Shown here in pieces: positions 1 to 64,000 of a DNA stretch of 64,000 bases; position 1 is the first letter of the stretch; every line of letters starts with the position of its first letter. The position numbers were made by a program, and so were the translations under genes. The notes under the pieces were generated by a model. The model saw nothing but the letters and a program-made list of their open reading frames with translations, ran no database searches and was not told the origin of the DNA. Source of the DNA: Gilliamella apis (lineage in GTDB: Bacteria; Pseudomonadota; Gammaproteobacteria; Enterobacterales; Orbaceae); NCBI RefSeq assembly GCF_030758615.1, contig NZ_CP132381.1, positions 1,550,001-1,614,000 on the forward strand. Reading direction: 5' to 3'.

Positions 1-144
1 ATAAATTTATCTGATTCTGATAATAAGTTGATGCTAGCGTGGAATGAGATGTATCCACCTAAACAATGGGAATGTGATAGAAATCGACAAATAGAAAAAA
101 TTCAGGGTAATGACAACAAGTTTATTAGTGAACAGTGTAAATAA
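1..144 (+). CDS. endA: Endonuclease I (DNase I, EndA), C-terminal 47 residues only
   Basis: The reading frame is open from the first base to a TAA at 142-144; the start lies outside the window. The visible tail contains WNEMYPPKQWECDRN followed by EIQG-like IEKIQGN and a terminal Cys. This is the typical end of secreted or periplasmic endonuclease I, where E. coli EndA has a WN..YP...WE..R...I..IQGN pattern. The family cuts double-stranded DNA without sequence specificity. Its stop codon shares a base with the ATG of the next gene (TAATG), so the two are probably co-transcribed and translationally coupled. The family call rests on the tail alone. Confidence 0.75.
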   Translation: MNLSDSDNKLMLAWNEMYPPKQWECDRNRQIEKIQGNDNKFISEQCK

Positions 145-530
145 TGAAAACAAAAATTATCTTAGTGTTGGTCTTTTTTATTACAGTTATACAAGATGCT
201 TATGGTGCTGCTCATTATAGAACATATGTTCCTCGGGTTCGTACCTATTCTTTTCATACTTTCCATTCTAGTAGAGGAACGGGCAACGAAACACCGTTAG
301 ATAATATTTTTTTAAGTATTTTTATCATTTTCTTTCTTGGTATATTTTTTCTATCAGCAATATCGGTAATTCAAGAGTGTAAAGAAGCTAAAGATAAATT
401 ATTAGCAGAAGAGAAAGAAAAGCGTAATGAACTTGAGCGAATAAAATTAGAGGAAGCTAGAGCAATTAAAAAAGCGATGGCTCCTAAAGTCGAAGTGTAC
501 AAACTTAAGAAATATAGAAAAAAAAGATAA
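144..530 (+). CDS. Small membrane protein of unknown function, coupled to endA
   Basis: This 128-residue protein is not one I recognise. Residues 1-22 look like a signal peptide (charged start, hydrophobic core, A-Y-G-A cleavage region). A second hydrophobic stretch at about 54-76 should span the inner membrane. After it comes a highly charged, probably coiled-coil tail rich in Lys, Glu and Arg that ends in KYRKKR, most likely cytoplasmic. Between the two hydrophobic parts is a Tyr/His/Arg-rich segment. The start codon overlaps the endA stop, which argues that it is really translated. No function is assigned. Confidence 0.6.
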   Translation: MKTKIILVLVFFITVIQDAYGAAHYRTYVPRVRTYSFHTFHSSRGTGNETPLDNIFLSIFIIFFLGIFFLSAISVIQECKEAKDKLLAEEKEKRNELERIKLEEARAIKKAMAPKVEVYKLKKYRKKR

Positions 531-838
531 AATGTCTTGATTACTATTGATGTTTTAAGGTCATTATTAGCTAATAAATCGCTATATGCTTTTATTCGAC
601 ATTATGTCTGATAACTATAACTTGAATAAAATCACTTTATATTTTATTTTAAATTATTTATAGCAAAAGGTATTGTTTGATCTTTCAATAAGACTTATTT
701 GATGTAGTTAAAACATGATGAAATTTATATTGTTACTTTATTATGTTTGTTTTTGAAAAGTTATATTATCTTTGCATTACTAATCAGAATATTAAAAGTG
801 AATATAGGGATATATTCACCTTTAATCGTTGTTTTAAT
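531..838. other. Convergent intergenic region
   Basis: The gap lies between two converging genes and is strongly AT-rich. I see only the hairpin at 794-822. No RNA gene, repeat or coding remnant stands out. Confidence 0.5.
794..822 (-). terminator. Rho-independent terminator of the hydrolase gene
   Basis: A perfect 9-bp stem (798-806 with 811-819, loop GGGA) is followed on the minus strand by TTTTAATATT. It lies just beyond the stop of the leftward alpha/beta hydrolase gene. Confidence 0.6.
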
Positions 839-1900
839 TTAGTAATAGGTTTCAATTTCTTTTAAAAATATTTTTAATTCCTCAATCCAAAAGTTTGCAT
901 TCATCGTTGTACTATGGCCACTTGTTTTGTTACTGGCAGGAATGAGATAATATTTTGCTGCTACAATATCTTTTAACGCTTTCTGCATCACTCCTGTATT
1001 TGGAGGATTTCTTTCATCATCTTCTGAATTAATGACTAAAATAAAAGCTTTTATCTTAGTTAAATCTTGAGTTGGATCAAAGTTTCTTGCCGCATCCCAT
1101 TGATATAAAAAATCATTAGCATCCATGCTAACACGTTCTTTTAACTTGTCTGATAATATTTCTTCTGTTTTTGCCGTATTATAGGCTTTATTTTGCCAAG
1201 CAATATCGCCACCATTAGTTGCTATGTCATAATAATGATAAACAGTTTGAAATTTTTCTGGTTGTTTAGTATAAAAACCATTGTTCCAATCAGGATCTTC
1301 TTTAATTGAATTGATAAGCATTTTTCTCATAATCCAATTTCGACTAGACATTGGAGCAGGGGTTGCTGCCATTGGAATTGCAGCTGTCATATAGTCAGGA
1401 TATTTAGTTATCCATAACCAGGTGTTCATGCCTCCCATTGAGTTACCAATAATAAGTTCAAGGTGATTTATGCCTAATCCATTTTTCAATAGTTGGTATT
1501 GAGCATTAACCATGTCACCATAATCATAATGAGGAAAATTTCCTTTTAGTTCATCAGAAGGTTTTGATGATTTTCCCGTACCAATTGCATCAGGTAATAT
1601 AATAAAATATTTTTCAGCGTCTAACGGTTTTCCTTTATCAAATAATGCATGCCCGAAACTATCATTAAGCATAGAATTACCATCACCAGTTGTACCATGT
1701 AAAATTAAAACTGGTTTGCCCTTAGGATTTCCAAGTGTGACATAATGAATTTTTAAATTTTTGACCGTATTACCATCATTAAATCGAAAGTTTTTAATAA
1801 TATAATCACCTTCATTTCTATTGTAAAAATCAGTACAAAATCCTGGCGGAACAATGATAAAGGAAATAAAAAATAATAGTGTTTTTGTTATATTATTCAT
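839..1900 (-). CDS. Secreted alpha/beta-fold hydrolase, homoserine acetyltransferase-like
   Basis: The protein has 353 residues. Residues 1-22 form a signal peptide ending near GFCTD, so it is likely periplasmic. The fold is that of the MetX-like alpha/beta hydrolases: an oxyanion-region LHGTTGDG near 70, the nucleophile elbow GNSMGGMN near 152-159, a probable acid in NSEDDERNPP and the catalytic His in SGHSTT near the C-terminus. The exported form argues against a methionine-biosynthetic role; family members in this position are generally annotated as alpha/beta hydrolases of unknown substrate. A GGAGAG ribosome site precedes the ATG. It stands alone, with its own terminator. Confidence 0.7.
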   Translation of the reverse strand: MNNITKTLLFFISFIIVPPGFCTDFYNRNEGDYIIKNFRFNDGNTVKNLKIHYVTLGNPKGKPVLILHGTTGDGNSMLNDSFGHALFDKGKPLDAEKYFIILPDAIGTGKSSKPSDELKGNFPHYDYGDMVNAQYQLLKNGLGINHLELIIGNSMGGMNTWLWITKYPDYMTAAIPMAATPAPMSSRNWIMRKMLINSIKEDPDWNNGFYTKQPEKFQTVYHYYDIATNGGDIAWQNKAYNTAKTEEILSDKLKERVSMDANDFLYQWDAARNFDPTQDLTKIKAFILVINSEDDERNPPNTGVMQKALKDIVAAKYYLIPASNKTSGHSTTMNANFWIEELKIFLKEIETYY

Positions 1901-2093
1901 AATTGGTTCTCTCCATTATACTTATGCAAAGCTAACATTGTTTTAACGGTAAGAGATGGGGCAGGTAGATAATAATTAACGAAGTATTGATCCATCGTTA
2001 ATATGCATATTAATTTAATCAATACTAATTTTTCAATAAAAAAATGATTACTATTTACTCAAAATAATTAATATCTAAATAATATCAGTTAAT

Positions 2094-2122
2094 AAAAAAG
2101 GGAATTTATTATTCCCTTTTTA
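2094..2122 (-). terminator. Rho-independent terminator after ubiT
   Basis: The stem GGGAAT/ATTCCC (2100-2105 with 2111-2116) is extended by an A-tract/T-tract on its flanks. On the minus strand it ends in a T run, and it sits just past the ubiT stop. It could work in both directions. Confidence 0.7.
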
Positions 2123-2129
2123 GTGTGAT

Positions 2130-2636
2130 TCAGTTTTTGGGTGCACTTTCAATAATATCTGCTAATTTTTCCAGTGTTATTCTCAAAAACTTTGGCATAG
2201 CTTCTATTTCAATTGAATCCATTAGGTTTTTTACATAAAGACCTAATTCTGTATCACCTTCAACAATTAGTCGACGTTGGAAAAATAGTGTGTCAGGATC
2301 TTGTCTTCTAGTCGCAATCATAATCAAATCGTTAGCATTACCAATGAAACTAACATCAGGAATTTCTTCACGACTCACAACTAGTTTGTTATCAATTAAG
2401 CTCACAAACCAAACTAATTGCAGATCTGTTACTTGTATTTTAAGCCAACGATTTTCTAAAAAGTCGAGATCACCATCATCAAGCGAATTTTTGAACTGCA
2501 ATTGTAACAATTGTTCAATCGTTCGTTTTTTCAAGTCGAAAGGTATACAACGTAAAGTTAAACCTAACACTTGTGGTGCTTTATCGACAAATTGAGAATG
2601 AATTTTGCCAAGTAATTGGTGTTTATTGCCAATCAT
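2130..2636 (-). CDS. ubiT: Ubiquinone biosynthesis accessory factor UbiT (SCP2-domain, YhbT)
   Basis: A 168-residue SCP2-type lipid-binding protein. The stretch QDPDTLFFQRRL, then EGDTELGLYVKN, then LMD.IE...MPK, is close to E. coli YhbT/UbiT, which supports O2-independent ubiquinone synthesis together with UbiU and UbiV. Length matches the family (174 in E. coli). The start ATG follows directly on the antiporter stop, so the two form one leftward operon. UbiU and UbiV are not in the window. A role in anaerobic quinone supply fits the FNR and fumarate-reductase genes nearby. Confidence 0.88.
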   Translation of the reverse strand: MIGNKHQLLGKIHSQFVDKAPQVLGLTLRCIPFDLKKRTIEQLLQLQFKNSLDDGDLDFLENRWLKIQVTDLQLVWFVSLIDNKLVVSREEIPDVSFIGNANDLIMIATRRQDPDTLFFQRRLIVEGDTELGLYVKNLMDSIEIEAMPKFLRITLEKLADIIESAPKN

Positions 2637-4265
2637 TTATGCATCTCCAGAAATCATCTTCTCATAAATATCTAAATCTGTGTTCAGATGTTCATATGTT
2701 TCTTCACTTACTTCATTGCGAATTTTCATTTGAAGTAATGCTGTACGTTCAGCTCCAATCGCCACCAAACGCATACGTCTTTCTAGATTTTCAGCCTCAA
2801 GTGCTTTTTGTTCTAAATCTTTAAGTCCTGTTCTACGTCTTAATGAACCAATTACCCGCGATCCGACTTCATGAATAATCTCTTGATCTAAACCTTCTTC
2901 TGAGGTTTCTTGTAAAAGACTAGTTTGCATTTTTTCTAGGCTAACGATAGCTTCTTCTGCCATTTGTCCTTTAACAGTTAAAATCTCATTATCTTGCTCG
3001 GAATTGTCCAAAATAACACTACCACGTAATAGGATAGGTAATATGATTACAGCTGAAATTAATGATACTAATATAATCCCTGCAGCAATAAATACTAATT
3101 GGTAACGACCACCGATAGTCATTGGAATTGATAACACACCAGCTAAAGTAATTGCCCCACGGACACCAGCAAAGGTGGAAATCCAAAGATCACGATTAGT
3201 ATAGGCTCTGAATGCTAATGGGCGTTTTGTGCCGAAAGGCATTGTTGGCATATGTTTCATTGCCCATAACCATGCGAATCGAGTACCCATTAAGACTACG
3301 AAAACAAATATAACAATCAAACATAATTGCCATAATTCAATTGAAGCATCGGTCTGATTTTCAGTAAAGGTAGTTGATAAGATACTTGGTAATTGAATAC
3401 CTAATAAAAGGAATACAAAACCATTAAATACGAAGGTTAACATTGACCATGTGCTATCAGATTGTAGGCGAGCAGTTAATGGTGCATTGCGCATCATGCC
3501 TGATTGGTTTACCGTCATACCTGCACTAACAGCAGCTAAAATTCCAGAACAATGACATTCTTCCGCTATGATATAAGCCGCAAATGGTAGTAAGAATAGT
3601 AATACAATTTGAATAGCGGGATCATTATGAGTTAATTGGTTTATTTTACGTAAGATACGTGCATATAACCAGGTAAATAAAACCCCAACCGCAAGTCCAC
3701 CAATTGCAACAACGAAAAATGAAATACTGATTTGTAATAGGTTAAATTGCAAAGCGCCTGCTGCTATTGCGATGGCAAATTTTAATGAAACAAGGCCAGA
3801 AGCATCATTCATTAATGCTTCACCTTCAATGATTTCCATTTTTTCTTTTTCAATTCTTCCTTTACCGACAATTCCACTAAGAGCAACGGCATCGGTAGGA
3901 GATAGAACTGCTGCTAATGCTAAAGCTGCTGGTAATTCAACATTTGGAAGCATCCAATAAAGCAGATATCCTAACGCAATAATAGAAATTACGACTAAAA
4001 CCAGCGCTAATCCGACAATTTCTCTAAAATTGTAGACAAAATCTTTCACCGAAGTTTTTCGACCATCAGCAAATAGTAAGGGAGGTATGAATAATACGAG
4101 AAAGAGTTCTGGATCGAATTTCAAATACACACCCAAAGCAGCTAAGAGACAACCCAATAGTATTTGCATTAACGGCAAAGGAATTTGGATCGGCAACATT
4201 TTTATAACAACACCAGAAAGTGATACAATTAAGACCAGAAGTAATATTGTTGAAAATAGTTCCAT
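2637..4265 (-). CDS. CPA1-family Na+/H+ (cation/proton) antiporter, YjcE/NhaP type
   Basis: The protein has 542 residues, with about 12 hydrophobic segments in the first 410 and a charged cytoplasmic tail of about 130. Family motifs are SPTDAVALSGI near 122-132 and the ND-containing EALMNDASGL near 148-157, where the Asp carries the transported ion. The tail is Glu- and Arg-rich and likely helical, as in YjcE-like antiporters, where it is regulatory. It exchanges Na+ (or K+) for H+ across the inner membrane and helps pH homeostasis. It is first in an operon with ubiT, with no gap between the genes. Ion preference cannot be read from sequence. Confidence 0.85.
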   Translation of the reverse strand: MELFSTILLLVLIVSLSGVVIKMLPIQIPLPLMQILLGCLLAALGVYLKFDPELFLVLFIPPLLFADGRKTSVKDFVYNFREIVGLALVLVVISIIALGYLLYWMLPNVELPAALALAAVLSPTDAVALSGIVGKGRIEKEKMEIIEGEALMNDASGLVSLKFAIAIAAGALQFNLLQISISFFVVAIGGLAVGVLFTWLYARILRKINQLTHNDPAIQIVLLFLLPFAAYIIAEECHCSGILAAVSAGMTVNQSGMMRNAPLTARLQSDSTWSMLTFVFNGFVFLLLGIQLPSILSTTFTENQTDASIELWQLCLIVIFVFVVLMGTRFAWLWAMKHMPTMPFGTKRPLAFRAYTNRDLWISTFAGVRGAITLAGVLSIPMTIGGRYQLVFIAAGIILVSLISAVIILPILLRGSVILDNSEQDNEILTVKGQMAEEAIVSLEKMQTSLLQETSEEGLDQEIIHEVGSRVIGSLRRRTGLKDLEQKALEAENLERRMRLVAIGAERTALLQMKIRNEVSEETYEHLNTDLDIYEKMISGDA

Positions 4266-4416
4266 AGTTACTCTTTTGTTATTATCCTATAATTAACTAT
4301 TGATTATATCGGATTTTTAACAAAATTTCAGATTAAAATTGCCTAAATCACACAATTTTTAATCATTCTCGTTTTTTGAATAAAAAAACAAGCATTTTAA
4401 TTGACGGAAATTATTG

Positions 4417-5109
4417 ATGGAAAACTGGCAAAGAGCATTTGTTCTTCATACTCGTACCTATAGCGAAAGTAGCTTATTAGTTGACTTATTTGTTGAGAAT
4501 GTAGGAAAAGTAACTATCCTAGCTAAAGGGGCTAGACGTAAAAAATCAGTATTGAAGGGAATTTTACAACCTTTTACACCATTGATTGTTCAGTATTCAG
4601 GTCAAGGGGAAATTAAGAATTTACGTCAGGTTGAAGCAATATCTCTGACATTACCACTTGTATCAGTTTTTCTATACAGCGCTTTTTATTTAAATGAGCT
4701 TTTACATAGAGTCTTATTGGCTGAAACCGAAACTAACACGCTATTTGATGATTATTTGATAAGCCTACAACAATTGGCACAACAAGTGCCGGCTGAAAAT
4801 GTGTTGCGTGCATTTGAATTGGCATTACTTGAGAATTTAGGCTATCACGTTGACTTTTTTCATTGCAGTGCAACGGGCGATGATATTGTTGAAACCATGT
4901 ATTATCAATATCAATCAGAAAAAGGTTTTATTAGTAGTTTGCTACAAAATACTACCAGTTTCACTGGCGAACAAGTCTTAGCTTTGGGTAAAAGAGAGTT
5001 TCTAACTATTGATACACTTAAAGCTGCTAAACGTTTTACTCGAATGGCTTTAAAACCTTATGTAGGTTCAAAACCTTTTAAGAGTAGAGAGTTATTCTTG
5101 AAAATTTAG
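4417..5109 (+). CDS. recO: DNA repair protein RecO
   Basis: A 230-residue RecO: an N-terminal OB-fold ([13 protein letters not shown]..., then [10 protein letters not shown] and LQPFTPL) followed by a helical domain that ends in [16 protein letters not shown], all close to E. coli RecO (242 aa). RecO anneals single strands and loads RecA on SSB-coated DNA with RecR. The ATG at 4417 is preferred over the TTG one codon earlier because it matches the family start. The zinc-finger cysteines of some RecO proteins are absent, as in enterobacteria. In many relatives recO follows era; here it is alone and faces the antiporter gene divergently. Confidence 0.93.
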
Positions 5110-5120
5110 CTTTTTTTATT

Positions 5121-5160
5121 TCACTATTCCACCAATGATTATTGGTGGAATAGTTTATTA
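5121..5160 (+). terminator. Hairpin between converging recO and lipoprotein genes
   Basis: A perfect 14-bp inverted repeat (5123-5136 with 5141-5154, loop GATT), ACTATTCCACCAAT on the left arm. The T tail is weak on both strands, but the position between convergent genes suggests a shared terminator. Confidence 0.65.
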
Positions 5161-5182
5161 ACTTTAATTTACTCGATTAAAC

Positions 5183-5908
5183 TTAGTATCTTGGTGGTTT
5201 AGCATATTTGCTATTATAACTATCGGCAGGGAAAGCGTTAGATTTCGGTGATTTCTTATATTGATTACCATTTTCCAATTGGAAAATGGCTGTACCAATC
5301 ACCCCAATATTGTTCGCTGAACCTTCATCGGTATGATTTGCATAAGCTTTAGATGCTTGCGAAAATGTAAATGAGGCAACTTCACGCTCATTTTTTCGAA
5401 ATCCTTTAATTGATAGCGTACTATACGGTCTTAAAATATAACCATTATTGTTCAATGAACCTGCTTTTCCGTTGATAACATCTAGTCCATCAACAGTTGC
5501 TACAATTTCATAAGTATTTCTTGAATAATTGACATAATAAAGTTGATAATTTTTGCCCGCTTCACCAGACATATTGATTTCATCATCCTGTTTAAAAAGC
5601 GACCATTTATTATTGTTATCATCAATTATTGACATACCAACATCGCCATTAAGCATAAGTTCTTGAACTTTTTTTCCATGCACAAATGCTTTCTTAGAAT
5701 AATGAATTACTGCAACGTCTATTGGTGTGTTATTAATACGTGCTAATTTAACTTCTCGAACATGAGATTCGACCCCATCGCCCCATTGCGTTCCAATACC
5801 TCTATCATTTGAAGTATTATTTGTATTGATTGCCTGTTGACATCCACTTAAAATTAAACTGATTAAGCCAATCACTAATACATTATATATGTTATAAAAT
5901 TTATTCAT
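5183..5908 (-). CDS. Putative lipoprotein of unknown function
   Basis: A 241-residue protein with a lipoprotein signal: a hydrophobic stretch, then LILSGC, where the Cys near 23 would be lipidated; the next residues, QQ, suggest outer-membrane sorting. The remainder is polar with predicted beta content (YQLYYVNYSRNTYEIVATVDG) and ends in a Pro/Tyr-rich tail. I recognise no domain. It has its own AAGGAAA ribosome site and probably its own promoter in the AT-rich gap to the regulator gene. It does not obviously belong with the sugar operon. Confidence 0.6.
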   Translation of the reverse strand: MNKFYNIYNVLVIGLISLILSGCQQAINTNNTSNDRGIGTQWGDGVESHVREVKLARINNTPIDVAVIHYSKKAFVHGKKVQELMLNGDVGMSIIDDNNNKWSLFKQDDEINMSGEAGKNYQLYYVNYSRNTYEIVATVDGLDVINGKAGSLNNNGYILRPYSTLSIKGFRKNEREVASFTFSQASKAYANHTDEGSANNIGVIGTAIFQLENGNQYKKSPKSNAFPADSYNSKYAKPPRY

Positions 5909-6027
5909 TAAGATTTCCTTTTCTAATTATGTTAAGTAATTATATACATTATTATATATTTGAATATTATATAAATATATATTAATTTTGTAGGCTGTAT
6001 TTTATCGATTGATTATTGCGTTCTTTA

Positions 6028-7125
6028 TTATGCTCCACTTGATGCACGGATAACTAATTCGCCATTTACGTATATAGTACGAATTGGTAAGGTTGAATTA
6101 TTTATCCTTTGGATTAAAGTTTCTACTGCAGTCAAAGCTATACTTGCTAACGGTTGTTTATAAGTAGACAGTGGGGTAGATAGATGTCCTGCATAATCAG
6201 CATCATCAAAGCTAATGGTAAATAATTTTTGTTTTGGATTTATTCTTTGATTCAATGAGATTAATTGCATTGCCGTAAAGTCATTACCACAAACTACATG
6301 TTTAATGTTCAATTTTGCCAATTGATTAATTACTTTTTCATCAATTTGTGGCACTTGAATTATCCAATCGTTAATTTTTGTAATTCCTGCATCATATAAT
6401 GCTTGTTTATAACCAATTGTTCTTAAAGCAACAGTATTAGCTGAATCACTTTTTGATACAAATGCTATTCGAGTATTTTTCTGTTCAATGAAATGATTTG
6501 TGACAACGTAACCTGCAGCAATATTATCAATACTGACTAAGTCAGCTTTACCTCGAGAAGGGAAAACACAATAGTCTCTCTCTAACAATATACAAGGAAT
6601 ATTGTAGAGTGTCAGATAATCCATTATTCTTTTATTAATGATATTTGCGTAAGGGTGAAACTCTAAAGGAGTGAAAAATATTCCGTTAATATTATTTTTT
6701 GTATAATTAATGATGACTCTTTCTACATCATTTAAAATAGATTGTATATCCTGACTTTTGGTCAGCATCCCAGCCCATAAAAGAGAAAACTGATAATTAT
6801 TGGCTAAACTTGCTATCTCAGAATATAAACTATCAAGAATCATTCTACTTTCATCTTGTTCTAAACGAGGAGCTAATATTCCAAAAATATATTTGCTTAC
6901 TTGTTGATCTTTAGGTTGTCTAACATAAAACTTACCACCTTGTTTACCTTCAATGTAACCTTCCGTTTTTAATCTTGAAAATACTTTACTTATTGTTGGT
7001 CGGGAAGTCTTATATATTGTGCTTAAATTAGATGAAGAGGGAAGGGCACTATTACAATCTAAAATTCCACTTTTGATCTGCAATAATATTTCCTGATAAA
7101 TCTGCTCACATTTATTTGCCATCAT
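6028..7125 (-). CDS. GntR/LacI-hybrid transcriptional regulator of the adjacent sugar operon
   Basis: The protein has 365 residues. Residues 1-70 are a GntR winged helix (QIYQEILLQIKSGIL, LPSSSNLSTIYKTSRPTISKV, LKTEGYIEGKQGG). Residues about 80-365 are a periplasmic-binding-protein fold of the LacI/GalR type. This architecture is that of AraR from Bacillus: a sugar binds the C-terminal domain and releases the operator. The gene is divergent from the sugar importer, so it very probably represses it and itself. A candidate operator lies at 7174-7202. Two ATG codons in tandem at the start make the first residue uncertain by one. Confidence 0.85.
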   Translation of the reverse strand: MMANKCEQIYQEILLQIKSGILDCNSALPSSSNLSTIYKTSRPTISKVFSRLKTEGYIEGKQGGKFYVRQPKDQQVSKYIFGILAPRLEQDESRMILDSLYSEIASLANNYQFSLLWAGMLTKSQDIQSILNDVERVIINYTKNNINGIFFTPLEFHPYANIINKRIMDYLTLYNIPCILLERDYCVFPSRGKADLVSIDNIAAGYVVTNHFIEQKNTRIAFVSKSDSANTVALRTIGYKQALYDAGITKINDWIIQVPQIDEKVINQLAKLNIKHVVCGNDFTAMQLISLNQRINPKQKLFTISFDDADYAGHLSTPLSTYKQPLASIALTAVETLIQRINNSTLPIRTIYVNGELVIRASSGA

Positions 7126-7173
7126 ATTACCTATAGAACATTAATTGAATATTCCTAGTATGACATAACCATC

Positions 7174-7202
7174 AAACTTGATAAATTAAATTTTACAAGT
7201 TT
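7174..7202. promoter_or_regulatory. Candidate operator for the GntR/LacI-hybrid regulator
   Basis: An imperfect inverted repeat in the divergent gap: AAACTTG at 7174-7180 faces CAAGTTT at 7196-7202, with further matches inward (GATAAAT against ATTTTAC). ACTTG...CAAGT half-sites resemble those reported for AraR-type regulators; assignment is inference. Confidence 0.4.
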
Positions 7203-7374
7203 TCAAAAAAAGTGACTTTGATATCATAAATAATAAAAAGAAATAGATTAATATTGTTAAGTTTGGTGCAGATAATTAGACTGAATTTACTCAAAATATA
7301 TTACAAAATATTTTTGGGTTTTAGTTTTTAAGGAAATTATTATTACAAATCATTTGATTATCTGAGGTGGGTTT

Positions 7375-8319
7375 ATGAAAAAATTCATAACATCGTTTTT
7401 AACAATTACATTTATTATCTTTACAAGTTTTTTTCAACTTGTAAATGCTGATGAAAAAAAGCCTATTAAATTTGCTTTTATTACTTCAACTTTAAACAAT
7501 TCATTTTTTACTGCAATATCCGATACATTTTCTGAAATTGCCAAACAAAATGGTGATCAATACATTCTTGTCGATCCTCAATATGATCAAGCTAAACAAA
7601 TTTCAATGATGGAAGATGTCATTAATCAAAAAGTTGACATTATTTACTTAATCGCTGTTGATTCAGAAGGTATTCGCCAAGGATTATTGGCAGCAAAACA
7701 AAAACAGATTCCAGTGGTAGTGATTGATAATCCTATTAGTGATGATGATTTAGTGGTTAGCACTGTGGCTTCAGATAATTTCTTGGCCGGTAAAATTAAT
7801 GGCGAACAAATGGCTAAAGATTATCCTAATGGCGCCAAAATTGCTGTTATTGATTGTCCTTTTAATCGTGCTAGTGTTCTAAGAGCTGATGGTTTTTATG
7901 CCGGATTAGGTGAAAACAGAAGTAAGTTTGAAGTAGTTTCTCAACAAAATGGTAAATGTGCTTTAGAAGTCACCATGCCAATTGCCGAAGATATTATTCA
8001 AGCTCATCCTGATTTACAAGCATTTTTCGCCGTAAATGATCCCTCTGCTTTAGGTGTTGTTGTTGCTTTGAAAGCATCAAATAAACTTAAAAATGTTAAG
8101 GTCTATACTGTTGATGGTTCACCTGATGGTAAAAAAGCATTTAGCGATGGCGATATAACGTTAACTGTAGCTCAAGCTCCAATTCAATTAGCTAAAGAAA
8201 CCTATAAAGTCGGTAAACAGGTTCTAGCTGGAGAAAGCGTTGCTAAAGAAATATTAGTGCCAACTTTTCCAATTACCAAAGAAATGATTGATCAATATGG
8301 AGTAAAAGTCTGGCAGTAA
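7375..8319 (+). CDS. Sugar ABC transporter, periplasmic substrate-binding protein (RbsB-like)
   Basis: A 314-residue protein with a signal peptide at 1-25 (cut near VNADE) and a type 1 periplasmic binding fold (Peripla_BP_4): KFAFITSTLNNSFF, DPQYDQAKQISMMEDVI, DNPISDDDLVVSTVASDN and FAVNDPSALG are the family's ligand-cleft segments. It captures a monosaccharide in the periplasm and passes it to the membrane complex encoded next. RbsB homologues are usually near 295 residues. The gene opens the operon, 249 bp from the divergent regulator. Ribose, allose, xylose or another sugar are all possible. Confidence 0.88.
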   Translation: MKKFITSFLTITFIIFTSFFQLVNADEKKPIKFAFITSTLNNSFFTAISDTFSEIAKQNGDQYILVDPQYDQAKQISMMEDVINQKVDIIYLIAVDSEGIRQGLLAAKQKQIPVVVIDNPISDDDLVVSTVASDNFLAGKINGEQMAKDYPNGAKIAVIDCPFNRASVLRADGFYAGLGENRSKFEVVSQQNGKCALEVTMPIAEDIIQAHPDLQAFFAVNDPSALGVVVALKASNKLKNVKVYTVDGSPDGKKAFSDGDITLTVAQAPIQLAKETYKVGKQVLAGESVAKEILVPTFPITKEMIDQYGVKVWQ

Positions 8320-8371
8320 TCATTGACTTTAATCAAGTTATATCTATTGAAATCAATAAGGTGATATTTAT

Positions 8372-9862
8372 ATGGAACAAGTTGCATTACAACTATCTCA
8401 TATAGAAAAAAAATTTGCTGGTGTCCATGCGTTAAAAGATATGCACTTTAATCTTAAACAATGTGAAGTTCATGGATTATTGGGTGAAAATGGCGCTGGT
8501 AAATCAACCTTAATCAAAATTATTGGCGGCATCTATAAACCAGATGCCGGTGAAATTAAGATTAATGGTAAGACTGAGATAATTAATGGTATTAAAGATG
8601 CTCAAGCAAGAGGAATTAATGTTATTCATCAGGAAATTGTCTTAGTTCCTTATATTAGTGTATATGAAAATATTTTCTTAGGTCGTGAACCGAGAACACG
8701 CTTAGGCTTTAAAGATCATCGTCAAATGATCGCCAAAGCCAAAATAATGATGGAAAGTATGGGGTTAACGATCGATGTGTTACGGCCCGTACATGAGTTA
8801 ACCATTGCACAACAACAACTTATCGAAATCGTCAAAGCTATTTCATTTAACGTTCGAATCTTGATCATGGATGAGCCAACATCTTCTTTAACTGATAAAG
8901 AAGTTGAACAGCTTTTTATTATGATTAAAAAACTAACCGAACATAACGTTAGTATTATTTATATTTCTCATCGCATGGATGAGTTATTTACTATCACTGA
9001 CAGAATAACTGTAATTAGAGATGGTAGTTATATAGATACCGTCAATACTAAACAAACCAATATTGATGAATTAGTTAAATTGATGGTTGGGCGTAACTTA
9101 AATAATTATTATCAACGTCATTATCAAGAAAATGGAGAACGTTTATTAGAAGTAAAAAATCTTTCGAAAAAAGGAGTATTTAATAACGTTAATTTTCATT
9201 TAAAGAAAGGAGAGATTTTAGGTTTTGCCGGTCTTATGGGGGCAGGTAGGAGTGAAATCATGCAAGCAGTTTTTGGAGCAGACCAATATGATAGTGGTGA
9301 AATTTATTTTGACAATCAGCTTGTTAAGCTCAAATCGCCACAAGATGCTATTGATATAGGAATAGCCTTAGTTCCAGAAGATAGGAAAAAACAAGGTCTT
9401 ATTTTAGGTAATAGTATTGCGTTCAATTTAACATTAACAGTATTGAAACAATTTATGCATGGTTGTTTAGTTAATCAGCAAAAACAAAAAGATATCATTC
9501 AATACTATATTAATAAGCTCAATATAAAAACGCCAAATGCTGACAAAATTGTTGGTCAGCTTAGTGGTGGAAATCAACAAAAAGTTGTAATAGCTAAGTG
9601 GTTAGCAACTAAACCGAAAATCATCATTTTAGACGAGCCTACTCGAGGAATTGATATTGGTGCTAAAGCCGAAATTTATCAAATTATTGATGAACTTTGC
9701 GCAAGCGGCATGGCTATTATTATGATTTCCTCAGAATTACCAGAAATTATCAATATGTGTGATCGTGTTTGTGTTGTTGCGAATGGACAAATTCAAGGTG
9801 AATTATCGCAATCAGAATTAACACAGGAAAAAATTATGAAATTAGCAACAGGGAGAGCTTAA
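8372..9862 (+). CDS. Sugar ABC transporter ATPase with two nucleotide-binding domains (RbsA/MglA-like)
   Basis: A 496-residue fused double ATPase. The first domain has Walker A GENGAGKST near 36-44, a signature-like LTIAQQQL and Walker B ILIMDEPTSS. The second has a degenerate Walker A, GLMGAGRSE, signature LSGGNQQKV near 405 and Walker B IIILDEPTRG. Degeneracy of the second P-loop is normal for RbsA and MglA. It powers uptake of the sugar. Two bases separate its stop from the permease start, so translation is probably coupled. Confidence 0.93.
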   Translation: MEQVALQLSHIEKKFAGVHALKDMHFNLKQCEVHGLLGENGAGKSTLIKIIGGIYKPDAGEIKINGKTEIINGIKDAQARGINVIHQEIVLVPYISVYENIFLGREPRTRLGFKDHRQMIAKAKIMMESMGLTIDVLRPVHELTIAQQQLIEIVKAISFNVRILIMDEPTSSLTDKEVEQLFIMIKKLTEHNVSIIYISHRMDELFTITDRITVIRDGSYIDTVNTKQTNIDELVKLMVGRNLNNYYQRHYQENGERLLEVKNLSKKGVFNNVNFHLKKGEILGFAGLMGAGRSEIMQAVFGADQYDSGEIYFDNQLVKLKSPQDAIDIGIALVPEDRKKQGLILGNSIAFNLTLTVLKQFMHGCLVNQQKQKDIIQYYINKLNIKTPNADKIVGQLSGGNQQKVVIAKWLATKPKIIILDEPTRGIDIGAKAEIYQIIDELCASGMAIIMISSELPEIINMCDRVCVVANGQIQGELSQSELTQEKIMKLATGRA

Positions 9863-9863
9863 A

Positions 9864-10880
9864 ATGGCTAGCCAATCTATGAAACAATCAGATGATATGA
9901 GCTATCATCACACTACAATAACCAATAATATCATTATTAGAAGTTTCAAAAATTTTATTACTAATAATATAGGGATTTTAATTGCGCTTCTATTAATTAG
10001 TATCATTTTAAGTTTTGCCAGTCCGGTATTTCTTTCCCAAGAAAATATGCTCTCAGTGTTAAGACAAGTATCCACTAATATGTGTTTAGCCTTAGGTATG
10101 ACATTAATTATCATATTGGGAGGAATTGATTTATCTGTTGGATCGATTGTCGCTATGGCGGGGACACTCACAGTTGGATTTATTTCAATTGGTGAAATGG
10201 GCATTGTTCCAGCTATTCTGTTAGGTTTGTTTATCGGTACTTTATGCGGTGCGGCAAATGGTGTTGCTATTGCTTATACCGGTATCCCACCATTCATCGT
10301 TACATTAGCTATGATGATGATCGCCCGTGGCGTAGGTTATATTTATAGTGGCGGCCAATCAATTCGTATTTTTGATGAGAGTTTTACCAGCATAGGTACT
10401 GGTTACTTAGGCATGATTCCATATCCAGTTATCTATATGGTGGTATTTATTGTTGTTATGTTGGTAGTTGTTAATCGAACTCGTTTAGGTACCTATATTT
10501 ATGCTCTCGGAGGTAACCGTGAGGCTGCAAGGTTATCAGGTATAGCCATTAAACGTGTTGAAATTATTGTATATACCATTGCTGGTTTTTTAGCTGCTTT
10601 CGCAGGAATAGTGCTTGCAGCAAGAATGTATTCAGGACAACCATCAGTTGCACAAGGTTATGAAATGGATGCCATAGCTGCTTGTGTGCTAGGAGGTATT
10701 TCGATGTCAGGTGGAATAGGTCGCATTAGTGGCACTATTTTAGGCGTGATTGTTATCGGCATTATTAATAATGGTTTGAATTTATTAGGTGTTAATTCAT
10801 TTTGGCAATTAGTTGCAAAAGGCGTAATCATCTTTTTAGCCGTCTATGTCGATATGCTAAAACGCAAGAAAGCAAACTAA
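9864..10880 (+). CDS. Sugar ABC transporter permease (RbsC-like)
   Basis: A 338-residue integral membrane protein of the BPD_transp_2 family with 8-10 hydrophobic segments. The conserved LGMTLIIILGGIDLSVGS near 75-92 and the EAARLSGIAIKRVE coupling region near 218 are RbsC/AraH hallmarks. The first 30 residues are a polar extension (MASQSMKQSDD...) not usual in RbsC. It forms the channel for the importer. It is followed by a weak hairpin and the operon's two enzyme genes. Confidence 0.92.
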   Translation: MASQSMKQSDDMSYHHTTITNNIIIRSFKNFITNNIGILIALLLISIILSFASPVFLSQENMLSVLRQVSTNMCLALGMTLIIILGGIDLSVGSIVAMAGTLTVGFISIGEMGIVPAILLGLFIGTLCGAANGVAIAYTGIPPFIVTLAMMMIARGVGYIYSGGQSIRIFDESFTSIGTGYLGMIPYPVIYMVVFIVVMLVVVNRTRLGTYIYALGGNREAARLSGIAIKRVEIIVYTIAGFLAAFAGIVLAARMYSGQPSVAQGYEMDAIAACVLGGISMSGGIGRISGTILGVIVIGIINNGLNLLGVNSFWQLVAKGVIIFLAVYVDMLKRKKAN

Positions 10881-10901
10881 TTTAGGCTAATTTGCTTTTT
10901 A
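10871..10901 (+). terminator. Weak hairpin within the sugar operon
   Basis: AGCAAA at 10871-10876 pairs with TTTGCT at 10891-10896 and is followed by a short T run. It overlaps the permease stop and could reduce read-through into the enzyme genes. The stem is only 6 bp, so confidence is low. Confidence 0.3.
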
Positions 10902-10941
10902 ATATATGAATAATAACCAATTTAATTAATAGGATAATAGA

Positions 10942-12348
10942 ATGAAAAAATGTACTTTGATGTTAAATAACCCAGATGGTATTACTCGATATAATGAACC
11001 GGTAATCGCGCGTCTTTTTTTCAAAGAACAGCCAATAGATCCGTCTAAATTAAAACTAGTTAATGAGCAAGGAAAAGTTATACCACATCAATTGTTTGAT
11101 ATCGTTTATGATGATACTAATACATTAATCTCTGCTTGCTCAATCGCCTTTATAGTAACCAATTTAGAGCAGTTAGTTGAAAATTATACTTTGTTTCTTG
11201 ATGAAAAAACGTCAACAAGCAATGTAAGTGGCATAAAACAACTAGCGCCAACTTTAAATGATGGTGTAAAACGACTTGATACAGGGCATTATATTTTAGA
11301 ATTATGTCGTGGTACTGCTGACGGAACATCATATGGGAAATGGGGTATTCGTTACTTTTCTGCTAAAGCTGAAGGTCGGAATTTGATTAAGGATTCCTCT
11401 AATGCTATAGGTGGTTTTTATGGCCCCTTTTTTACTCCTGCTAATGGTTTAATTAATCCACCGGAGCATACCATCGTAGAGTGCCAAACAGAGGTCGAAG
11501 GGCCAATCTATTGTCGATATCGTTTCAATGGAAAAATTCCCAATGGCTTAGATCCAGCTTTGCATGATAAATCATTCTCAATTGTGTGGGAATTTTTCTA
11601 TCAATCACCATGGTTTAGACGTACTTATTATGTTGATGATTTTGAAACTTCTGTTGATGGTATGCCGGTCATAAATAAGATCACCGTTGGTGATGAGTAT
11701 GAAAGTGGTCAAAATAATGTGGTATTTTCACGTTTTGCTAGTTATGGTGGTACTTATTATCGACAAGGCGATCTTTATGCCAATATTCTAGCTGATGAAG
11801 TTAATCGAATTTTATCGCAACCACTAGATCAACTTCCTCTGAATGCAAGACTTTATCGAGAGTCTATTGGTGATAATATTAATGCAGTTTCTTGGGATTT
11901 TTTCTGGAGACTATTTTGTGTTAAAGAAGGCATTTTAAGTGATGAAGAAATAAAATCACATGTCAAAACCATTCTGCGTAAAGCTCATCATGTTGTGCAT
12001 AATAGCTCTCGAAACAAAGAAGTATTATTTGCTAAAGATGTGGATGTTAATAGTGTCCCAGAACAAACGATTTTTCCACTTGCTGCAAATAAAACGGCTG
12101 AAATAAATCCCGAATCAGGTTATGCTATGGTTTGGTATACGAGTAATATTGTCGGACGTTATCAAATTGTTCAACGTAAAGATTCAGGTTGGGTTAATTG
12201 GGGTACTAATGGTGAAAATGAGTATCCAGAATTACCTACCGGTTCAACGATTTATACTGCATATGGTCAATTTGATGATTGGCAGAAGCAAGCCGATAGT
12301 ATGGAAAAAAATATTGATGTCAAACAAGGGTTAATCGAAGATGAATGA
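10942..12348 (+). CDS. Unrecognised cytoplasmic protein of a sugar operon, possibly a carbohydrate-active enzyme
   Basis: The protein has 468 residues, no signal peptide and no membrane segment. The N-terminal 85 residues look like a beta domain, with NEPVIARLFF then LKLVNEQGKVIPHQLFD and a YTLFLDE strand. I find this loosely reminiscent of the first domain of exo-rhamnogalacturonan lyase-type proteins (PcRGLX/YetA), which is only a suggestion. The middle is rich in aromatic residues (WGIRYFSAKAEGRN, SIVWEFFYQSPWFRRTYYVDD), as in beta-sandwich carbohydrate enzymes. Position after the importer and 8-bp overlap with a sugar kinase gene suggest it acts on an imported glycoside or uronate inside the cell. 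No catalytic residue is claimed. Confidence 0.55.
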   Translation: MKKCTLMLNNPDGITRYNEPVIARLFFKEQPIDPSKLKLVNEQGKVIPHQLFDIVYDDTNTLISACSIAFIVTNLEQLVENYTLFLDEKTSTSNVSGIKQLAPTLNDGVKRLDTGHYILELCRGTADGTSYGKWGIRYFSAKAEGRNLIKDSSNAIGGFYGPFFTPANGLINPPEHTIVECQTEVEGPIYCRYRFNGKIPNGLDPALHDKSFSIVWEFFYQSPWFRRTYYVDDFETSVDGMPVINKITVGDEYESGQNNVVFSRFASYGGTYYRQGDLYANILADEVNRILSQPLDQLPLNARLYRESIGDNINAVSWDFFWRLFCVKEGILSDEEIKSHVKTILRKAHHVVHNSSRNKEVLFAKDVDVNSVPEQTIFPLAANKTAEINPESGYAMVWYTSNIVGRYQIVQRKDSGWVNWGTNGENEYPELPTGSTIYTAYGQFDDWQKQADSMEKNIDVKQGLIEDE

Positions 12349-13228
12349 CATAAAGATTGTTGCAATAGGTGAATTTTTATGGGATTGTTTACCTAATGGG
12401 AAAAAGATTGGCGGAGCTGCCGCCAACTTTTGTTATCATGCTAAATCAGCTGGAGCAAATGCAATATTAGTTTCTGCAATTGGCGATGACGACAATGGTA
12501 GAGAATTACGTGAACAGATTGAAAAACTGCAAATCCCACAACAAATTCAAATATCTGCAAATTATCCAACTGGAACGGTATTAGTTAAATTAGATTCAGC
12601 TGGTAAACCCACTTATGATATTGTTAATCCTGTAGCTTGGGATGATATTCAATTAACAAATCAACTATTAGAACTTATCCAGCAAGATGATTTAGATGCA
12701 ATCTATTTCGGCAGTTTAATTCAACGTAATATACATAATCATGAATTATTGCAAAAGATTATTAACCACAGGTCTCAAAAAAGCAAAATTATTGTTGATA
12801 TTAATTTACGTCAAAATCATTATAACCACGCAACTTTACTTCTTTGTATTGAACATGCCAATATTTTGAAGTTAAATGATGAAGAATTACCAATTGTTGC
12901 TGATTTATTAAAGATAAAGGCAGATCCACAAGCGCTTTTCAATTATCTAAATCAACATTATCAACTTGAATTATTAATTTATACCTGTGGTAGTGAAGGT
13001 AGTCATCTTATTACCCAAAATGAACAGAATCATTGTCCTGCTGAAAAAATCACCCCAATTGATACTGTTGGTGCTGGTGATTCATTTATGGCAATAAGTA
13101 GCGTGTTATATTTAAAAGGTAAACAATTACAGGAAATTAATAGTAAAGCAAATCATATTGCAGCATATGTTTGTACTCAAAGCGGACCTATGCCTATTTT
13201 ACCGCAAGCATATATAGCCGAATTATAA
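12341..13228 (+). CDS. PfkB-family sugar kinase (fructokinase-like)
   Basis: A 295-residue ribokinase-fold kinase. It opens with VAIGEFLWDCLPNGKKIGGAAANF, which contains the N-terminal PfkB glycine motif, and ends with the second signature DTVGAGDSF near 240-248, where the Asp is the catalytic base. The G-E-x-L-W-D opening resembles bacterial fructokinases. It transfers phosphate from ATP to a sugar and so traps the imported substrate. The ATG overlaps the previous gene by 8 bp, indicating translational coupling. Its substrate is probably fructose or a related ketose or aldose released by, or imported with, the preceding enzyme and transporter. Confidence 0.85.
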   Translation: MNDIKIVAIGEFLWDCLPNGKKIGGAAANFCYHAKSAGANAILVSAIGDDDNGRELREQIEKLQIPQQIQISANYPTGTVLVKLDSAGKPTYDIVNPVAWDDIQLTNQLLELIQQDDLDAIYFGSLIQRNIHNHELLQKIINHRSQKSKIIVDINLRQNHYNHATLLLCIEHANILKLNDEELPIVADLLKIKADPQALFNYLNQHYQLELLIYTCGSEGSHLITQNEQNHCPAEKITPIDTVGAGDSFMAISSVLYLKGKQLQEINSKANHIAAYVCTQSGPMPILPQAYIAEL

Positions 13229-13331
13229 TCTCTTTTCAGGCCTAGCTTTTTAATTAATGAATAATAGCTAGGTCATAACTATTCTTGTCATATTTGATTA
13301 CACCATTGTTTTATTAATTCCTAATCAAAAA

Positions 13332-13390
13332 TAACCACTAAAAAAGCTATTAATAATTAAAAATAGGGTACTGTTTGTTTTTAGTGGTTA
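13332..13390. repeat. 13-bp inverted repeat with a 33-nt loop
   Basis: TAACCACTAAAAA at 13332-13344 is perfectly complementary to 13378-13390. Neither strand has a convincing T tail beyond the stem, so it may be a terminator of the sugar operon or an upstream element of thrS. Its role is unknown. Confidence 0.5.
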
Positions 13391-13506
13391 CTAAAACAGG
13401 ATGAGTTTAATCGCTAGAGATAAATCTATTTTTAAATCAAGTTCAAGCCTATTTAAAATCCTTATGATAAGTGATAGTATACTCCGTCTATTTATTTATG
13501 TACGCA

Positions 13507-13543
13507 TGTGCGCTTTCGTGTGGCGCACCACTGTTATAAGGAT
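13507..13543 (+). promoter_or_regulatory. thrS translational operator: tRNA-Thr anticodon mimic and ribosome site
   Basis: GTGCGC (13508-13513) pairs with GCGCAC (13523-13528), leaving the loop TTTCGTGTG. The CGU in the loop mimics a threonine anticodon. The block, including the downstream CACCACTG and the AAGGA ribosome site, parallels operator domain 2 of E. coli thrS, to which threonyl-tRNA synthetase binds and blocks its own translation. The stem has different base pairs from E. coli but the same loop, which supports function. Confidence 0.8.
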
Positions 13544-13548
13544 TTATT

Positions 13549-15474
13549 ATGCCAATTATTACTCTTCCTGATGGAAGTCAACGTCAATTTGATAAACCTG
13601 TTACTGTATTAGAAGTAGCACAAAGTATTGGTGCAGGACTTGCTAAAGCCTGTATCGCAGGCCGTGTTAATGGTGAACGTAAAGATGCGTGTGATGTTAT
13701 CGAGCATGACGCAACGTTAGCTATTATTACCGCCAAAGATGAAGATGGACTTGAAATTATTCGTCATTCTTGTGCTCATTTATTAGGACATGCCATCAAA
13801 CAATTATGGCCTAATACTCAGATGGCTATCGGGCCTACTATTGATAATGGCTTTTATTATGATGTCGATTTAGATCACTCTTTAACTCAGGAAGATCTTG
13901 ATGCTTTAGAAAAACGAATGCATGAATTGGCTAAAAAAGATTATGAAGTTAAAAAAGAAGTAGTGAGTTGGGAACGTGCAAGAGAAGTGTTTTGGGAACG
14001 TCACGAACCTTATAAAATTGCTATTTTAGATGAAAACATTCCTAAAGATTCTACACCAGCACTTTATCATCATGAAGAATATATTGATATGTGTCGTGGG
14101 CCTCATGTTCCTAATATGCGTTTTTGTCACCATTTTAAATTACAAAAAGTTGCTGGCGCTTATTGGCGTGGTAATAGTGATAACAAAATGTTACAACGCA
14201 TCTATGGAACTGCATGGGCAGATAAAAAACAACTCGACAGTTATTTACAATTTCTAGAAGAAGCGGCAAAACGCGATCATCGTAAAATTGGTAAACAACT
14301 TGATCTTTATCATATGCAAGAAGAAGCACCAGGTATGGTATTTTGGCATAATGATGGTTGGATTATTTTCCGTGAATTGGAAGTTTTTGTTCGTACCAAA
14401 CTGAAAGAATATGATTATCAAGAAGTGAAAGGTCCATTTATGATGGATCGTGTACTTTGGGAAAAAACAGGGCATTGGGGTAACTATAAAGAATTAATGT
14501 TTGTTACTTCATCAGAAAACCGAGAATATTGTATTAAGCCAATGAACTGTCCTGGCCATGTGCAAATTTTTAATCAAGGTCTTAAATCTTATCGTGATCT
14601 TCCATTACGTATGGCGGAATTTGGTAGTTGTCATCGAAATGAACCTTCAGGTTCTTTGCACGGATTAATGCGTGTGCGTGGTTTTACTCAAGATGATGCG
14701 CATATCTTTTGTACCGAAGGGCAAATTCGAAGTGAAGTAAATAGCTGTATCAAAATGGTCTATGATACTTATAGTACGTTTGGCTTTAAAGATATCACGG
14801 TTAAATTATCGACTCGTCCAGAAAAACGTATTGGTAAAGATGAAACTTGGGATTTAGCAGAAAAAGATTTAGCTGAATGTTTGCAAGAAAATGGCATTGA
14901 ATTTGAATATTTACCTGGTGAAGGGGCATTCTATGGTCCAAAAATTGAATTTACTTTACATGATTGCTTAGGTCGAGCATGGCAATGCGGTACAGTTCAA
15001 CTTGACTTTATGTTACCAGAACGATTAGATGCAACTTATGTTGGTGAAGATAATGAACGCCATGTTCCTGTTATGATTCACCGAGCTATACTTGGTTCAA
15101 TGGAACGCTTCATGGGTATATTGACCGAAGATTGTGCTGGATTCTTCCCAACTTGGTTAGCGCCGTTACAAGTAGCAGTTATCAATATTACTGATAATCA
15201 AGCCGATTATGCCAAACAATTAACCGAGCAACTACAAAAAGTTGGCATTAGAGCAAAAGCGGACTTGAGAAATGAGAAAATAGGGTTTAAAATCCGTGAG
15301 CATACTCTAAAACGCGTTCCTTATATGTTTGTCTGTGGAGACAAAGAGATGGAATCAGGAACAATTTCAGTTCGAACTCGCCAAGGTAAAGATCTTGGTA
15401 GCTTTGAAGTGAAACATGTTATAGAATTATTGCTAAATGAAATTCATAGTCGTTCATTAGAACAAATGAATTAA
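13549..15474 (+). CDS. thrS: Threonyl-tRNA synthetase
   Basis: A 641-residue class II synthetase (E. coli 642). Domains in order: TGS (1-63), the editing domain with [10 protein letters not shown] (the HxxxH zinc/editing motif near 73-77), the catalytic core with motif 2 and the zinc-binding CPGH region ([12 protein letters not shown] near 330-340; also the His in [13 protein letters not shown]), and the C-terminal anticodon-binding domain (about 535-641). It charges tRNA-Thr in the cytoplasm. It is first in the thrS-infC-rpmI-rplT operon and is autoregulated through the upstream operator. Confidence 0.97.
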
Positions 15475-15501
15475 TGATAAATTAATTTGGAGGAATGAGA
15501 T

Positions 15502-16041
15502 ATTAAAGTCAGTAAACGAATTCAGTCAACACGCGCGCACAAAATCAATGATGAGATTACTGCTCGTGAGGTGAGGTTAACCGGCGTCGATGGTGAACAG
15601 CTCGGCATTGTTAGCTTAGACGAAGCTTTAAAACAAGCTGAGGAAGCAACATTAGATTTAGTTGAAATAAGTCCTAATGCAGAGCCACCTGTTTGTCGAA
15701 TTATGGATTATGGCAAGTTCCTCTATGAAAAGAGTAAAGCAACAAAAGAACAGAAGAAGAAGCAAAAGGTTGTTCAGGTTAAGGAAATTAAATTCCGACC
15801 TGGTACAGACGAAGGCGACTATCAGGTAAAACTCCGCAGCCTGATACGCTTTCTTGAAGATGGCGATAAAGCTAAAGTTACGTTACGTTTTCGTGGACGT
15901 GAAATGGCTCACCAACAGTTAGGTACTGAAATGCTTGATCGCATTAAAGAAGACTTAGCTGATTTGGCTATCATTGAATCTTATCCAACTAAGATTGAAG
16001 GTCGTCAAATGATTATGGTGTTAGCGCCGAAGAAGAAATAG
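15502..16041 (+). CDS. infC: Translation initiation factor IF-3, AUU start codon
   Basis: The true start is ATT at 15502, after a GGAGG ribosome site (15489-15494), giving 179 residues (E. coli 180). From there the protein reads [18 protein letters not shown], which matches the IF-3 N-terminus; the first ordinary start codon (GTG, 15571) would cut off 23 conserved residues. IF-3 binds the 30S subunit and rejects non-standard start codons, so an AUU start makes its own synthesis self-limiting, as known in E. coli. The N-domain, the Lys-rich linker ([20 protein letters not shown]) and the C-domain are all intact. Confidence 0.96.
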
Positions 16042-16125
16042 TGGTTCAACAAGCTAATTTTTAGTTTATTAAAAATTACACCATTATTTTATTTTTATTA
16101 ACAATGCGAAGTGGAAATTTATAAA

Positions 16126-16323
16126 ATGCCTAAAATTAAAACTGTAAAAGGCGCAGCAAAGCGCTTTAAAAAAACAGCATCTGGTGGCTTTAAGCATAAG
16201 CAAGCTAACAAGAGCCATATCCTAACTAAAAAATCAACTAAACGTAAACGTCATTTACGTGGTTTGACAACTGTGTCAAAAGGCGATTTAGGTTTAGTAG
16301 TGGCGTGTGTTCCATACGCTTAA
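16126..16323 (+). CDS. rpmI: 50S ribosomal protein L35
   Basis: A 65-residue basic protein, the same length as in E. coli ([17 protein letters not shown]...[14 protein letters not shown]). The ATG at 16126 is chosen because the family begins MPKIKT; a GTG five codons upstream is in frame but not conserved. It is part of the 50S subunit. In E. coli its translation is repressed by L20 through the infC-rpmI leader; the 84 bp before this gene could hold such an operator, but I could not verify a pseudoknot. Confidence 0.97.
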
Positions 16324-16352
16324 TTTATTGATTAATTATTTAGAGGATATAG

Positions 16353-16709
<357 letters not shown>

Positions 16710-16721
16710 TAGCTTTATAAG

Positions 16722-16745
16722 AGCCGAGTTATCTCGGCTTTTATT
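16722..16745 (+). terminator. Rho-independent terminator after rplT
   Basis: AGCCGAG (16722-16728) pairs with CTCGGCT (16733-16739), loop TTAT, then a T-rich tail. Confidence 0.85.
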
Positions 16746-16786
16746 GTTTTAACAATATTTAAGAGTTGATCGATTATGAATTTAGT

Positions 16787-17897
<1,111 letters not shown>

Positions 17898-17913
17898 TTC
17901 TGGAGATCAAAAC

Positions 17914-20301
17914 ATGAAATTTAGTGAAAGTTGGCTACGTGAATGGATCAATCCAGAAATAAGTAGCGATAAATTATCAGATCAGTTAACCATGGCTGGT
18001 TTAGAAGTAGATGATATTGAAAAAGTTGCTGGTGATTTTACCGGTGTTGTGGTGGGTAAAGTTGTTGAATGTAAACAACATCCAAATGCTGACAAATTAC
18101 GAGTGACCAAAGTAGATATTGGTAAACCTGAATTATTGGATATTGTTTGTGGTGCACCTAATTGCCGTCAAGGTTTAACTGTAGCTTGTGCCACAATTGG
18201 TGCTGTATTACCTGGTGATTTTAAAATCAAAGCAGCAAAACTTCGTGGTGAACCATCGGAAGGGATGTTGTGTTCTTATTCTGAGTTAGGCATTTCTGAC
18301 GATCATAATGGAATTATTGAATTACCAGAGGATGCCCCTTTAGGACAAGATATAAGACAATATTTAAATTTAGATGATGTAATGATTGATATTAGCGTTA
18401 CACCAAATCGTGCCGATTGTTTTGGTATCATTGGTGTCGCGAGAGATATTTCTGCTGTAAACAATATCCCAATGAAAGAACTAAAAGTTGAAAATATCAC
18501 TCATACAATTAATGATACTTTACCTATTCAGGTTAATGCAGCTAAAGCAGCCCCTCGTTATTTAGGTCGTATTATCAAAAATGTTAAAGTTGATGCTTTA
18601 ACTCCGCTATGGATGAAAGAAAAGTTACGTAGAGGTGGTATTCGTTCTGTTGATGCCATTGTTGATGTTACTAACTACGTTTTATTAGAACTCGGTCATC
18701 CAATGCACGCTTTTGACTTAGCTGAGATTGAGAAGGGCATTGTTGTGCGTTATGCCAATAAAGATGAAAAGCTTGTCTTACTTAATGGTAATGAGGTTAA
18801 GCTTGATGAAAAAACATTAGTCATAGCTGATCAGCAAAAAGCATTAGCAATCGCAGGTATTATGGGCGGTGAAAAATCAGGTGTAACTGCATCAACGAAA
18901 GATATTTTCCTTGAATCAGCGTTCTTTTCTCCATTAGTGATAACGGGTAAAGCACGTGAATATGGTTTACATACTGAAGCTTCTCATCGTTATGAAAGAG
19001 GTGTTGATCCTTATTTACAATCAGCTGCAATCGAAAGAGCAACTCAATTGATTGTTGAAATCTGTGGCGGTGAAGTAGGACCTATTACTGAAGTTGTGAA
19101 TGAGAATGAGCTTCCAGTTCAAGCAACAATTGAATTACGTCGAAACAGAATTGATCGCATTATTGGTTATCATATTGAAACTCAAAAGATTACCGATATT
19201 CTTGTAAGATTAGGTTGTGAAGTTATTTATAATGATGATAGTTGGAAGGTTAAATCACCTAGCTGGCGATTTGATTTACAACTCGAAGAAGATCTTGTTG
19301 AAGAGGTTGCACGGATTTATGGTTATAACAATATTCCTAATGTGAATATGAAAATTGAATCTGTGATGAAGCCAAAACCGGAAAATAAAATTTCTTTATC
19401 TAGAGTAAAAAATCTACTAGTGGACAAAGGTTATCAAGAGGCCGTTACTTATAGTTTTGTTGATCCTAAAATTCAGCAAACATTACATCCACAACAACCA
19501 CAGATTACATTACCGAACCCAATTTCGAGTGAAATGTCGGTTATGCGTTTATCATTATGGTCTGGTTTATTAGAAGCAGTTTTATATAACCAAAATCGCC
19601 AACAATCTCGTATGCGATTATTCGAAACTGGATTACGATTTATACCTGATGAAAGCTGTGAATTTGGTGTTCGTCAAGAATTAATGTTATCTGGCGTTAT
19701 TACTGGAAATTTATATGAAGAGCATTGGACATTACCTAAACAAAATGTCGATTTTTATGATGTAAAAGGTGATTTAGAGCAGTTATTTATTCTTTTAGGT
19801 TGTTCTGATGATATTGAATATCAACGTTCGGAACTTGATGCATTACATCCAGGACAAAGTGCAGTAATTCTTTTTAATGGCGAAGTTATCGGCAATTTTG
19901 GTGTTTTACACCCTGAAATTGAAAAAAAATTATCTTTAAACAGTAAAACGCTTGTTTTTGAAATAAATTTAGCTAAAATTAATGATAAAAAAGTGCCTGT
20001 TGCTCAAGAGCTATCTAAATATCCATCAAATAAACGTGATATAGCTGTCGTCGTATCAAATACAATTCCAGCAGCGGATATTATCTCTGAGTGTAAGCGT
20101 GCTGGTGGTGAGCAACTAGTAAAAGTTAACTTGTTTGATGTTTATCAAGGTGATAAAATTGACAAAGATCAAAAAAGCCTTGCTATCAGTTTGATTTTAC
20201 AAGACAAATCACGTACACTGGAAGAAGAAGATATAACAAACATTGTAAGCAATTGTGTTATTGCTTTACAGAATCGTTTCAATGCCTTATTAAGAGAATG
20301 A
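17914..20301 (+). CDS. pheT: Phenylalanyl-tRNA synthetase beta subunit
   Basis: A 795-residue protein (the E. coli length). It contains the tRNA-binding OB domain (about 40-150, with [21 protein letters not shown]), B3/B4 editing domains, a B5 domain, a catalytic-like core and the C-terminal ferredoxin-like anticodon-binding domain ([12 protein letters not shown]). It supplies tRNA binding and hydrolysis of mischarged Tyr-tRNA-Phe. The gene ends five bases before ihfA, continuing the operon as in E. coli. Confidence 0.97.
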
Positions 20302-20306
20302 TAATT

Positions 20307-20600
20307 ATGACATTAACTAAAGCTGATATTGCAGATCGTCTTGCCGATAAATTTGATATTGATCGTCAAGAAGCTAAAGTCCTTGTTGAACTCTTTTTTG
20401 AAGAGATTCGCGTTGCTTTAGAAAAAGGTGAACCTGTTAAACTTTCTGGATTCGGCAATTTTGCTGTTCGTGATAAAAATTCACGTCCAGGTCGTAATCC
20501 TAAAACAGGTGAGAGTGTTGATATCTCAGCTCGACGAGTTGTCACATTTAGACCAGGTATTAAATTTAGAGAACGAATTGAGAAAAATTTAACTTTATAA
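20307..20600 (+). CDS. ihfA: Integration host factor alpha subunit
   Basis: A 97-residue DNA-bending protein (E. coli 99). [16 protein letters not shown] marks the start at 20307; an in-frame ATG further upstream lies inside pheT and is not conserved. The beta-arm [20 protein letters not shown] carries the Pro that intercalates into the DNA minor groove. It pairs with IHF-beta (not in the window) for nucleoid organisation, recombination and promoter architecture. It is last in the pheST-ihfA operon. Confidence 0.96.
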
Positions 20601-20688
20601 TTAAATTTTTTGAATTTGCTTTTGTAAGTAATAGCCTTTTTGTTGTTATTACACGCAAAAAGGTTGTTTACTTTTTTGTAAAAAATTA

Positions 20689-20717
20689 TTGTAATTAATT
20701 GCTGAATCAAGCATAAT
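20689..20717 (+). promoter_or_regulatory. Promoter of the 4.5S RNA gene
   Basis: TTGTAA at 20689-20694 and CATAAT at 20712-20717 with a 17-bp spacer. The hexamers suit sigma-70 and lie just upstream of the mature RNA start. Confidence 0.6.
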
Positions 20718-20730
20718 ACACCTCCTCAAT

Positions 20731-20842
20731 GGAGGCTCTATGGGTCCTCTTGCAACATTTTTTTGCTCATCAGGTCAGGTCCGGAAGGAAGCAGCCAAAG
20801 TAAAAAATATGTGTGTGGGATGTGGCTGATAGGGTCTCCTCC
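20731..20842 (+). ncRNA. ffs: 4.5S RNA of the signal recognition particle
   Basis: The conserved apical domain, AGGTCAGGTCCGGAAGGAAG then CAGCC, is unmistakable. The ends GGAGG (20731-20735) and CCTCC (20838-20842) pair to close the long hairpin. The length is about 112 nt (E. coli 114). It binds Ffh and targets nascent inner-membrane proteins to FtsY. A short CCTCC-GGAGG inverted repeat at the 5' end may take part in processing of the precursor. Exact ends are estimated from pairing. Confidence 0.95.
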
Positions 20843-21035
20843 AAAATATTTTCCTTCAATATATAAACTCATTAAGTCTATTTCTGTTGATTTATTAATC
20901 AATTGAATTTTCTTTTTCTAATTTTGAACGTAAATAAGTTGTAGGAAAACAGCTTATTTGCGATCATATATCAAATTTTATTTAGTTTTTTAAATAAAAT
21001 TATTTATATTAAGTATAGTAATAAGGAATTTGTAT

Positions 21036-21905
21036 ATGATGCGAGTTGGATTATTTCTTCTAACTAACTTAGCGGTTATGTTTGTATTTGGTATAATTCT
21101 GAGTATTTTAGGGGTTAACGCCCATAGCACCTTAGGATTACTTATTTTTGCCGCTATTTTTGGTTTTGGTGGTTCATTTATTTCTCTTCTTTTATCTAAA
21201 CGAACGGCATTACGTTCTGTTGGTGGTGAAGTGATCAAAGAGCCTCGTAATGATCAAGAACAGTGGTTACTTGATGTAGTGCGTCGCCAATCAGATCAAC
21301 TTAAATTAAAGATGCCGGCGGTAGCTATTTATGAAGCAGATGATATTAATGCTTTTGCAACAGGGGCGACCAAAAACCGTTCTTTAGTTGCGGTAAGTAC
21401 TGGATTATTATCAGCAATGACTCAAGATGAAGCAGAAGCGGTAATTGGTCATGAAATGAGTCACGTAGCAAATGGTGATATGGTGACCATGGCACTACTA
21501 CAAGGTGTATTAAATACCTTTGTTATCTTTATTTCACGGATTATAGCGTCAATGTTTGCTAAAGTGATTGAAGATCGTAGTGAAGCATTAGCAGATATAG
21601 CCTATTATGTAATAGCAATGATATTCGAAACTATCTTTGGAATCTTAGCTAGTATGGTTGCGATGTGGTTCTCGCGTTACCGCGAATTTCATGCCGATGC
21701 AGGTTCTGCAAAATTGGTAGGTTCTGCAAAAATGATTGCCGCATTAGAAAAACTAAAAGTAAGCCATGAACCAAATGAAGAAGCGTCAATTTTAGCTTTT
21801 TGCATTAATGGTGAGAAGAAAGCCAGACTTTCGCAACTATTCTTATCACATCCACCTTTAGAAAAACGAATTGAAGCTTTAAAAAACCAATCAATTATTG
21901 GTTAA
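21036..21905 (+). CDS. htpX: Membrane-bound zinc protease HtpX
   Basis: A 289-residue M48-family protease. Two hydrophobic segments lie at about 1-55, the zinc motif HEMSH at H139-H143, two more hydrophobic segments at about 155-200, and the third ligand in [14 protein letters not shown]. The ATG at 21036 gives [11 protein letters not shown] as in E. coli HtpX (MMRIALFLLTN) with AAGGA 8 bp upstream; a TTG two codons earlier is less likely. It degrades misfolded inner-membrane proteins alongside FtsH. The loop between the second pair of membrane segments is shorter than in E. coli. Confidence 0.95.
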
Positions 21906-21945
21906 TTAAACTTTAAATATTGGCTTAATAAACAAATGAAATTTT

Positions 21946-21981
21946 AATGGCAAATAGTAATAATATTTGCCATTTATTTTA
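21946..21981 (+). terminator. Rho-independent terminator after htpX
   Basis: A 10-bp stem (21946-21955 with 21965-21974, arm AATGGCAAAT) is followed by TATTTTAT. Confidence 0.65.
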
Positions 21982-22010
21982 TCAATCGATAATATTCCCA
22001 GAGATTTAAT

Positions 22011-23951
22011 ATGTACCTGCAAACCAACAATAATAAACTTGAATTACTTAGTCCAGCGAAAAACATAGACATTGCCAAACAAGCAATCTTACATGGGGCT
22101 GATGCAGTTTATATTGGAGGCCCGCATTTCGGTGCCCGTCATAATGCCGGTAATTCAGTCAGTGATATAGCCGAATTAGTTGAGTTTGCGCATCGTTTTT
22201 ATGCCAAAGTTTTTGTCACATTAAATACTATTTTGCACGATAATGAACTTGAGATGGCTCAGCAATTGATCTGGCAATTATATGATGCGGGAGTTGATGC
22301 CTTAATTGTTCAAGATATGGGCATATTAGCCATGGATATTCCGCCGATAGATTTACATGCTAGCACGCAAATGGATATTAGAACCCCAGAAAAAGCTAAA
22401 TTTCTTTCTGATGTTGGTTTTTCACAAATAGTTTTAGCTCGAGAATTAAACTTAACTGAAATAGCGAATATTCATCAACAAATAGATGCCAATATAGAAT
22501 TTTTTATTCATGGGGCTTTATGTGTTGCATTTTCAGGTCAATGTTATATTTCTCATGCTCAAACGGGCAGAAGTGCAAATCGAGGTGATTGTTCGCAAGC
22601 ATGCCGTTTACCATTTACATTAAAGGATGATCAAGGTCGTGTTGTTGCTTATGAAAAACATCTTTTATCAATGAAAGATAATAATCAATCCGAAAACTTA
22701 ATCGAATTGATACAAGCTGGAGTTAGGTCATTTAAAATAGAAGGACGTTATAAAGATTTAAGTTATGTAAAAAATATAACTGCTTTTTACCGTAAAAAAC
22801 TAGATGAAATTTTAGAAAAATCGGATGATTTTGTAAGTGCATCAAGTGGTAGAACTCAGCACTCATTCACTCCAGACCCAAATAAAACATTTCATCGAGG
22901 TGCTACTGATTATTTTGTTCGGGGTAGACAATCCAATATTGGCGCTTTTGATTCACCTAAATTTATTGGCTTACCTATCGGTGAGATGACGAAAGTTACT
23001 AACCAAGCAATTGATATTGAATCTGAAAAAGTTTTAACTAATGGTGATGGATTAAACGTTATGGTAAAGCGTGAAATCGTAGGATTCAGGGCTGATAAAG
23101 TTGAAAAAATTGCTAATAATCATTATCGAGTGTTTCCTAATGAATTACCTAAGGTATTTCATTCCTTAAAATTACCTTATCAAATTAACCGTAACCTAGA
23201 TCATAATTGGCAACAAGTTTTATTAAAAGAATCGAGTAATCGTCGAATTGGTGTAGCATTTGAATTGATAAATCAATCAAATGTTGTTCAATTGATAGCA
23301 ACGAGTGAAGAGGGCTGTAGTGTAAAAATTGCTTTAAAAGGTGAGTTTGAATTAGCTGAACAATCTGATAAAGCTCTCAAAAATATAAAAGATAGCTTAT
23401 CAAAACTTGGTCAAACGATATATTACCTTACTGATTTAGAGGTTAATTTGACCGAGATATTTTTTATTCCAAGTAGCCAATTAAATCAATTACGACGAGA
23501 TATTATTGATAAATTAACATTGGAACGGCTAACTCATTACCAAAGAAAGTTACGTAAACCACAAACGGAACCTGCGCCAATTTATCCAAAAGAGCATTTA
23601 AGCTTCTTAGCAAATATTTATAATCATAAGGCTAGAGAATTTTATGCGCAGCATGGCGTTAAACTAATTGAAAGTGCTTTTGAAGCACATGAAGTTAAAG
23701 ATGATGCGCCATTAATGATTACAAAACATTGTTTGAGATTTGCGTTTAATTTATGTCCTAAACAAGCTAAAGGTATTCAAGGTGTGAAAACAAAAGTAAC
23801 ACCAATGAAATTAGTACAAAATAATAATGAAGAATTAATACTGAAATTTAATTGTAAAGCCTGTGAAATGCAAGTTTGGGGTAAAATCAAAAATCATATT
23901 TTAAAAATGCCATTACCAGGAAGTGAATTGATTTTATTGACCAATAAATAA
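22011..23951 (+). CDS. rlhA: 23S rRNA 5-hydroxycytidine synthase RlhA (U32 peptidase family)
   Basis: The protein has 646 residues (E. coli YdcP/RlhA 653). The N-terminal U32 domain includes ELLSPAKNIDIAKQAILHGADAVYIGG and the U32 signature region with GRSANRGDCSQACRLPF near 195; the cysteines there and in CLRFAFNLCP are likely ligands. The DUF3656 middle domain and a C-terminal Cys pair (KFNCKACEMQVWG) complete it. It hydroxylates C2501 of 23S rRNA in E. coli. It is longer than the TrhP/YegQ and UbiU relatives, which supports the RlhA call. Confidence 0.88.
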   Translation: MYLQTNNNKLELLSPAKNIDIAKQAILHGADAVYIGGPHFGARHNAGNSVSDIAELVEFAHRFYAKVFVTLNTILHDNELEMAQQLIWQLYDAGVDALIVQDMGILAMDIPPIDLHASTQMDIRTPEKAKFLSDVGFSQIVLARELNLTEIANIHQQIDANIEFFIHGALCVAFSGQCYISHAQTGRSANRGDCSQACRLPFTLKDDQGRVVAYEKHLLSMKDNNQSENLIELIQAGVRSFKIEGRYKDLSYVKNITAFYRKKLDEILEKSDDFVSASSGRTQHSFTPDPNKTFHRGATDYFVRGRQSNIGAFDSPKFIGLPIGEMTKVTNQAIDIESEKVLTNGDGLNVMVKREIVGFRADKVEKIANNHYRVFPNELPKVFHSLKLPYQINRNLDHNWQQVLLKESSNRRIGVAFELINQSNVVQLIATSEEGCSVKIALKGEFELAEQSDKALKNIKDSLSKLGQTIYYLTDLEVNLTEIFFIPSSQLNQLRRDIIDKLTLERLTHYQRKLRKPQTEPAPIYPKEHLSFLANIYNHKAREFYAQHGVKLIESAFEAHEVKDDAPLMITKHCLRFAFNLCPKQAKGIQGVKTKVTPMKLVQNNNEELILKFNCKACEMQVWGKIKNHILKMPLPGSELILLTNK

Positions 23952-24029
23952 TTATAGTCAAAGAATCGAAATTTACTGAATAACTCAGTTCTTTTTAAAA
24001 GAAGAATTGAGTTCGTAATAATGTATTAT

Positions 24030-24057
24030 ATTTAACATAATATACATTATTCTAACT
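24030..24057 (-). other. dif-like XerCD site, inverted relative to dif
   Basis: On the minus strand this 28-mer has the AATAATGTATATTATGTTAA core, identical to dif over the last 20 positions: the inner XerC-arm bases, the centre TGTATA and the whole XerD arm TTATGTTAAAT. The outer XerC arm (AGTTAGA) differs. It points opposite to the dif at 25266. The plus strand just left of it (AATAATGTAT, 24018-24027) is a partial inverted copy, so the region could fold into a hairpin. Confidence 0.7.
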
Positions 24058-24249
24058 TTAACAAACTGATTTATAATGAAATTATCTCAAAAGAAAAGGG
24101 CGGTTATATTACTCCTTTAATAACTCCCAAAATAATAATTTATTTATTATTAATAACAAAAATCATTATAGTAGCACTCAACTAATGATCTTATATTAAT
24201 AATTGTTTAGAAGCTTATATTTATTAAAGCATTATAAAATAAGCAATAT

Positions 24250-24263
24250 TTGACTTGAATCAA
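24250..24263. promoter_or_regulatory. FNR-type palindrome upstream of the DUF1870-like gene
   Basis: TTGACTTGAATCAA matches the FNR consensus TTGAT-N4-ATCAA at 9 of 10 positions and lies 90 bp before the start codon. The fnr gene is 1.3 kb downstream. A CRP role cannot be excluded. Confidence 0.4.
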
Positions 24264-24352
24264 TTCTTATTGTGATAAATATTATGGATTTTATTCAATA
24301 GTTTTATGACAAAAATTATGATATAGACCCTTTTCATTAGCTAACAGTTTAT

Positions 24353-24646
24353 ATGACTAATATCGAATTGAAAGCGCTTAGGCGTTTATTTTTTCTTGAT
24401 GTTGCTGATGCCGCAACATATATCGGTAAATGCTCAAAGCGAGCATGGCAATATTGGGAAAGTGGAAGCAGAAAAATTTCAGATGATGTTATAAACATCA
24501 TGAATAAACTTAAAGAAGAAAGGACTGAATTACTTTTATTATTACAGACTGATAACTTATTCAGTAATTTGGTTTATTCAAGGTTAATTGATTCAGTAAA
24601 AGCTGAGCTTTATTCTAAAGGTTTTATTGATAAAATAATCTATTAA
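24353..24646 (+). CDS. DUF1870/YdiL-like small helix-turn-helix protein
   Basis: A 97-residue protein. The opening NIELKALRRLFFLDVADAA, then W-Q-Y-W-E-S-G and an ISDDVINIMNKLKEER helix, follows the pattern of E. coli YdiL (MNAYELQALRHIF..., WRQWENGK), a DUF1870 protein with a lambda-repressor-like HTH. It is shorter than YdiL (118), mainly in the middle. It probably binds DNA; it may be the element's own regulator or a host gene trapped beside it. The following replication remnant begins only 17 bp later. Confidence 0.6.
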   Translation: MTNIELKALRRLFFLDVADAATYIGKCSKRAWQYWESGSRKISDDVINIMNKLKEERTELLLLLQTDNLFSNLVYSRLIDSVKAELYSKGFIDKIIY

Positions 24647-24662
24647 GTTTACATCATAAATA

Positions 24663-25237
24663 ATGTATAACACTGTTTTTCTCTTTCAATTGAAATTTGA
24701 GGCTCGTTTAAAGCATACATATTTAGAAAAACATAATATACCCAGAAATTTATTTAAATTCATTAAATATCAGAAAGATAACGAAAAAAAGGAAAAAATG
24801 TTATTAGAGAGTTATGGCTAAGTTCATTTAATGACATTTTATTAGCAATTAGAGGTGCAGAAATGAATATTTATGATGATAACAAGATTAGACGATTATT
24901 GAATGATAGCTTTTTTACAATTACAAAGACGGGAAAAATGTCTTATTCACGAGCCAATAAAATTTATCAGTTTTATCGTTCATTATTAAATGATGGTTAT
25001 CAATTTGTTCGTAGTTCGATGCCTCGTAATACTTTCTGGCGTTATGAGCAAAATTTATTATCTATTGGTTTAAGTAAGTTGCAATTACAAAATCTGCAAC
25101 AACAGAAAAATAATGTAATTCCGATGTTTAGAGTTATTGATATTGATTTTAATAAACAACGTTCAGCGTGGTATCAAGAACCGACATCATTTTATGATAA
25201 CAATGAAAACCTTTTATTATTTAAATTTGCATCATGA
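24663..25237 (+). pseudogene. Decayed filamentous-phage replication protein (gene II/X family), C-terminal part, frameshifted
   Basis: Two open pieces join by a -1 shift. The first (24663-24821) carries FEARLKHTYLEKHNI, the conserved ExRLk.kYL pattern of phage II/X replication proteins. The second, open from about 24791 through 25237, carries ELWLSSFNDILLAIRG, MSYSRANKIYQFYRSLLNDG and RSSMPRNTFWRYEQNLLSIG, which match the C-terminal region of that family. The large N-terminal nickase region is missing because an unrelated gene abuts it. The shift falls at an A-rich tract that includes A_AAA_AAG (24785-24791), a -1 slippery heptamer. A product starting at the ATG at 24863 (124 residues) is possible but would not be a nickase. 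Confidence 0.7.
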
Positions 25238-25265
25238 TTTAGCACCCCTCTTATAAAACTGTATT

Positions 25266-25293
25266 GGTGCGCATAATGTATATTATGTTAAAT
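25266..25293 (+). other. dif chromosome-dimer resolution site
   Basis: The 28-mer consists of GGTGCGCATAA (XerC arm), TGTATA (centre) and TTATGTTAAAT (XerD arm), identical to E. coli dif from memory. XerC and XerD recombine chromosome dimers here under FtsK control. Its presence marks the replication terminus. It is also the integration target for Xer-dependent phages, which fits the remnant on its left. Confidence 0.93.
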
Positions 25294-25342
25294 AATATAA
25301 GATGAAATATATCTTCTATAATCTTTCTATCCTACTCGACTT

Positions 25343-25374
25343 ATTTTGATTTTTAGTAAATTAAAAATCAAAAT
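25343..25374. repeat. 12-bp inverted repeat between dif and fnr
   Basis: ATTTTGATTTTT (25343-25354) faces its exact complement at 25363-25374 with an 8-nt loop. It may be a terminator or a protein site; no T run follows on the plus strand. Confidence 0.4.
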
Positions 25375-25534
25375 AATTTACCAAAAAATGGTAATTTAAT
25401 TATTTAATAATAATTTTCTATTCCCTTTCTATTTATTGAATAATAAAATATAAACTATATAGTTAGTTTTTGTTTTATCATAAAATATGGTAATCTTAAC
25501 AATCAAAATCTTTAACGGTTCTATTTAGGTTTAT

Positions 25535-26248
25535 ATGCATACTATTTATAAAACATTGCGCAGCAATAGTTATTCCGTTCCTTGTGAATTATGTAGCATT
25601 GGTGGATTGTGTATCCCAATGTTACTTAATAATTCACTAAGTGATGTTTTAGAACGGAAAAAATCATATTTAAAAGATGAAATCGTTGTTAAATCAAAAA
25701 CTCCATTTAAGAAGTTTTATATTGTTCATTCTGGCGCATTAAAGACGTTTGTCACTACTCCAGAAAATACTGAACAAATTAATGGATTTTATTTACCTGG
25801 AGATATCGTTGGTTTAGACTCTATTTCGACTAAAGTCTATAATAGTAATATTCAAACATTAGGTAATACCCTGCTTTGTGAACTTTACTATGATGAATTA
25901 ATGTCATTAATTGATAGTAACAAAGATGTTCGTGATTTGATATTTAAGTTATTAAGCACAGATATTTATAATTATCAAAAATTAATTCTATGTTATTCGC
26001 AAAAAAAATCTGAAGAACGTCTTGCTACTTTTATCTATTCTCTTTATCTTAGATATCAGCAAAGAGGACATACCTCTTTAAATATTAAACTAGCAATGAG
26101 TCGTGCTGATATAGCCAATTACTTAGGATTAACGATTGAAACAGTCAGCCGAAATTTAACAAAATTACAAGAACAAAATATTTTAACAGCCAAAGGAAAA
26201 TTCATATATATTAATAAGTTAGAAGCTTTAATAGAAATATGTAACTAA
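25535..26248 (+). CDS. fnr: FNR, oxygen-sensing transcription regulator
   Basis: The protein has 237 residues (E. coli 250). Three N-terminal cysteines, C17, C20 and C26 in CELCSIGGLC, and C115 in LLCELYY correspond to the four ligands of the FNR [4Fe-4S] cluster. The cyclic-nucleotide-like beta-roll is followed by a dimer helix and a Crp-type HTH with the recognition helix containing ETVSR, which reads TTGAT half-sites. Without oxygen it dimerises and switches on anaerobic genes. It lies 240 bp from dif. Candidate targets in the window include the site at 24250. Confidence 0.93.
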   Translation: MHTIYKTLRSNSYSVPCELCSIGGLCIPMLLNNSLSDVLERKKSYLKDEIVVKSKTPFKKFYIVHSGALKTFVTTPENTEQINGFYLPGDIVGLDSISTKVYNSNIQTLGNTLLCELYYDELMSLIDSNKDVRDLIFKLLSTDIYNYQKLILCYSQKKSEERLATFIYSLYLRYQQRGHTSLNIKLAMSRADIANYLGLTIETVSRNLTKLQEQNILTAKGKFIYINKLEALIEICN

Positions 26249-26294
26249 ATTTATCTGTGCTAAATTAATTAAAATTTACTGTAAGGTTTTTTAT

Positions 26295-27344
26295 ATGACA
26301 AGTTTAAAGAAAACATTTATCGCTGCGACTATTGCTCTTATTCCCTGTTCTTCATTTGCTGCACAACAATTAACTGAAGAACAAGCTAATAGCATGCAAT
26401 CTTACAAAAGCATTACTATTCGAGGTGCTTTTTATACTGATAGCGATTACGTTATGGCTATGTCAAAAGCTGCTGATAATGAAGGTGCGGCTTCTTTCTA
26501 TATTACTACTACCAATATTAGTCCTTCTAATGATACTTTACGAATTGTTTATGCTAAATTGTATAAATCAGACGCTCCTAAAGCTGTTGAAAAAGCGGAA
26601 AGTTTACGTAAGTTTGAAGGTGTTTATGAGTATCCAAAATCAAAAGCAGTTCGTTTAGAACCATTTAATATTGTCCGTATTCGTGGTTATTTCCCAACCG
26701 ATTATGATATTAATCAAGCAATTGCTAAAGAAGCATCAGCTCAAGGGGCTTATGGATTTTATATTGATTCACGTTCAGAAATAGGTAGTAATTTACAAAT
26801 TGCAGCTTATATATTCAAAAAAGATGCACCAGAACGTAAATTACAACCAGAAGATGCTATTCCTTATGATTCTGAAGCGGGGCAATTAGCTTTAGCTAAA
26901 GGTGGTGATGCTGCAATGCAGGTTGAAAAACCGGGTTATTATTCTCCTTCAGCATTCAATGAAAAATATTATGCCGATAAGTTTAATAATAAAGTTATCG
27001 ATAAAACGACTACCACTACAACAACTGCTACTACAGCTAAAGTTGCAACATCATCAAGTACTGAAACAACGACTTCTGTTGTTACAGAACCTCAAAGAGT
27101 AACTCGTTACACTGTAACATTACCGGATGGAAGAAAAATTCAAGAACTTAATGATGCTACAGCAGCTAAAATGGTTGCATTTGATACATTGAAATTTAGA
27201 GGCTATTATGTCACTGATCAAGAAATTTCTTATCAAGCAGGTAAACGTGCGATTGAGGCTGGCGCAAAATATTACCATATTGCTCGTGTAGCACATGATA
27301 CTAAAGGTCCAAATATTACGGTGTTTATTGATCTTTATCGATAA
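26295..27344 (+). CDS. YdgH-like periplasmic protein with repeated DUF1471 domains
   Basis: A 349-residue protein with a signal peptide (1-22, cut at SFA-AQQ). Three copies of a DUF1471 (YhcN/BhsA) domain are visible at about 38-95, 120-178 and 290-349; each has an F-R-G-x-Y/F motif (ITIRGAFYTD, VRIRGYFPTD, LKFRGYYVTD) and an alanine-rich helix ending in G-A-x-x-[FY]-[YH]-I. Before the third lies a Thr-rich low-complexity linker (about 235-262). E. coli YdgH (about 314) has the same triple layout. Such proteins are induced by stress and affect the cell surface or biofilm; the exact role is unknown. Confidence 0.8.
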   Translation: MTSLKKTFIAATIALIPCSSFAAQQLTEEQANSMQSYKSITIRGAFYTDSDYVMAMSKAADNEGAASFYITTTNISPSNDTLRIVYAKLYKSDAPKAVEKAESLRKFEGVYEYPKSKAVRLEPFNIVRIRGYFPTDYDINQAIAKEASAQGAYGFYIDSRSEIGSNLQIAAYIFKKDAPERKLQPEDAIPYDSEAGQLALAKGGDAAMQVEKPGYYSPSAFNEKYYADKFNNKVIDKTTTTTTTATTAKVATSSSTETTTSVVTEPQRVTRYTVTLPDGRKIQELNDATAAKMVAFDTLKFRGYYVTDQEISYQAGKRAIEAGAKYYHIARVAHDTKGPNITVFIDLYR

Positions 27345-27350
27345 TAAAAA

Positions 27351-27376
27351 ATGGGCGCCTAAGCGCCCTTCTTTTT
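27351..27376 (+). terminator. Bidirectional terminator between the ydgH-like gene and hrpA
   Basis: GGGCGC (27353-27358) pairs with GCGCCC (27363-27368), loop CTAA, then TTCTTTTT. The reverse strand ends in CATTTTTTATT, so it can also stop hrpA transcripts. Confidence 0.85.
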
Positions 27377-27410
27377 ATTATCATAACTTATCAGATTATA
27401 GATTCTAAAA

Positions 27411-30400
27411 TTATAACTCTGTCGATACAGTCTCTATTTGTTGTCTTATGCGTTTTGCAGAAATTGGGTATGGCGTTCCTAATTGTTGGGCAAAAAGATT
27501 AACTCTTAGTTCTTCAATCATCCATTTAATGTTAGTCACTTTACTTAATGATTTTTGATTTTCTGGCAAACTATTTAGCCAAGTTTGATATTCATTCTTA
27601 ACTTCTTCTATTATATTCATTGCTTGTCTATCTTTAGCCATATTCGAACCAAGCTTTTTCTAAACGTTTTTCAATCGCAGATAAATAGCGATAAATATCA
27701 GGAAGCTTGTCATAACCGGTTTGTGCAACAAACCCTTTATAGACTAATTCGCTGACTTGCTGTTTTATATCAGATAAAGCAAAAGCAAGGGATAGATCTA
27801 CTCGACCTTTTAATTTTTTATTAATATTAAAGTGTAACGTTAATATTGATTCTACTTGTTTAGCAATATCAACAACAGTTTCATTGATATGACTTTTCGT
27901 ATAAGTTAGAAGTAGTTGATATTGTTGTTGATTATCAATAAGTTGGTTGTTCTTTTCTATTAAATGATCAACTCCACAAGCAATGCAATCATCAATAAGA
28001 TTAAGTACAGTGCCAAACGAATTAAAATATAAACCTAACTTAGATTTGTTTGGCAGTTTTTCATGTAAATATTTTATTGGTGATGGAATATTGAGGATTA
28101 ATAATCGACGAATACCTAATTTACTTAATCGCTTTTGTTCTTCCAACGAATCAACAAGTTTGATACTAACTGAATGTTGATTATCAATAATCGCTGGATA
28201 AGCTTTAATTATGTAATTGTTTTGTTTTTCTTCATAGATTGTTGGTAAAGAACCAAAATCCCAATCAATAATGTTGTTCTTTTCTATTTTAACCGATTTT
28301 TTCTGGGTTAAAGATGATAACGCTTGTTGAACTTCTGTTTTAAGTTGTTCTTGAATCTTAACTAAATCTTTACCGAAAGCTATTTCACGATTATGATCAA
28401 CAATACTGAAATTCATCTTTAAGTAACTAGGTACTTGATCAAGTTGCCAATCTGAAGGCTCAATCCTAGTACCTGTCATTTTTCTAAATTCATTTTGTAA
28501 CGTTTCAAGTAACGGCGATGCTGTTGAATTGGCTCTATTCAAAAAAGCTTCAGCATAATTTGGTGCAGGTACCAAACTTTTACGTAATGATTTAGGTAAT
28601 GATTTGATTAATGAAATGATTAAATCATAGCGAAAACCAGGAACTTGCCAATCAAAACCACTATTTTTTATCTGATTAAGGATGTTGAGTGGAATAGTAA
28701 TTGTGACACCGTCACGAGCATTACCAAGATCAAACTGATAACTCAAAGGTAGCTTTAAGTTGTCTTGATACCAAAAATCTGGATAATCATTCACTTTTAC
28801 CGGTTGTGCAGACTTTTTGATCAACATATTTTTTTCAACATTGAGAAATTCTGGATCAATTTTTTGTTTAGTTTTCCACCATGTATCAAAATGCTTTGCA
28901 GAAATCACTGATTTATCTATTCGTTCATCATAAAAATTATATAGGTCATCATCATCAATCAGAATATCTTGACGTCGAGACTTATGCTCAAGCTCTTCAA
29001 CTTCATTGATTAATTTTTGATTTTGCTTATAAAAACTGTGGTTAGTTTGCCAATCACCTTCCACTAACGCATGGCGTATAAATAAAGAGCGACTTAATAT
29101 TGGATCAATTTTACTGTAATTAACCGTACGACTAGCAACAATTGGTAATCCGTATAAAGTGACTTTTTCGTTTGCAATGGTTGTGCCTTGTTTTTTAGAC
29201 CATCTCGGTTCACTGTAACTGTATTTAACTAAATGTTTAGCTATTGGTTCGATCCATTCAGCTTCAATTTTGGCTGCAGTTCTGCCCCACAATCGGCTGG
29301 TTTCAACTAATTCACTAGCTATACACCATTTTGGTTGATTTTTAAAAATCGCTGAATTAGGGAAAATAGCAAATTTGATATTACGGGCACCAATATATTC
29401 ATGTTTTTCGATTTCTTTCATCCCAACATGCGATAATAAACCACTTAATAGTGCAATGTGTAATGAACGATAATCCGGTAATTGGCTATTGATCGGAAAT
29501 GCTAGTTGTTTAACTGTTTGCCTAATTTGCGTATAAACATCTTGCCATTCACGAATACGCAGATAATTGAGGTATTCTTTTTGACATAAGCGTCTAAATT
29601 GATTACCCGATAATTCTGCTTGTTGACTGGCAATATAATTCCATAAATTAATAAAAGAGATAAAGTCTGATTCTTTATCGGCAAATCGTCGATGTTTTTC
29701 ATCAGAAGCTTGCTGTTTATCAAATGGACGTTCTCTAGGATCTTGTATTGATAATGCTGCTGTAATAATCATCACTTCTTTTATACAACCTAATTGCCTT
29801 GCTTCAACTAACATTCTCGCTAATCGAGGATCTATAGGCAACTGAGATAAAATTCGACCTATATCAGTTAAGTGATAATGATGATGTTTAGTATAAATAG
29901 CTCCAAGTTCTTCTAATAGTCGTATACCATCACGAATATACCTAGAATCAGGTGATTCCACAAACGGAAAAGCAGCAATATCACCTAATCCTAATGATGT
30001 CATTTGTAATATAACTGAAGCTAAATTTGTTCGTAATATTTCTGGTTCTGTAAATTCAGGTCTTGATAAAAAATCTTGTTCATCATAAAGCCGAATACAA
30101 ATACCGTCCGATGTTCTACCACAACGCCCTTTTCTTTGATTTGCCGATGCTTGAGAAATTGGTTCAATTGGTAATCGTTGTACTTTAGTACGATAGCTAT
30201 AACGACTAATTCTGGCTAAACCAGGGTCAATAACATATTTAATGCCTGGAACAGTTAACGACGTTTCAGCAACATTAGTTGCTAATACAATCCGTCGTCC
30301 ATTATGCTGTTGGAAAATGCGATTTTGTTCTGATGCCGATAGTCTTGCGTATAAAGGTAGAATTTCAGTATGTTTCAATTCTAATTTTCTTAATGTATCG

Positions 30401-31281
30401 GCAAGATCTCGTATTTCACGTTCTCCCGTTAGAAAAATGAGTATATCACCAGCACTTTCCAATGAAAGCTCATCAATAGCATTAATGATCGGTTGAAAAT
30501 CACTGTTTTTATCACTTTCAGAATCCTCACTAAAAATCACTGGCCGATACCTAACTTCAACCGGATAGGTTCTGCCAGATACTTCAATTATCGGAGCATG
30601 ATTGAAATGATTAGAGAAACGTTCAACATCTATTGTTGCCGAAGTAATAATAACTTTTAAATCAGGACGCTTAGGTAATAGTTGTTTTAAATATCCTAAA
30701 ATGAAATCTATATTTAAACTACGTTCATGGGCCTCATCAATAATGATAGTATCATATTGCAGTAATAGCTTATCTTGTTGAATTTCTGCTAATAAAATTC
30801 CATCAGTCATCAATTTAACCAATGTACTATCACTTACATGATCTGAAAATCTAACTTTGTAGCCGACTAATTGCCCTATTTCCGTCTTTAATTCTTCAGC
30901 AATACGGTTAGCTACCGAACGAGCGGCTAATCTTCTAGGTTGAGTATGACCAATATAGCCTTTAACACCTAGCCCTAATTCTAGACATATTTTGGGAATT
31001 TGTGTGGTCTTACCTGAGCCTGTTTCGCCAGCAATGATGACTACTTGATGATGTTTAATTGCTTCATAAATAGCCTGTTTTTTTTCAACTACAGGTAAAT
31101 TACTAGGAAAATCAATATGATTAGGTAAAGATTGTAATCGAATATTATAATGTTCAATAGCTAAATTTATTGCTGATTCGATTTCAGCAATATTTTGTTT
31201 TTTATTAATAAGCTTTCTTATTTTTAGTTGATCTAAGAAAGTCATTGACGACAATTTGTTTAATTGTTGTTGAGATACCAT
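27411..31281 (-). pseudogene. hrpA: ATP-dependent RNA helicase HrpA, frameshifted near the C-terminus
   Basis: The main frame (31281-27634) gives 1215 residues with all DEAH helicase motifs: Walker A GETGSGKTT near 83-91, DEAH, SAT, and QRKGRCGR, then the HA2/OB and the HrpA-specific C-terminal region. It runs out at ...EKRLEKAWFEYG. The remaining 76 residues (27641-27411), with WMIEELRVNLFAQQLGTPYP, lie in the +1 frame. Dropping one base from the five-T run at 27655-27659 restores EKRLEKLGSNMAKDRQAM, which matches the E. coli sequence EKRLEKLAVDPHRDRAQM. So one inserted A (sense strand) breaks the gene, or the read is wrong. Loss affects only the last 6%, so a working protein is conceivable. 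Confidence 0.9.
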
Positions 31282-31356
31282 AAGGCGTTGAGTATATTAT
31301 TTACAATTATAATTATTGTAAATTATAGCAAATATTCTTTATTTATAGGAGATTAA

Positions 31357-31773
31357 ATGAAGAAATCACTATTACTATTATCAGTTTCGGTAATATTTAA
31401 CTTAAGTGGGTGCACTTCGTCTAATAGCATCACAGAGCAGGATCTTATGCATCATCATTATGTCCTGATGGAAAATAATGGTTTGAGCTTGCCTGTTTTC
31501 AAAAATGCTGATTTAGAATTTGGCGAAAATATGATGATGATTGGAAAAATGTGTAGTGAATTTTCAGCTCAAATCAAACTTGAAAATAATATGATCAAAG
31601 GCCAGATAATCAATATGACTAACATTAAATGTCAGAACAAACAATTAGATTTACTCGATAATGTGATTAAAAAACTGATTATTGATGGGGCAAATATTCA
31701 ATTAATTGACACTAAATTAGTGCTAAAAAATAACCAAGACACACTTATCTTTCAATTAAAAGATTATATGTAA
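31357..31773 (+). CDS. hslJ: HslJ-type META-domain outer-membrane lipoprotein
   Basis: A 138-residue lipoprotein (E. coli HslJ 140). The signal ends at LSGC, with lipidation of Cys19. The META domain follows: HHHYVLMENNG, LEFGENMMMIGKMCSEFSA and NIKCQNKQLD..LDNVI, with the two conserved cysteines in MC and KC. E. coli HslJ is heat-inducible and linked to novobiocin resistance; its molecular function is unknown. The gene is divergent from hrpA. Confidence 0.85.
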   Translation: MKKSLLLLSVSVIFNLSGCTSSNSITEQDLMHHHYVLMENNGLSLPVFKNADLEFGENMMMIGKMCSEFSAQIKLENNMIKGQIINMTNIKCQNKQLDLLDNVIKKLIIDGANIQLIDTKLVLKNNQDTLIFQLKDYM

Positions 31774-32105
31774 CTAAAAAACCCCTTTCCTCAAAATTTT
31801 TATAAAATCTATTGTTATTATCCAATCTGTTATCTTTACTAATTGTATAAACTTAAAACAGATTTGATGATAAAAAAACTTTATTTAAAATAGAGTTAAG
31901 TCTATAATGAAGCCAGTTTTTTGAGGGTCTATATTTTAATGAAAATAGTCAATTTTTCAGATACTGAAATAAAATTAAGTAACTATTTTTCAGTTACTCA
32001 ATCCTTCTTATATCCCTTTCAATCCAATAAGAATATTTTGCATTTAGACATATACCCAGTTTATATGAAATTTAAACATTAACCTTAACAAGTAGTGATA
32101 ATATT
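31774..32105. other. Intergenic region upstream of the pyruvate kinase gene
   Basis: It begins with a 25-bp sequence repeated upstream of map (31777-31801). A good -10 hexamer, TATAAT, lies at 31903-31908, but I see no strong -35. AGTAAC...GTTACT near 31978-31998 could form a small hairpin in the leader. No small gene is visible. Confidence 0.5.
31777..31801 (+). repeat. Copy 1 of a 25-bp non-coding repeat
   Basis: A run of five A, then CCCCTTTCCTCAAAA, then five T, identical at 57240-57264. It starts 4 bp after the hslJ stop and lies 305 bp before the pyruvate kinase gene. Function unknown. Confidence 0.7.
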
Positions 32106-33518
32106 ATGAAAAAGACAAAAATCGTTTGTACTATAGGACCAAAATCAGAATCAAAAGAGATGTTAACCAAATTATTAAATGCAGGCATGAATGTAATGCG
32201 TTTAAACTTCTCTCATGGTGATTATGAAGAACACGGTAATCGAATCAAAAATTTACGTGAAGTAATGCAAGAAACAGGCTTAAAAGCGGCAATTATGTTG
32301 GATACTAAAGGTCCAGAAATCCGTACTATTAAGTTAGAAGGCGGTAATGATGTATCACTTGTTGCTGGTCAAACTTTCACTTTTACTACCGATGAAACCG
32401 TAGTTGGTAATTCAGAACGTGTTGCGGTTACTTATAAAGGTTTTGCTCAAGATCTTTAACCAGGCAATCGTGTATTAGTTGATGATGGTTTAATCGCTAT
32501 GGACGTTGTCGAAATTAACGGTAATGAAGTTGTTTGTAAAGTATTAAATAATGGTGATTTAGGTGAAAATAAAGGTATTAACTTACCGGGTGTTTCTATT
32601 AAATTACCGGCACTTGCTGAAAAAGATAAAAATGATTTAATTTTTGGTTGTGAGCAAGGCGTTGACTTTATTGCTGCATCTTTTATTCGTAAACGTTCTG
32701 ACGTTGAAGATATCCGTGCTCATCTTAAAGCTCACGGTGGTGAAGAAATCAAAATTATTTCTAAAATTGAAAACCAAGAAGGTTTAGATAATTTTGATGA
32801 AATTTTAGAAGCTTCTGACGGTATCATGGTTGCTCGTGGTGACTTAGGTGTGGAAATCGCTGTTGAAGAAGTTATTTTTGCTCAAAAAATGATGATCAAA
32901 AAATGTAATAAAGCGTCAAAACCAGTTATTACTGCAACACAAATGTTAGACTCAATGATTAAAAACCCTCGTCCTACTCGTGCTGAAGCTGGTGACGTTG
33001 CTAATGCAATCATTGATGGAACTGACGCAGTTATGTTATCAGGTGAAAGTGCTAAAGGTAAATATCCATTTGAAGCAGTAAATGTGATGGCTACTATCTG
33101 TAAACGTACTGATGGTACTATTCCAGCTAAACTTGAATTAACAACCAAAGAAGAAACATTACGTATTACTGCTGCAGTATGTTGTGGTGCAGTTGAAATT
33201 GCTGAACGTTTAAATGTGCCATTAATTGTTGTTGCTACTCGTAGTGGTAAATCTGCTCGTGAACTTCGTCATTACTTCCCGACAGCTCGTATTTTAGCGC
33301 TATCTTCAAGTCAAAAAACAGTTAATCAATTAGCATTATCTAAAGGTGTTGAACCAATTTTAATTGATGCGATTAATTCAACTGATGATTTCTACCGTTT
33401 AGGTAAAGAAATGGCGGTTAAAGTTTGTAACGCAAAACAAGGCGATACTATTGTTATGGTATCAGGTGCATTGGTTCCAAGTGGTACTACTAATACAACT
33501 TCGGTACACCGCATCTAA
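32106..33518 (+). pseudogene. pykF: Pyruvate kinase I with an in-frame TAA at codon 118
   Basis: From the ATG at 32106 to the TAA at 33516 there are 470 codons, exactly the length of E. coli PykF, and homology is continuous ([35 protein letters not shown]). Codon 118 (32457-32459) is TAA between AQDL and [12 protein letters not shown]. coli has Ser there, so one C-to-A change in TCA would explain it. The stop is in the mobile B domain, so a truncated product would lack the active site. No other damage is present. It may be a very recent mutation, a sequencing error or suppressed. Pyruvate kinase makes ATP and pyruvate from PEP. Confidence 0.88.
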
Positions 33519-33550
33519 TCATTTTAAATTTGTTTAAATGAATGATAAAA

Positions 33551-33577
33551 AGCTAGCGATATGCTAGCTTTTTTTTA
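33551..33577 (+). terminator. Rho-independent terminator after pykF
   Basis: AGCTAGC (33551-33557) pairs with GCTAGCT (33563-33569), loop GATAT, followed by seven Ts. Confidence 0.88.
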
Positions 33578-33628
33578 ACTTCCGTTATGCTGTTAGATAT
33601 TCAATTTGTGGAATGGACCAAATAAGAC

Positions 33629-35686
33629 ATGATTATAGAAAAAGTATATTTACCCAAAGAACTCAGTTGGTTATCCTTTAATCAACGTGTACTACAAGAG
33701 GCAGCTGACGAAAGTAATCCTCTTATAGAACGAATCCGTTTTTTAGGTATTTACTCCAGTAATCTAGATGAATTTTATAAAGTTCAATTTGCAAACTTAA
33801 AAAAATATGTTCTTATTGAGCAAGAACAATCTCAATCTACCTCCAATGCGAAACATTTATTAAGACAAGTTAACCAAAAGGTTATTCAACTTGAGTTACA
33901 ATTTGATCAGCTCTATAACGAACTCTTATTAGAAATGGCCAGAAACCAGATTTTTCTAATAAATGAAAGGCAACTTACCAGTTATCAAGAAAATTGGATA
34001 AAAAATTACTATAAACAAAATTTAAGACAATATATCACCCCTATTCTTCTTGATAGTCATACCGAATTGATCCAATTTCTCAAAGATGATCATGCTTATT
34101 TGGCGGTGGAAATTATTTGTAAAGACAATATTAGTTATGCCTTATTGGAGCTACCTACCGACAATGCTCCTCGTTTTGTATTATTACCATCGGAATTCTC
34201 AACCAAAAACAAATCAATTATCTTTTTAGATAATATTTTACGTTACTGTTTAGACGATATTTTCAAAGTCTTTTTTGATGCTGTTGAATTAAATGCTTAT
34301 TCAATCAACATTAATCGTGATGCGGAATATGAATTAAATAGTGAACTGGATAGTTTACTAGAATTAATGTCACAAGGTTTGAAACAACGTTTAACCGCAC
34401 AACCAGTACGCTTTACCTATCAAAAAGATATGCCTAAAGCATTATTTGAATTATTGATTAATAAATTAAGATTAACAGAACAAGATGCAATGCCTGGCGG
34501 ACGTTATCCTAATTTTAAAGATTTAGCTAATTTTCCTGATTTAGGCGTTAAAAATTTACTTAATAAACGTTTACCTAGTCTTGCTTATAATCGATTTAAA
34601 AAATTTAGGAATGCTTTTGCGACAATTAAGGATCGTGATGTATTGCTCTACTATCCTTATTATTCATTTGGTCATGTACTTGAGATCATGCGTCAAGCCT
34701 CTTTCGATCCAGCTGTGACCCATATTCGCATGAATATTTATCGGGTTGCGAAAGATTCACGATTTATACACGCAGCAATTAATGCCGCCAATAATGGTAA
34801 AAAAGTTACAGTAGTGGTTGAACTTCAGGCTCGCTTTGATGAAGAAGCAAATATAAAATGGGCTAAAAGATTAATTCGTAGTGGTATTAAAGTTATCTAT
34901 TCACAACCAAAACTCAAGATCCATGCTAAATTATTTTTAATTGATCGACGAGAAGAAGATAGAATTGTTCGCTATGCACATATTGGCTCAGGTAACTTTA
35001 ATGAAAAAACAGCACGAGTCTATACTGATTTTTCTCTATTAACTTCTGATCCAGCCATTACCGATGAAGTTATTAAAGTATTTAATTTCATTGAAAATCC
35101 ATTTAAACCTGTTTCGTTTAATCACTTACTGGTATCTCCACAAAATACTCGCCAACGTTTTTATGAGTTTATTGAACGTGAAATTAATAATGCCAAAGCA
35201 GGAAAACCTTCTGGTATTTATTTAAAATTGAATGCGATCACCGATAAAGAGATGATTGACCAACTTTATCGAGCTTCCTGTGCAGGTGTAAATATTAGAA
35301 TGATTGTTAGGGGGACTTGTGTGTTAGTTCCTCAAATTCCTAATTTAAGCGAAAACATCTATGTAACTAGTATTGTCGATCAATATTTAGAGCACGCTCG
35401 CGTATATATTTTTGAAAACGATGGTAAAAAAGACACTTATATTTCATCAGCAGACTGGATGCCTCGTAACTTAGATAATCGAATTGAAGTTGGCGTTAAA
35501 ATTTTTGATCCAGTATTAAAATCTACTATACATGATATCTTTAACTTGCAATGCAATGATAATGTCAAAGCAAGAATCATCGATAAAGATAATATGAATA
35601 ATTATGTACAACGAGGCAATAAGAAAAAAATAAGAGCACAACATGCCATTTATGACTATTTAAAACACATGGAATCATCGGTATAA
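33629..35686 (+). CDS. ppk: Polyphosphate kinase 1
   Basis: A 685-residue PPK1 (E. coli 688). The order is an N domain ([15 protein letters not shown]), a head domain and two PLD-like C domains. The phosphorylated His is H432 in KIHAKLFLI, and H451 in [10 protein letters not shown] is the second conserved His. It reversibly builds polyphosphate from the gamma-phosphate of ATP at the inner membrane. Ten bases separate it from ppx, so synthesis and breakdown are co-expressed as in E. coli. Confidence 0.96.
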
Positions 35687-35696
35687 GGATTTTAAC

Positions 35697-37220
35697 GTGA
35701 ATAAATTTAATGAATATGCTGTCGTCGATTTAGGCTCTAATAGTTTTCATATGATCATCGCTCGCAATATCGATGGGGCTAGACAAATCATATATAAACA
35801 TAAAAAGAATATTCATCTTGCTACTGGGTTAAATGAATATAACGAATTAAGTGAATCAAGTATTAATCGCGGTATTGAATGTTTAGCTTTATTTGCTGAA
35901 CGATTAAATGGATTTCCAACAGAAAATGTAAGAATTGTCGCTACTTATACTTTACGAATTGCGAAAAATAGACTTAAATTTTTAAACGAAGCAGCTAAAA
36001 TATTACCTTACCCTATTGAAATCATTTCTGGTCAAGAGGAAGCCAGACTTATTTATCTAGGTACAATGACTGCAGAGTCAACCAATGAAAATGATAGCAA
36101 ATTCGTGGTTGATATTGGTGGTGGCTCTACTGAAATTGCTATTGGTAAAGGTAATGATTTAAAACCAATACTAGTAGCTAGCAGACCAATGGGGTGTGTC
36201 ACTTATACTAAACAATTCTTTCCGCAAAAGAAAATCGATTACCATTCATTTCAACAAGCAAAACTAGCTGCAGAACAACAAATTGAAAATTTAATTAACT
36301 TAATAAAAAAACATAATATTAGTGCTGCTTTCGGTACCTCCGGTACCATTAAAAGCATTTATAAAATTTTACTCGATATTGGCGTTAGTGACGGAATTAT
36401 CACCCCTAAACGTTTGGATGATTTAATCAGTTATGTATTAGAATTTAATGATTTTCATGAAATTGATTTCCCATCTCTATCCGAGGAAAGAAAAAATGTT
36501 TTTGTCAGTGGGCTAGCCATATTCAGTGGCGTCTTTAATGCATTAGGTTTAAAAGAATTACAATTTAGTCCGAGTGCTTTACGTGAAGGTGTTCTTTACG
36601 AACTTATTGATGGGCCGAACTATCGAGATATCAGACAAACAACAGCTGAATCGCTATCGCAACACTATAATATTGATGAGCGCCATGCTAAACAAATTGT
36701 AAAAACGGCAAAATACTTTTTTTCTCAATGGAAAGCACAATCATCCATGATCATACCTCAAAGTGTTGAATCCATTTTATATTGGGCTGCGCAATTGCAT
36801 GAGGTAGGTTTAAAAATTAACTTTTCTTCTATCCATAAACATTCTAGTTATATTCTAAAGAATAGTAATTTACCTGGATTTAATGAAGAACAACAATTAT
36901 TGTTATCAACGTTGGTTCGTTACCATCGAAAATCGATTAATATAGAAGAGTTTCCTTATTTTAGTTTGTTTGAATTTAAACATATTATAGCAATGTTACA
37001 AATTCTCAGATTATCAATACTCATAAATAATCAACGCAGTAACGATCTAAATCTTGATGCTTTCAAGTTAATTTTGTCGCAAGAAAAGTTCACCAAAGTG
37101 ACACTAGCAATAGATAAGCTGTTTGTTGAAAATAATAGGTTGATTCTATTAGATTTGGAACAAGAGCAAAAATATTGGAAAGCGGTTAATAATTGGAAAT
37201 TATCAATTGAAACTTTTTGA
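35697..37220 (+). CDS. ppx: Exopolyphosphatase (Ppx/GppA family)
   Basis: A 507-residue protein (E. coli Ppx 513). The actin-like ATPase fold shows YAVVDLGSNSFHMIIA near the start, SGQEEARLIY near 115 (with the catalytic Glu) and DIGGGSTEI near 143; the C-terminal third is the HD-like domain. It removes terminal phosphates from polyphosphate. GppA shares the fold and is similar in size, but the ppk-ppx operon supports Ppx. A GTG start at 35697 follows an AAGGA ribosome site. Confidence 0.93.
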   Translation: MNKFNEYAVVDLGSNSFHMIIARNIDGARQIIYKHKKNIHLATGLNEYNELSESSINRGIECLALFAERLNGFPTENVRIVATYTLRIAKNRLKFLNEAAKILPYPIEIISGQEEARLIYLGTMTAESTNENDSKFVVDIGGGSTEIAIGKGNDLKPILVASRPMGCVTYTKQFFPQKKIDYHSFQQAKLAAEQQIENLINLIKKHNISAAFGTSGTIKSIYKILLDIGVSDGIITPKRLDDLISYVLEFNDFHEIDFPSLSEERKNVFVSGLAIFSGVFNALGLKELQFSPSALREGVLYELIDGPNYRDIRQTTAESLSQHYNIDERHAKQIVKTAKYFFSQWKAQSSMIIPQSVESILYWAAQLHEVGLKINFSSIHKHSSYILKNSNLPGFNEEQQLLLSTLVRYHRKSINIEEFPYFSLFEFKHIIAMLQILRLSILINNQRSNDLNLDAFKLILSQEKFTKVTLAIDKLFVENNRLILLDLEQEQKYWKAVNNWKLSIETF

Positions 37221-37243
37221 GATTTACCAATTGATTACAATAA

Positions 37244-37271
37244 AAAAACCGCCTAAAAATGGCGGTTTTTA
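37244..37271 (+). terminator. Bidirectional terminator between ppx and the transporter gene
   Basis: AAAACCGCC pairs with GGCGGTTTT (37245-37253 with 37261-37269), flanked by an A-tract and a T-tract. It serves both converging transcripts. Confidence 0.88.
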
Positions 37272-37300
37272 TTTGTCGATAAAAGTAGATTATAGAGGTT

Positions 37301-38761
37301 TTAACCTAATCCAATAATTTTCCACCATAAAATACCAATGGTGAAAACAATAATTAGATTAACTACACTACAAATAAAGCCTACTTTCCACCAAGTTTTT
37401 ACAGGTACGAAGCCTTCAGCAAATAATAATGGATTTCGAGCATTAGCAAATTGGGTAAGTGAACCAAAGTAATTGGTACAAATGACTAAAGCAAAAATAG
37501 CAATTAATTGTGGTACACCTAAGGCAATAGCAACGGATAAGAACACTGGGAACAGAGCTGCAATATGTGCATTACCACTGGCAAAGAAATAGTGTAAATA
37601 AACATAAGCAACGCATAAAATAATGATAACAAAAATCCAACTACTATCCCCTAAATGCCCTTTCACTGCAGAGCCAATGGTATCGCCTAACCATTTAGTG
37701 ACACCAAGTTTGTTGACTTGACCTGCCATCATTAATAAAGCCGCAAACCAGATTAATGTATCCCAAGCAGCTTTTTCACCTTTAATATCATCCCAACTTA
37801 ATACACCAGTTAAAATTAAAATAGTTAAACCAATAAATGCAGTTGTAGTTGAATCGATACCAATATTTTTACCAAAAATCCAAAGTGCTAATAATAAAAC
37901 GACTGTAGAACCCATAATGATTTCTTTTAAGGTAATTGAACCCATTTTCTTAAGTTCTTCAGCAGCTAATTTTGGTGCTTCAGGTGTTTTTTTCAATTCT
38001 GGATTAGTTAAGAAATAAATAACTAAAGGAATAACAACAAATGACACTAAACAAGGAACAATTGCAGCAATAAACCATTGTCCCCAACCCAAAGTAATGC
38101 CAAGTGATGAAGTCACTAATTTTGCCGCTAATAAATTACCAGTAAAAGCAGTTAAAAACATTGCCGAAGTAATGTCGTTAACGTGACTTATGGTTAGCAT
38201 TAAAAAAGTACCAATACGATTTCTTGATTCATCTTTAGGATTTGAATTAAAGTTGATTGCTAATGCTTCAGCAATTGGATAAATTACACCACCAGCTCGA
38301 GCCGTAGTACTTGGAATCGCTGGTGCTAATGCAACATCCGTTACTGATAATCCATAGGCTAAACCTAAGGTATTTTTGCCTAAAATTTTTACTAAAAAAT
38401 AAGCCATACGTTTACTTAAACCAGTTTTAATAAACCCTCGAGCTATCATAAACGCAATAACAATCAACCAAATTAAACTACTGTTTAATTCACTTAATGA
38501 TATTTTGACTGATTCAGCAGCGGTTGTCGCCCCTGATGGTCTTAGAACAGCAAATACCGTAATAGCTAATAATCCAATTGCGCCTATAGGCATGATTTCT
38601 GCCACGATACAGGCGATAGTTGCCACAAATATAATACTTGTTCGCCAACCTTCTAAACTAATACCTTCTGGTGGAGATATAAAAAGCCATAATATTGCCG
38701 ATATCCCTGCAATAATAATAAGAGGAAGCCATTTAACTGGCGGTTTTTTTACTGTATTCAT
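37301..38761 (-). CDS. DASS-family dicarboxylate transporter (CitT/TtdT-like)
   Basis: A 486-residue inner-membrane protein with about 12 hydrophobic segments. It shows the two DASS substrate/Na+ clefts: APAIPSTTARAGGVIYPI in the first half and FASGNAHIAALFPVF in the second. The ATG at 38761 is preferred because an AAGGAAA ribosome site precedes it. Closest family members exchange citrate, tartrate, fumarate or 2-oxoglutarate for succinate. Being next to a fumarate reductase suggests fumarate or malate/succinate exchange. Substrate remains inferred. Confidence 0.85.
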   Translation of the reverse strand: MNTVKKPPVKWLPLIIIAGISAILWLFISPPEGISLEGWRTSIIFVATIACIVAEIMPIGAIGLLAITVFAVLRPSGATTAAESVKISLSELNSSLIWLIVIAFMIARGFIKTGLSKRMAYFLVKILGKNTLGLAYGLSVTDVALAPAIPSTTARAGGVIYPIAEALAINFNSNPKDESRNRIGTFLMLTISHVNDITSAMFLTAFTGNLLAAKLVTSSLGITLGWGQWFIAAIVPCLVSFVVIPLVIYFLTNPELKKTPEAPKLAAEELKKMGSITLKEIIMGSTVVLLLALWIFGKNIGIDSTTTAFIGLTILILTGVLSWDDIKGEKAAWDTLIWFAALLMMAGQVNKLGVTKWLGDTIGSAVKGHLGDSSWIFVIIILCVAYVYLHYFFASGNAHIAALFPVFLSVAIALGVPQLIAIFALVICTNYFGSLTQFANARNPLLFAEGFVPVKTWWKVGFICSVVNLIIVFTIGILWWKIIGLG

Positions 38762-38848
38762 AATATTTCCTTTTAAATTAAATATCAATTTAATCAAATT
38801 GATAATGAAATGATATAATTTGTAAAATCTTTATTTTATTCGCAATAT

Positions 38849-39811
38849 TTAGATTACTTGATATTCTCTATTGAGCAGTTCAAAAGCAAAATTATCAGGA
38901 TTGACTATCTTTATTGTTTTATCCTTCAATAAAAATATAGCAGATAAATTTTGCTGATTTTTCAATAATTGTTTAGTCTTTTCAATACCAAATCCATATA
39001 AGATTGTTGAATAAATATCACCTTCAAGGGATGTATCCGAAATAACGGTAATACTTTCTAACTCATTATCTAAGGGATAACCCGTTTTAGAATCCAGAAT
39101 GTGATGATAAACATGTTGATTTTCAATAAAGTAACGTTCGTAAATTCCCGATGTAACAACAGATTTATTTTTTACTTTAATAAGACCGACTAACTCATTT
39201 TCGACTGAGGAAAAGGGTTTTTTTAACCCTATATGCCAATAACCTTCAGCATCAATGGGTGAGTCGCCTATAGTTAGCACATTACCACCTAAGTTTATTA
39301 TTGCCTGATAAACTTTGTGCTGTTGCAAAACTAGTTTAATCACATCGGCAATATAACCTTTGGCTATTGCGCCTAAATCAATCTCCATGCCTACTTTTTT
39401 TAAAAATACCGAACAAGAATTAGGATCTAATTCAATATCATTAGGATCAATCAAAGATTTTTTTTCAACAATTTGCTCGGGATCGGGGACCTGATGTCCA
39501 GAAAAACCAATTTTCCAAAGTTTAACTAAGGGGCCAATAGCAACATTAAAGCAACTATCTGGCATTAAACTGACTTTCCAAGCTTGCTCAATAAGCGAAT
39601 AAACGGCATGACTAACTCTTATCGGATGCTTTCCTGCCGCATTGTTGATTGACATAACTTCCGATACGGGTCTATTAACCGTTAATTTATTTTCAAGCTG
39701 ATTAATGGTATTAAAAACATGTTGCACAACGGTTTCATTAGGCTCAAAAAGCATTAATGATACCGTTGTTCCCATCATAGCTTGAGTATATTCATAGCGT
39801 GAATGATGCAT
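38849..39811 (-). CDS. apbE: ApbE-type FAD:protein FMN transferase
   Basis: A 320-residue ApbE domain: an N-terminal MGTTVSLMLFE, the central GMEIDLGAIAKGYIADVI, NLGGNVLTIGD and SVVTSGIYERYF segments that bind FAD and Mg2+, and HHILDSKTGYPLDN. It has no signal peptide or lipobox, unlike the periplasmic ApbE of the Nqr/Rnf systems, so it should act in the cytoplasm. ApbE attaches FMN covalently to a Thr in a D-x-x-[ST]-G-A-T motif; the neighbouring fumarate reductase gene, 18 bp upstream in the same operon, carries that motif. It is thus very probably its maturation enzyme. Confidence 0.9.
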   Translation of the reverse strand: MHHSRYEYTQAMMGTTVSLMLFEPNETVVQHVFNTINQLENKLTVNRPVSEVMSINNAAGKHPIRVSHAVYSLIEQAWKVSLMPDSCFNVAIGPLVKLWKIGFSGHQVPDPEQIVEKKSLIDPNDIELDPNSCSVFLKKVGMEIDLGAIAKGYIADVIKLVLQQHKVYQAIINLGGNVLTIGDSPIDAEGYWHIGLKKPFSSVENELVGLIKVKNKSVVTSGIYERYFIENQHVYHHILDSKTGYPLDNELESITVISDTSLEGDIYSTILYGFGIEKTKQLLKNQQNLSAIFLLKDKTIKIVNPDNFAFELLNREYQVI

Positions 39812-39829
39812 TCAAAAATTGCTATTCAG

Positions 39830-42598
39830 TTATTGATGAATATAATCTGTAGCTTGTTTACCTGCTTGCATACCAAAAATGATAATATCAGCTACGGCGT
39901 TACCACCGATACGATTGGCGCCATGTACACCACCAACAACTTCACCAGCCGCAAATACCCCACTGATAACATTTTTCTCGGTATCAAGAACTTGGGTTTC
40001 AGTATTAATCGTTACCCCACCCATAGTATGATGAATACCTGGAGCAATTTTGATCGCATAAAAAGGTGCTTTATCAATTGGATGACGTAAACCAGTAGTT
40101 CGGCCAAAATCTTCATCTTGTTTGTTATTAACAAAATGATTATATCGTTCAATGGTTTTATGTAAGGTATTCGCATCAATTGACAGTTTTTGTGCTAACT
40201 CATTAATTGAATCAGCTTGTACAGTTAGATCTTGCGATACATATTCCTCAACAGATTTATTTTCATCGCGAATTTGTTGATCAAATAAAATATACGAATA
40301 ATGTTCAGGCAACTTAATGATTTCGGCAGAAACTTTATCACGTGTATTTAATTCATTAACAAAACGTTCACCTTTTTGTGATACTAAAATCGCACCACCA
40401 CCACGAATTGATTCAGAAATTAAGTAAGATGTAGTCTGCTCAACAGTCGGATGAATTTGAATTTCTTTCATATCCACTGTTCCGGCACCTAATTTTTCTA
40501 AAATCATAATACCAGAGCCAGTTGCTCCTTTGTGATTGGTGGTGACAAATCCTTTAAGATCTGGACGATATTTTTCAACCATTTCATGATTGGCACTAAA
40601 ACCACCGGTAGCAATTATAACTGCTTTAGCTTTTATGGTTTGTATTGAACCATCTTCTTCAGTCACTTTAACACCAACAACTTTATGATTTTCAGTAATA
40701 ATTTCAGTAACATTACAATCAAGCATTACTTCAATGCCACGTCGGTTAATATTTTTAACTAAACCACTAATTAAAAAACCGCCGACTGCAGCACCACTTG
40801 CAGGACGATGAGTACGATCAATACTCATACCACCAGTAGTTGTAATACCGCTGAGTTCAATGCCATTATTATCTAACCAATCAATAGCATCAGGCGCATT
40901 CTCAACAAAATAGCGTAATAGTTCTGGATTATTTTTGTTTTTACCACCAATCATGGTTTCTTGATAAAACAGATCTTTACTATCGACAATACCTTTAAGT
41001 TTTTGGAATTTGGTTTCCGCAGCATTCATACCTGCTGAAGCTTTATTGGTATTACCGCCAATAACTGACATTTTTTCAATCACAACAACATTAGCACCAA
41101 GGTCATGGGCTTGAATCGCTGCAGCAAGACCGGCACCACCACTACCGACAACAACAACATCATAGGCTTTGGCATTTGGATCACCACCTTCAGCAATAAT
41201 CGCTTCTTTGTTTGATTGAGCCATCGCCTTAGTAACTGCTTTTTTGAAGGCTTCACTTTGTGATGTAGCACCAGAAATCGCATCTACATGAGGACTATTT
41301 GACTCAATAATGCGATGCTTAATTTCTGAAAAATTATTTAATACCTCATTATCAAAATTATTGGCATTAACTAATTGCATATCTTTGATAAAATCTTTAC
41401 CAAGCTCAACATTAATCACAAATTCATAAGATTCATCATTAACTTTTTCTTGATAATTACCAGGTTTAAACTTTTTAACATTTAAATTCACATCACGAAT
41501 TAAACTTTCGACAAGTGAAAAATGCCACAAAGGTTCGGGAATATTAAGTTCTTCTCGTTTATCACTATTGATGAATAGTTCTAATTTTTCACCTTTCATG
41601 ATGCGATCAGTCCAATCTGGATAAGCAATACACGCTCGGCCAACAGCAACAAAGTCAAATCCATTATCTAATGCAGCTCTAACATCGCTTTCATTAACAA
41701 CGTTACCCACCCCAACAACTGGAATTTTAGCTAAAGTTTCTGAACGCATTGCTATATATTTATTAATTAATGGTGTTGGATCTTGAGTATCAACTATCGA
41801 AGGTCTTAAAATAGCCCCCATTGAAAAGTGAATATAATCTAAGCCTTTCTCCGCAAGCTTTTCAAGTAAATACATTGAATCATCAAAACGAATTCCTGGC
41901 TCTTCTATTTCTTCTGGAGAGAATCGGTAACCAACAATAAAGTCTGAATTTGCATACTGTTTGACCATATTATAGGTGATATCTAAAACCGCTAGTGGAA
42001 ATCGAGCTCGATTATCGCGACTGCCACCCCATTTATCATTTCGTTGATTTGAATTTGGTGAATAAAATTGTTGAATCAAATAAGTATTAGCACCATGAAT
42101 TTCCACGCCATCAAAACCAGCTTGAATGGCTCGACGTACTGCTTGACCAAACTTATCAATCATTTGATCAACTTCATCGGCAGTTAATTCTATCGGTGTA
42201 GCAGCTCCCGGTCTTGGGGCGGCAATAGCACTTGGACCAACAGGCGTTTGACCGCCAATAAGTTTTGGTTCAACCATTCTACCGCCATGATAAACTTGAA
42301 TAACTGCTTTTGAACCTTTTTCTTTAATAGCTTGAGCTATTTTAGCAAGACCTTCAATTTTATCATCGCTATCTAGACCGATTGCACCAGGAAAAGCTAA
42401 TCCTTTATTGTCAACAAAGCCACATTCAACAATAATTGTGCCTATTTCTCCGGCTCTTGCTCGATAATATTCGATTAAATCATTGGTAACTGATCCTTCA
42501 TAAAACCCTGAACAAGTGGTCATAGGCGCCATCATAATGCGATTTTTTAATGCCACTCCATTGGGTAAAGTTACTGACTTGAAAATATCTTTTTTCAT
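39830..42598 (-). CDS. Soluble NADH-dependent fumarate reductase: OYE-like, FMN-binding and flavocytochrome c domains
   Basis: A 922-residue three-domain protein. Residues about 1-350 form an old-yellow-enzyme barrel (NRIMMAPMTTCSG, HGANTYLIQQF, RFSPEE) that would take electrons from NADH. About 375-470 is an FMN_bind domain with D439-AISGA-T445, the flavinylation motif. About 478-920 is a FAD fumarate reductase domain with GSGGAG at 485-490 and IHPTVEQT, ESIRGGGAI, HTMGGV segments. No signal peptide or heme motif is present. The same architecture is known from cytoplasmic NADH:fumarate oxidoreductase of Klebsiella, which is flavinylated by a neighbouring ApbE. It would reoxidise NADH during anaerobic growth. 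Acceptors other than fumarate (acrylates) cannot be excluded. Confidence 0.88.
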   Translation of the reverse strand: MKKDIFKSVTLPNGVALKNRIMMAPMTTCSGFYEGSVTNDLIEYYRARAGEIGTIIVECGFVDNKGLAFPGAIGLDSDDKIEGLAKIAQAIKEKGSKAVIQVYHGGRMVEPKLIGGQTPVGPSAIAAPRPGAATPIELTADEVDQMIDKFGQAVRRAIQAGFDGVEIHGANTYLIQQFYSPNSNQRNDKWGGSRDNRARFPLAVLDITYNMVKQYANSDFIVGYRFSPEEIEEPGIRFDDSMYLLEKLAEKGLDYIHFSMGAILRPSIVDTQDPTPLINKYIAMRSETLAKIPVVGVGNVVNESDVRAALDNGFDFVAVGRACIAYPDWTDRIMKGEKLELFINSDKREELNIPEPLWHFSLVESLIRDVNLNVKKFKPGNYQEKVNDESYEFVINVELGKDFIKDMQLVNANNFDNEVLNNFSEIKHRIIESNSPHVDAISGATSQSEAFKKAVTKAMAQSNKEAIIAEGGDPNAKAYDVVVVGSGGAGLAAAIQAHDLGANVVVIEKMSVIGGNTNKASAGMNAAETKFQKLKGIVDSKDLFYQETMIGGKNKNNPELLRYFVENAPDAIDWLDNNGIELSGITTTGGMSIDRTHRPASGAAVGGFLISGLVKNINRRGIEVMLDCNVTEIITENHKVVGVKVTEEDGSIQTIKAKAVIIATGGFSANHEMVEKYRPDLKGFVTTNHKGATGSGIMILEKLGAGTVDMKEIQIHPTVEQTTSYLISESIRGGGAILVSQKGERFVNELNTRDKVSAEIIKLPEHYSYILFDQQIRDENKSVEEYVSQDLTVQADSINELAQKLSIDANTLHKTIERYNHFVNNKQDEDFGRTTGLRHPIDKAPFYAIKIAPGIHHTMGGVTINTETQVLDTEKNVISGVFAAGEVVGGVHGANRIGGNAVADIIIFGMQAGKQATDYIHQ

Positions 42599-42946
42599 TT
42601 TTAATACCTAATCATTAATATTCAAATTAAAATTTTGGCGAGCATAATACCATTTCAAATTACTCTTCTCCACTTACATAAGTTTCATTAGTCAAAAAAT
42701 ATCATTTTTTCGACAGGAAAATATCAAATGTTTTTAGAGAGTTAATGGTGAAAATTGTCAAATCACAAAAAATGATTGTTCATTTTTTGCGGTATTTGTT
42801 GACTTATACAACAACTTCAAAGCTGATAGTCTAAAAAAAAACACTGTAACTATTTCATTTACTTATATATTTTTATCAATATAGCACTTGAACTTTATTT
42901 ATATTCGGCTAGAATGCTTAGCAATTTTAGAAAAGAGAATTTGATT
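42599..42946. other. Divergent regulatory region between the fumarate reductase and pyrD-like genes
   Basis: It contains the rightward promoter at 42888-42915. For the leftward operon I could not fix a promoter, and no canonical FNR palindrome is visible. A run of nine A lies near 42834. Confidence 0.5.
42888..42915 (+). promoter_or_regulatory. Promoter of the pyrD-like transcript
   Basis: TTGAAC at 42888-42893 and TAGAAT at 42910-42915 with a 16-bp spacer. Transcription would begin near 42922, about 200 bp before the enzyme gene. Confidence 0.6.
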
Positions 42947-43126
42947 ATGATTGTGATTCAAACACACAGACCAATAGCAAAAATAAAATTGAATTGTCTT
43001 TTTCTTTTGAATATTGATCCTCCTTTATGGAGGATTTTTTATGTCTGCAACTTTAACTTTTCGAATTTATATCAAATTTTAAACCAAAATCACATCAAAA
43101 ATAGCCATAGACAGGAGATAGCATGA
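42947..43126 (+). CDS. Candidate leader peptide of the pyrD-like gene
   Basis: A 59-residue frame from an ATG preceded by an AAGAGA ribosome site. It runs through a U-rich tract (TGTCTTTTTCTTTTG, about 43000) and the terminator hairpin at 43017-43041, and its TGA overlaps the pyrD-like ATG (ATGA, 43123-43126). The layout resembles the pyrBI leader of E. coli, where translation close behind polymerase prevents termination when UTP is low. It has no recognisable protein domain and is probably regulatory rather than functional as a protein. Confidence 0.5.
   Translation: MIVIQTHRPIAKIKLNCLFLLNIDPPLWRIFYVCNFNFSNLYQILNQNHIKNSHRQEIA
43017..43041 (+). terminator. Attenuator terminator in the pyrD-like leader
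   Basis: ATCCTCC (43017-43023) pairs with GGAGGAT (43029-43035), loop TTTAT, then five Ts. It lies inside the leader, before the enzyme gene, so it would act as an attenuator. Confidence 0.8.
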
Positions 43127-44175
43127 AACCTTTGATCCCTTTTTATAATCCAAGCATAAGTTACGAAGATAATTATGCTCAAGGCCCTTTTGGACTTTTT
43201 GCTGAATTAGATAAGGCTGAACAGGTCGCAACTAAACCAACAAAATTTTTAAATGTCGATGTTAATCTTCCATTTGGTCAGCCTGCAGGTCCGTTACTAA
43301 ATGCTAATTATATCAAAGCTGCTTTTGCTTATGGATTTGACTTATGTGTTTATAAAACGGTTAGAACCAAGTTTCACAAATGTCATCCATTACCGAATGT
43401 TTTGTCTGTTCATCCTAACGGCAAGTTATCACCTAACCTAGATACTGTGTTGGCTGATAGAAACTATGATCAACCTTTATCCATTACTAATTCTTTTGGT
43501 GTGCCATCGTTTGCACCGGATATTTGGCAACCTGATATGGCTGATGCGGTAAATGCGGCTGGCGCTGGACAATGTGTAATAGGTAGTTTCCAAGGTACCC
43601 AAGGTAATGGTGAGATAGAAAAAGATTATGCTTTAGCGGCTAAATTAGTGAGAGAAACTAATGCGCCTATATTAGAAGCTAATTTGAGTTGTCCAAACGA
43701 AGGAGCAAGTAAACTACTTTGTTTTGATGTCGATAAAGTAGAACGAATTGTGAATGAAATTAAGAATGCGGTACCAGATCGCCCTCTTATATTAAAATTA
43801 GCCTATTTTCCTGATGATGAACGCATTATATCTCTATTAACTCGTGTCGGAAAAATCATTGACGGATTAAGTACTATTAATACCCTTTCGGCAAAACCGG
43901 TAGATGCAAGTGGACATCCGGCACTAGGTGAAAACCGTAAAGAAGGTGGCATATGTGGTGATGCAATTCGTTGGGCTGGACTTGATATGGTGAGTCGTTT
44001 GGCAAAATATCGTCAACAACTGGATTTAAATTTTTCCATTATTGGCGTTGGTGGTGTTAGCAATAGTGAACATTATCATCAATTTATTCAAAATGGCGCT
44101 GATGCGGTAATGAGTGCTACAGGAGCAATGTGGAACCCATTATTAGCTATTGAGATTAAAAAAAGTCTTAAATAG
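43123..44175 (+). CDS. pyrD: Dihydroorotate dehydrogenase, class 1 type
   Basis: A 350-residue FMN barrel. The class 1 signature is clear: NLSCPNEG holds a Cys as active-site base, where the membrane class 2 enzyme of E. coli has Ser. FGQPAGPLLNA, TNSFGVPS and IIGVGGVSNSEHY complete the FMN site. The protein lacks the N-terminal membrane helix of class 2. Soluble class 1A enzymes pass electrons to fumarate, which fits its place beside a fumarate module. It oxidises dihydroorotate to orotate in UMP synthesis. The loop SAKPVDASGHPALGENRKEGG is unlike the standard enzymes I know, so a related dehydrogenase is possible. Confidence 0.72.
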   Translation: MKPLIPFYNPSISYEDNYAQGPFGLFAELDKAEQVATKPTKFLNVDVNLPFGQPAGPLLNANYIKAAFAYGFDLCVYKTVRTKFHKCHPLPNVLSVHPNGKLSPNLDTVLADRNYDQPLSITNSFGVPSFAPDIWQPDMADAVNAAGAGQCVIGSFQGTQGNGEIEKDYALAAKLVRETNAPILEANLSCPNEGASKLLCFDVDKVERIVNEIKNAVPDRPLILKLAYFPDDERIISLLTRVGKIIDGLSTINTLSAKPVDASGHPALGENRKEGGICGDAIRWAGLDMVSRLAKYRQQLDLNFSIIGVGGVSNSEHYHQFIQNGADAVMSATGAMWNPLLAIEIKKSLK

Positions 44176-44209
44176 TTATCAGTTATCTCACTATATTACT
44201 AAGTAATTG

Positions 44210-44241
44210 TTACAGGGTAACTTATTTGCCCTGTAATTTTA
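44210..44241 (+). terminator. Rho-independent terminator after the pyrD-like gene
   Basis: TTACAGGG (44210-44217) pairs with CCCTGTAA (44229-44236), 11-nt loop, followed by TTTTATTT. Confidence 0.7.
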
Positions 44242-44259
44242 TTTCTACCAACAACTATA

Positions 44260-44625
44260 TTATCTCTTCTTGAGAAAATAATACCCACCAAAAATAACAT
44301 GTGCAAAGAAGACTATTGCTAAAATAATTCTGACATGCAAAGAATCAAATAAAATAAATGGAATTAATAAAATGATGAAAACCATGGTTAACATTTTTAT
44401 CAATCCTTTTTTTGATACTTTTTTCTCGATAAGCATTTTCTGCACATAGGTCTGATAATAACGAGTTTGGGTAAAATAGTTATATAGGCGATCAGAACTG
44501 TTTAACCATAGATATGCAGTAAGCAAATAAAAAGGTACAGTAGGTAAAATAGGAATAAAAATCCCCACTGTTCCTAATACAAAGGAAAGCCCTCCTAAAA
44601 AAATAAATAGCGATTTCTTTAACAT
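44260..44625 (-). CDS. ybaN: DUF454 inner-membrane protein, YbaN family
   Basis: A 121-residue protein with two or three membrane segments: SLFIFLGGLSFVLGTVGIFIPILPTVPFYLLTAYLW near the start and a double hydrophobic hairpin at 78-115. The G-x-x-G-I-F-I-P-[IL]-L-P-T-x-P-F motif defines DUF454 (E. coli YbaN, 125 aa). Its function is unknown. It stands alone between converging pyrD and the tRNA gene. Confidence 0.8.
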   Translation of the reverse strand: MLKKSLFIFLGGLSFVLGTVGIFIPILPTVPFYLLTAYLWLNSSDRLYNYFTQTRYYQTYVQKMLIEKKVSKKGLIKMLTMVFIILLIPFILFDSLHVRIILAIVFFAHVIFGGYYFLKKR

Positions 44626-44979
44626 ATTTAAATCAATTCAAATAATTTTAATTTGTGTAAATAATTATTGAAGATAACATAAATATATAGAGAAAGTTAC
44701 AACTAAATATCAAATGACAGAACTATTAAGCTCTAACCATATTCTTTAGAGAAAGACTAGATATAAGTAGCTATAGAAAATTTAAATCAAAAGATTACGG
44801 CTAAGCTAGTTTCTTGTTGTGATATCACCTATATTTAAAATTGGAACAAAAAAAGGATACAAAAATAGTATTGAAATATAGTTAAAATTAATTCAGAAAC
44901 ATTATAAGTTTTATATAGATTAGATGGTTTTATATAAGTTTTTTGAATTATACTCAAAGCGAGTAAAACTTTTAAGAAT
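44626..44979. other. AT-rich intergenic region downstream of tRNA-Asp
   Basis: I see no gene, long repeat or strong hairpin. ACTC-GCTTT-GAGT close to the tRNA 3' end (44953-44965 region) may be a weak terminator. Confidence 0.4.
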
Positions 44980-45056
44980 TGGCGGAACGGACGGGGCTCG
45001 AACCCGCGACCCCCTGCGTGACAGGCAGGTATTCTAACCAACTGAACTACCGCTCC
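44980..45056 (-). tRNA. tRNA-Asp (GUC anticodon)
   Basis: The minus strand gives a 77-nt cloverleaf starting GGAGCGGTAGTTCAGTTGGT, with anticodon loop CCTGTCACG (GUC), T-arm GGTTCGAGCC and an encoded CCA end. The acceptor stem GGAGCGG pairs with CCGTTCC. It sits downstream of dnaQ on the same strand, as aspV does in E. coli. Confidence 0.97.
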
Positions 45057-45169
45057 GCTTTTTAGACTCTTTAATGCAGAAGATTAAAGTAGGCGTGATA
45101 TTAAAGATTATTATTATTTTCGTCAATATAAATTTTAAAAATTATGTTCAATTGAATAGAAAACAATCA

Positions 45170-45904
45170 TTAATGCACTTTCCAAAGCGCTCCACCACTT
45201 TTTTTATCAATTTTTTCTAAAATTGAATCATGCGCAGATAATTCTACTTCGTTAGCTTTAATTACTGTTAGCGGTATTCCACTACGTTCAATTTTTTTCA
45301 CGGCATTATTCGTCATTGATGCAGATAAATTATCGTCCGAACTAAATGCCAAAGTGGTTTGTCCTCCGGTCATTGCTAAATAAACTTCAGCAAGTATTTC
45401 AGCATCCAGTAAGGCTCCATGTAAGGTACGATGTGAATTATCAATTTGATAACGCTCGCACAATGCATCCAAATTATTACGTTTACCAGGGAAAAGACGG
45501 CGAGCCATAGCTAATGTATCGGTAATAATACAGTGATCAGCTGTTTTATAGTCTAACCCACAAAGACGAAACTCATAGTCCATAAAGCCAACGTCAAACG
45601 AGGCGTTATGAATAACTAATTCAGCACCATCTATAAACTTAATAAAATCATGTGCAATATTTTTAAAAATCGGTTTGTCTTTAACAAATTCATCACTGAT
45701 ACCATGAACTTTAAAGGCTTCTTCATCAATTAAACGTTCTGGATTGATGTAAACATGGAAATGATTTCCTGTTAATCGTCGATTTAATACCTCAACTGCA
45801 CCAATCTCAATAATCTTATGACCTTCATAATGATTATTACCGTCTTGATTCATACCTGTAGTTTCTGTATCTAATACAATTTGGCGGGTTGAATGTGTTA
45901 TCAC
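45170..45904 (-). CDS. dnaQ: DNA polymerase III epsilon subunit (3'-5' proofreading exonuclease)
   Basis: A 244-residue protein (E. coli 243). DEDDh exonuclease: D12 and E14 in LDTETTGM, HNASFDVGFMDYEF (Exo II) and HGALLDAEILAEVYLAMTGGQT (Exo III His and Asp). The C-terminal 55 residues would bind the polymerase alpha subunit and end in GGALWKVH. It removes misincorporated bases during replication. It is divergent from rnhA across 196 bp, a classic dnaQ/rnhA arrangement with overlapping promoters in E. coli. Confidence 0.97.
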   Translation of the reverse strand: MITHSTRQIVLDTETTGMNQDGNNHYEGHKIIEIGAVEVLNRRLTGNHFHVYINPERLIDEEAFKVHGISDEFVKDKPIFKNIAHDFIKFIDGAELVIHNASFDVGFMDYEFRLCGLDYKTADHCIITDTLAMARRLFPGKRNNLDALCERYQIDNSHRTLHGALLDAEILAEVYLAMTGGQTTLAFSSDDNLSASMTNNAVKKIERSGIPLTVIKANEVELSAHDSILEKIDKKSGGALWKVH

Positions 45905-46100
45905 AATATACTCTTCTTTATCTATAATTGGGAATTTAACAAATTAGTGGTATAGTCTAACACCAAAACGCTCTGATGTTGATACCTACACTGTTTTAGT
46001 CAATGATTGATACAACATTAATAATGGTTTATTAATATTTATATTAAACCAAAATTTCTCGAAAAATAATCACGATAAAAGTTTATAAATTAGGCCACAT

Positions 46101-46574
46101 ATGCAAAAAAGTATTGAAATATTCACTGATGGATCTTGTTTGGGTAATCCAGGACCTGGTGGATATGCAGCGATTTTAAAATACAAACAAAATGAAAAAG
46201 TACTAGCTCAAGGTTATTTCAACACCACTAATAATCGTATGGAGTTACTTGCTGCCATTGTTGCGTTAGCATTACTGAAAGAACCCTGTCAAATTAAGCT
46301 TTATTCTGACAGCCAATATTTACGCAATGGTATTTCGAATTGGATTCATGGTTGGAAAAAAAACGGCTGGAGAACCGCTAAAAAACAACCAGTGAAAAAC
46401 GTTGATTTATGGCAACGTTTAGATGAATTAGCTAAGCTACATACTATCGAATGGATTTGGGTAAAAGGCCATGCAGGCCATATTGAGAACGAACGCTGTG
46501 ATGTTATCGCTAAAACGCAAGCTGAATCACCTACCTTACATGATACTATTTTTGAAGCATCATTAACTGATTAA
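46101..46574 (+). CDS. rnhA: Ribonuclease HI
   Basis: A 157-residue protein (E. coli 155). Catalytic residues fall at the standard places: D10 ([15 protein letters not shown]), E48 (NRMELLAA), D70 (LYSDSQY), and His/Asp in [12 protein letters not shown]. The basic handle [20 protein letters not shown] is present. It degrades RNA in RNA-DNA hybrids, limiting initiation away from oriC. It is 26 bp from gloB, so they probably share a transcript. Confidence 0.97.
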
Positions 46575-46600
46575 TCCGATAAAATAAAGGTATAATAACA

Positions 46601-47329
46601 ATGTATCAGCTACATATTATCCCTGCTCTAAAAGATAATTATATTTGGTTACTTGAAAATGCTAATAAACAGGTAGTTATTATAGATCCTGGTGAAGCTG
46701 CTCCAGTGCTAAGTTATCTAAAAAAATATCACTTAGCACCCCTTGCAATTTTACTCACTCATCACCATATCGATCACACTGGTGGGGTAACTGAGCTAAA
46801 AGCAGCTTATCCCGATATTGAAGCTTTTGGGCCAAGTGAAATTAATTTGCAGATTAACCATCTCGAAAACATCAATGAATTATTGATTGCTGATTTTCGA
46901 TATGAGGTTATTCCAGTACCGGGACATACATTAGGACATTTAGCTTATTATTGTCACCCATATTTATTTTGTGGAGATACATTGTTTTCCGCTGGTTGTG
47001 GAAGAATTTTTGAAGGTGATCATAAGCAAATGCTAAGTTCACTGAATAAATTAAAGCAGTTACCTGATGATACCCTTATTTGTGCAGGACATGAATATAC
47101 CTTAACTAATTTAGATTTTACTCAAATGCTGGTTCCTGCGGATCAAGTTATCCGTGAGTATTATGATTTTACCTGCAGAAAGAAAATTACTTTGCCTTCT
47201 ATTTTAACCAAAGAAAAACAGATCAACTTATTTTTACGTTGTGAGGAAAAAAACTTACAAAATAAATTTAATTGTAACAATGAGTTAGAGTTGTTTGCTT
47301 TTTTTAGGAGCCAAAAGGACATTTTTTAG
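46601..47329 (+). CDS. gloB: Hydroxyacylglutathione hydrolase (glyoxalase II)
   Basis: A 242-residue metallo-beta-lactamase-fold enzyme. The binuclear metal motif THHHIDH is at 53-59, with further ligands in VPGHTLGH, FCGDTLFSAGCGR and AGHEYTL. The C-terminal glutathione-binding part is short (E. coli GloB 251). It hydrolyses S-lactoylglutathione to lactate and glutathione, ending methylglyoxal detoxification. gshA nearby supplies the glutathione. Confidence 0.93.
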   Translation: MYQLHIIPALKDNYIWLLENANKQVVIIDPGEAAPVLSYLKKYHLAPLAILLTHHHIDHTGGVTELKAAYPDIEAFGPSEINLQINHLENINELLIADFRYEVIPVPGHTLGHLAYYCHPYLFCGDTLFSAGCGRIFEGDHKQMLSSLNKLKQLPDDTLICAGHEYTLTNLDFTQMLVPADQVIREYYDFTCRKKITLPSILTKEKQINLFLRCEEKNLQNKFNCNNELELFAFFRSQKDIF

Positions 47330-47371
47330 GTATAATAATCAGCTTAAATTAATGTCCTAACTTATAATCTA

Positions 47372-48622
47372 ATGAAAAAATTATTAATATTTACAGTGTT
47401 ATGTGCTTTTTTAGTCGGGTGTCAGAATCATGGTTCACGATACAACGCTGGCTCAAAAAAATATAATACTAAATCAATAGTTAATTCTAGCGTTAAAAGT
47501 GGTGGTGTTAATTACGCTTCAGTTACGCAAAATCCTTGGCGTTATATGTTAACGCAAATTAACGTTAATGTACCTAATAATAGCCGAGTTGTTGCCGAAC
47601 GCGAACGTTTATTACGTAATCCAAAAGGATTTGAAAATATTGCGTTACGATCTGAGCCTTATGTGTATTACATCATTAATCAGTTACGAAAAAATAAATT
47701 ACCGGTCGAACTAGCTTTAATCCCATTAATAGAAAGTGCTTACGATCCTTTAGCCACATCTCCTGCTCAAGCTGCTGGTTTATGGCAATTTGTACCTATC
47801 ACTGCTAAAGAATATGGTTTAAAACGTAGTAGCAGTTTTGATGGCCGTCGAGATCTAATTGCATCAACTGGTTCAGCAATTTCTTTGTTACAAAACCTTA
47901 ATAATCGATTTAATGGCGATTGGCTGTTAACATTAGCTGCATATAATGCTGGTGAAGGTAGAATTCAAAGAGCTATTGATAAAAATAAAGCTAAAGGTTT
48001 ATCAACTGATTATTGGTCGTTAGATTTACCGGCAGAAACAATGCATTATGTGCCGAAAATATTAGCTATCATTGATATTGTTAAAAATAATAAACGATAT
48101 GGTATTAAATTACCTGATTGTAATTATGAAAATTCATTAGTTAGAATCGATATGTCTAAAAACGTATCACTAGCTAAAATAGCGCAATATTCAGAATTAT
48201 CACTTAACGATTTAATGACATACAATGCAGGTTATGTACAACAAACAGTAAATGGCCCTTTCCATCTATTGGTACCTTATTCTCATGCAGATAAATTATT
48301 TAAAAAGTTAAAATCTGAAAATTTAGTTGTTAATCAAGTGACTGAACTTTTAGAAGATGTTCCACATAACAATATGCCGTTTGAAATAAAATCTACTACT
48401 ATTCAATATACAGGTACCAATACGAAAGATACCAAATCAATGTTGAATGGTGGCAAAAAACAGATTACTTATCAAGTTAAAGCGGGTGATAACCTTTATA
48501 CTATCGCTCAAAATTACCGAGTTAAAATCACCGATCTTTTGCAATGGAATAAATTAAAAAATATGCGTGTTAAAGAAGGTGATATCTTAACGATCAATTT
48601 GGTCAATTCTAATCCAATTTAA
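47372..48622 (+). CDS. mltD: Membrane-bound lytic murein transglycosylase D
   Basis: A 416-residue lipoprotein: signal peptide with lipobox LVGC (Cys17), SLT domain at about 90-235 with the catalytic Glu in ALIPLIESAYDPLATS and the AAGLWQF and AAYNAGEGRI motifs, and a LysM domain at the C-terminus (YQVKAGDNLYTIAQNYRV). E. coli MltD (452) has two LysM repeats; only one is clear here. It cleaves peptidoglycan glycan strands with formation of 1,6-anhydro ends. The gene's 3' end overlaps the converging YafD-like gene by 14 bp. Confidence 0.93.
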   Translation: MKKLLIFTVLCAFLVGCQNHGSRYNAGSKKYNTKSIVNSSVKSGGVNYASVTQNPWRYMLTQINVNVPNNSRVVAERERLLRNPKGFENIALRSEPYVYYIINQLRKNKLPVELALIPLIESAYDPLATSPAQAAGLWQFVPITAKEYGLKRSSSFDGRRDLIASTGSAISLLQNLNNRFNGDWLLTLAAYNAGEGRIQRAIDKNKAKGLSTDYWSLDLPAETMHYVPKILAIIDIVKNNKRYGIKLPDCNYENSLVRIDMSKNVSLAKIAQYSELSLNDLMTYNAGYVQQTVNGPFHLLVPYSHADKLFKKLKSENLVVNQVTELLEDVPHNNMPFEIKSTTIQYTGTNTKDTKSMLNGGKKQITYQVKAGDNLYTIAQNYRVKITDLLQWNKLKNMRVKEGDILTINLVNSNPI

Positions 48623-49382
48623 ATTTCACAAATAATGGATTATGATCTGATGCGGCTGTATTGACTATATTAGCCGCATTAAGCTTCAATCCTCGATAAA
48701 ATACAAAATCAAGTGGCCTACCTAAAAATGTTTTTCTTATATCATTAGAGAAATTAACTGGTTTAAGATTTATTGAACGAATTAAATGATAAAGTAGGCT
48801 TAATCGTTGCCGACTCCAGGCATTAAAGTCGCCCGCCAAAATTACTGGCCCATGATGTTGTTCGATATAATTTAATAACATATAAATTTGTTGGCGGTAA
48901 ACTTTCACCCCTAGACTAAAATTAATAGCATGAATATTAGCAACTAAAAGTTGTTGCGTTGAATTTTTTATTGGATAAAGAGTAATTAATGCTGATTTTG
49001 GTACTCGAATGAATGGTTCTCTTTCTCTAAAGGATAAAATTTGTGTTGGTGTTGTGTCAGTTATTGTCATAACTCCAGCATAAATATCGTTTAAACTATA
49101 GGCTGGTACATGATCAGCAATTTTATTATTTTCAGCAATAAAATTTAATAATTGTGAGGTGGTTTGAGCTTCCTGTAATAATATCAACTTGGTTTGATGA
49201 GCATATTGCTCGAGGATATTAATACAATCCGCCCTCTTCTGTTTAAAAATATTCCAAACTAAAACTGAAAAAGGTTGTTGGCCAATTAACGGTTCATTAT
49301 GCATAATTTTATGGTTTGGTAATATTAATTCAACATCACATTTTCCTTGATATCGTAATGTATAATCGCGATGTTTAAACAT
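48609..49382 (-). CDS. Endonuclease/exonuclease/phosphatase-family protein, YafD-like
   Basis: A 257-residue EEP-fold protein. Metal and catalytic motifs are LVWNIFK (Asn), LLQEA (Glu), AGDFNAWS (Asp, Asn) and AASDHNPL (Asp, His). E. coli YafD (266) has the same size and lies in the same dnaQ-mltD neighbourhood. It could cut nucleic acid or dephosphorylate a lipid; the function of YafD is not well established. It starts 1 bp after the gshA stop, so the two are translationally coupled. Confidence 0.8.
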   Translation of the reverse strand: MFKHRDYTLRYQGKCDVELILPNHKIMHNEPLIGQQPFSVLVWNIFKQKRADCINILEQYAHQTKLILLQEAQTTSQLLNFIAENNKIADHVPAYSLNDIYAGVMTITDTTPTQILSFREREPFIRVPKSALITLYPIKNSTQQLLVANIHAINFSLGVKVYRQQIYMLLNYIEQHHGPVILAGDFNAWSRQRLSLLYHLIRSINLKPVNFSNDIRKTFLGRPLDFVFYRGLKLNAANIVNTAASDHNPLFVKFKLD

Positions 49383-49383
49383 T

Positions 49384-50946
49384 TTAGCTGTTCAATTTTT
49401 CTTTTAAAAATTCATCAAAGGACATAGTGTCATTTTGTTCTATTTTCTGTTGTTTTTCAATCGATAACATTCGTTGCTGATTAAAATCATCTTCAGTTAG
49501 AACTGATAAGGGTTCTGAGCTAAGTTGTTTTTTATATTGAGTAGCTAAAGCTAAACCAAATTTGGCTGTTCCCAAATCACTAATAGCGGCTAAAGTTCTC
49601 GCCGATAATGTCAATTCCGGTTGATCAAACATAAGATCAAGCCGTTCACAAACTTTTCGATATTGTTGTTTGTCGTCTTGATGATCAAGTACATCGGCAA
49701 CTCGAAGTAAATCTTTGAAAAGTTCATGCCCTACTTTAGCTAACGGTTGTCGATAGCTATCACAGCCTAATCCAATTTCTAATCCTGGTTTACGGCCTTC
49801 AATAATCACTCTATTCCAATTTAATTTTGCACATTCTAGCTCTGCACTACTCATTTCAGGAGCAGGCGCTAAAGCACACCAAATTAAAAATAGGTCGATA
49901 AATCGAATTTGTTCCTCGGTAATACCAATTGGTGAAAATGGATTAACATCAAGTGCTCGAACTTCTATATATTCTATGCCACCACGTAGTAAAGCATCAG
50001 ATGGTGATTCCCCAGATCTTGGAACACGTTTCGGTCGAATTGGTGCATAAAATTCATTCTCAATTTGTAATACATTATCATTCAATTGTCGATAATGGCC
50101 ATCAACCTTAATGCCTAATTTGCCAAAATCGGCTGATTTTGTCTTGGTAGCACGCTTTAAACCTTCAACATAAGTATCTAGATGATTAAAGGTGATCCCT
50201 AATTGTTTCTGGGCATTATTAGTATAACCAATATCACTCAATCGTAATGATGTAGCATAAGGTAAATAGCAGTTACCATTCGTTTGTTCGATGAAAGCTT
50301 TTGCTTTTTCTGGATCTTGAATAAATGACGAGCACATTGATGGCGATGCACCAAATAGATAAGGGATAACCCAACCAAAACGGTAGTAATTGCGAATTAG
50401 AGTAAAATACCCTTCCGAAATAACAGCCTTACCCTCTTCACTGTTTTTAACACCATCTCTCGCTTGCCAAAATGCCATAGGTAATGAAAAGTTATAGTGA
50501 ACTCCTGAAATAGTTTGCATCATGGCACCATAACGATTTTTTAAACCTTCACGATAGACAGTTTTAAGTCGCCCTTCATTAGATTTTCCATATTGAGCTA
50601 AGATAATGTCATCTTCTTTGGCAACGAAACAAGGCATGCTCAGTGGCCACATTAACTCATCACCAATATTTACACTGGCATAGCGGTGTAAATCTCGTAA
50701 AAAAGTTAACATATAATCGATATTGGTATTAACTGGAGTAATAAACTCTAATAAAGATTCTGCAAAGTCAGTCGTTATCCATGGATGAGTTAATGCAGCA
50801 CCAATTTTTTCAGGAAACGGCGTTTTTGACAGCGAACCATCAGGTAAAATTCGTAATGTCTCACGTTCAAGGCCTCTCTGAATGCCTTGTAAAATAGTAT
50901 AATGTTTTTCTAACCAACTGAGAGCTTTCGAAACATCAGGAACCAT
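49384..50946 (-). CDS. gshA: Glutamate-cysteine ligase
   Basis: A 520-residue proteobacterial-type GshA (E. coli 518). [10 protein letters not shown] near 25 and the [21 protein letters not shown] segment hold the Glu residues that bind Mg-[24 protein letters not shown] is the conserved C-terminal part of the active site. It joins Glu and Cys, the rate-limiting step of glutathione synthesis. It heads a two-gene leftward operon with the YafD-like gene. Confidence 0.96.
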
Positions 50947-51114
50947 AATATTAACTATCCTAAATTCAGTTTATGTTGGTTTAATTTTAACATAGTTTAC
51001 TGCTTTAGATAGGCAGTTTTCTTGATTGAGTGAAGCTATTTTTAGAATATGAATCCTCAATCGAAAATAAAAAAACTATTATTTAAAACATTTAAGCAAA
51101 AAGTGGAGTGATGA

Positions 51115-51146
51115 AAAAAGCCATTACTGAGTTAATAAGTAATGGC
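51115..51146 (-). terminator. Terminator of the heme cluster
   Basis: GCCATTACT (51120-51128) pairs with AGTAATGGC (51138-51146). On the minus strand the stem runs into TTTTTT. It closes the leftward heme/iron operon. Confidence 0.8.
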
Positions 51147-51176
51147 AATAATATAGATAATGCTTAGATAATGATA

Positions 51177-51701
51177 TTAATTAGTAGATTGTTGTTTTTG
51201 CTTAGCGACATAATCTTCATCTACTGGTATTACCGTTTTATTTTGTGGATCGATAATATAGGTTTTACCAAAACCAACTACTAATCTACCCTCTTTTGGG
51301 GTTAATTTAAATAAATTAAAATCATTCATTTCAGCTAACATATAAACCATTTTGCTCACTTTTTTAGCTAGCAGATCGACAACAGAATCAAATTGTTCAG
51401 ATCCTCTTTCAACAATAGTTGCCGAAGCATGGAAAGACAATCTTCTACGAGCATAAATATTCTTAGTATTAGATTCATCATCAATAATTAAAAAAGATAT
51501 GTTTGAATTAGCTTTGATATTTTTACTATGTGGTGCTAAGTCTGAAATTAAGATGTAATAGTCATTACCGTCAAAGAAATAAGGTGAATAGCTAGTATCA
51601 ACCTCTCCTGTTTCGGTGATTGTTGAAAGTATGATAGTTTGCATTGTTACATGTAAATCATCTATTGTTTTTTGCACAACATCATTTTTGGACTCAGCCA
51701 T
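51177..51701 (-). CDS. hutZ: HugZ/HutZ-type heme utilisation protein
   Basis: A 174-residue split-barrel flavin-oxidase-fold protein with SYSPYFFDGNDYYILISDLAPHSKNIKANSNISFLIIDDE and RRRLSFHASATIVER, the pattern of HutZ of Vibrio cholerae (176) and HugZ. These cleave or carry heme in the cytoplasm and free its iron. It is last of three leftward genes with the receptor and an ABC protein, which supports the heme role. A pyridoxamine-phosphate oxidase role is less likely because the operon carries Fur sites. Confidence 0.8.
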   Translation of the reverse strand: MAESKNDVVQKTIDDLHVTMQTIILSTITETGEVDTSYSPYFFDGNDYYILISDLAPHSKNIKANSNISFLIIDDESNTKNIYARRRLSFHASATIVERGSEQFDSVVDLLAKKVSKMVYMLAEMNDFNLFKLTPKEGRLVVGFGKTYIIDPQNKTVIPVDEDYVAKQKQQSTN

Positions 51702-51752
51702 AATTACTCCTTGATTTGTTTTAATATTTTGTTAAATAATCTGTTTTTAAAA

Positions 51753-53429
51753 TCACGATAAATTTAATTGATAACACTTATTAAAGTAGTTCGATATATC
51801 ACTATGAGAAATTATAATAAAACTACTTGTTGGTAAGTTAGTCTGTAACAATTTTAGCAATTGCTTTTCGGCTACTTTATCTAAAGCATTGGTGGTTTCA
51901 TCCATAAAAATCCAATCCGGTTTATGCATTAAAATTCTCGCAATAACTAAACGTTGTTTTTCGCCACCAGAAAGTGTATTTAAATTATCATTAAGTAAAT
52001 TTTTATCAATATTTTCAGAAGAAAAACCTACATCTAATAGTAGTTGTTTAATAACAGTAAGATCCTTCTCAAACAATGGTTCTGGATAACTTACTGCATG
52101 AGCCAATCCTCCCATAGGAAAGTAAGCATTTTGTGATAAAAAAAGTTTCTTAAATTTAGGAACCTTGACCACTCCATCATAATATGGATAAAGACCAGAT
52201 ATTATTTTAAAAAGTGTTGATTTACCTATACCCGATGCACCAGATAAAACAACTGACTCCCCTTTGTTAATATGGAGATCGGGTAATTTTAGTAAAATCT
52301 TTCCATCAGGTTTGTTTATGATTAAATTTTCCAATAATAAACATTCATCTCCATTTTCAACTTGATTAAGTTGTTTAAACTGGTAAGAGACTTTTTCAGA
52401 CTGTTGAATAAATTGGCTTAAACGATAACTACAGGCAATCAGTTCGGCCAGTTTATTATAATTGAAAATAAACCAAGATAAATTAGTCACTACATTACTA
52501 AATGATTTACTAATTTGCATCAATGATCCCAAACTAACTTTACCGATTAAATAGATTGGTAGAGAAAAAAAAGTCGGAATACTTAACACTGTTAAATAAT
52601 AAGGACGTGTAAAACAACCTAAAATAAATTGTCGTTTAATCAGTTTATACCAATTTTTTACAATGCTATCAAAATGTTGATCAAATTGTTGTTGTTCAAC
52701 CTGTTCTCCCTCTAATAATGCAATAGATTCTTTCGCTTCTCTAAATCGAGTTAAAACAAAACGGTAATTTGCTTCTAAATGTTGTTGCTGAATGATTAAA
52801 TTTTTTAATGGGCTTCCCAACTTATGGGCAACATATGAAGTTAAAATGACATAAATAGGGGCTAACCAAATTAGATAATGTGAAATGCTTATATCAATAT
52901 TGAATAGACTAAATTCTAAAACAAAATTATCGGTTATTTGCCATAAAAGCATAAAATATGAAAAAAGGCCTATAAATTGTGTAATAAATGAAAATCCTTC
53001 GTTAGTTAATCTTTCGATAAATAAAAGGCAATCTTCAGAAATACGCTGATCTGGATTGTCTATGTTTGCTTGATTATTATTTATAAACCAATAGGCTTTA
53101 TGATTGAGCCAATGATTTATTATCGTGTCATTTAAAACTTTACGCCAAGTTATAACCAATGTTTTTCTTAAATACTCGATGATCAAATAGGTAATTGCAC
53201 CAAAAAAAGTTAACATGATAAAAACTAATAATTGCTTTATTACCGCTTGCATATCGTACTTTTCTAATGCGTTATAAAAGTTTTTATTCCAATTAATCAT
53301 TTCTAGACTGATTCTGATTAGAATAATATTTAAACTTATAATAATAAAAGCATAACCAAAACCTAACTTTCCTTGCTTGGATTTGAAACAGAGCTTCATA
53401 AGCAATATGATATTTTTTAATGTTTGCAA
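51753..53429 (-). CDS. ABC transporter with fused membrane and ATPase domains, YddA/SbmA-related
   Basis: A 558-residue half-transporter. The first 330 residues are an ABC_membrane_2-type domain with about six hydrophobic segments (WRKVLNDTIINHWLNHKAYW is typical). The ATPase follows: Walker A GASGIGKST, signature LSGGEKQRL, Walker B WIFMDET. Relatives include YddA, the Mycobacterium Rv1819c cobalamin importer and the SbmA/BacA membrane domain; direction of transport varies. Between a heme receptor and hutZ, it may move heme or a siderophore across the inner membrane, which is inference. No periplasmic binding protein is encoded nearby. Confidence 0.8.
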   Translation of the reverse strand: MQTLKNIILLMKLCFKSKQGKLGFGYAFIIISLNIILIRISLEMINWNKNFYNALEKYDMQAVIKQLLVFIMLTFFGAITYLIIEYLRKTLVITWRKVLNDTIINHWLNHKAYWFINNNQANIDNPDQRISEDCLLFIERLTNEGFSFITQFIGLFSYFMLLWQITDNFVLEFSLFNIDISISHYLIWLAPIYVILTSYVAHKLGSPLKNLIIQQQHLEANYRFVLTRFREAKESIALLEGEQVEQQQFDQHFDSIVKNWYKLIKRQFILGCFTRPYYLTVLSIPTFFSLPIYLIGKVSLGSLMQISKSFSNVVTNLSWFIFNYNKLAELIACSYRLSQFIQQSEKVSYQFKQLNQVENGDECLLLENLIINKPDGKILLKLPDLHINKGESVVLSGASGIGKSTLFKIISGLYPYYDGVVKVPKFKKLFLSQNAYFPMGGLAHAVSYPEPLFEKDLTVIKQLLLDVGFSSENIDKNLLNDNLNTLSGGEKQRLVIARILMHKPDWIFMDETTNALDKVAEKQLLKLLQTNLPTSSFIIISHSDISNYFNKCYQLNLS

Positions 53430-53518
53430 AACTTATATTCTCGAAACTAAATATTTTTTCTATTTACTACCATCAATATCGTTATTAAAATTTTGATAGT
53501 AGTAATCATCCTTAATTA

Positions 53519-55714
53519 TTAGAAATTTATAACCGCACTTATGGCAAATGTTCTTCCTGGCGCTGTTTGTAACTCGATAGGATTCGTCACTTTTACATTA
53601 GTTTGCGGATTTTTATAGTAACTACTAAACATAGGCCATTTAAAATAACGACGATCGAAGATATTTAATACTGAACCCCTAATAGTAATATTCTTGCTTG
53701 GATGCCAATTTAAATAAGCATCATAAATGGCATAACCACTTGGCTTAAATACTTCATCTGAAGACGAGCTATCTTTGGATACATGTGAAACCGCTTTAGA
53801 AAATGTAGCTAATACTTCAGTATCTAAATTGAAATCAGGAAGATGCCATTTTAGACCTAGATTACCTTGTAATGGCATGGCATCATTAAAATAAGATTTT
53901 TTCTGTCCAGGTGATTCTTGTTTTTTACCATATTGATACGAAGTCGACGCATTTAATGTCCAATTTGGATAAAATTGCCATTCAGCCGATGATTCAATAC
54001 CCCAAAGATTAACTTTGGATAAATTTTTATAGGTATAATCTTTTGGTCCAACACGAATAAAATTCTTTATATAATCACTATAATCAGCTTTAAAAAAGCC
54101 TACACTAAACCAGCCTTTAGAAAAATCGCCTCTTAACCCTGTTTCATATGATTTTACTTTTTCTGGCTTCAATTTAGGATTAGGGATTAGATTCATGCTA
54201 AATGATGGCAAAGAAGTATATAACTGTTGAGCTGTTGGCATTTTAAAACCTTCAGCATAACGAGCATAAACTGAGTATTGATCGTTAATGTTAAACAAAG
54301 CACCTAATTGAGGAATAAAACGATGTGATGTAACCTCACGAGGTTCTTTTCCTTCGATTACCGCATAATGGCTATCTGGATTGGGTTTGATTTTGTAAGT
54401 TGCATAGCGGACACCTGGCTTAATTTTAAATCGTTCACTAATCAAATGAAATTCATCTTGCAAATAGATATCAGCTCTTTGTGTTTTAGAATTAGCAAAA
54501 TTAAACCCTCCACCAATGCTTTTTATACCATTTTTTGTACTTGCATTACGATAGTAACTGCGGGTAATATCGCCCTGAAAACCATAAACTAAATCATGAT
54601 TACTGTTTAAAAAGTCAAAGTTTGAGTTCAATTGTAAATCCAATTGCCAGAATTTTTCTTTATAATCATTAGTTGTATAGGTATAAATCGGATTTTGTTT
54701 TTTATCTTTTTGCTGACGATGTGATTTTAAATAACGTTCTTGAGGAGAATAAGAGAGCATGGTTTTAATTTGATCCACAAACCCTAATGATGGCATCCAA
54801 CTATCATCGATGGCAAACCTTTTACGAGTTTGTATTTGCGTTCTTCGATAATCACCATTGAAAGATCCATTAGATTGCAAACCGTAATCATATAGCTGTT
54901 TTACAAACGAGTTAGATCGAAAATTTTCATATGTTAATTTTGTTTCCCGATTATCATTATGATAAACCAGTTTAGTGAGCATATTTTCTGCTTTCGCATC
55001 TAAAGGGTTTAATTTATTACATCGAATGGCATCTTCTCCACGCGGACATCCCCAAATACCACCATTCGCTTTAGCTTTGCTTAATCTCGCCTCTTGATAA
55101 TCTCGACGACTAAAACTTAATAAACCTTCTAAATTAGACATTAGTTCAACAGCTAACATACCGGTTTTGGTATTTTGTTTATTCAAACTATCATAACCAC
55201 CATTAACTCTAACTGCATATGATCTGCCTTTAAGTAAATCACTAGGATCTAATGTTTTAAATGCCACAACACCACCAACTGCATCGGCTCCCCATAAAAC
55301 TGATCCTGGTCCACGAATAACTTCCACGGTTTTGATATTTGATAAATCAATAAAATTTCTGTTTCCGTCTTGTATACTTTCAATAACCCTTGAGCCATCT
55401 ACTTGTAACTGAACACGGTTACCCGACATACCACGTATTCTAATTCCACCGAGATTCCCAAAAGGATCGGTACCAGAAGTTTGTCGATTTACCGATATAC
55501 CAGGCATATATCTAACTAAATCTTCCATCGTTGACATTTGATGATCATCTATATTTTTCTTAGTCACAACATCAACCGTTTCAGGGATAGCCAATTTAGC
55601 TTTCTTTTGTCTGCTCGCCGTAACCGTAATTGTTTCTATATCATCATTATCAGCAAATACAGGGAAAGGTATTGAAGCCGCCAACATCATTAGAAATATC
55701 TTATTTATTTTCAT
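53519..55714 (-). CDS. TonB-dependent heme/hemoglobin receptor
   Basis: A 731-residue outer-membrane receptor. Signal peptide 1-21 (cut at VFA-DND), TonB box IETITVTAS, plug domain (about 40-160, with IRIRGMSGNRVQLQVDGSRV and VEVIRGPGSVLWGADAVGG) and a 22-strand barrel that ends with Phe (ISAVINF). The segment NPKLKPEKVKSYETGLRG is the conserved receptor motif. The overall pattern is of the hemoglobin/transferrin/heme receptor family (HutA, HmuR). Two Fur boxes precede the gene. Ligand specificity within that family is not settled by sequence. Confidence 0.88.
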   Translation of the reverse strand: MKINKIFLMMLAASIPFPVFADNDDIETITVTASRQKKAKLAIPETVDVVTKKNIDDHQMSTMEDLVRYMPGISVNRQTSGTDPFGNLGGIRIRGMSGNRVQLQVDGSRVIESIQDGNRNFIDLSNIKTVEVIRGPGSVLWGADAVGGVVAFKTLDPSDLLKGRSYAVRVNGGYDSLNKQNTKTGMLAVELMSNLEGLLSFSRRDYQEARLSKAKANGGIWGCPRGEDAIRCNKLNPLDAKAENMLTKLVYHNDNRETKLTYENFRSNSFVKQLYDYGLQSNGSFNGDYRRTQIQTRKRFAIDDSWMPSLGFVDQIKTMLSYSPQERYLKSHRQQKDKKQNPIYTYTTNDYKEKFWQLDLQLNSNFDFLNSNHDLVYGFQGDITRSYYRNASTKNGIKSIGGGFNFANSKTQRADIYLQDEFHLISERFKIKPGVRYATYKIKPNPDSHYAVIEGKEPREVTSHRFIPQLGALFNINDQYSVYARYAEGFKMPTAQQLYTSLPSFSMNLIPNPKLKPEKVKSYETGLRGDFSKGWFSVGFFKADYSDYIKNFIRVGPKDYTYKNLSKVNLWGIESSAEWQFYPNWTLNASTSYQYGKKQESPGQKKSYFNDAMPLQGNLGLKWHLPDFNLDTEVLATFSKAVSHVSKDSSSSDEVFKPSGYAIYDAYLNWHPSKNITIRGSVLNIFDRRYFKWPMFSSYYKNPQTNVKVTNPIELQTAPGRTFAISAVINF

Positions 55715-55765
55715 TTTTCACCACAAAATTAGATTAATGAACTGCTTTAACCAATGCCACAATAT

Positions 55766-55784
55766 TTGATAATTATCATTTTTG
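55766..55784. promoter_or_regulatory. Fur box 1 upstream of the heme receptor gene
   Basis: TTGATAATTATCATTTTT closely matches the Fur consensus GATAATGATAATCATTATC in its core and lies about 55 bp before the start codon. Confidence 0.7.
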
Positions 55785-55843
55785 GTCCATTAATCTAGCA
55801 AAAATTATAAACATGATCAATGTTAATAATAATTATTAGCATT

Positions 55844-55863
55844 TGCTAATGATTATCATTTAA
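55844..55863. promoter_or_regulatory. Fur box 2 upstream of the heme receptor gene
   Basis: GCTAATGATTATCATTTAA is a second good Fur match, 130 bp before the receptor start. Paired boxes suggest tight iron repression. Confidence 0.75.
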
Positions 55864-56013
55864 TCTTATTGCTGTAATTATAAAAATTGAATAGAATCAG
55901 GATAAGAAATCTTTATATCATGAAAATAAAAGGTAAGAACAAAAGAATTCACAAAATTGGTTAGGCTAGATTTATTAATATTTATTATAAAACTAGCCTA
56001 TATTAGTAATGAT

Positions 56014-57159
56014 TTATATGATTTTTTCTAACAAAACTAGCACTTCCATATGAGATGTATGAGGGAACATATCAAATAATTGCACTTTGGTCATTTGGTA
56101 ATTAGTCAATAATTGTAGATCTTGTGCTAATGATGACAAATTACAACTTGAATACAAAATATAGTTGGGTTGTATATTTTCCAAGTATTCGACCAGTACG
56201 CTACCTGCCCCTCGTCTTGGTGGATTAAGTAAAACTAAATCAGGCGTCTGCTTTTGATGGGTTGCATATTTAGTGGCATCTAAGGATTCAAAATTAAGTT
56301 TGTCATAACCTAGCTGTTTAGCAGATTTTGATGCACATTCAATAGCATCAGAACTAATTTCAATTCCTGTTAATTGAATATTATCGTTATTAGCATGACG
56401 AACACAATGCAAACCAAATCCACCTACACCACAAAAGAGATCCCATATAGAGTTTACATCTAAATTCGCCAGCCAATCACTAGCCGTTTTATATAGTTTT
56501 TCAGCAATATAGCTATTTGTTTGAAAGAAGCTTTTTGATTTTATATAAAGTGGTATGCTATTCAACCTAAATTCTAGAAAAGGATTATCTGTTAAAATTA
56601 ACTCTTCATTACCTTCTAATATAGCGGCATGGTTAGGTTGAATATTAATCGATACGACTTGTAGATTATTTATCTTATCGAGTAAATTTTGCAAACTATT
56701 TCTTATTTTCTCGACAAATGCATGTGATTTCAACACAAATCGCAGCATAAAGTGGCTTTTATCATCGATAACACTTTCGGTAATAATGACAAATTTTAAC
56801 TCCCCTTTCCGCTTATTAATATTATAAGGGACCAATCCTTGTTTACGGATATAGGTGCGAACCATTTTTAGGATACTTTGCATATTTACGCTATAAAGCG
56901 GGCAATCACACAGATCAATAATTTGGTTATCATTTTGAATACCCAATATGGGTTTTTCAACCGTGCCTAGCACCGCCATTTTAGCTTTATTACGAAAACC
57001 TAATTCAGGGCTAGCAGAAGGATCTTTAACTTCTTTAGGATTAAACTTTGCTAAAGTTTCAATTAATTGGTTTTGCTTTTCATTTAGTTGAGACTTATAT
57101 GGTTGATTTATTTTATGACAAGACAAACATTTATTTTCTTGATAATAGCTACATTGCAT
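56014..57159 (-). CDS. rlmC: 23S rRNA (uracil-747-C5)-methyltransferase
   Basis: A 381-residue RlmC (E. coli 375). The 4Fe-4S cysteines are C3, C11 and C14 (MQCSYYQENKCLSCHK) plus one in DLCDCPLY. SAM motifs are WDLFCGVGGFGLHC; catalytic Cys and Glu lie in LYSSCNLSSLAQDL and FPHTSHMEVLVLL. The N-terminal cysteine pattern without a TRAM domain separates it from RlmD. It makes m5U747 in 23S rRNA. It is divergent from map. Confidence 0.92.
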   Translation of the reverse strand: MQCSYYQENKCLSCHKINQPYKSQLNEKQNQLIETLAKFNPKEVKDPSASPELGFRNKAKMAVLGTVEKPILGIQNDNQIIDLCDCPLYSVNMQSILKMVRTYIRKQGLVPYNINKRKGELKFVIITESVIDDKSHFMLRFVLKSHAFVEKIRNSLQNLLDKINNLQVVSINIQPNHAAILEGNEELILTDNPFLEFRLNSIPLYIKSKSFFQTNSYIAEKLYKTASDWLANLDVNSIWDLFCGVGGFGLHCVRHANNDNIQLTGIEISSDAIECASKSAKQLGYDKLNFESLDATKYATHQKQTPDLVLLNPPRRGAGSVLVEYLENIQPNYILYSSCNLSSLAQDLQLLTNYQMTKVQLFDMFPHTSHMEVLVLLEKII

Positions 57160-57239
57160 TTTATGAAAACCTTTTTTTATAATGCATTATTATATAATTA
57201 AATGGTTTTAAGCTGTATTAGTTTTCTTTTTTTATGTCC

Positions 57240-57264
57240 AAAAACCCCTTTCCTCAAAATTTTT
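57240..57264 (+). repeat. Copy 2 of a 25-bp non-coding repeat
   Basis: Identical to 31777-31801: five A, CCCCTTTCCTCAAAA, five T. It lies 110 bp before map, in the divergent rlmC/map gap. Confidence 0.7.
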
Positions 57265-57373
57265 TAACAAAAATCTTAAATTTAATCGTTATACTTGATT
57301 TATCAATAGCTATGATTTGACGAAATAGCGGTATATGATAGGATATTGCCATGCAAATTATAGGAACTCATTA

Positions 57374-58162
57374 ATGTCTATTAAGTTAAAAACCCCCGCT
57401 GAAATCGAAAAAATGCGAATCGCTGGCAAATTAGCAGCAGAAGTTTTAGAAATGATTGAACCTTATGTCAAACCAGGTATTAGCACTGGTGAGCTAGATA
57501 AGATTTGTTATGAACACATTGTTAATGTGCAAAAGGCTATTCCTGCCAACATTGGTTATCATGGTTTTCAGCATACCAGCTGCATTTCAATTAACGATGT
57601 AGTATGTCATGGTATTCCAAGTTTTGATAAAAAGTTAAAAGATGGTGATATTCTTAATATTGATGTGACGGTAATTAAAGATGGTTTTCATGGGGATACA
57701 TCAAAAATGTACATTGCAGGAAAACCAACTGTTGCTGGAGAAAAACTATGTCAAGTCACACAAGAGAGTTTATACGAAGCCATTAAAATAATTAAACCAG
57801 GGATCAGATTAAAAGAAATCGGTAAAGCAATTCAAAAATATGTTGATAAATTTGGATTTTCTTCTGTTCGTGAATATTGTGGTCATGGTATAGGTGAAGT
57901 ATATCATGATGAACCACAAGTTTTACATTATGATGCTGACGATGGTGGTGTGATTTTAAAACCAGGTATGACCTTTACTATTGAACCGATGGTAAATACT
58001 GGGGATTGGCGTACTCGTACCATGAAAGATGGTTGGACAGTTAAAACCAAAGATCATGGATTGTCAGCCCAATATGAACACACGATTTTAGTTACAGATA
58101 ATGGTGTTGAAGTTCTAACCCTTCGCAGTAATGAAAACTTTCCTCGCGTTATCGAACACTAA
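57374..58162 (+). CDS. map: Methionine aminopeptidase, type I
   Basis: A 262-residue protein (E. coli 264). The ATG at 57374 gives MSIKLKTPAEIEKMRIAGKLA as in E. coli (MAISIKTPEDIEKMR), with AGGAA upstream; an ATG 39 bp earlier is not conserved. The metal site is DVTVIKDGFHGDTSKM (two Asp), REYCGHGIGEVYHDEP (His) and FTIEPM and YEHTILV (two Glu). It removes the initiator Met from new proteins. In many relatives map precedes rpsB; here it stands alone with its own terminator. Confidence 0.95.
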   Translation: MSIKLKTPAEIEKMRIAGKLAAEVLEMIEPYVKPGISTGELDKICYEHIVNVQKAIPANIGYHGFQHTSCISINDVVCHGIPSFDKKLKDGDILNIDVTVIKDGFHGDTSKMYIAGKPTVAGEKLCQVTQESLYEAIKIIKPGIRLKEIGKAIQKYVDKFGFSSVREYCGHGIGEVYHDEPQVLHYDADDGGVILKPGMTFTIEPMVNTGDWRTRTMKDGWTVKTKDHGLSAQYEHTILVTDNGVEVLTLRSNENFPRVIEH

Positions 58163-58170
58163 ACAAAAAA

Positions 58171-58206
58171 GATTCAACAATGCTCAATTGTTGAATCTCT
58201 TCATTT
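58171..58206 (+). terminator. Rho-independent terminator after map
   Basis: GATTCAACAAT (58171-58181) pairs with ATTGTTGAATC (58187-58197), followed by TCTTCATTTT. Confidence 0.75.
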
Positions 58207-58365
58207 TATATAGCTTAACCTAACTATCTAGAATTCAATTTCCCGCGATTTTTGAATTCATTAACTTTACCGCGACATATATTTCTAGGTTGTGATATTC
58301 GTCCCTAATATCCAGTAGCTCATAAAAAAGCGTCCAAAATCCTTCAAGCTTTGGTTTTAGCAAAT

Positions 58366-59235
58366 TTAATATAATAACGTATAAAGCTTACGGCGATAGC
58401 TACTAGCAAGTGCGTTATTCGTTCCTAAAGCTGCTAATAGATCTAGTAAAGTTTTCTTCACCTGCCCTTCGCCAGCATTCAGATCTTTTGTTAAAGGTTT
58501 GAACAATAGTTCTAAGGCTTCTTCGTGCCGGCCAACCTGCATTAATTGCGATGAAAGTTGAATCATTAACTCAACATTATCTGGCTGTTTAGCTAATTCA
58601 GCTTGTAATTGCTGTAATTCAGGTGAATTCGCTGCTTGTTCGAGTAACTCAATTTCGGCTTGTAAACCGTGGTATGCTGTATCCTGATCTTGCAATGGAA
58701 TAGTTGTCAAAACCTCCTTTGCTTCAGCTAGTTGTTTTTGTTCTATTTGGCTTTTCGCTAACATTAACGCAATATCTGATCTTGGTTTGCCTAAATGATC
58801 TTTAAGTACAGTCCAAGTTTGTTTTAATAAAGGTAATGCTTGCGCATATTGGCCTTCATTAAATAATTGTTGTGCTTCAATAAGCTTCAGTTCATCTTCA
58901 TTGGGTAAAATTTTATCTAAAAAAGTTTTAATAGTTTCTTCATTTTGTGGCCCCTGAAAACCATCAACAGGTTGACCATTTTGAAACATATAAACGGTTG
59001 GAATTGCTCTAAGCCCAAATTGAGCTGCTAACATTTGTTGTTCATCACAATTTACGCTAGCAAGAATGAATTGTCCGTGATGTTGTGTTGCTAATTTGGT
59101 TAACGTATTTGTCATTTCTTGATAATTAGGACTTCTTGGTGACCAAAAATAGAACAACACTGGATTACTGGTTGATTTTTCGATAATTTCTTGAATATTC
59201 TGTTCATTAACATCAAAAATAAATTGATTTGACAT
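58366..59235 (-). CDS. cnoX: Chaperedoxin CnoX (YbbN): thioredoxin fold with TPR domain
   Basis: A 289-residue protein (E. coli 284). Residues 1-110 form a thioredoxin domain ([36 protein letters not shown]). Residues 120-289 are TPR-like helices that end RRKLYTLLY. The active-site SxxC of E. coli (C38) reads S35-P-N-Y38, so this Cys is lost; the second, C63 (SVNCDEQQM), is kept. CnoX holds unfolded proteins and passes them to GroEL. It is the second gene after a ybbO-like SDR, an E. coli-like neighbourhood. Confidence 0.9.
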
Positions 59236-59263
59236 AATCTATCCTATAAATATGTTTAACTGT

Positions 59264-60034
59264 TTATTTATTTTGTAAAATTTTATCCATTAATCTATCT
59301 GGAAGCAAACGTTTAGCTATTGCCGCCAGTTTAGTTACTTTTGTTACCCTGTAACGTATTTTTGGTTTATTATGCTCTAATGCGTGATACAGATAGGGTA
59401 ATATCGCTTCAGGAGCTAACGTAAAGCGTTTGGCAATAGGTGGATTTTTTACTATTTTTTCTTTTTCGGTCTGATTTACATTATTTGAAAAATAGGTTTT
59501 CAATGGACCAGGTTCGATTAAACAAACTTTAATATTGGTGTTAGCTAACTCTAAACGCAGTACATCAGACCATGCTTCTAAAGCATATTTGCTGGCAGAA
59601 TATGCGCCTCTTCCTGGTGTTGCGACTATTCCAACAATCGAGCTAGTTTGAATTATTCTACCTTCATTTTGTTCAATCATTGCCGGTAATAGTAATTGAG
59701 TCAATTGATGAACACCAAAAAAGTTAGTAGAAAACTGTGATTCTAATTGTGATCGACTAATAGTGTTTAAACGGCCGTAAACGCCAAATCCAGCATTGTT
59801 AAATAATGCATATAATTTACCCTCACACAAGGTTAATACTTGTTGTGCAGCTTGATTAATTGAATTGGCATCGTCTAAGTCTAACAAAACGGTTTCAAAA
59901 CCTTGCTCAATTAATTTTTGTTGGTCTGCTATTTTGCGACATGATGCAATGACACGATAACCTCGTTTTTTCAATGCGATAGCTGAAATCAATCCTATAC
60001 CGCTTGAACAACCTGTTATAAAAATTGTACGCAA
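59264..60034 (-). CDS. Short-chain dehydrogenase, YbbO-like
   Basis: A 256-residue classical SDR. TGCSSGIG at 7-14 binds NADP(H), NNAGFGVYG follows near 80, catalytic Ser is in IIQTSSIVG and the Tyr/Lys pair is in YSASKYALEAW near 145-150. The adjacent cnoX gene (28 bp away) matches the E. coli ybbN-ybbO order; E. coli YbbO reduces aldehydes with NADPH. The C-terminal PKIRYRVTKVTKLAAIAKRLLPDRLM is typical of that subgroup. Natural substrate unknown. Confidence 0.82.
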   Translation of the reverse strand: MRTIFITGCSSGIGLISAIALKKRGYRVIASCRKIADQQKLIEQGFETVLLDLDDANSINQAAQQVLTLCEGKLYALFNNAGFGVYGRLNTISRSQLESQFSTNFFGVHQLTQLLLPAMIEQNEGRIIQTSSIVGIVATPGRGAYSASKYALEAWSDVLRLELANTNIKVCLIEPGPLKTYFSNNVNQTEKEKIVKNPPIAKRFTLAPEAILPYLYHALEHNKPKIRYRVTKVTKLAAIAKRLLPDRLMDKILQNK

Positions 60035-60133
60035 ATTTTATCTCCGTTATATTCATTTATTGTCAAGTTAACTTACAGCAATTATGATAGCACATTTAAA
60101 ATAAATATACGGTTAATAAGCCAAGAGGACCAT

Positions 60134-60826
60134 ATGAAAATTGCTATTATCGCTGCTATGGAAGAAGAAGTAGCCATACTAAAGAGTAAAATTACCGATT
60201 ATCAATTGGAGCGTCATTTAGGATGTGATTTTCATATTGGTAAAATAGCCAATTGTGAAATTGTATTATTACAATCAGGCATAGGTAAAGTTGCTGCAGC
60301 CTCAGGAACAACATTATTATTAAATAATTATCAAGTTGATGCAGTTATTAATACCGGTTCAGCGGGTGGTCTATCAACGGAACTGAATATCGGAGATATT
60401 ATTGTATCAAAAGATGTATTTTATCATGATGTTGATTTAACCGCCTTTGGATATAAACCAGGTCAAATGTCAGGTTGTCCTGTTTCGTTTGCTGCTGATA
60501 TTAATTATCAATCATTAGCTAAGCAATGTATAAAGAAACATGGGGTCAACGCTGTTGATGGCTCAATTGGCAGTGGTGATGCCTTTATAAATGGTAAAAA
60601 CAATTTAGAACGGATTAAAGAAACTTTTCCTAATGCTATCGCTGTTGAAATGGAAGCCGCCGCTATTGGCCATGTTTGTTGGTTATTTAAAGTACCTTTT
60701 GTGGTGGTGAGAGCAATTTCGGATAATGGTGATAATGAATCGGCAGTTGATTTTCAATCATTTTTAAAACTTGCTGCTGCCCAATCATCAAAAATTGTTG
60801 AATCGATGCTAAGTGAACTAGCTTAA
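60134..60826 (+). CDS. mtnN: 5'-methylthioadenosine/S-adenosylhomocysteine nucleosidase
   Basis: A 230-residue enzyme (E. coli 232). E12 in AAMEEEV, the substrate-binding VEMEAAAIGHVC and the general acid Asp in RAISDNGDNES are all present. It removes adenine from MTA, SAH and 5'-deoxyadenosine, feeding methyl-cycle and autoinducer-2 chemistry. An AGAGGA ribosome site is 8 bp from the ATG. It is divergent from the SDR gene and has its own terminator. Confidence 0.95.
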   Translation: MKIAIIAAMEEEVAILKSKITDYQLERHLGCDFHIGKIANCEIVLLQSGIGKVAAASGTTLLLNNYQVDAVINTGSAGGLSTELNIGDIIVSKDVFYHDVDLTAFGYKPGQMSGCPVSFAADINYQSLAKQCIKKHGVNAVDGSIGSGDAFINGKNNLERIKETFPNAIAVEMEAAAIGHVCWLFKVPFVVVRAISDNGDNESAVDFQSFLKLAAAQSSKIVESMLSELA

Positions 60827-60836
60827 AATAAAAATT

Positions 60837-60863
60837 GGTGTCAATCAAATTTGACACCTTTTA
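60837..60863 (+). terminator. Terminator between converging mtnN and rnd
   Basis: GGTGTCAA (60837-60844) pairs with TTGACACC (60851-60858), then TTTTAA. The A-rich left flank gives the reverse strand a T-rich tail as well. Confidence 0.75.
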
Positions 60864-60898
60864 ACTAAAATTTTGTCATTCTTACATTATGTAATTAA

Positions 60899-61987
60899 TC
60901 AATTAGGTAGGTCATATTGTTCAAATAATGGTTTACGCCATCCTGACAGAATTTCAGGAATCTCACCTTTCCTATCATTTTGCCATTTTACATACTGATT
61001 GATTAATCGTCTTGAAAGTATTAATTCGCTGTTAAGTCCTGTTTTTGATGCTATTGTTTCAGCGATTTGTTTCAATGAATCAGCAATATTTTTATAATTT
61101 GGATAACTATTAATACGTTGAATTGCCGGAATAATAGGTATAGGTTGAAGCAATATATCCAAAATTGTTTGGCCATATGAACGGATATCTTTACCTTTCA
61201 TACCCAATTTATCCAGTTCAGCTAAAGAAGTTGGTTGATAACGAGCTATTTTCCATAAAATCTCTTCATGTACCACAAAATTCAACGCTATATCGTGAGT
61301 TTTGGCAAATTGATAACGCCAGCAAGCAAGTTTAGCTAATTGCCCTAAACTATCCCCTTTCAATTGCCAGCTATTTTTAATATTTAAGTAAGCCTTTTGA
61401 GGATCAAATATTTCACATTTACGTGCAATTGCATTTTGACACTCTTGATAAGCAGCCGCTAAATAATCAATCGATATAAGCTGAGATTTTAAACTATTCA
61501 TTAATGGAAACAGATATAAAACATCATTAATAGCATAATCACACTGTTTTTCTGTCAAAGGGCGTTTTAACCAATCAGTTCGTGTTTCGCTTTTATCTAA
61601 CTCAACGCCAAGATATTTATTAACTAAACTTGCATAACCACTACTAATTGGATTATCCAAAAAAGAAGCTAAAATTTGGCTATCAATTACTGGAGAAGGA
61701 ACACAATTAAATGTATGTAGAAACACTTCAATATCTTCGCTGCAGGAATGGAAATATTTTTCAATTTTAGGATTGGTTAAAATCACTAAGAATTCCTGCC
61801 AATCGTTAATATTAAGCGGATCAATTAAGGCGGCATGTTTACCATCAAAAACCTGTAACAGCCCTAAATGAGGATAAAAAGTCCTAGTTCGTACAAATTC
61901 AGTATCCAATGCTATAGCACTACTATTCTTGATCTTTTGACAATAATTGGATAATTCATCATTACTAATAATAAATTGATAATTCAA
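60899..61987 (-). CDS. rnd: Ribonuclease D
   Basis: A 362-residue protein (E. coli 375). DEDDy exonuclease: D28 and E30 in ALDTEFVRTRTFYP, HSCSEDIEVF, and YAINDVLYLFPL with the Tyr and Asp. An HRDC domain lies at about 205-285 (LACWRYQFAKTHDIALNFVVHEEILWKIAR) with a second, weaker HRDC after it. It trims the 3' ends of tRNA and other small RNAs. It is transcribed after the membrane phosphoesterase gene, 24 bp away. Confidence 0.94.
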   Translation of the reverse strand: MNYQFIISNDELSNYCQKIKNSSAIALDTEFVRTRTFYPHLGLLQVFDGKHAALIDPLNINDWQEFLVILTNPKIEKYFHSCSEDIEVFLHTFNCVPSPVIDSQILASFLDNPISSGYASLVNKYLGVELDKSETRTDWLKRPLTEKQCDYAINDVLYLFPLMNSLKSQLISIDYLAAAYQECQNAIARKCEIFDPQKAYLNIKNSWQLKGDSLGQLAKLACWRYQFAKTHDIALNFVVHEEILWKIARYQPTSLAELDKLGMKGKDIRSYGQTILDILLQPIPIIPAIQRINSYPNYKNIADSLKQIAETIASKTGLNSELILSRRLINQYVKWQNDRKGEIPEILSGWRKPLFEQYDLPN

Positions 61988-62011
61988 AATACGCTTCCTA
62001 TTTAAGATAAT

Positions 62012-63166
62012 CTATTGAATGGTAGTTTTGTTGACAAAAGATACATCGATTACAACGATTTCAGAGCGAGTCATTAATCGAATTGGTGGGCCTCCAAATC
62101 CGTAACCGCTATTGACTATACTGGTGAAATGATGATCAGTATCGTGATAAATTCCATTGGCATTTTTGTACATCATCGCCACCAATATATTGATAGGAAA
62201 GATTTGACCACCATGAGTATGTCCAGATAACATTAAATCTACTTGTTGTTCTGCTACATCTTTAATATCTCGTGGTTGGTGATCTAGTAAAATTATTGGT
62301 CTATCAGTATCAGAAAACATAATTAAATCGGATAATGAGGCGCGCTTAACATCGTACTTATATGATGAAAAGTCATCACGCCCTATCAACGTAATGCCAA
62401 CCTCATCAAGATAAACAATATCATCTTTCAATACTTTTAAATGCGCCTGTTTGAATGCATTAATGATATCTTCTTCACGATTATTATTATCATGGGTACC
62501 TAAATATTCATGATTACCAAAAATAATATAATTGCCGTATTTCGACTTTAATTGTTGGAACTGTTCAATAAATCCATTTTCGAGGAAAGGTTTTAATCGT
62601 TTATCTAATGTATCGCCAGTTATCACAATAAAATCAGCCTTTAAGTTATTTACCTTGTCAATCATGTTTTGAATCATACTTGCAGAGGTATGCTCATTAA
62701 TATGAATGTCAGAAAGTTGCACAATTCTTAGACGATCAACGTTGGCTGATTTATTAATTACAACCTGATAATCAACTATTTTAGGATTTATCGCCATTTC
62801 ATGACCAAAACAAAACAAAGCCACAACCGCAATAATAAAACTGATTTTATGCCAAAGATTGGGCTTAATTTGCTTTTTACAAAACCGATAAACAATTTCA
62901 AAAATGAGTGTTATAAAAACACTACAGATCATCAAACCAGAAATCGTTAGCAGAAACAGATGTAATCCCGAGGTTAAAATATCATTTAATACTCTAGCAA
63001 GAATAAACGATCCACCGGCCAGACCAATAGTCAGCCAATAAATAATTCGACCATAACCGCTTAACTGAAGGTTAAACCAAAACTGCCAGCGTTTTCCTAA
63101 TAAAAATGTGACCGAAATAGTGATAATAATCGTTGCAAAAATGGCTATAAAATCAACAAAAGTCAT
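62012..63166 (-). CDS. Membrane-anchored metallophosphoesterase, YkuE-like
   Basis: A 384-residue protein counted from the ATG at 63166, which has a GAG ribosome site; an in-frame TTG 24 bp upstream is less likely. About four hydrophobic segments fill residues 1-135. The calcineurin-type domain follows with VQLSDIHI, ITGDTLDK, FGNHEYLG and LSGHTHGGQ, holding the metal ligands. YkuE-type proteins act on phospholipid or UDP-sugar headgroups outside the cytoplasmic face; the substrate here is unknown. It is divergent from cmoA. Confidence 0.8.
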   Translation of the reverse strand: MTFVDFIAIFATIIITISVTFLLGKRWQFWFNLQLSGYGRIIYWLTIGLAGGSFILARVLNDILTSGLHLFLLTISGLMICSVFITLIFEIVYRFCKKQIKPNLWHKISFIIAVVALFCFGHEMAINPKIVDYQVVINKSANVDRLRIVQLSDIHINEHTSASMIQNMIDKVNNLKADFIVITGDTLDKRLKPFLENGFIEQFQQLKSKYGNYIIFGNHEYLGTHDNNNREEDIINAFKQAHLKVLKDDIVYLDEVGITLIGRDDFSSYKYDVKRASLSDLIMFSDTDRPIILLDHQPRDIKDVAEQQVDLMLSGHTHGGQIFPINILVAMMYKNANGIYHDTDHHFTSIVNSGYGFGGPPIRLMTRSEIVVIDVSFVNKTTIQ

Positions 63167-63168
63167 AA

Positions 63169-63969
<801 letters not shown>

Positions 63970-64000
63970 CCTCTAGATTTTATTCAATTATAAAGGAAAA

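Follow-up and report, generated by a model that had tools for sequence, protein, structure and literature searches.

Why should a bacterial chromosome carry, close beside its dif site, a second dif in the opposite direction and with one arm degenerate? A dif site, through which freshly replicated chromosomes are separated, has two arms, for XerC and for XerD, around a centre, and the main dif is usually described as single per chromosome. The window analysed here, the whole stretch of 64,000 nt, covers positions 1550001-1614000 of the complete 2.71-Mb chromosome of the bee-gut bacterium Gilliamella apis, and an earlier note on this DNA had suggested that the inverted site in it was either a folded phage attP or the product of an inversion.

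Two dif sites in the Gilliamella apis window

Two perfect copies of the 21-nt core ATAATGTATATTATGTTAAAT lie in the window, at 24030-24050 on the minus strand and 25273-25293 on the plus strand; with up to three mismatches allowed, the 64 kb held three matches against 0.07 expected. The plus-strand copy belongs to a canonical dif, site A (25266..25293, plus strand), with its XerC arm at 25266-25276, its centre at 25277-25282 and its XerD arm at 25283-25293, a division that agrees with PMC4246890. Site A is the E. coli dif letter for letter, and a 30-base query with that site matched 4787 of 5426 complete E. coli genomes exactly over 28 or more consecutive bases. It has the whole E. coli-like 28-bp layout of a chromosomal dif (XerC arm, 6-bp centre, XerD arm), while site B (24030..24057, minus strand) has the centre and XerD arm only. 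The core scan thus bears out what the earlier note had described, namely an inverted site with an intact XerD arm (24030-24040) and centre (24041-24046) and a divergent XerC arm, AGTTAGAATAA (24047-24057), alongside a true dif.

The two sites lie between a gene of the peptidase U32 family (22011..23951, plus strand; PF01136, 1.1e-75) and a gene for an Fnr-like regulator (25535..26248, plus strand; 212.3 bits, under the PRK11161 cut-off of 228), both also placed by synteny. The named relatives of the latter are all from Gilliamella, the closest being from G. apis NO3 (96%), and a perfect 15-bp inverted repeat with a 6-nt loop lies between dif and fnr at 25341-25376. From left to right, GC skew stays positive between about 8 and 25 kb, keeps near zero up to about 37 kb, turns negative as far as about 43 kb and is mixed beyond that point, a profile that fits, short of proof, the plausible view that the window is the terminus of the Gilliamella chromosome. 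Both recombinases are encoded above cut-off (XerC, 349 bits against 335; XerD, 379 against 330), as is the alpha subunit of IHF (20298..20600, plus strand; NF001401, 144.1 bits against 111), a host factor that could act at B.

The surroundings of B have features of their own. A partial inverted copy to its left, from which the earlier note had proposed that the strand could fold, forms an imperfect palindrome (24017..24051, plus strand) that is predicted to fold at -6.3 kcal/mol (z -3.59; equalled by 0 of 200 shuffles). This fold is not kept in relatives: counted by site copies rather than genomes, B segments had a median z of -1.0 (8 of 28 below -2) and A segments one of -1.3 (12 of 36), and a conserved hairpin at B was rejected since the former fold no better than the latter. 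What relatives keep outside B is not the fold but a 13-mer half-site that the earlier note had missed. In the window it is AGTTCGTAATAAT (24010..24022, plus strand), 7 nt outside the XerD arm of B and expected 0.03 times in the window; read on the other strand it is an XerC-like arm, which XerC might contact. Of 23 Gilliamella B sites, 14 have the pattern ATTATTRCGAA[CT]T at a distance of 6-7 nt from the XerD arm, on its outer side, as a near-invariant block among variable neighbours; the other nine lack it, as do the B sites of the Orbus group. At up to three mismatches the half-site accompanies 16 of 26 B sites against 3 of 30 A sites (shuffles, about 0.7 and 0.8), A and B being told apart here and below by a regular expression on the XerC arm that was written after the arms had been inspected. 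Half-site and B lie on the fnr side in four genomes (G008, L042; G024, L056; G030, L062; G031, L063); in most others the half-site is on the U32 side.

Adjoining the XerC arm of B is an IHF-like motif (24059..24071, minus strand), which in the window genome has one mismatch to what we take to be the IHF consensus. Scored against that consensus, it was exact at 18 of 26 B sites, including all three g3 copies, and present at up to one mismatch at 25 of 26, against 0.2 and 3.9 in a control that was a mononucleotide shuffle, with related species counted although they are not independent. None of 30 A sites had it, either exactly or at up to one mismatch.

The inverted pair in Orbaceae and the inversion of its interval

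Regions of relatives were oriented by their flanking genes and scanned at up to three mismatches. An unbroken arrangement of U32 gene, inverted dif pair and fnr occurs in 30 of the 44 Orbaceae genomes searched (26 of 35 in Gilliamella, 1 of 2 in genus g2, 3 of 4 in g3, 0 of 2 in g4 and 0 of 1 in g5), a count that includes G028, whose second core has 2 mismatches, and excludes G020, in which, as in G018, the cores lie on separate contigs. With up to three mismatches allowed, the 28-mer was matched in 30 of 35 Gilliamella genomes. With up to one allowed, the 21-nt core was matched in 39 of the 44 Orbaceae genomes, on both strands in 30, and a backwards-sequence control found nothing in the same 44. 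In 247 genomes drawn from the order and tallied by eye, among them one with two same-strand matches, the core occurred on both strands in 12 of 18 Orbaceae and in 0 of 229 genomes of other families, 170 of which had it on one strand.

The geometry of the pair is constant. XerC arms lie inside and XerD arms point outward in all 30 pairs, the cores are 151-2469 nt apart, and the centres of the two sites are equal in every pair, as are the spacers of a C module. Altered centres are altered twice: TCTATA is found in both sites of G022 and TATATA on both flank contigs of G018. Four of the 30 pairs are A-A rather than A-B (G001, L034; G013, L048; G029, L061; G036, L169); these contain long perfect inverted copies of flank or interval, which reach 1113 nt in the single-contig genome G029. 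One core only was found in seven genomes (G011, G026, G027, G035, G039, G042, G043) and none in five (G016, G019, G032, G033, G041). In five genomes with intact surroundings (G026, G027, G039, G042, G043) the single dif is A-like with its XerD arm facing fnr, so A on the fnr side is probably the ancestral arrangement, and the pair is not essential. Between U32 and fnr, G. bombi (G016) has a dif-like site that is decayed and shortened in its centre (L104 6839-7000), and the core was found nowhere else in this assembly at up to one mismatch.

In the window the segment between the cores, which would be the one that inverts, measures 1222 nt (24051..25272). Its counterparts in seven genomes are short, 151-193 nt; five of these, from Gilliamella, align throughout and two, from g3, mainly at the B end. 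In G003, G007 and G012 site A is the one nearer U32, in G017 and G022 the one nearer fnr. Between G012 and G022 the left flank is 83% and the right flank 92% identical in the same direction, and the interval is 90% identical in the opposite direction; opposite-direction identity of the interval is 95% for G017 and G023, 94% for G012 and G017, and 75% for G007 and G017. On a tree of up to four proteins (support for the sister grouping of G009 and G028, 0.70), the 26 labelled genomes require at least five changes of orientation, G006 being scored both ways and the four A-A genomes, G018, G020, the seven one-core and the five no-core genomes being left out. The labels cluster somewhat on the tree (P 0.03), and flipping may therefore be slow in some lineages.

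Inverted forms are thus seen directly between species; within assemblies they are seen indirectly. The contigs of three drafts (G003, G010 and G018) suggest that both orientations were present in one culture, a pattern that inverted duplication could mimic. One contig of G003 runs U32-A..B-fnr and another joins an identical 1388-nt U32 flank to B. In G010 the first contig reads U32-B..A followed by 105 nt that start like the fnr flank, and the second reads fnr-A..B-fnr with 1023 nt in exact mirror image. The U32 and fnr contigs of G018 both start at the first base common to A and B. Beyond the core, the outer flanks have in common just 13 nt in G003, 1 in G010 and 4 in G018; G006 (135 nt shared) and G002 (at least 285 nt) were left out as evidence of coexistence, as was G035, in which the fnr contig begins at the core and the other flank is missing from the comparison. 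Outer flanks are frequently present as perfect inverted copies that end sharply and measure 13 to 1113 nt, so copying between the arms happens too. On the question of a promoter switch for fnr, the one region scanned (L054) had 7 promoter-like sites against 5.2 in shuffles.

We consider it likely that the host XerCD recombinase inverts an ancient dif module at the Orbaceae terminus, B being an old second dif that flips with A. A and B would form an inverted pair with XerC arms inside and XerD arms outside; XerC and XerD of the host would recombine one with the other, turning the interval and leaving the flanks in place; and phage replication modules and other genes would enter the interval later, at A in one clear case. 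The sequences themselves show the conserved pair and its geometry, the matching centres, the opposite intervals of sister species and the conflicting junctions inside assemblies, and XerC, XerD and IhfA are all encoded; the part of XerCD as the agent is inferred. Several observations tell against it: the placement of the half-site, since its presence on the fnr side together with B in four genomes is not given by inversion of the interval alone; the four A-A pairs; the genomes with a single dif; the B sites without a half-site; the clustered orientation labels; and a possible inverted duplication.

Phage genes and other cargo at the locus

The interval of the window holds the C-terminal piece of a filamentous-phage gpII replication protein (24863..25237, plus strand; PF05155, 1.6e-22; TIGR01629), with homology interrupted by 4 stops extending back to 24704. 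We regard this remnant as a later guest. Among the 44 Orbaceae genomes gpII scored over the cut-off in three, with a weak fourth, and pieces of it lie at or beside the locus in G000, G003, G023 and G034. The element of G023 (L055 8000-10510), of about 2.2 kb, has a near-full gpII with one stop and two small ORFs of 73 and 96 aa, neither of which had a Pfam match; at the DNA level the gpII region shares about 65-66% identity with those of IKe and other filamentous phages, and the element looks like a satellite of a filamentous phage integrated at dif. Positions 1-180 of the G023 interval match G012 at 98%, and past the element positions 106-194 are repeated in direct orientation at 89%, with a direct half-site, GGTTCGCATAATG, at the far junction (L055 10333-10345). 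As both the repeat and the far junction are direct, the insertion was of the ordinary direct kind and stands apart from B. Zot was found in none of the 44 Orbaceae genomes, with a control that matched 5 of 14 genomes and is little measure of sensitivity for filamentous phages, and viral contigs gave 0 matches to two exact B patterns, exact matching being the only form of this search.

Of the two explanations offered by the earlier note, inversion is well supported, in the form of repeated inversion of the interval between the sites; the idea that B is at present a phage attP is not. In seven genomes the interval next to B measures just 151-193 nt, too short for a phage gene; gpII had no match anywhere in six of them, and in the seventh, G003, the gpII piece lies outside the pair. 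Relatives thus carry B without phage genes, the kind of outcome that the earlier note had itself named as refuting its reading, and the unconserved fold, the separate gpII junctions and the lack of viral matches likewise count against a phage attP. A single phage insertion as the source of B was likewise rejected, on the short intervals without a phage gene and on the G023 gpII junctions that lie apart from B.

Other contents vary. The window has a 97-aa Aca2/YdiL-like ORF (24353..24646, plus strand; PF08965, 2.4e-13) with 31 homologues, the named ones from Gilliamella; against the VC1465 family of Xer activation factors it scored 15.5 bits (NF040522, E 0.014), below the cut-off of 70. In G028 a 577-aa LamB-type porin is carried as cargo between the inverted dif sites (L060 8251-9984). 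Window positions 24632-24668 match a second place in the genome (G000:C1:656919-656957) at 87% (E 9e-4), and AAATAATGTATAAC within them is perhaps the remnant of an att half-site.

Origin, function and relation to known Xer systems

A possible, if unlikely, origin of B is an ancient integration of CTX type, in which the XerC arm of dif received a folded, single-stranded attP, with B as the fossil, even if B is now a partner in inversion. The half-site that stands just outside B at 14 of the 23 Gilliamella sites would suit this account, for such an event could leave behind this very order, a half-site and then an inverted site; so would the strong fold in the window, the gpII pieces at or beside the locus in four genomes, and the description of CTX attP(+) as two inverse sites in PMC4246890. 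Yet the fold is unconserved (median z -1.0 for B, -1.3 for A), Orbus-group B sites have no half-site, the sole near-complete gpII element has direct junctions away from B, and the viral contigs lacked both B patterns. We find it quite improbable that the pair is instead a mobile dif module of the Acinetobacter C-module type that settled at dif with exchangeable cargo. XerC arms inside in all pairs and the widely varying contents (the LamB porin of G028, the Aca2-like gene of the window, the gpII elements) are what one would expect of such a module, but its position is fixed between U32 and fnr and the short intervals are geneless. Moreover, no copy of the pair was found elsewhere: all located pairs lie by fnr or U32, core matches in the 44 Orbaceae genomes revealed no second place, and the extra cores are contig ends of the same locus.

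That XerCD is uninvolved, and that both the conflicts and the inversions arose through assembly or through RecA or template switching acting on short inverted repeats, seems to us highly improbable. The perfect inverted copies of outer flanks with sharp ends in several genomes are in its favour. Against it, the two flanks have a repeat of only about 22-34 nt in common in G010, G018 and G003, which is itself a dif core, the centres have changed together in G022 and G018, and chance contig ends are unlikely to fall exactly where A and B begin to agree, as they do in G018.

Recombination of A with B by XerCD, our preferred reading, leaves the function of the pair to be considered. FtsK works from the XerD side of dif, and it is our guess from the geometry that a double dif approachable from both sides would be of benefit. 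The dimer-resolution locus of Orbaceae might have been rebuilt as a two-faced, self-inverting site, in which FtsK on either replichore would meet an XerD face first, IHF and the half-site would hold B in check, and the flip would be a by-product or a reset; we think this an unlikely proposal. Whatever its function, a main dif inside an inverted pair across much of one bacterial family departs from the single dif normally described, and a flipping pair would put a basic cell-division site to an unusual use. With the pair one can test how XerCD and FtsK decide whether to resolve or to invert, and what roles a second dif, IHF and the half-site have at the terminus; its presence also goes some way towards explaining the accumulation of phage modules and cargo genes at this locus. 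A literature search by title, with most subscription papers outside it, returned no report on Xer recombination in Gilliamella or on an inverted chromosomal dif pair.

Satellites of the TLC type have a gpII-like replication gene and no coat genes, and the gpII element of G023 resembles them in its location at dif and in that no Zot was found. The attP of TLC has a degenerate XerD arm according to PMC4246890, unlike B, in which the degenerate arm is that of XerC; a TLC-like attP was rejected for B because the degenerate arm is the other one. With the folded attP of CTX type (IMEX) the locus shares two inverse dif-like sites, an XerC half-site by the inverted site and filamentous-phage genes nearby. 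It differs in that the fold is unconserved in Orbaceae and in that the centre of B equals that of dif, which makes duplex recombination possible; CTX prophage sites have incompatible centres, as stated in PMC4246890.

The pdif C modules of Acinetobacter are like the Orbaceae pair in their inverse Xer sites, XerC arms inside, equal 6-bp spacers and inversion. For plasmids of Acinetobacter, it is reported that inverse pdif sites whose spacers are equal recombine by inversion, with two forms in one culture and one minor form making up 8% of reads (PMC13141974). The sites of these modules lie either on plasmids or at a distance from the main dif; the latter is considered to stay outside dif modules since joining one would impair dimer resolution (PMC12907356). 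In Orbaceae, by contrast, the main dif is itself one end of the pair, the location does not vary, and an IHF-like motif accompanies B. The E. coli-type chromosomal dif/XerCD system is matched in the identity of A, in the encoded XerC and XerD and in a plausible terminus position; it is unlike Orbaceae in that 30 of the 44 genomes have a second, inverted dif with an equal centre 151-2469 nt away.
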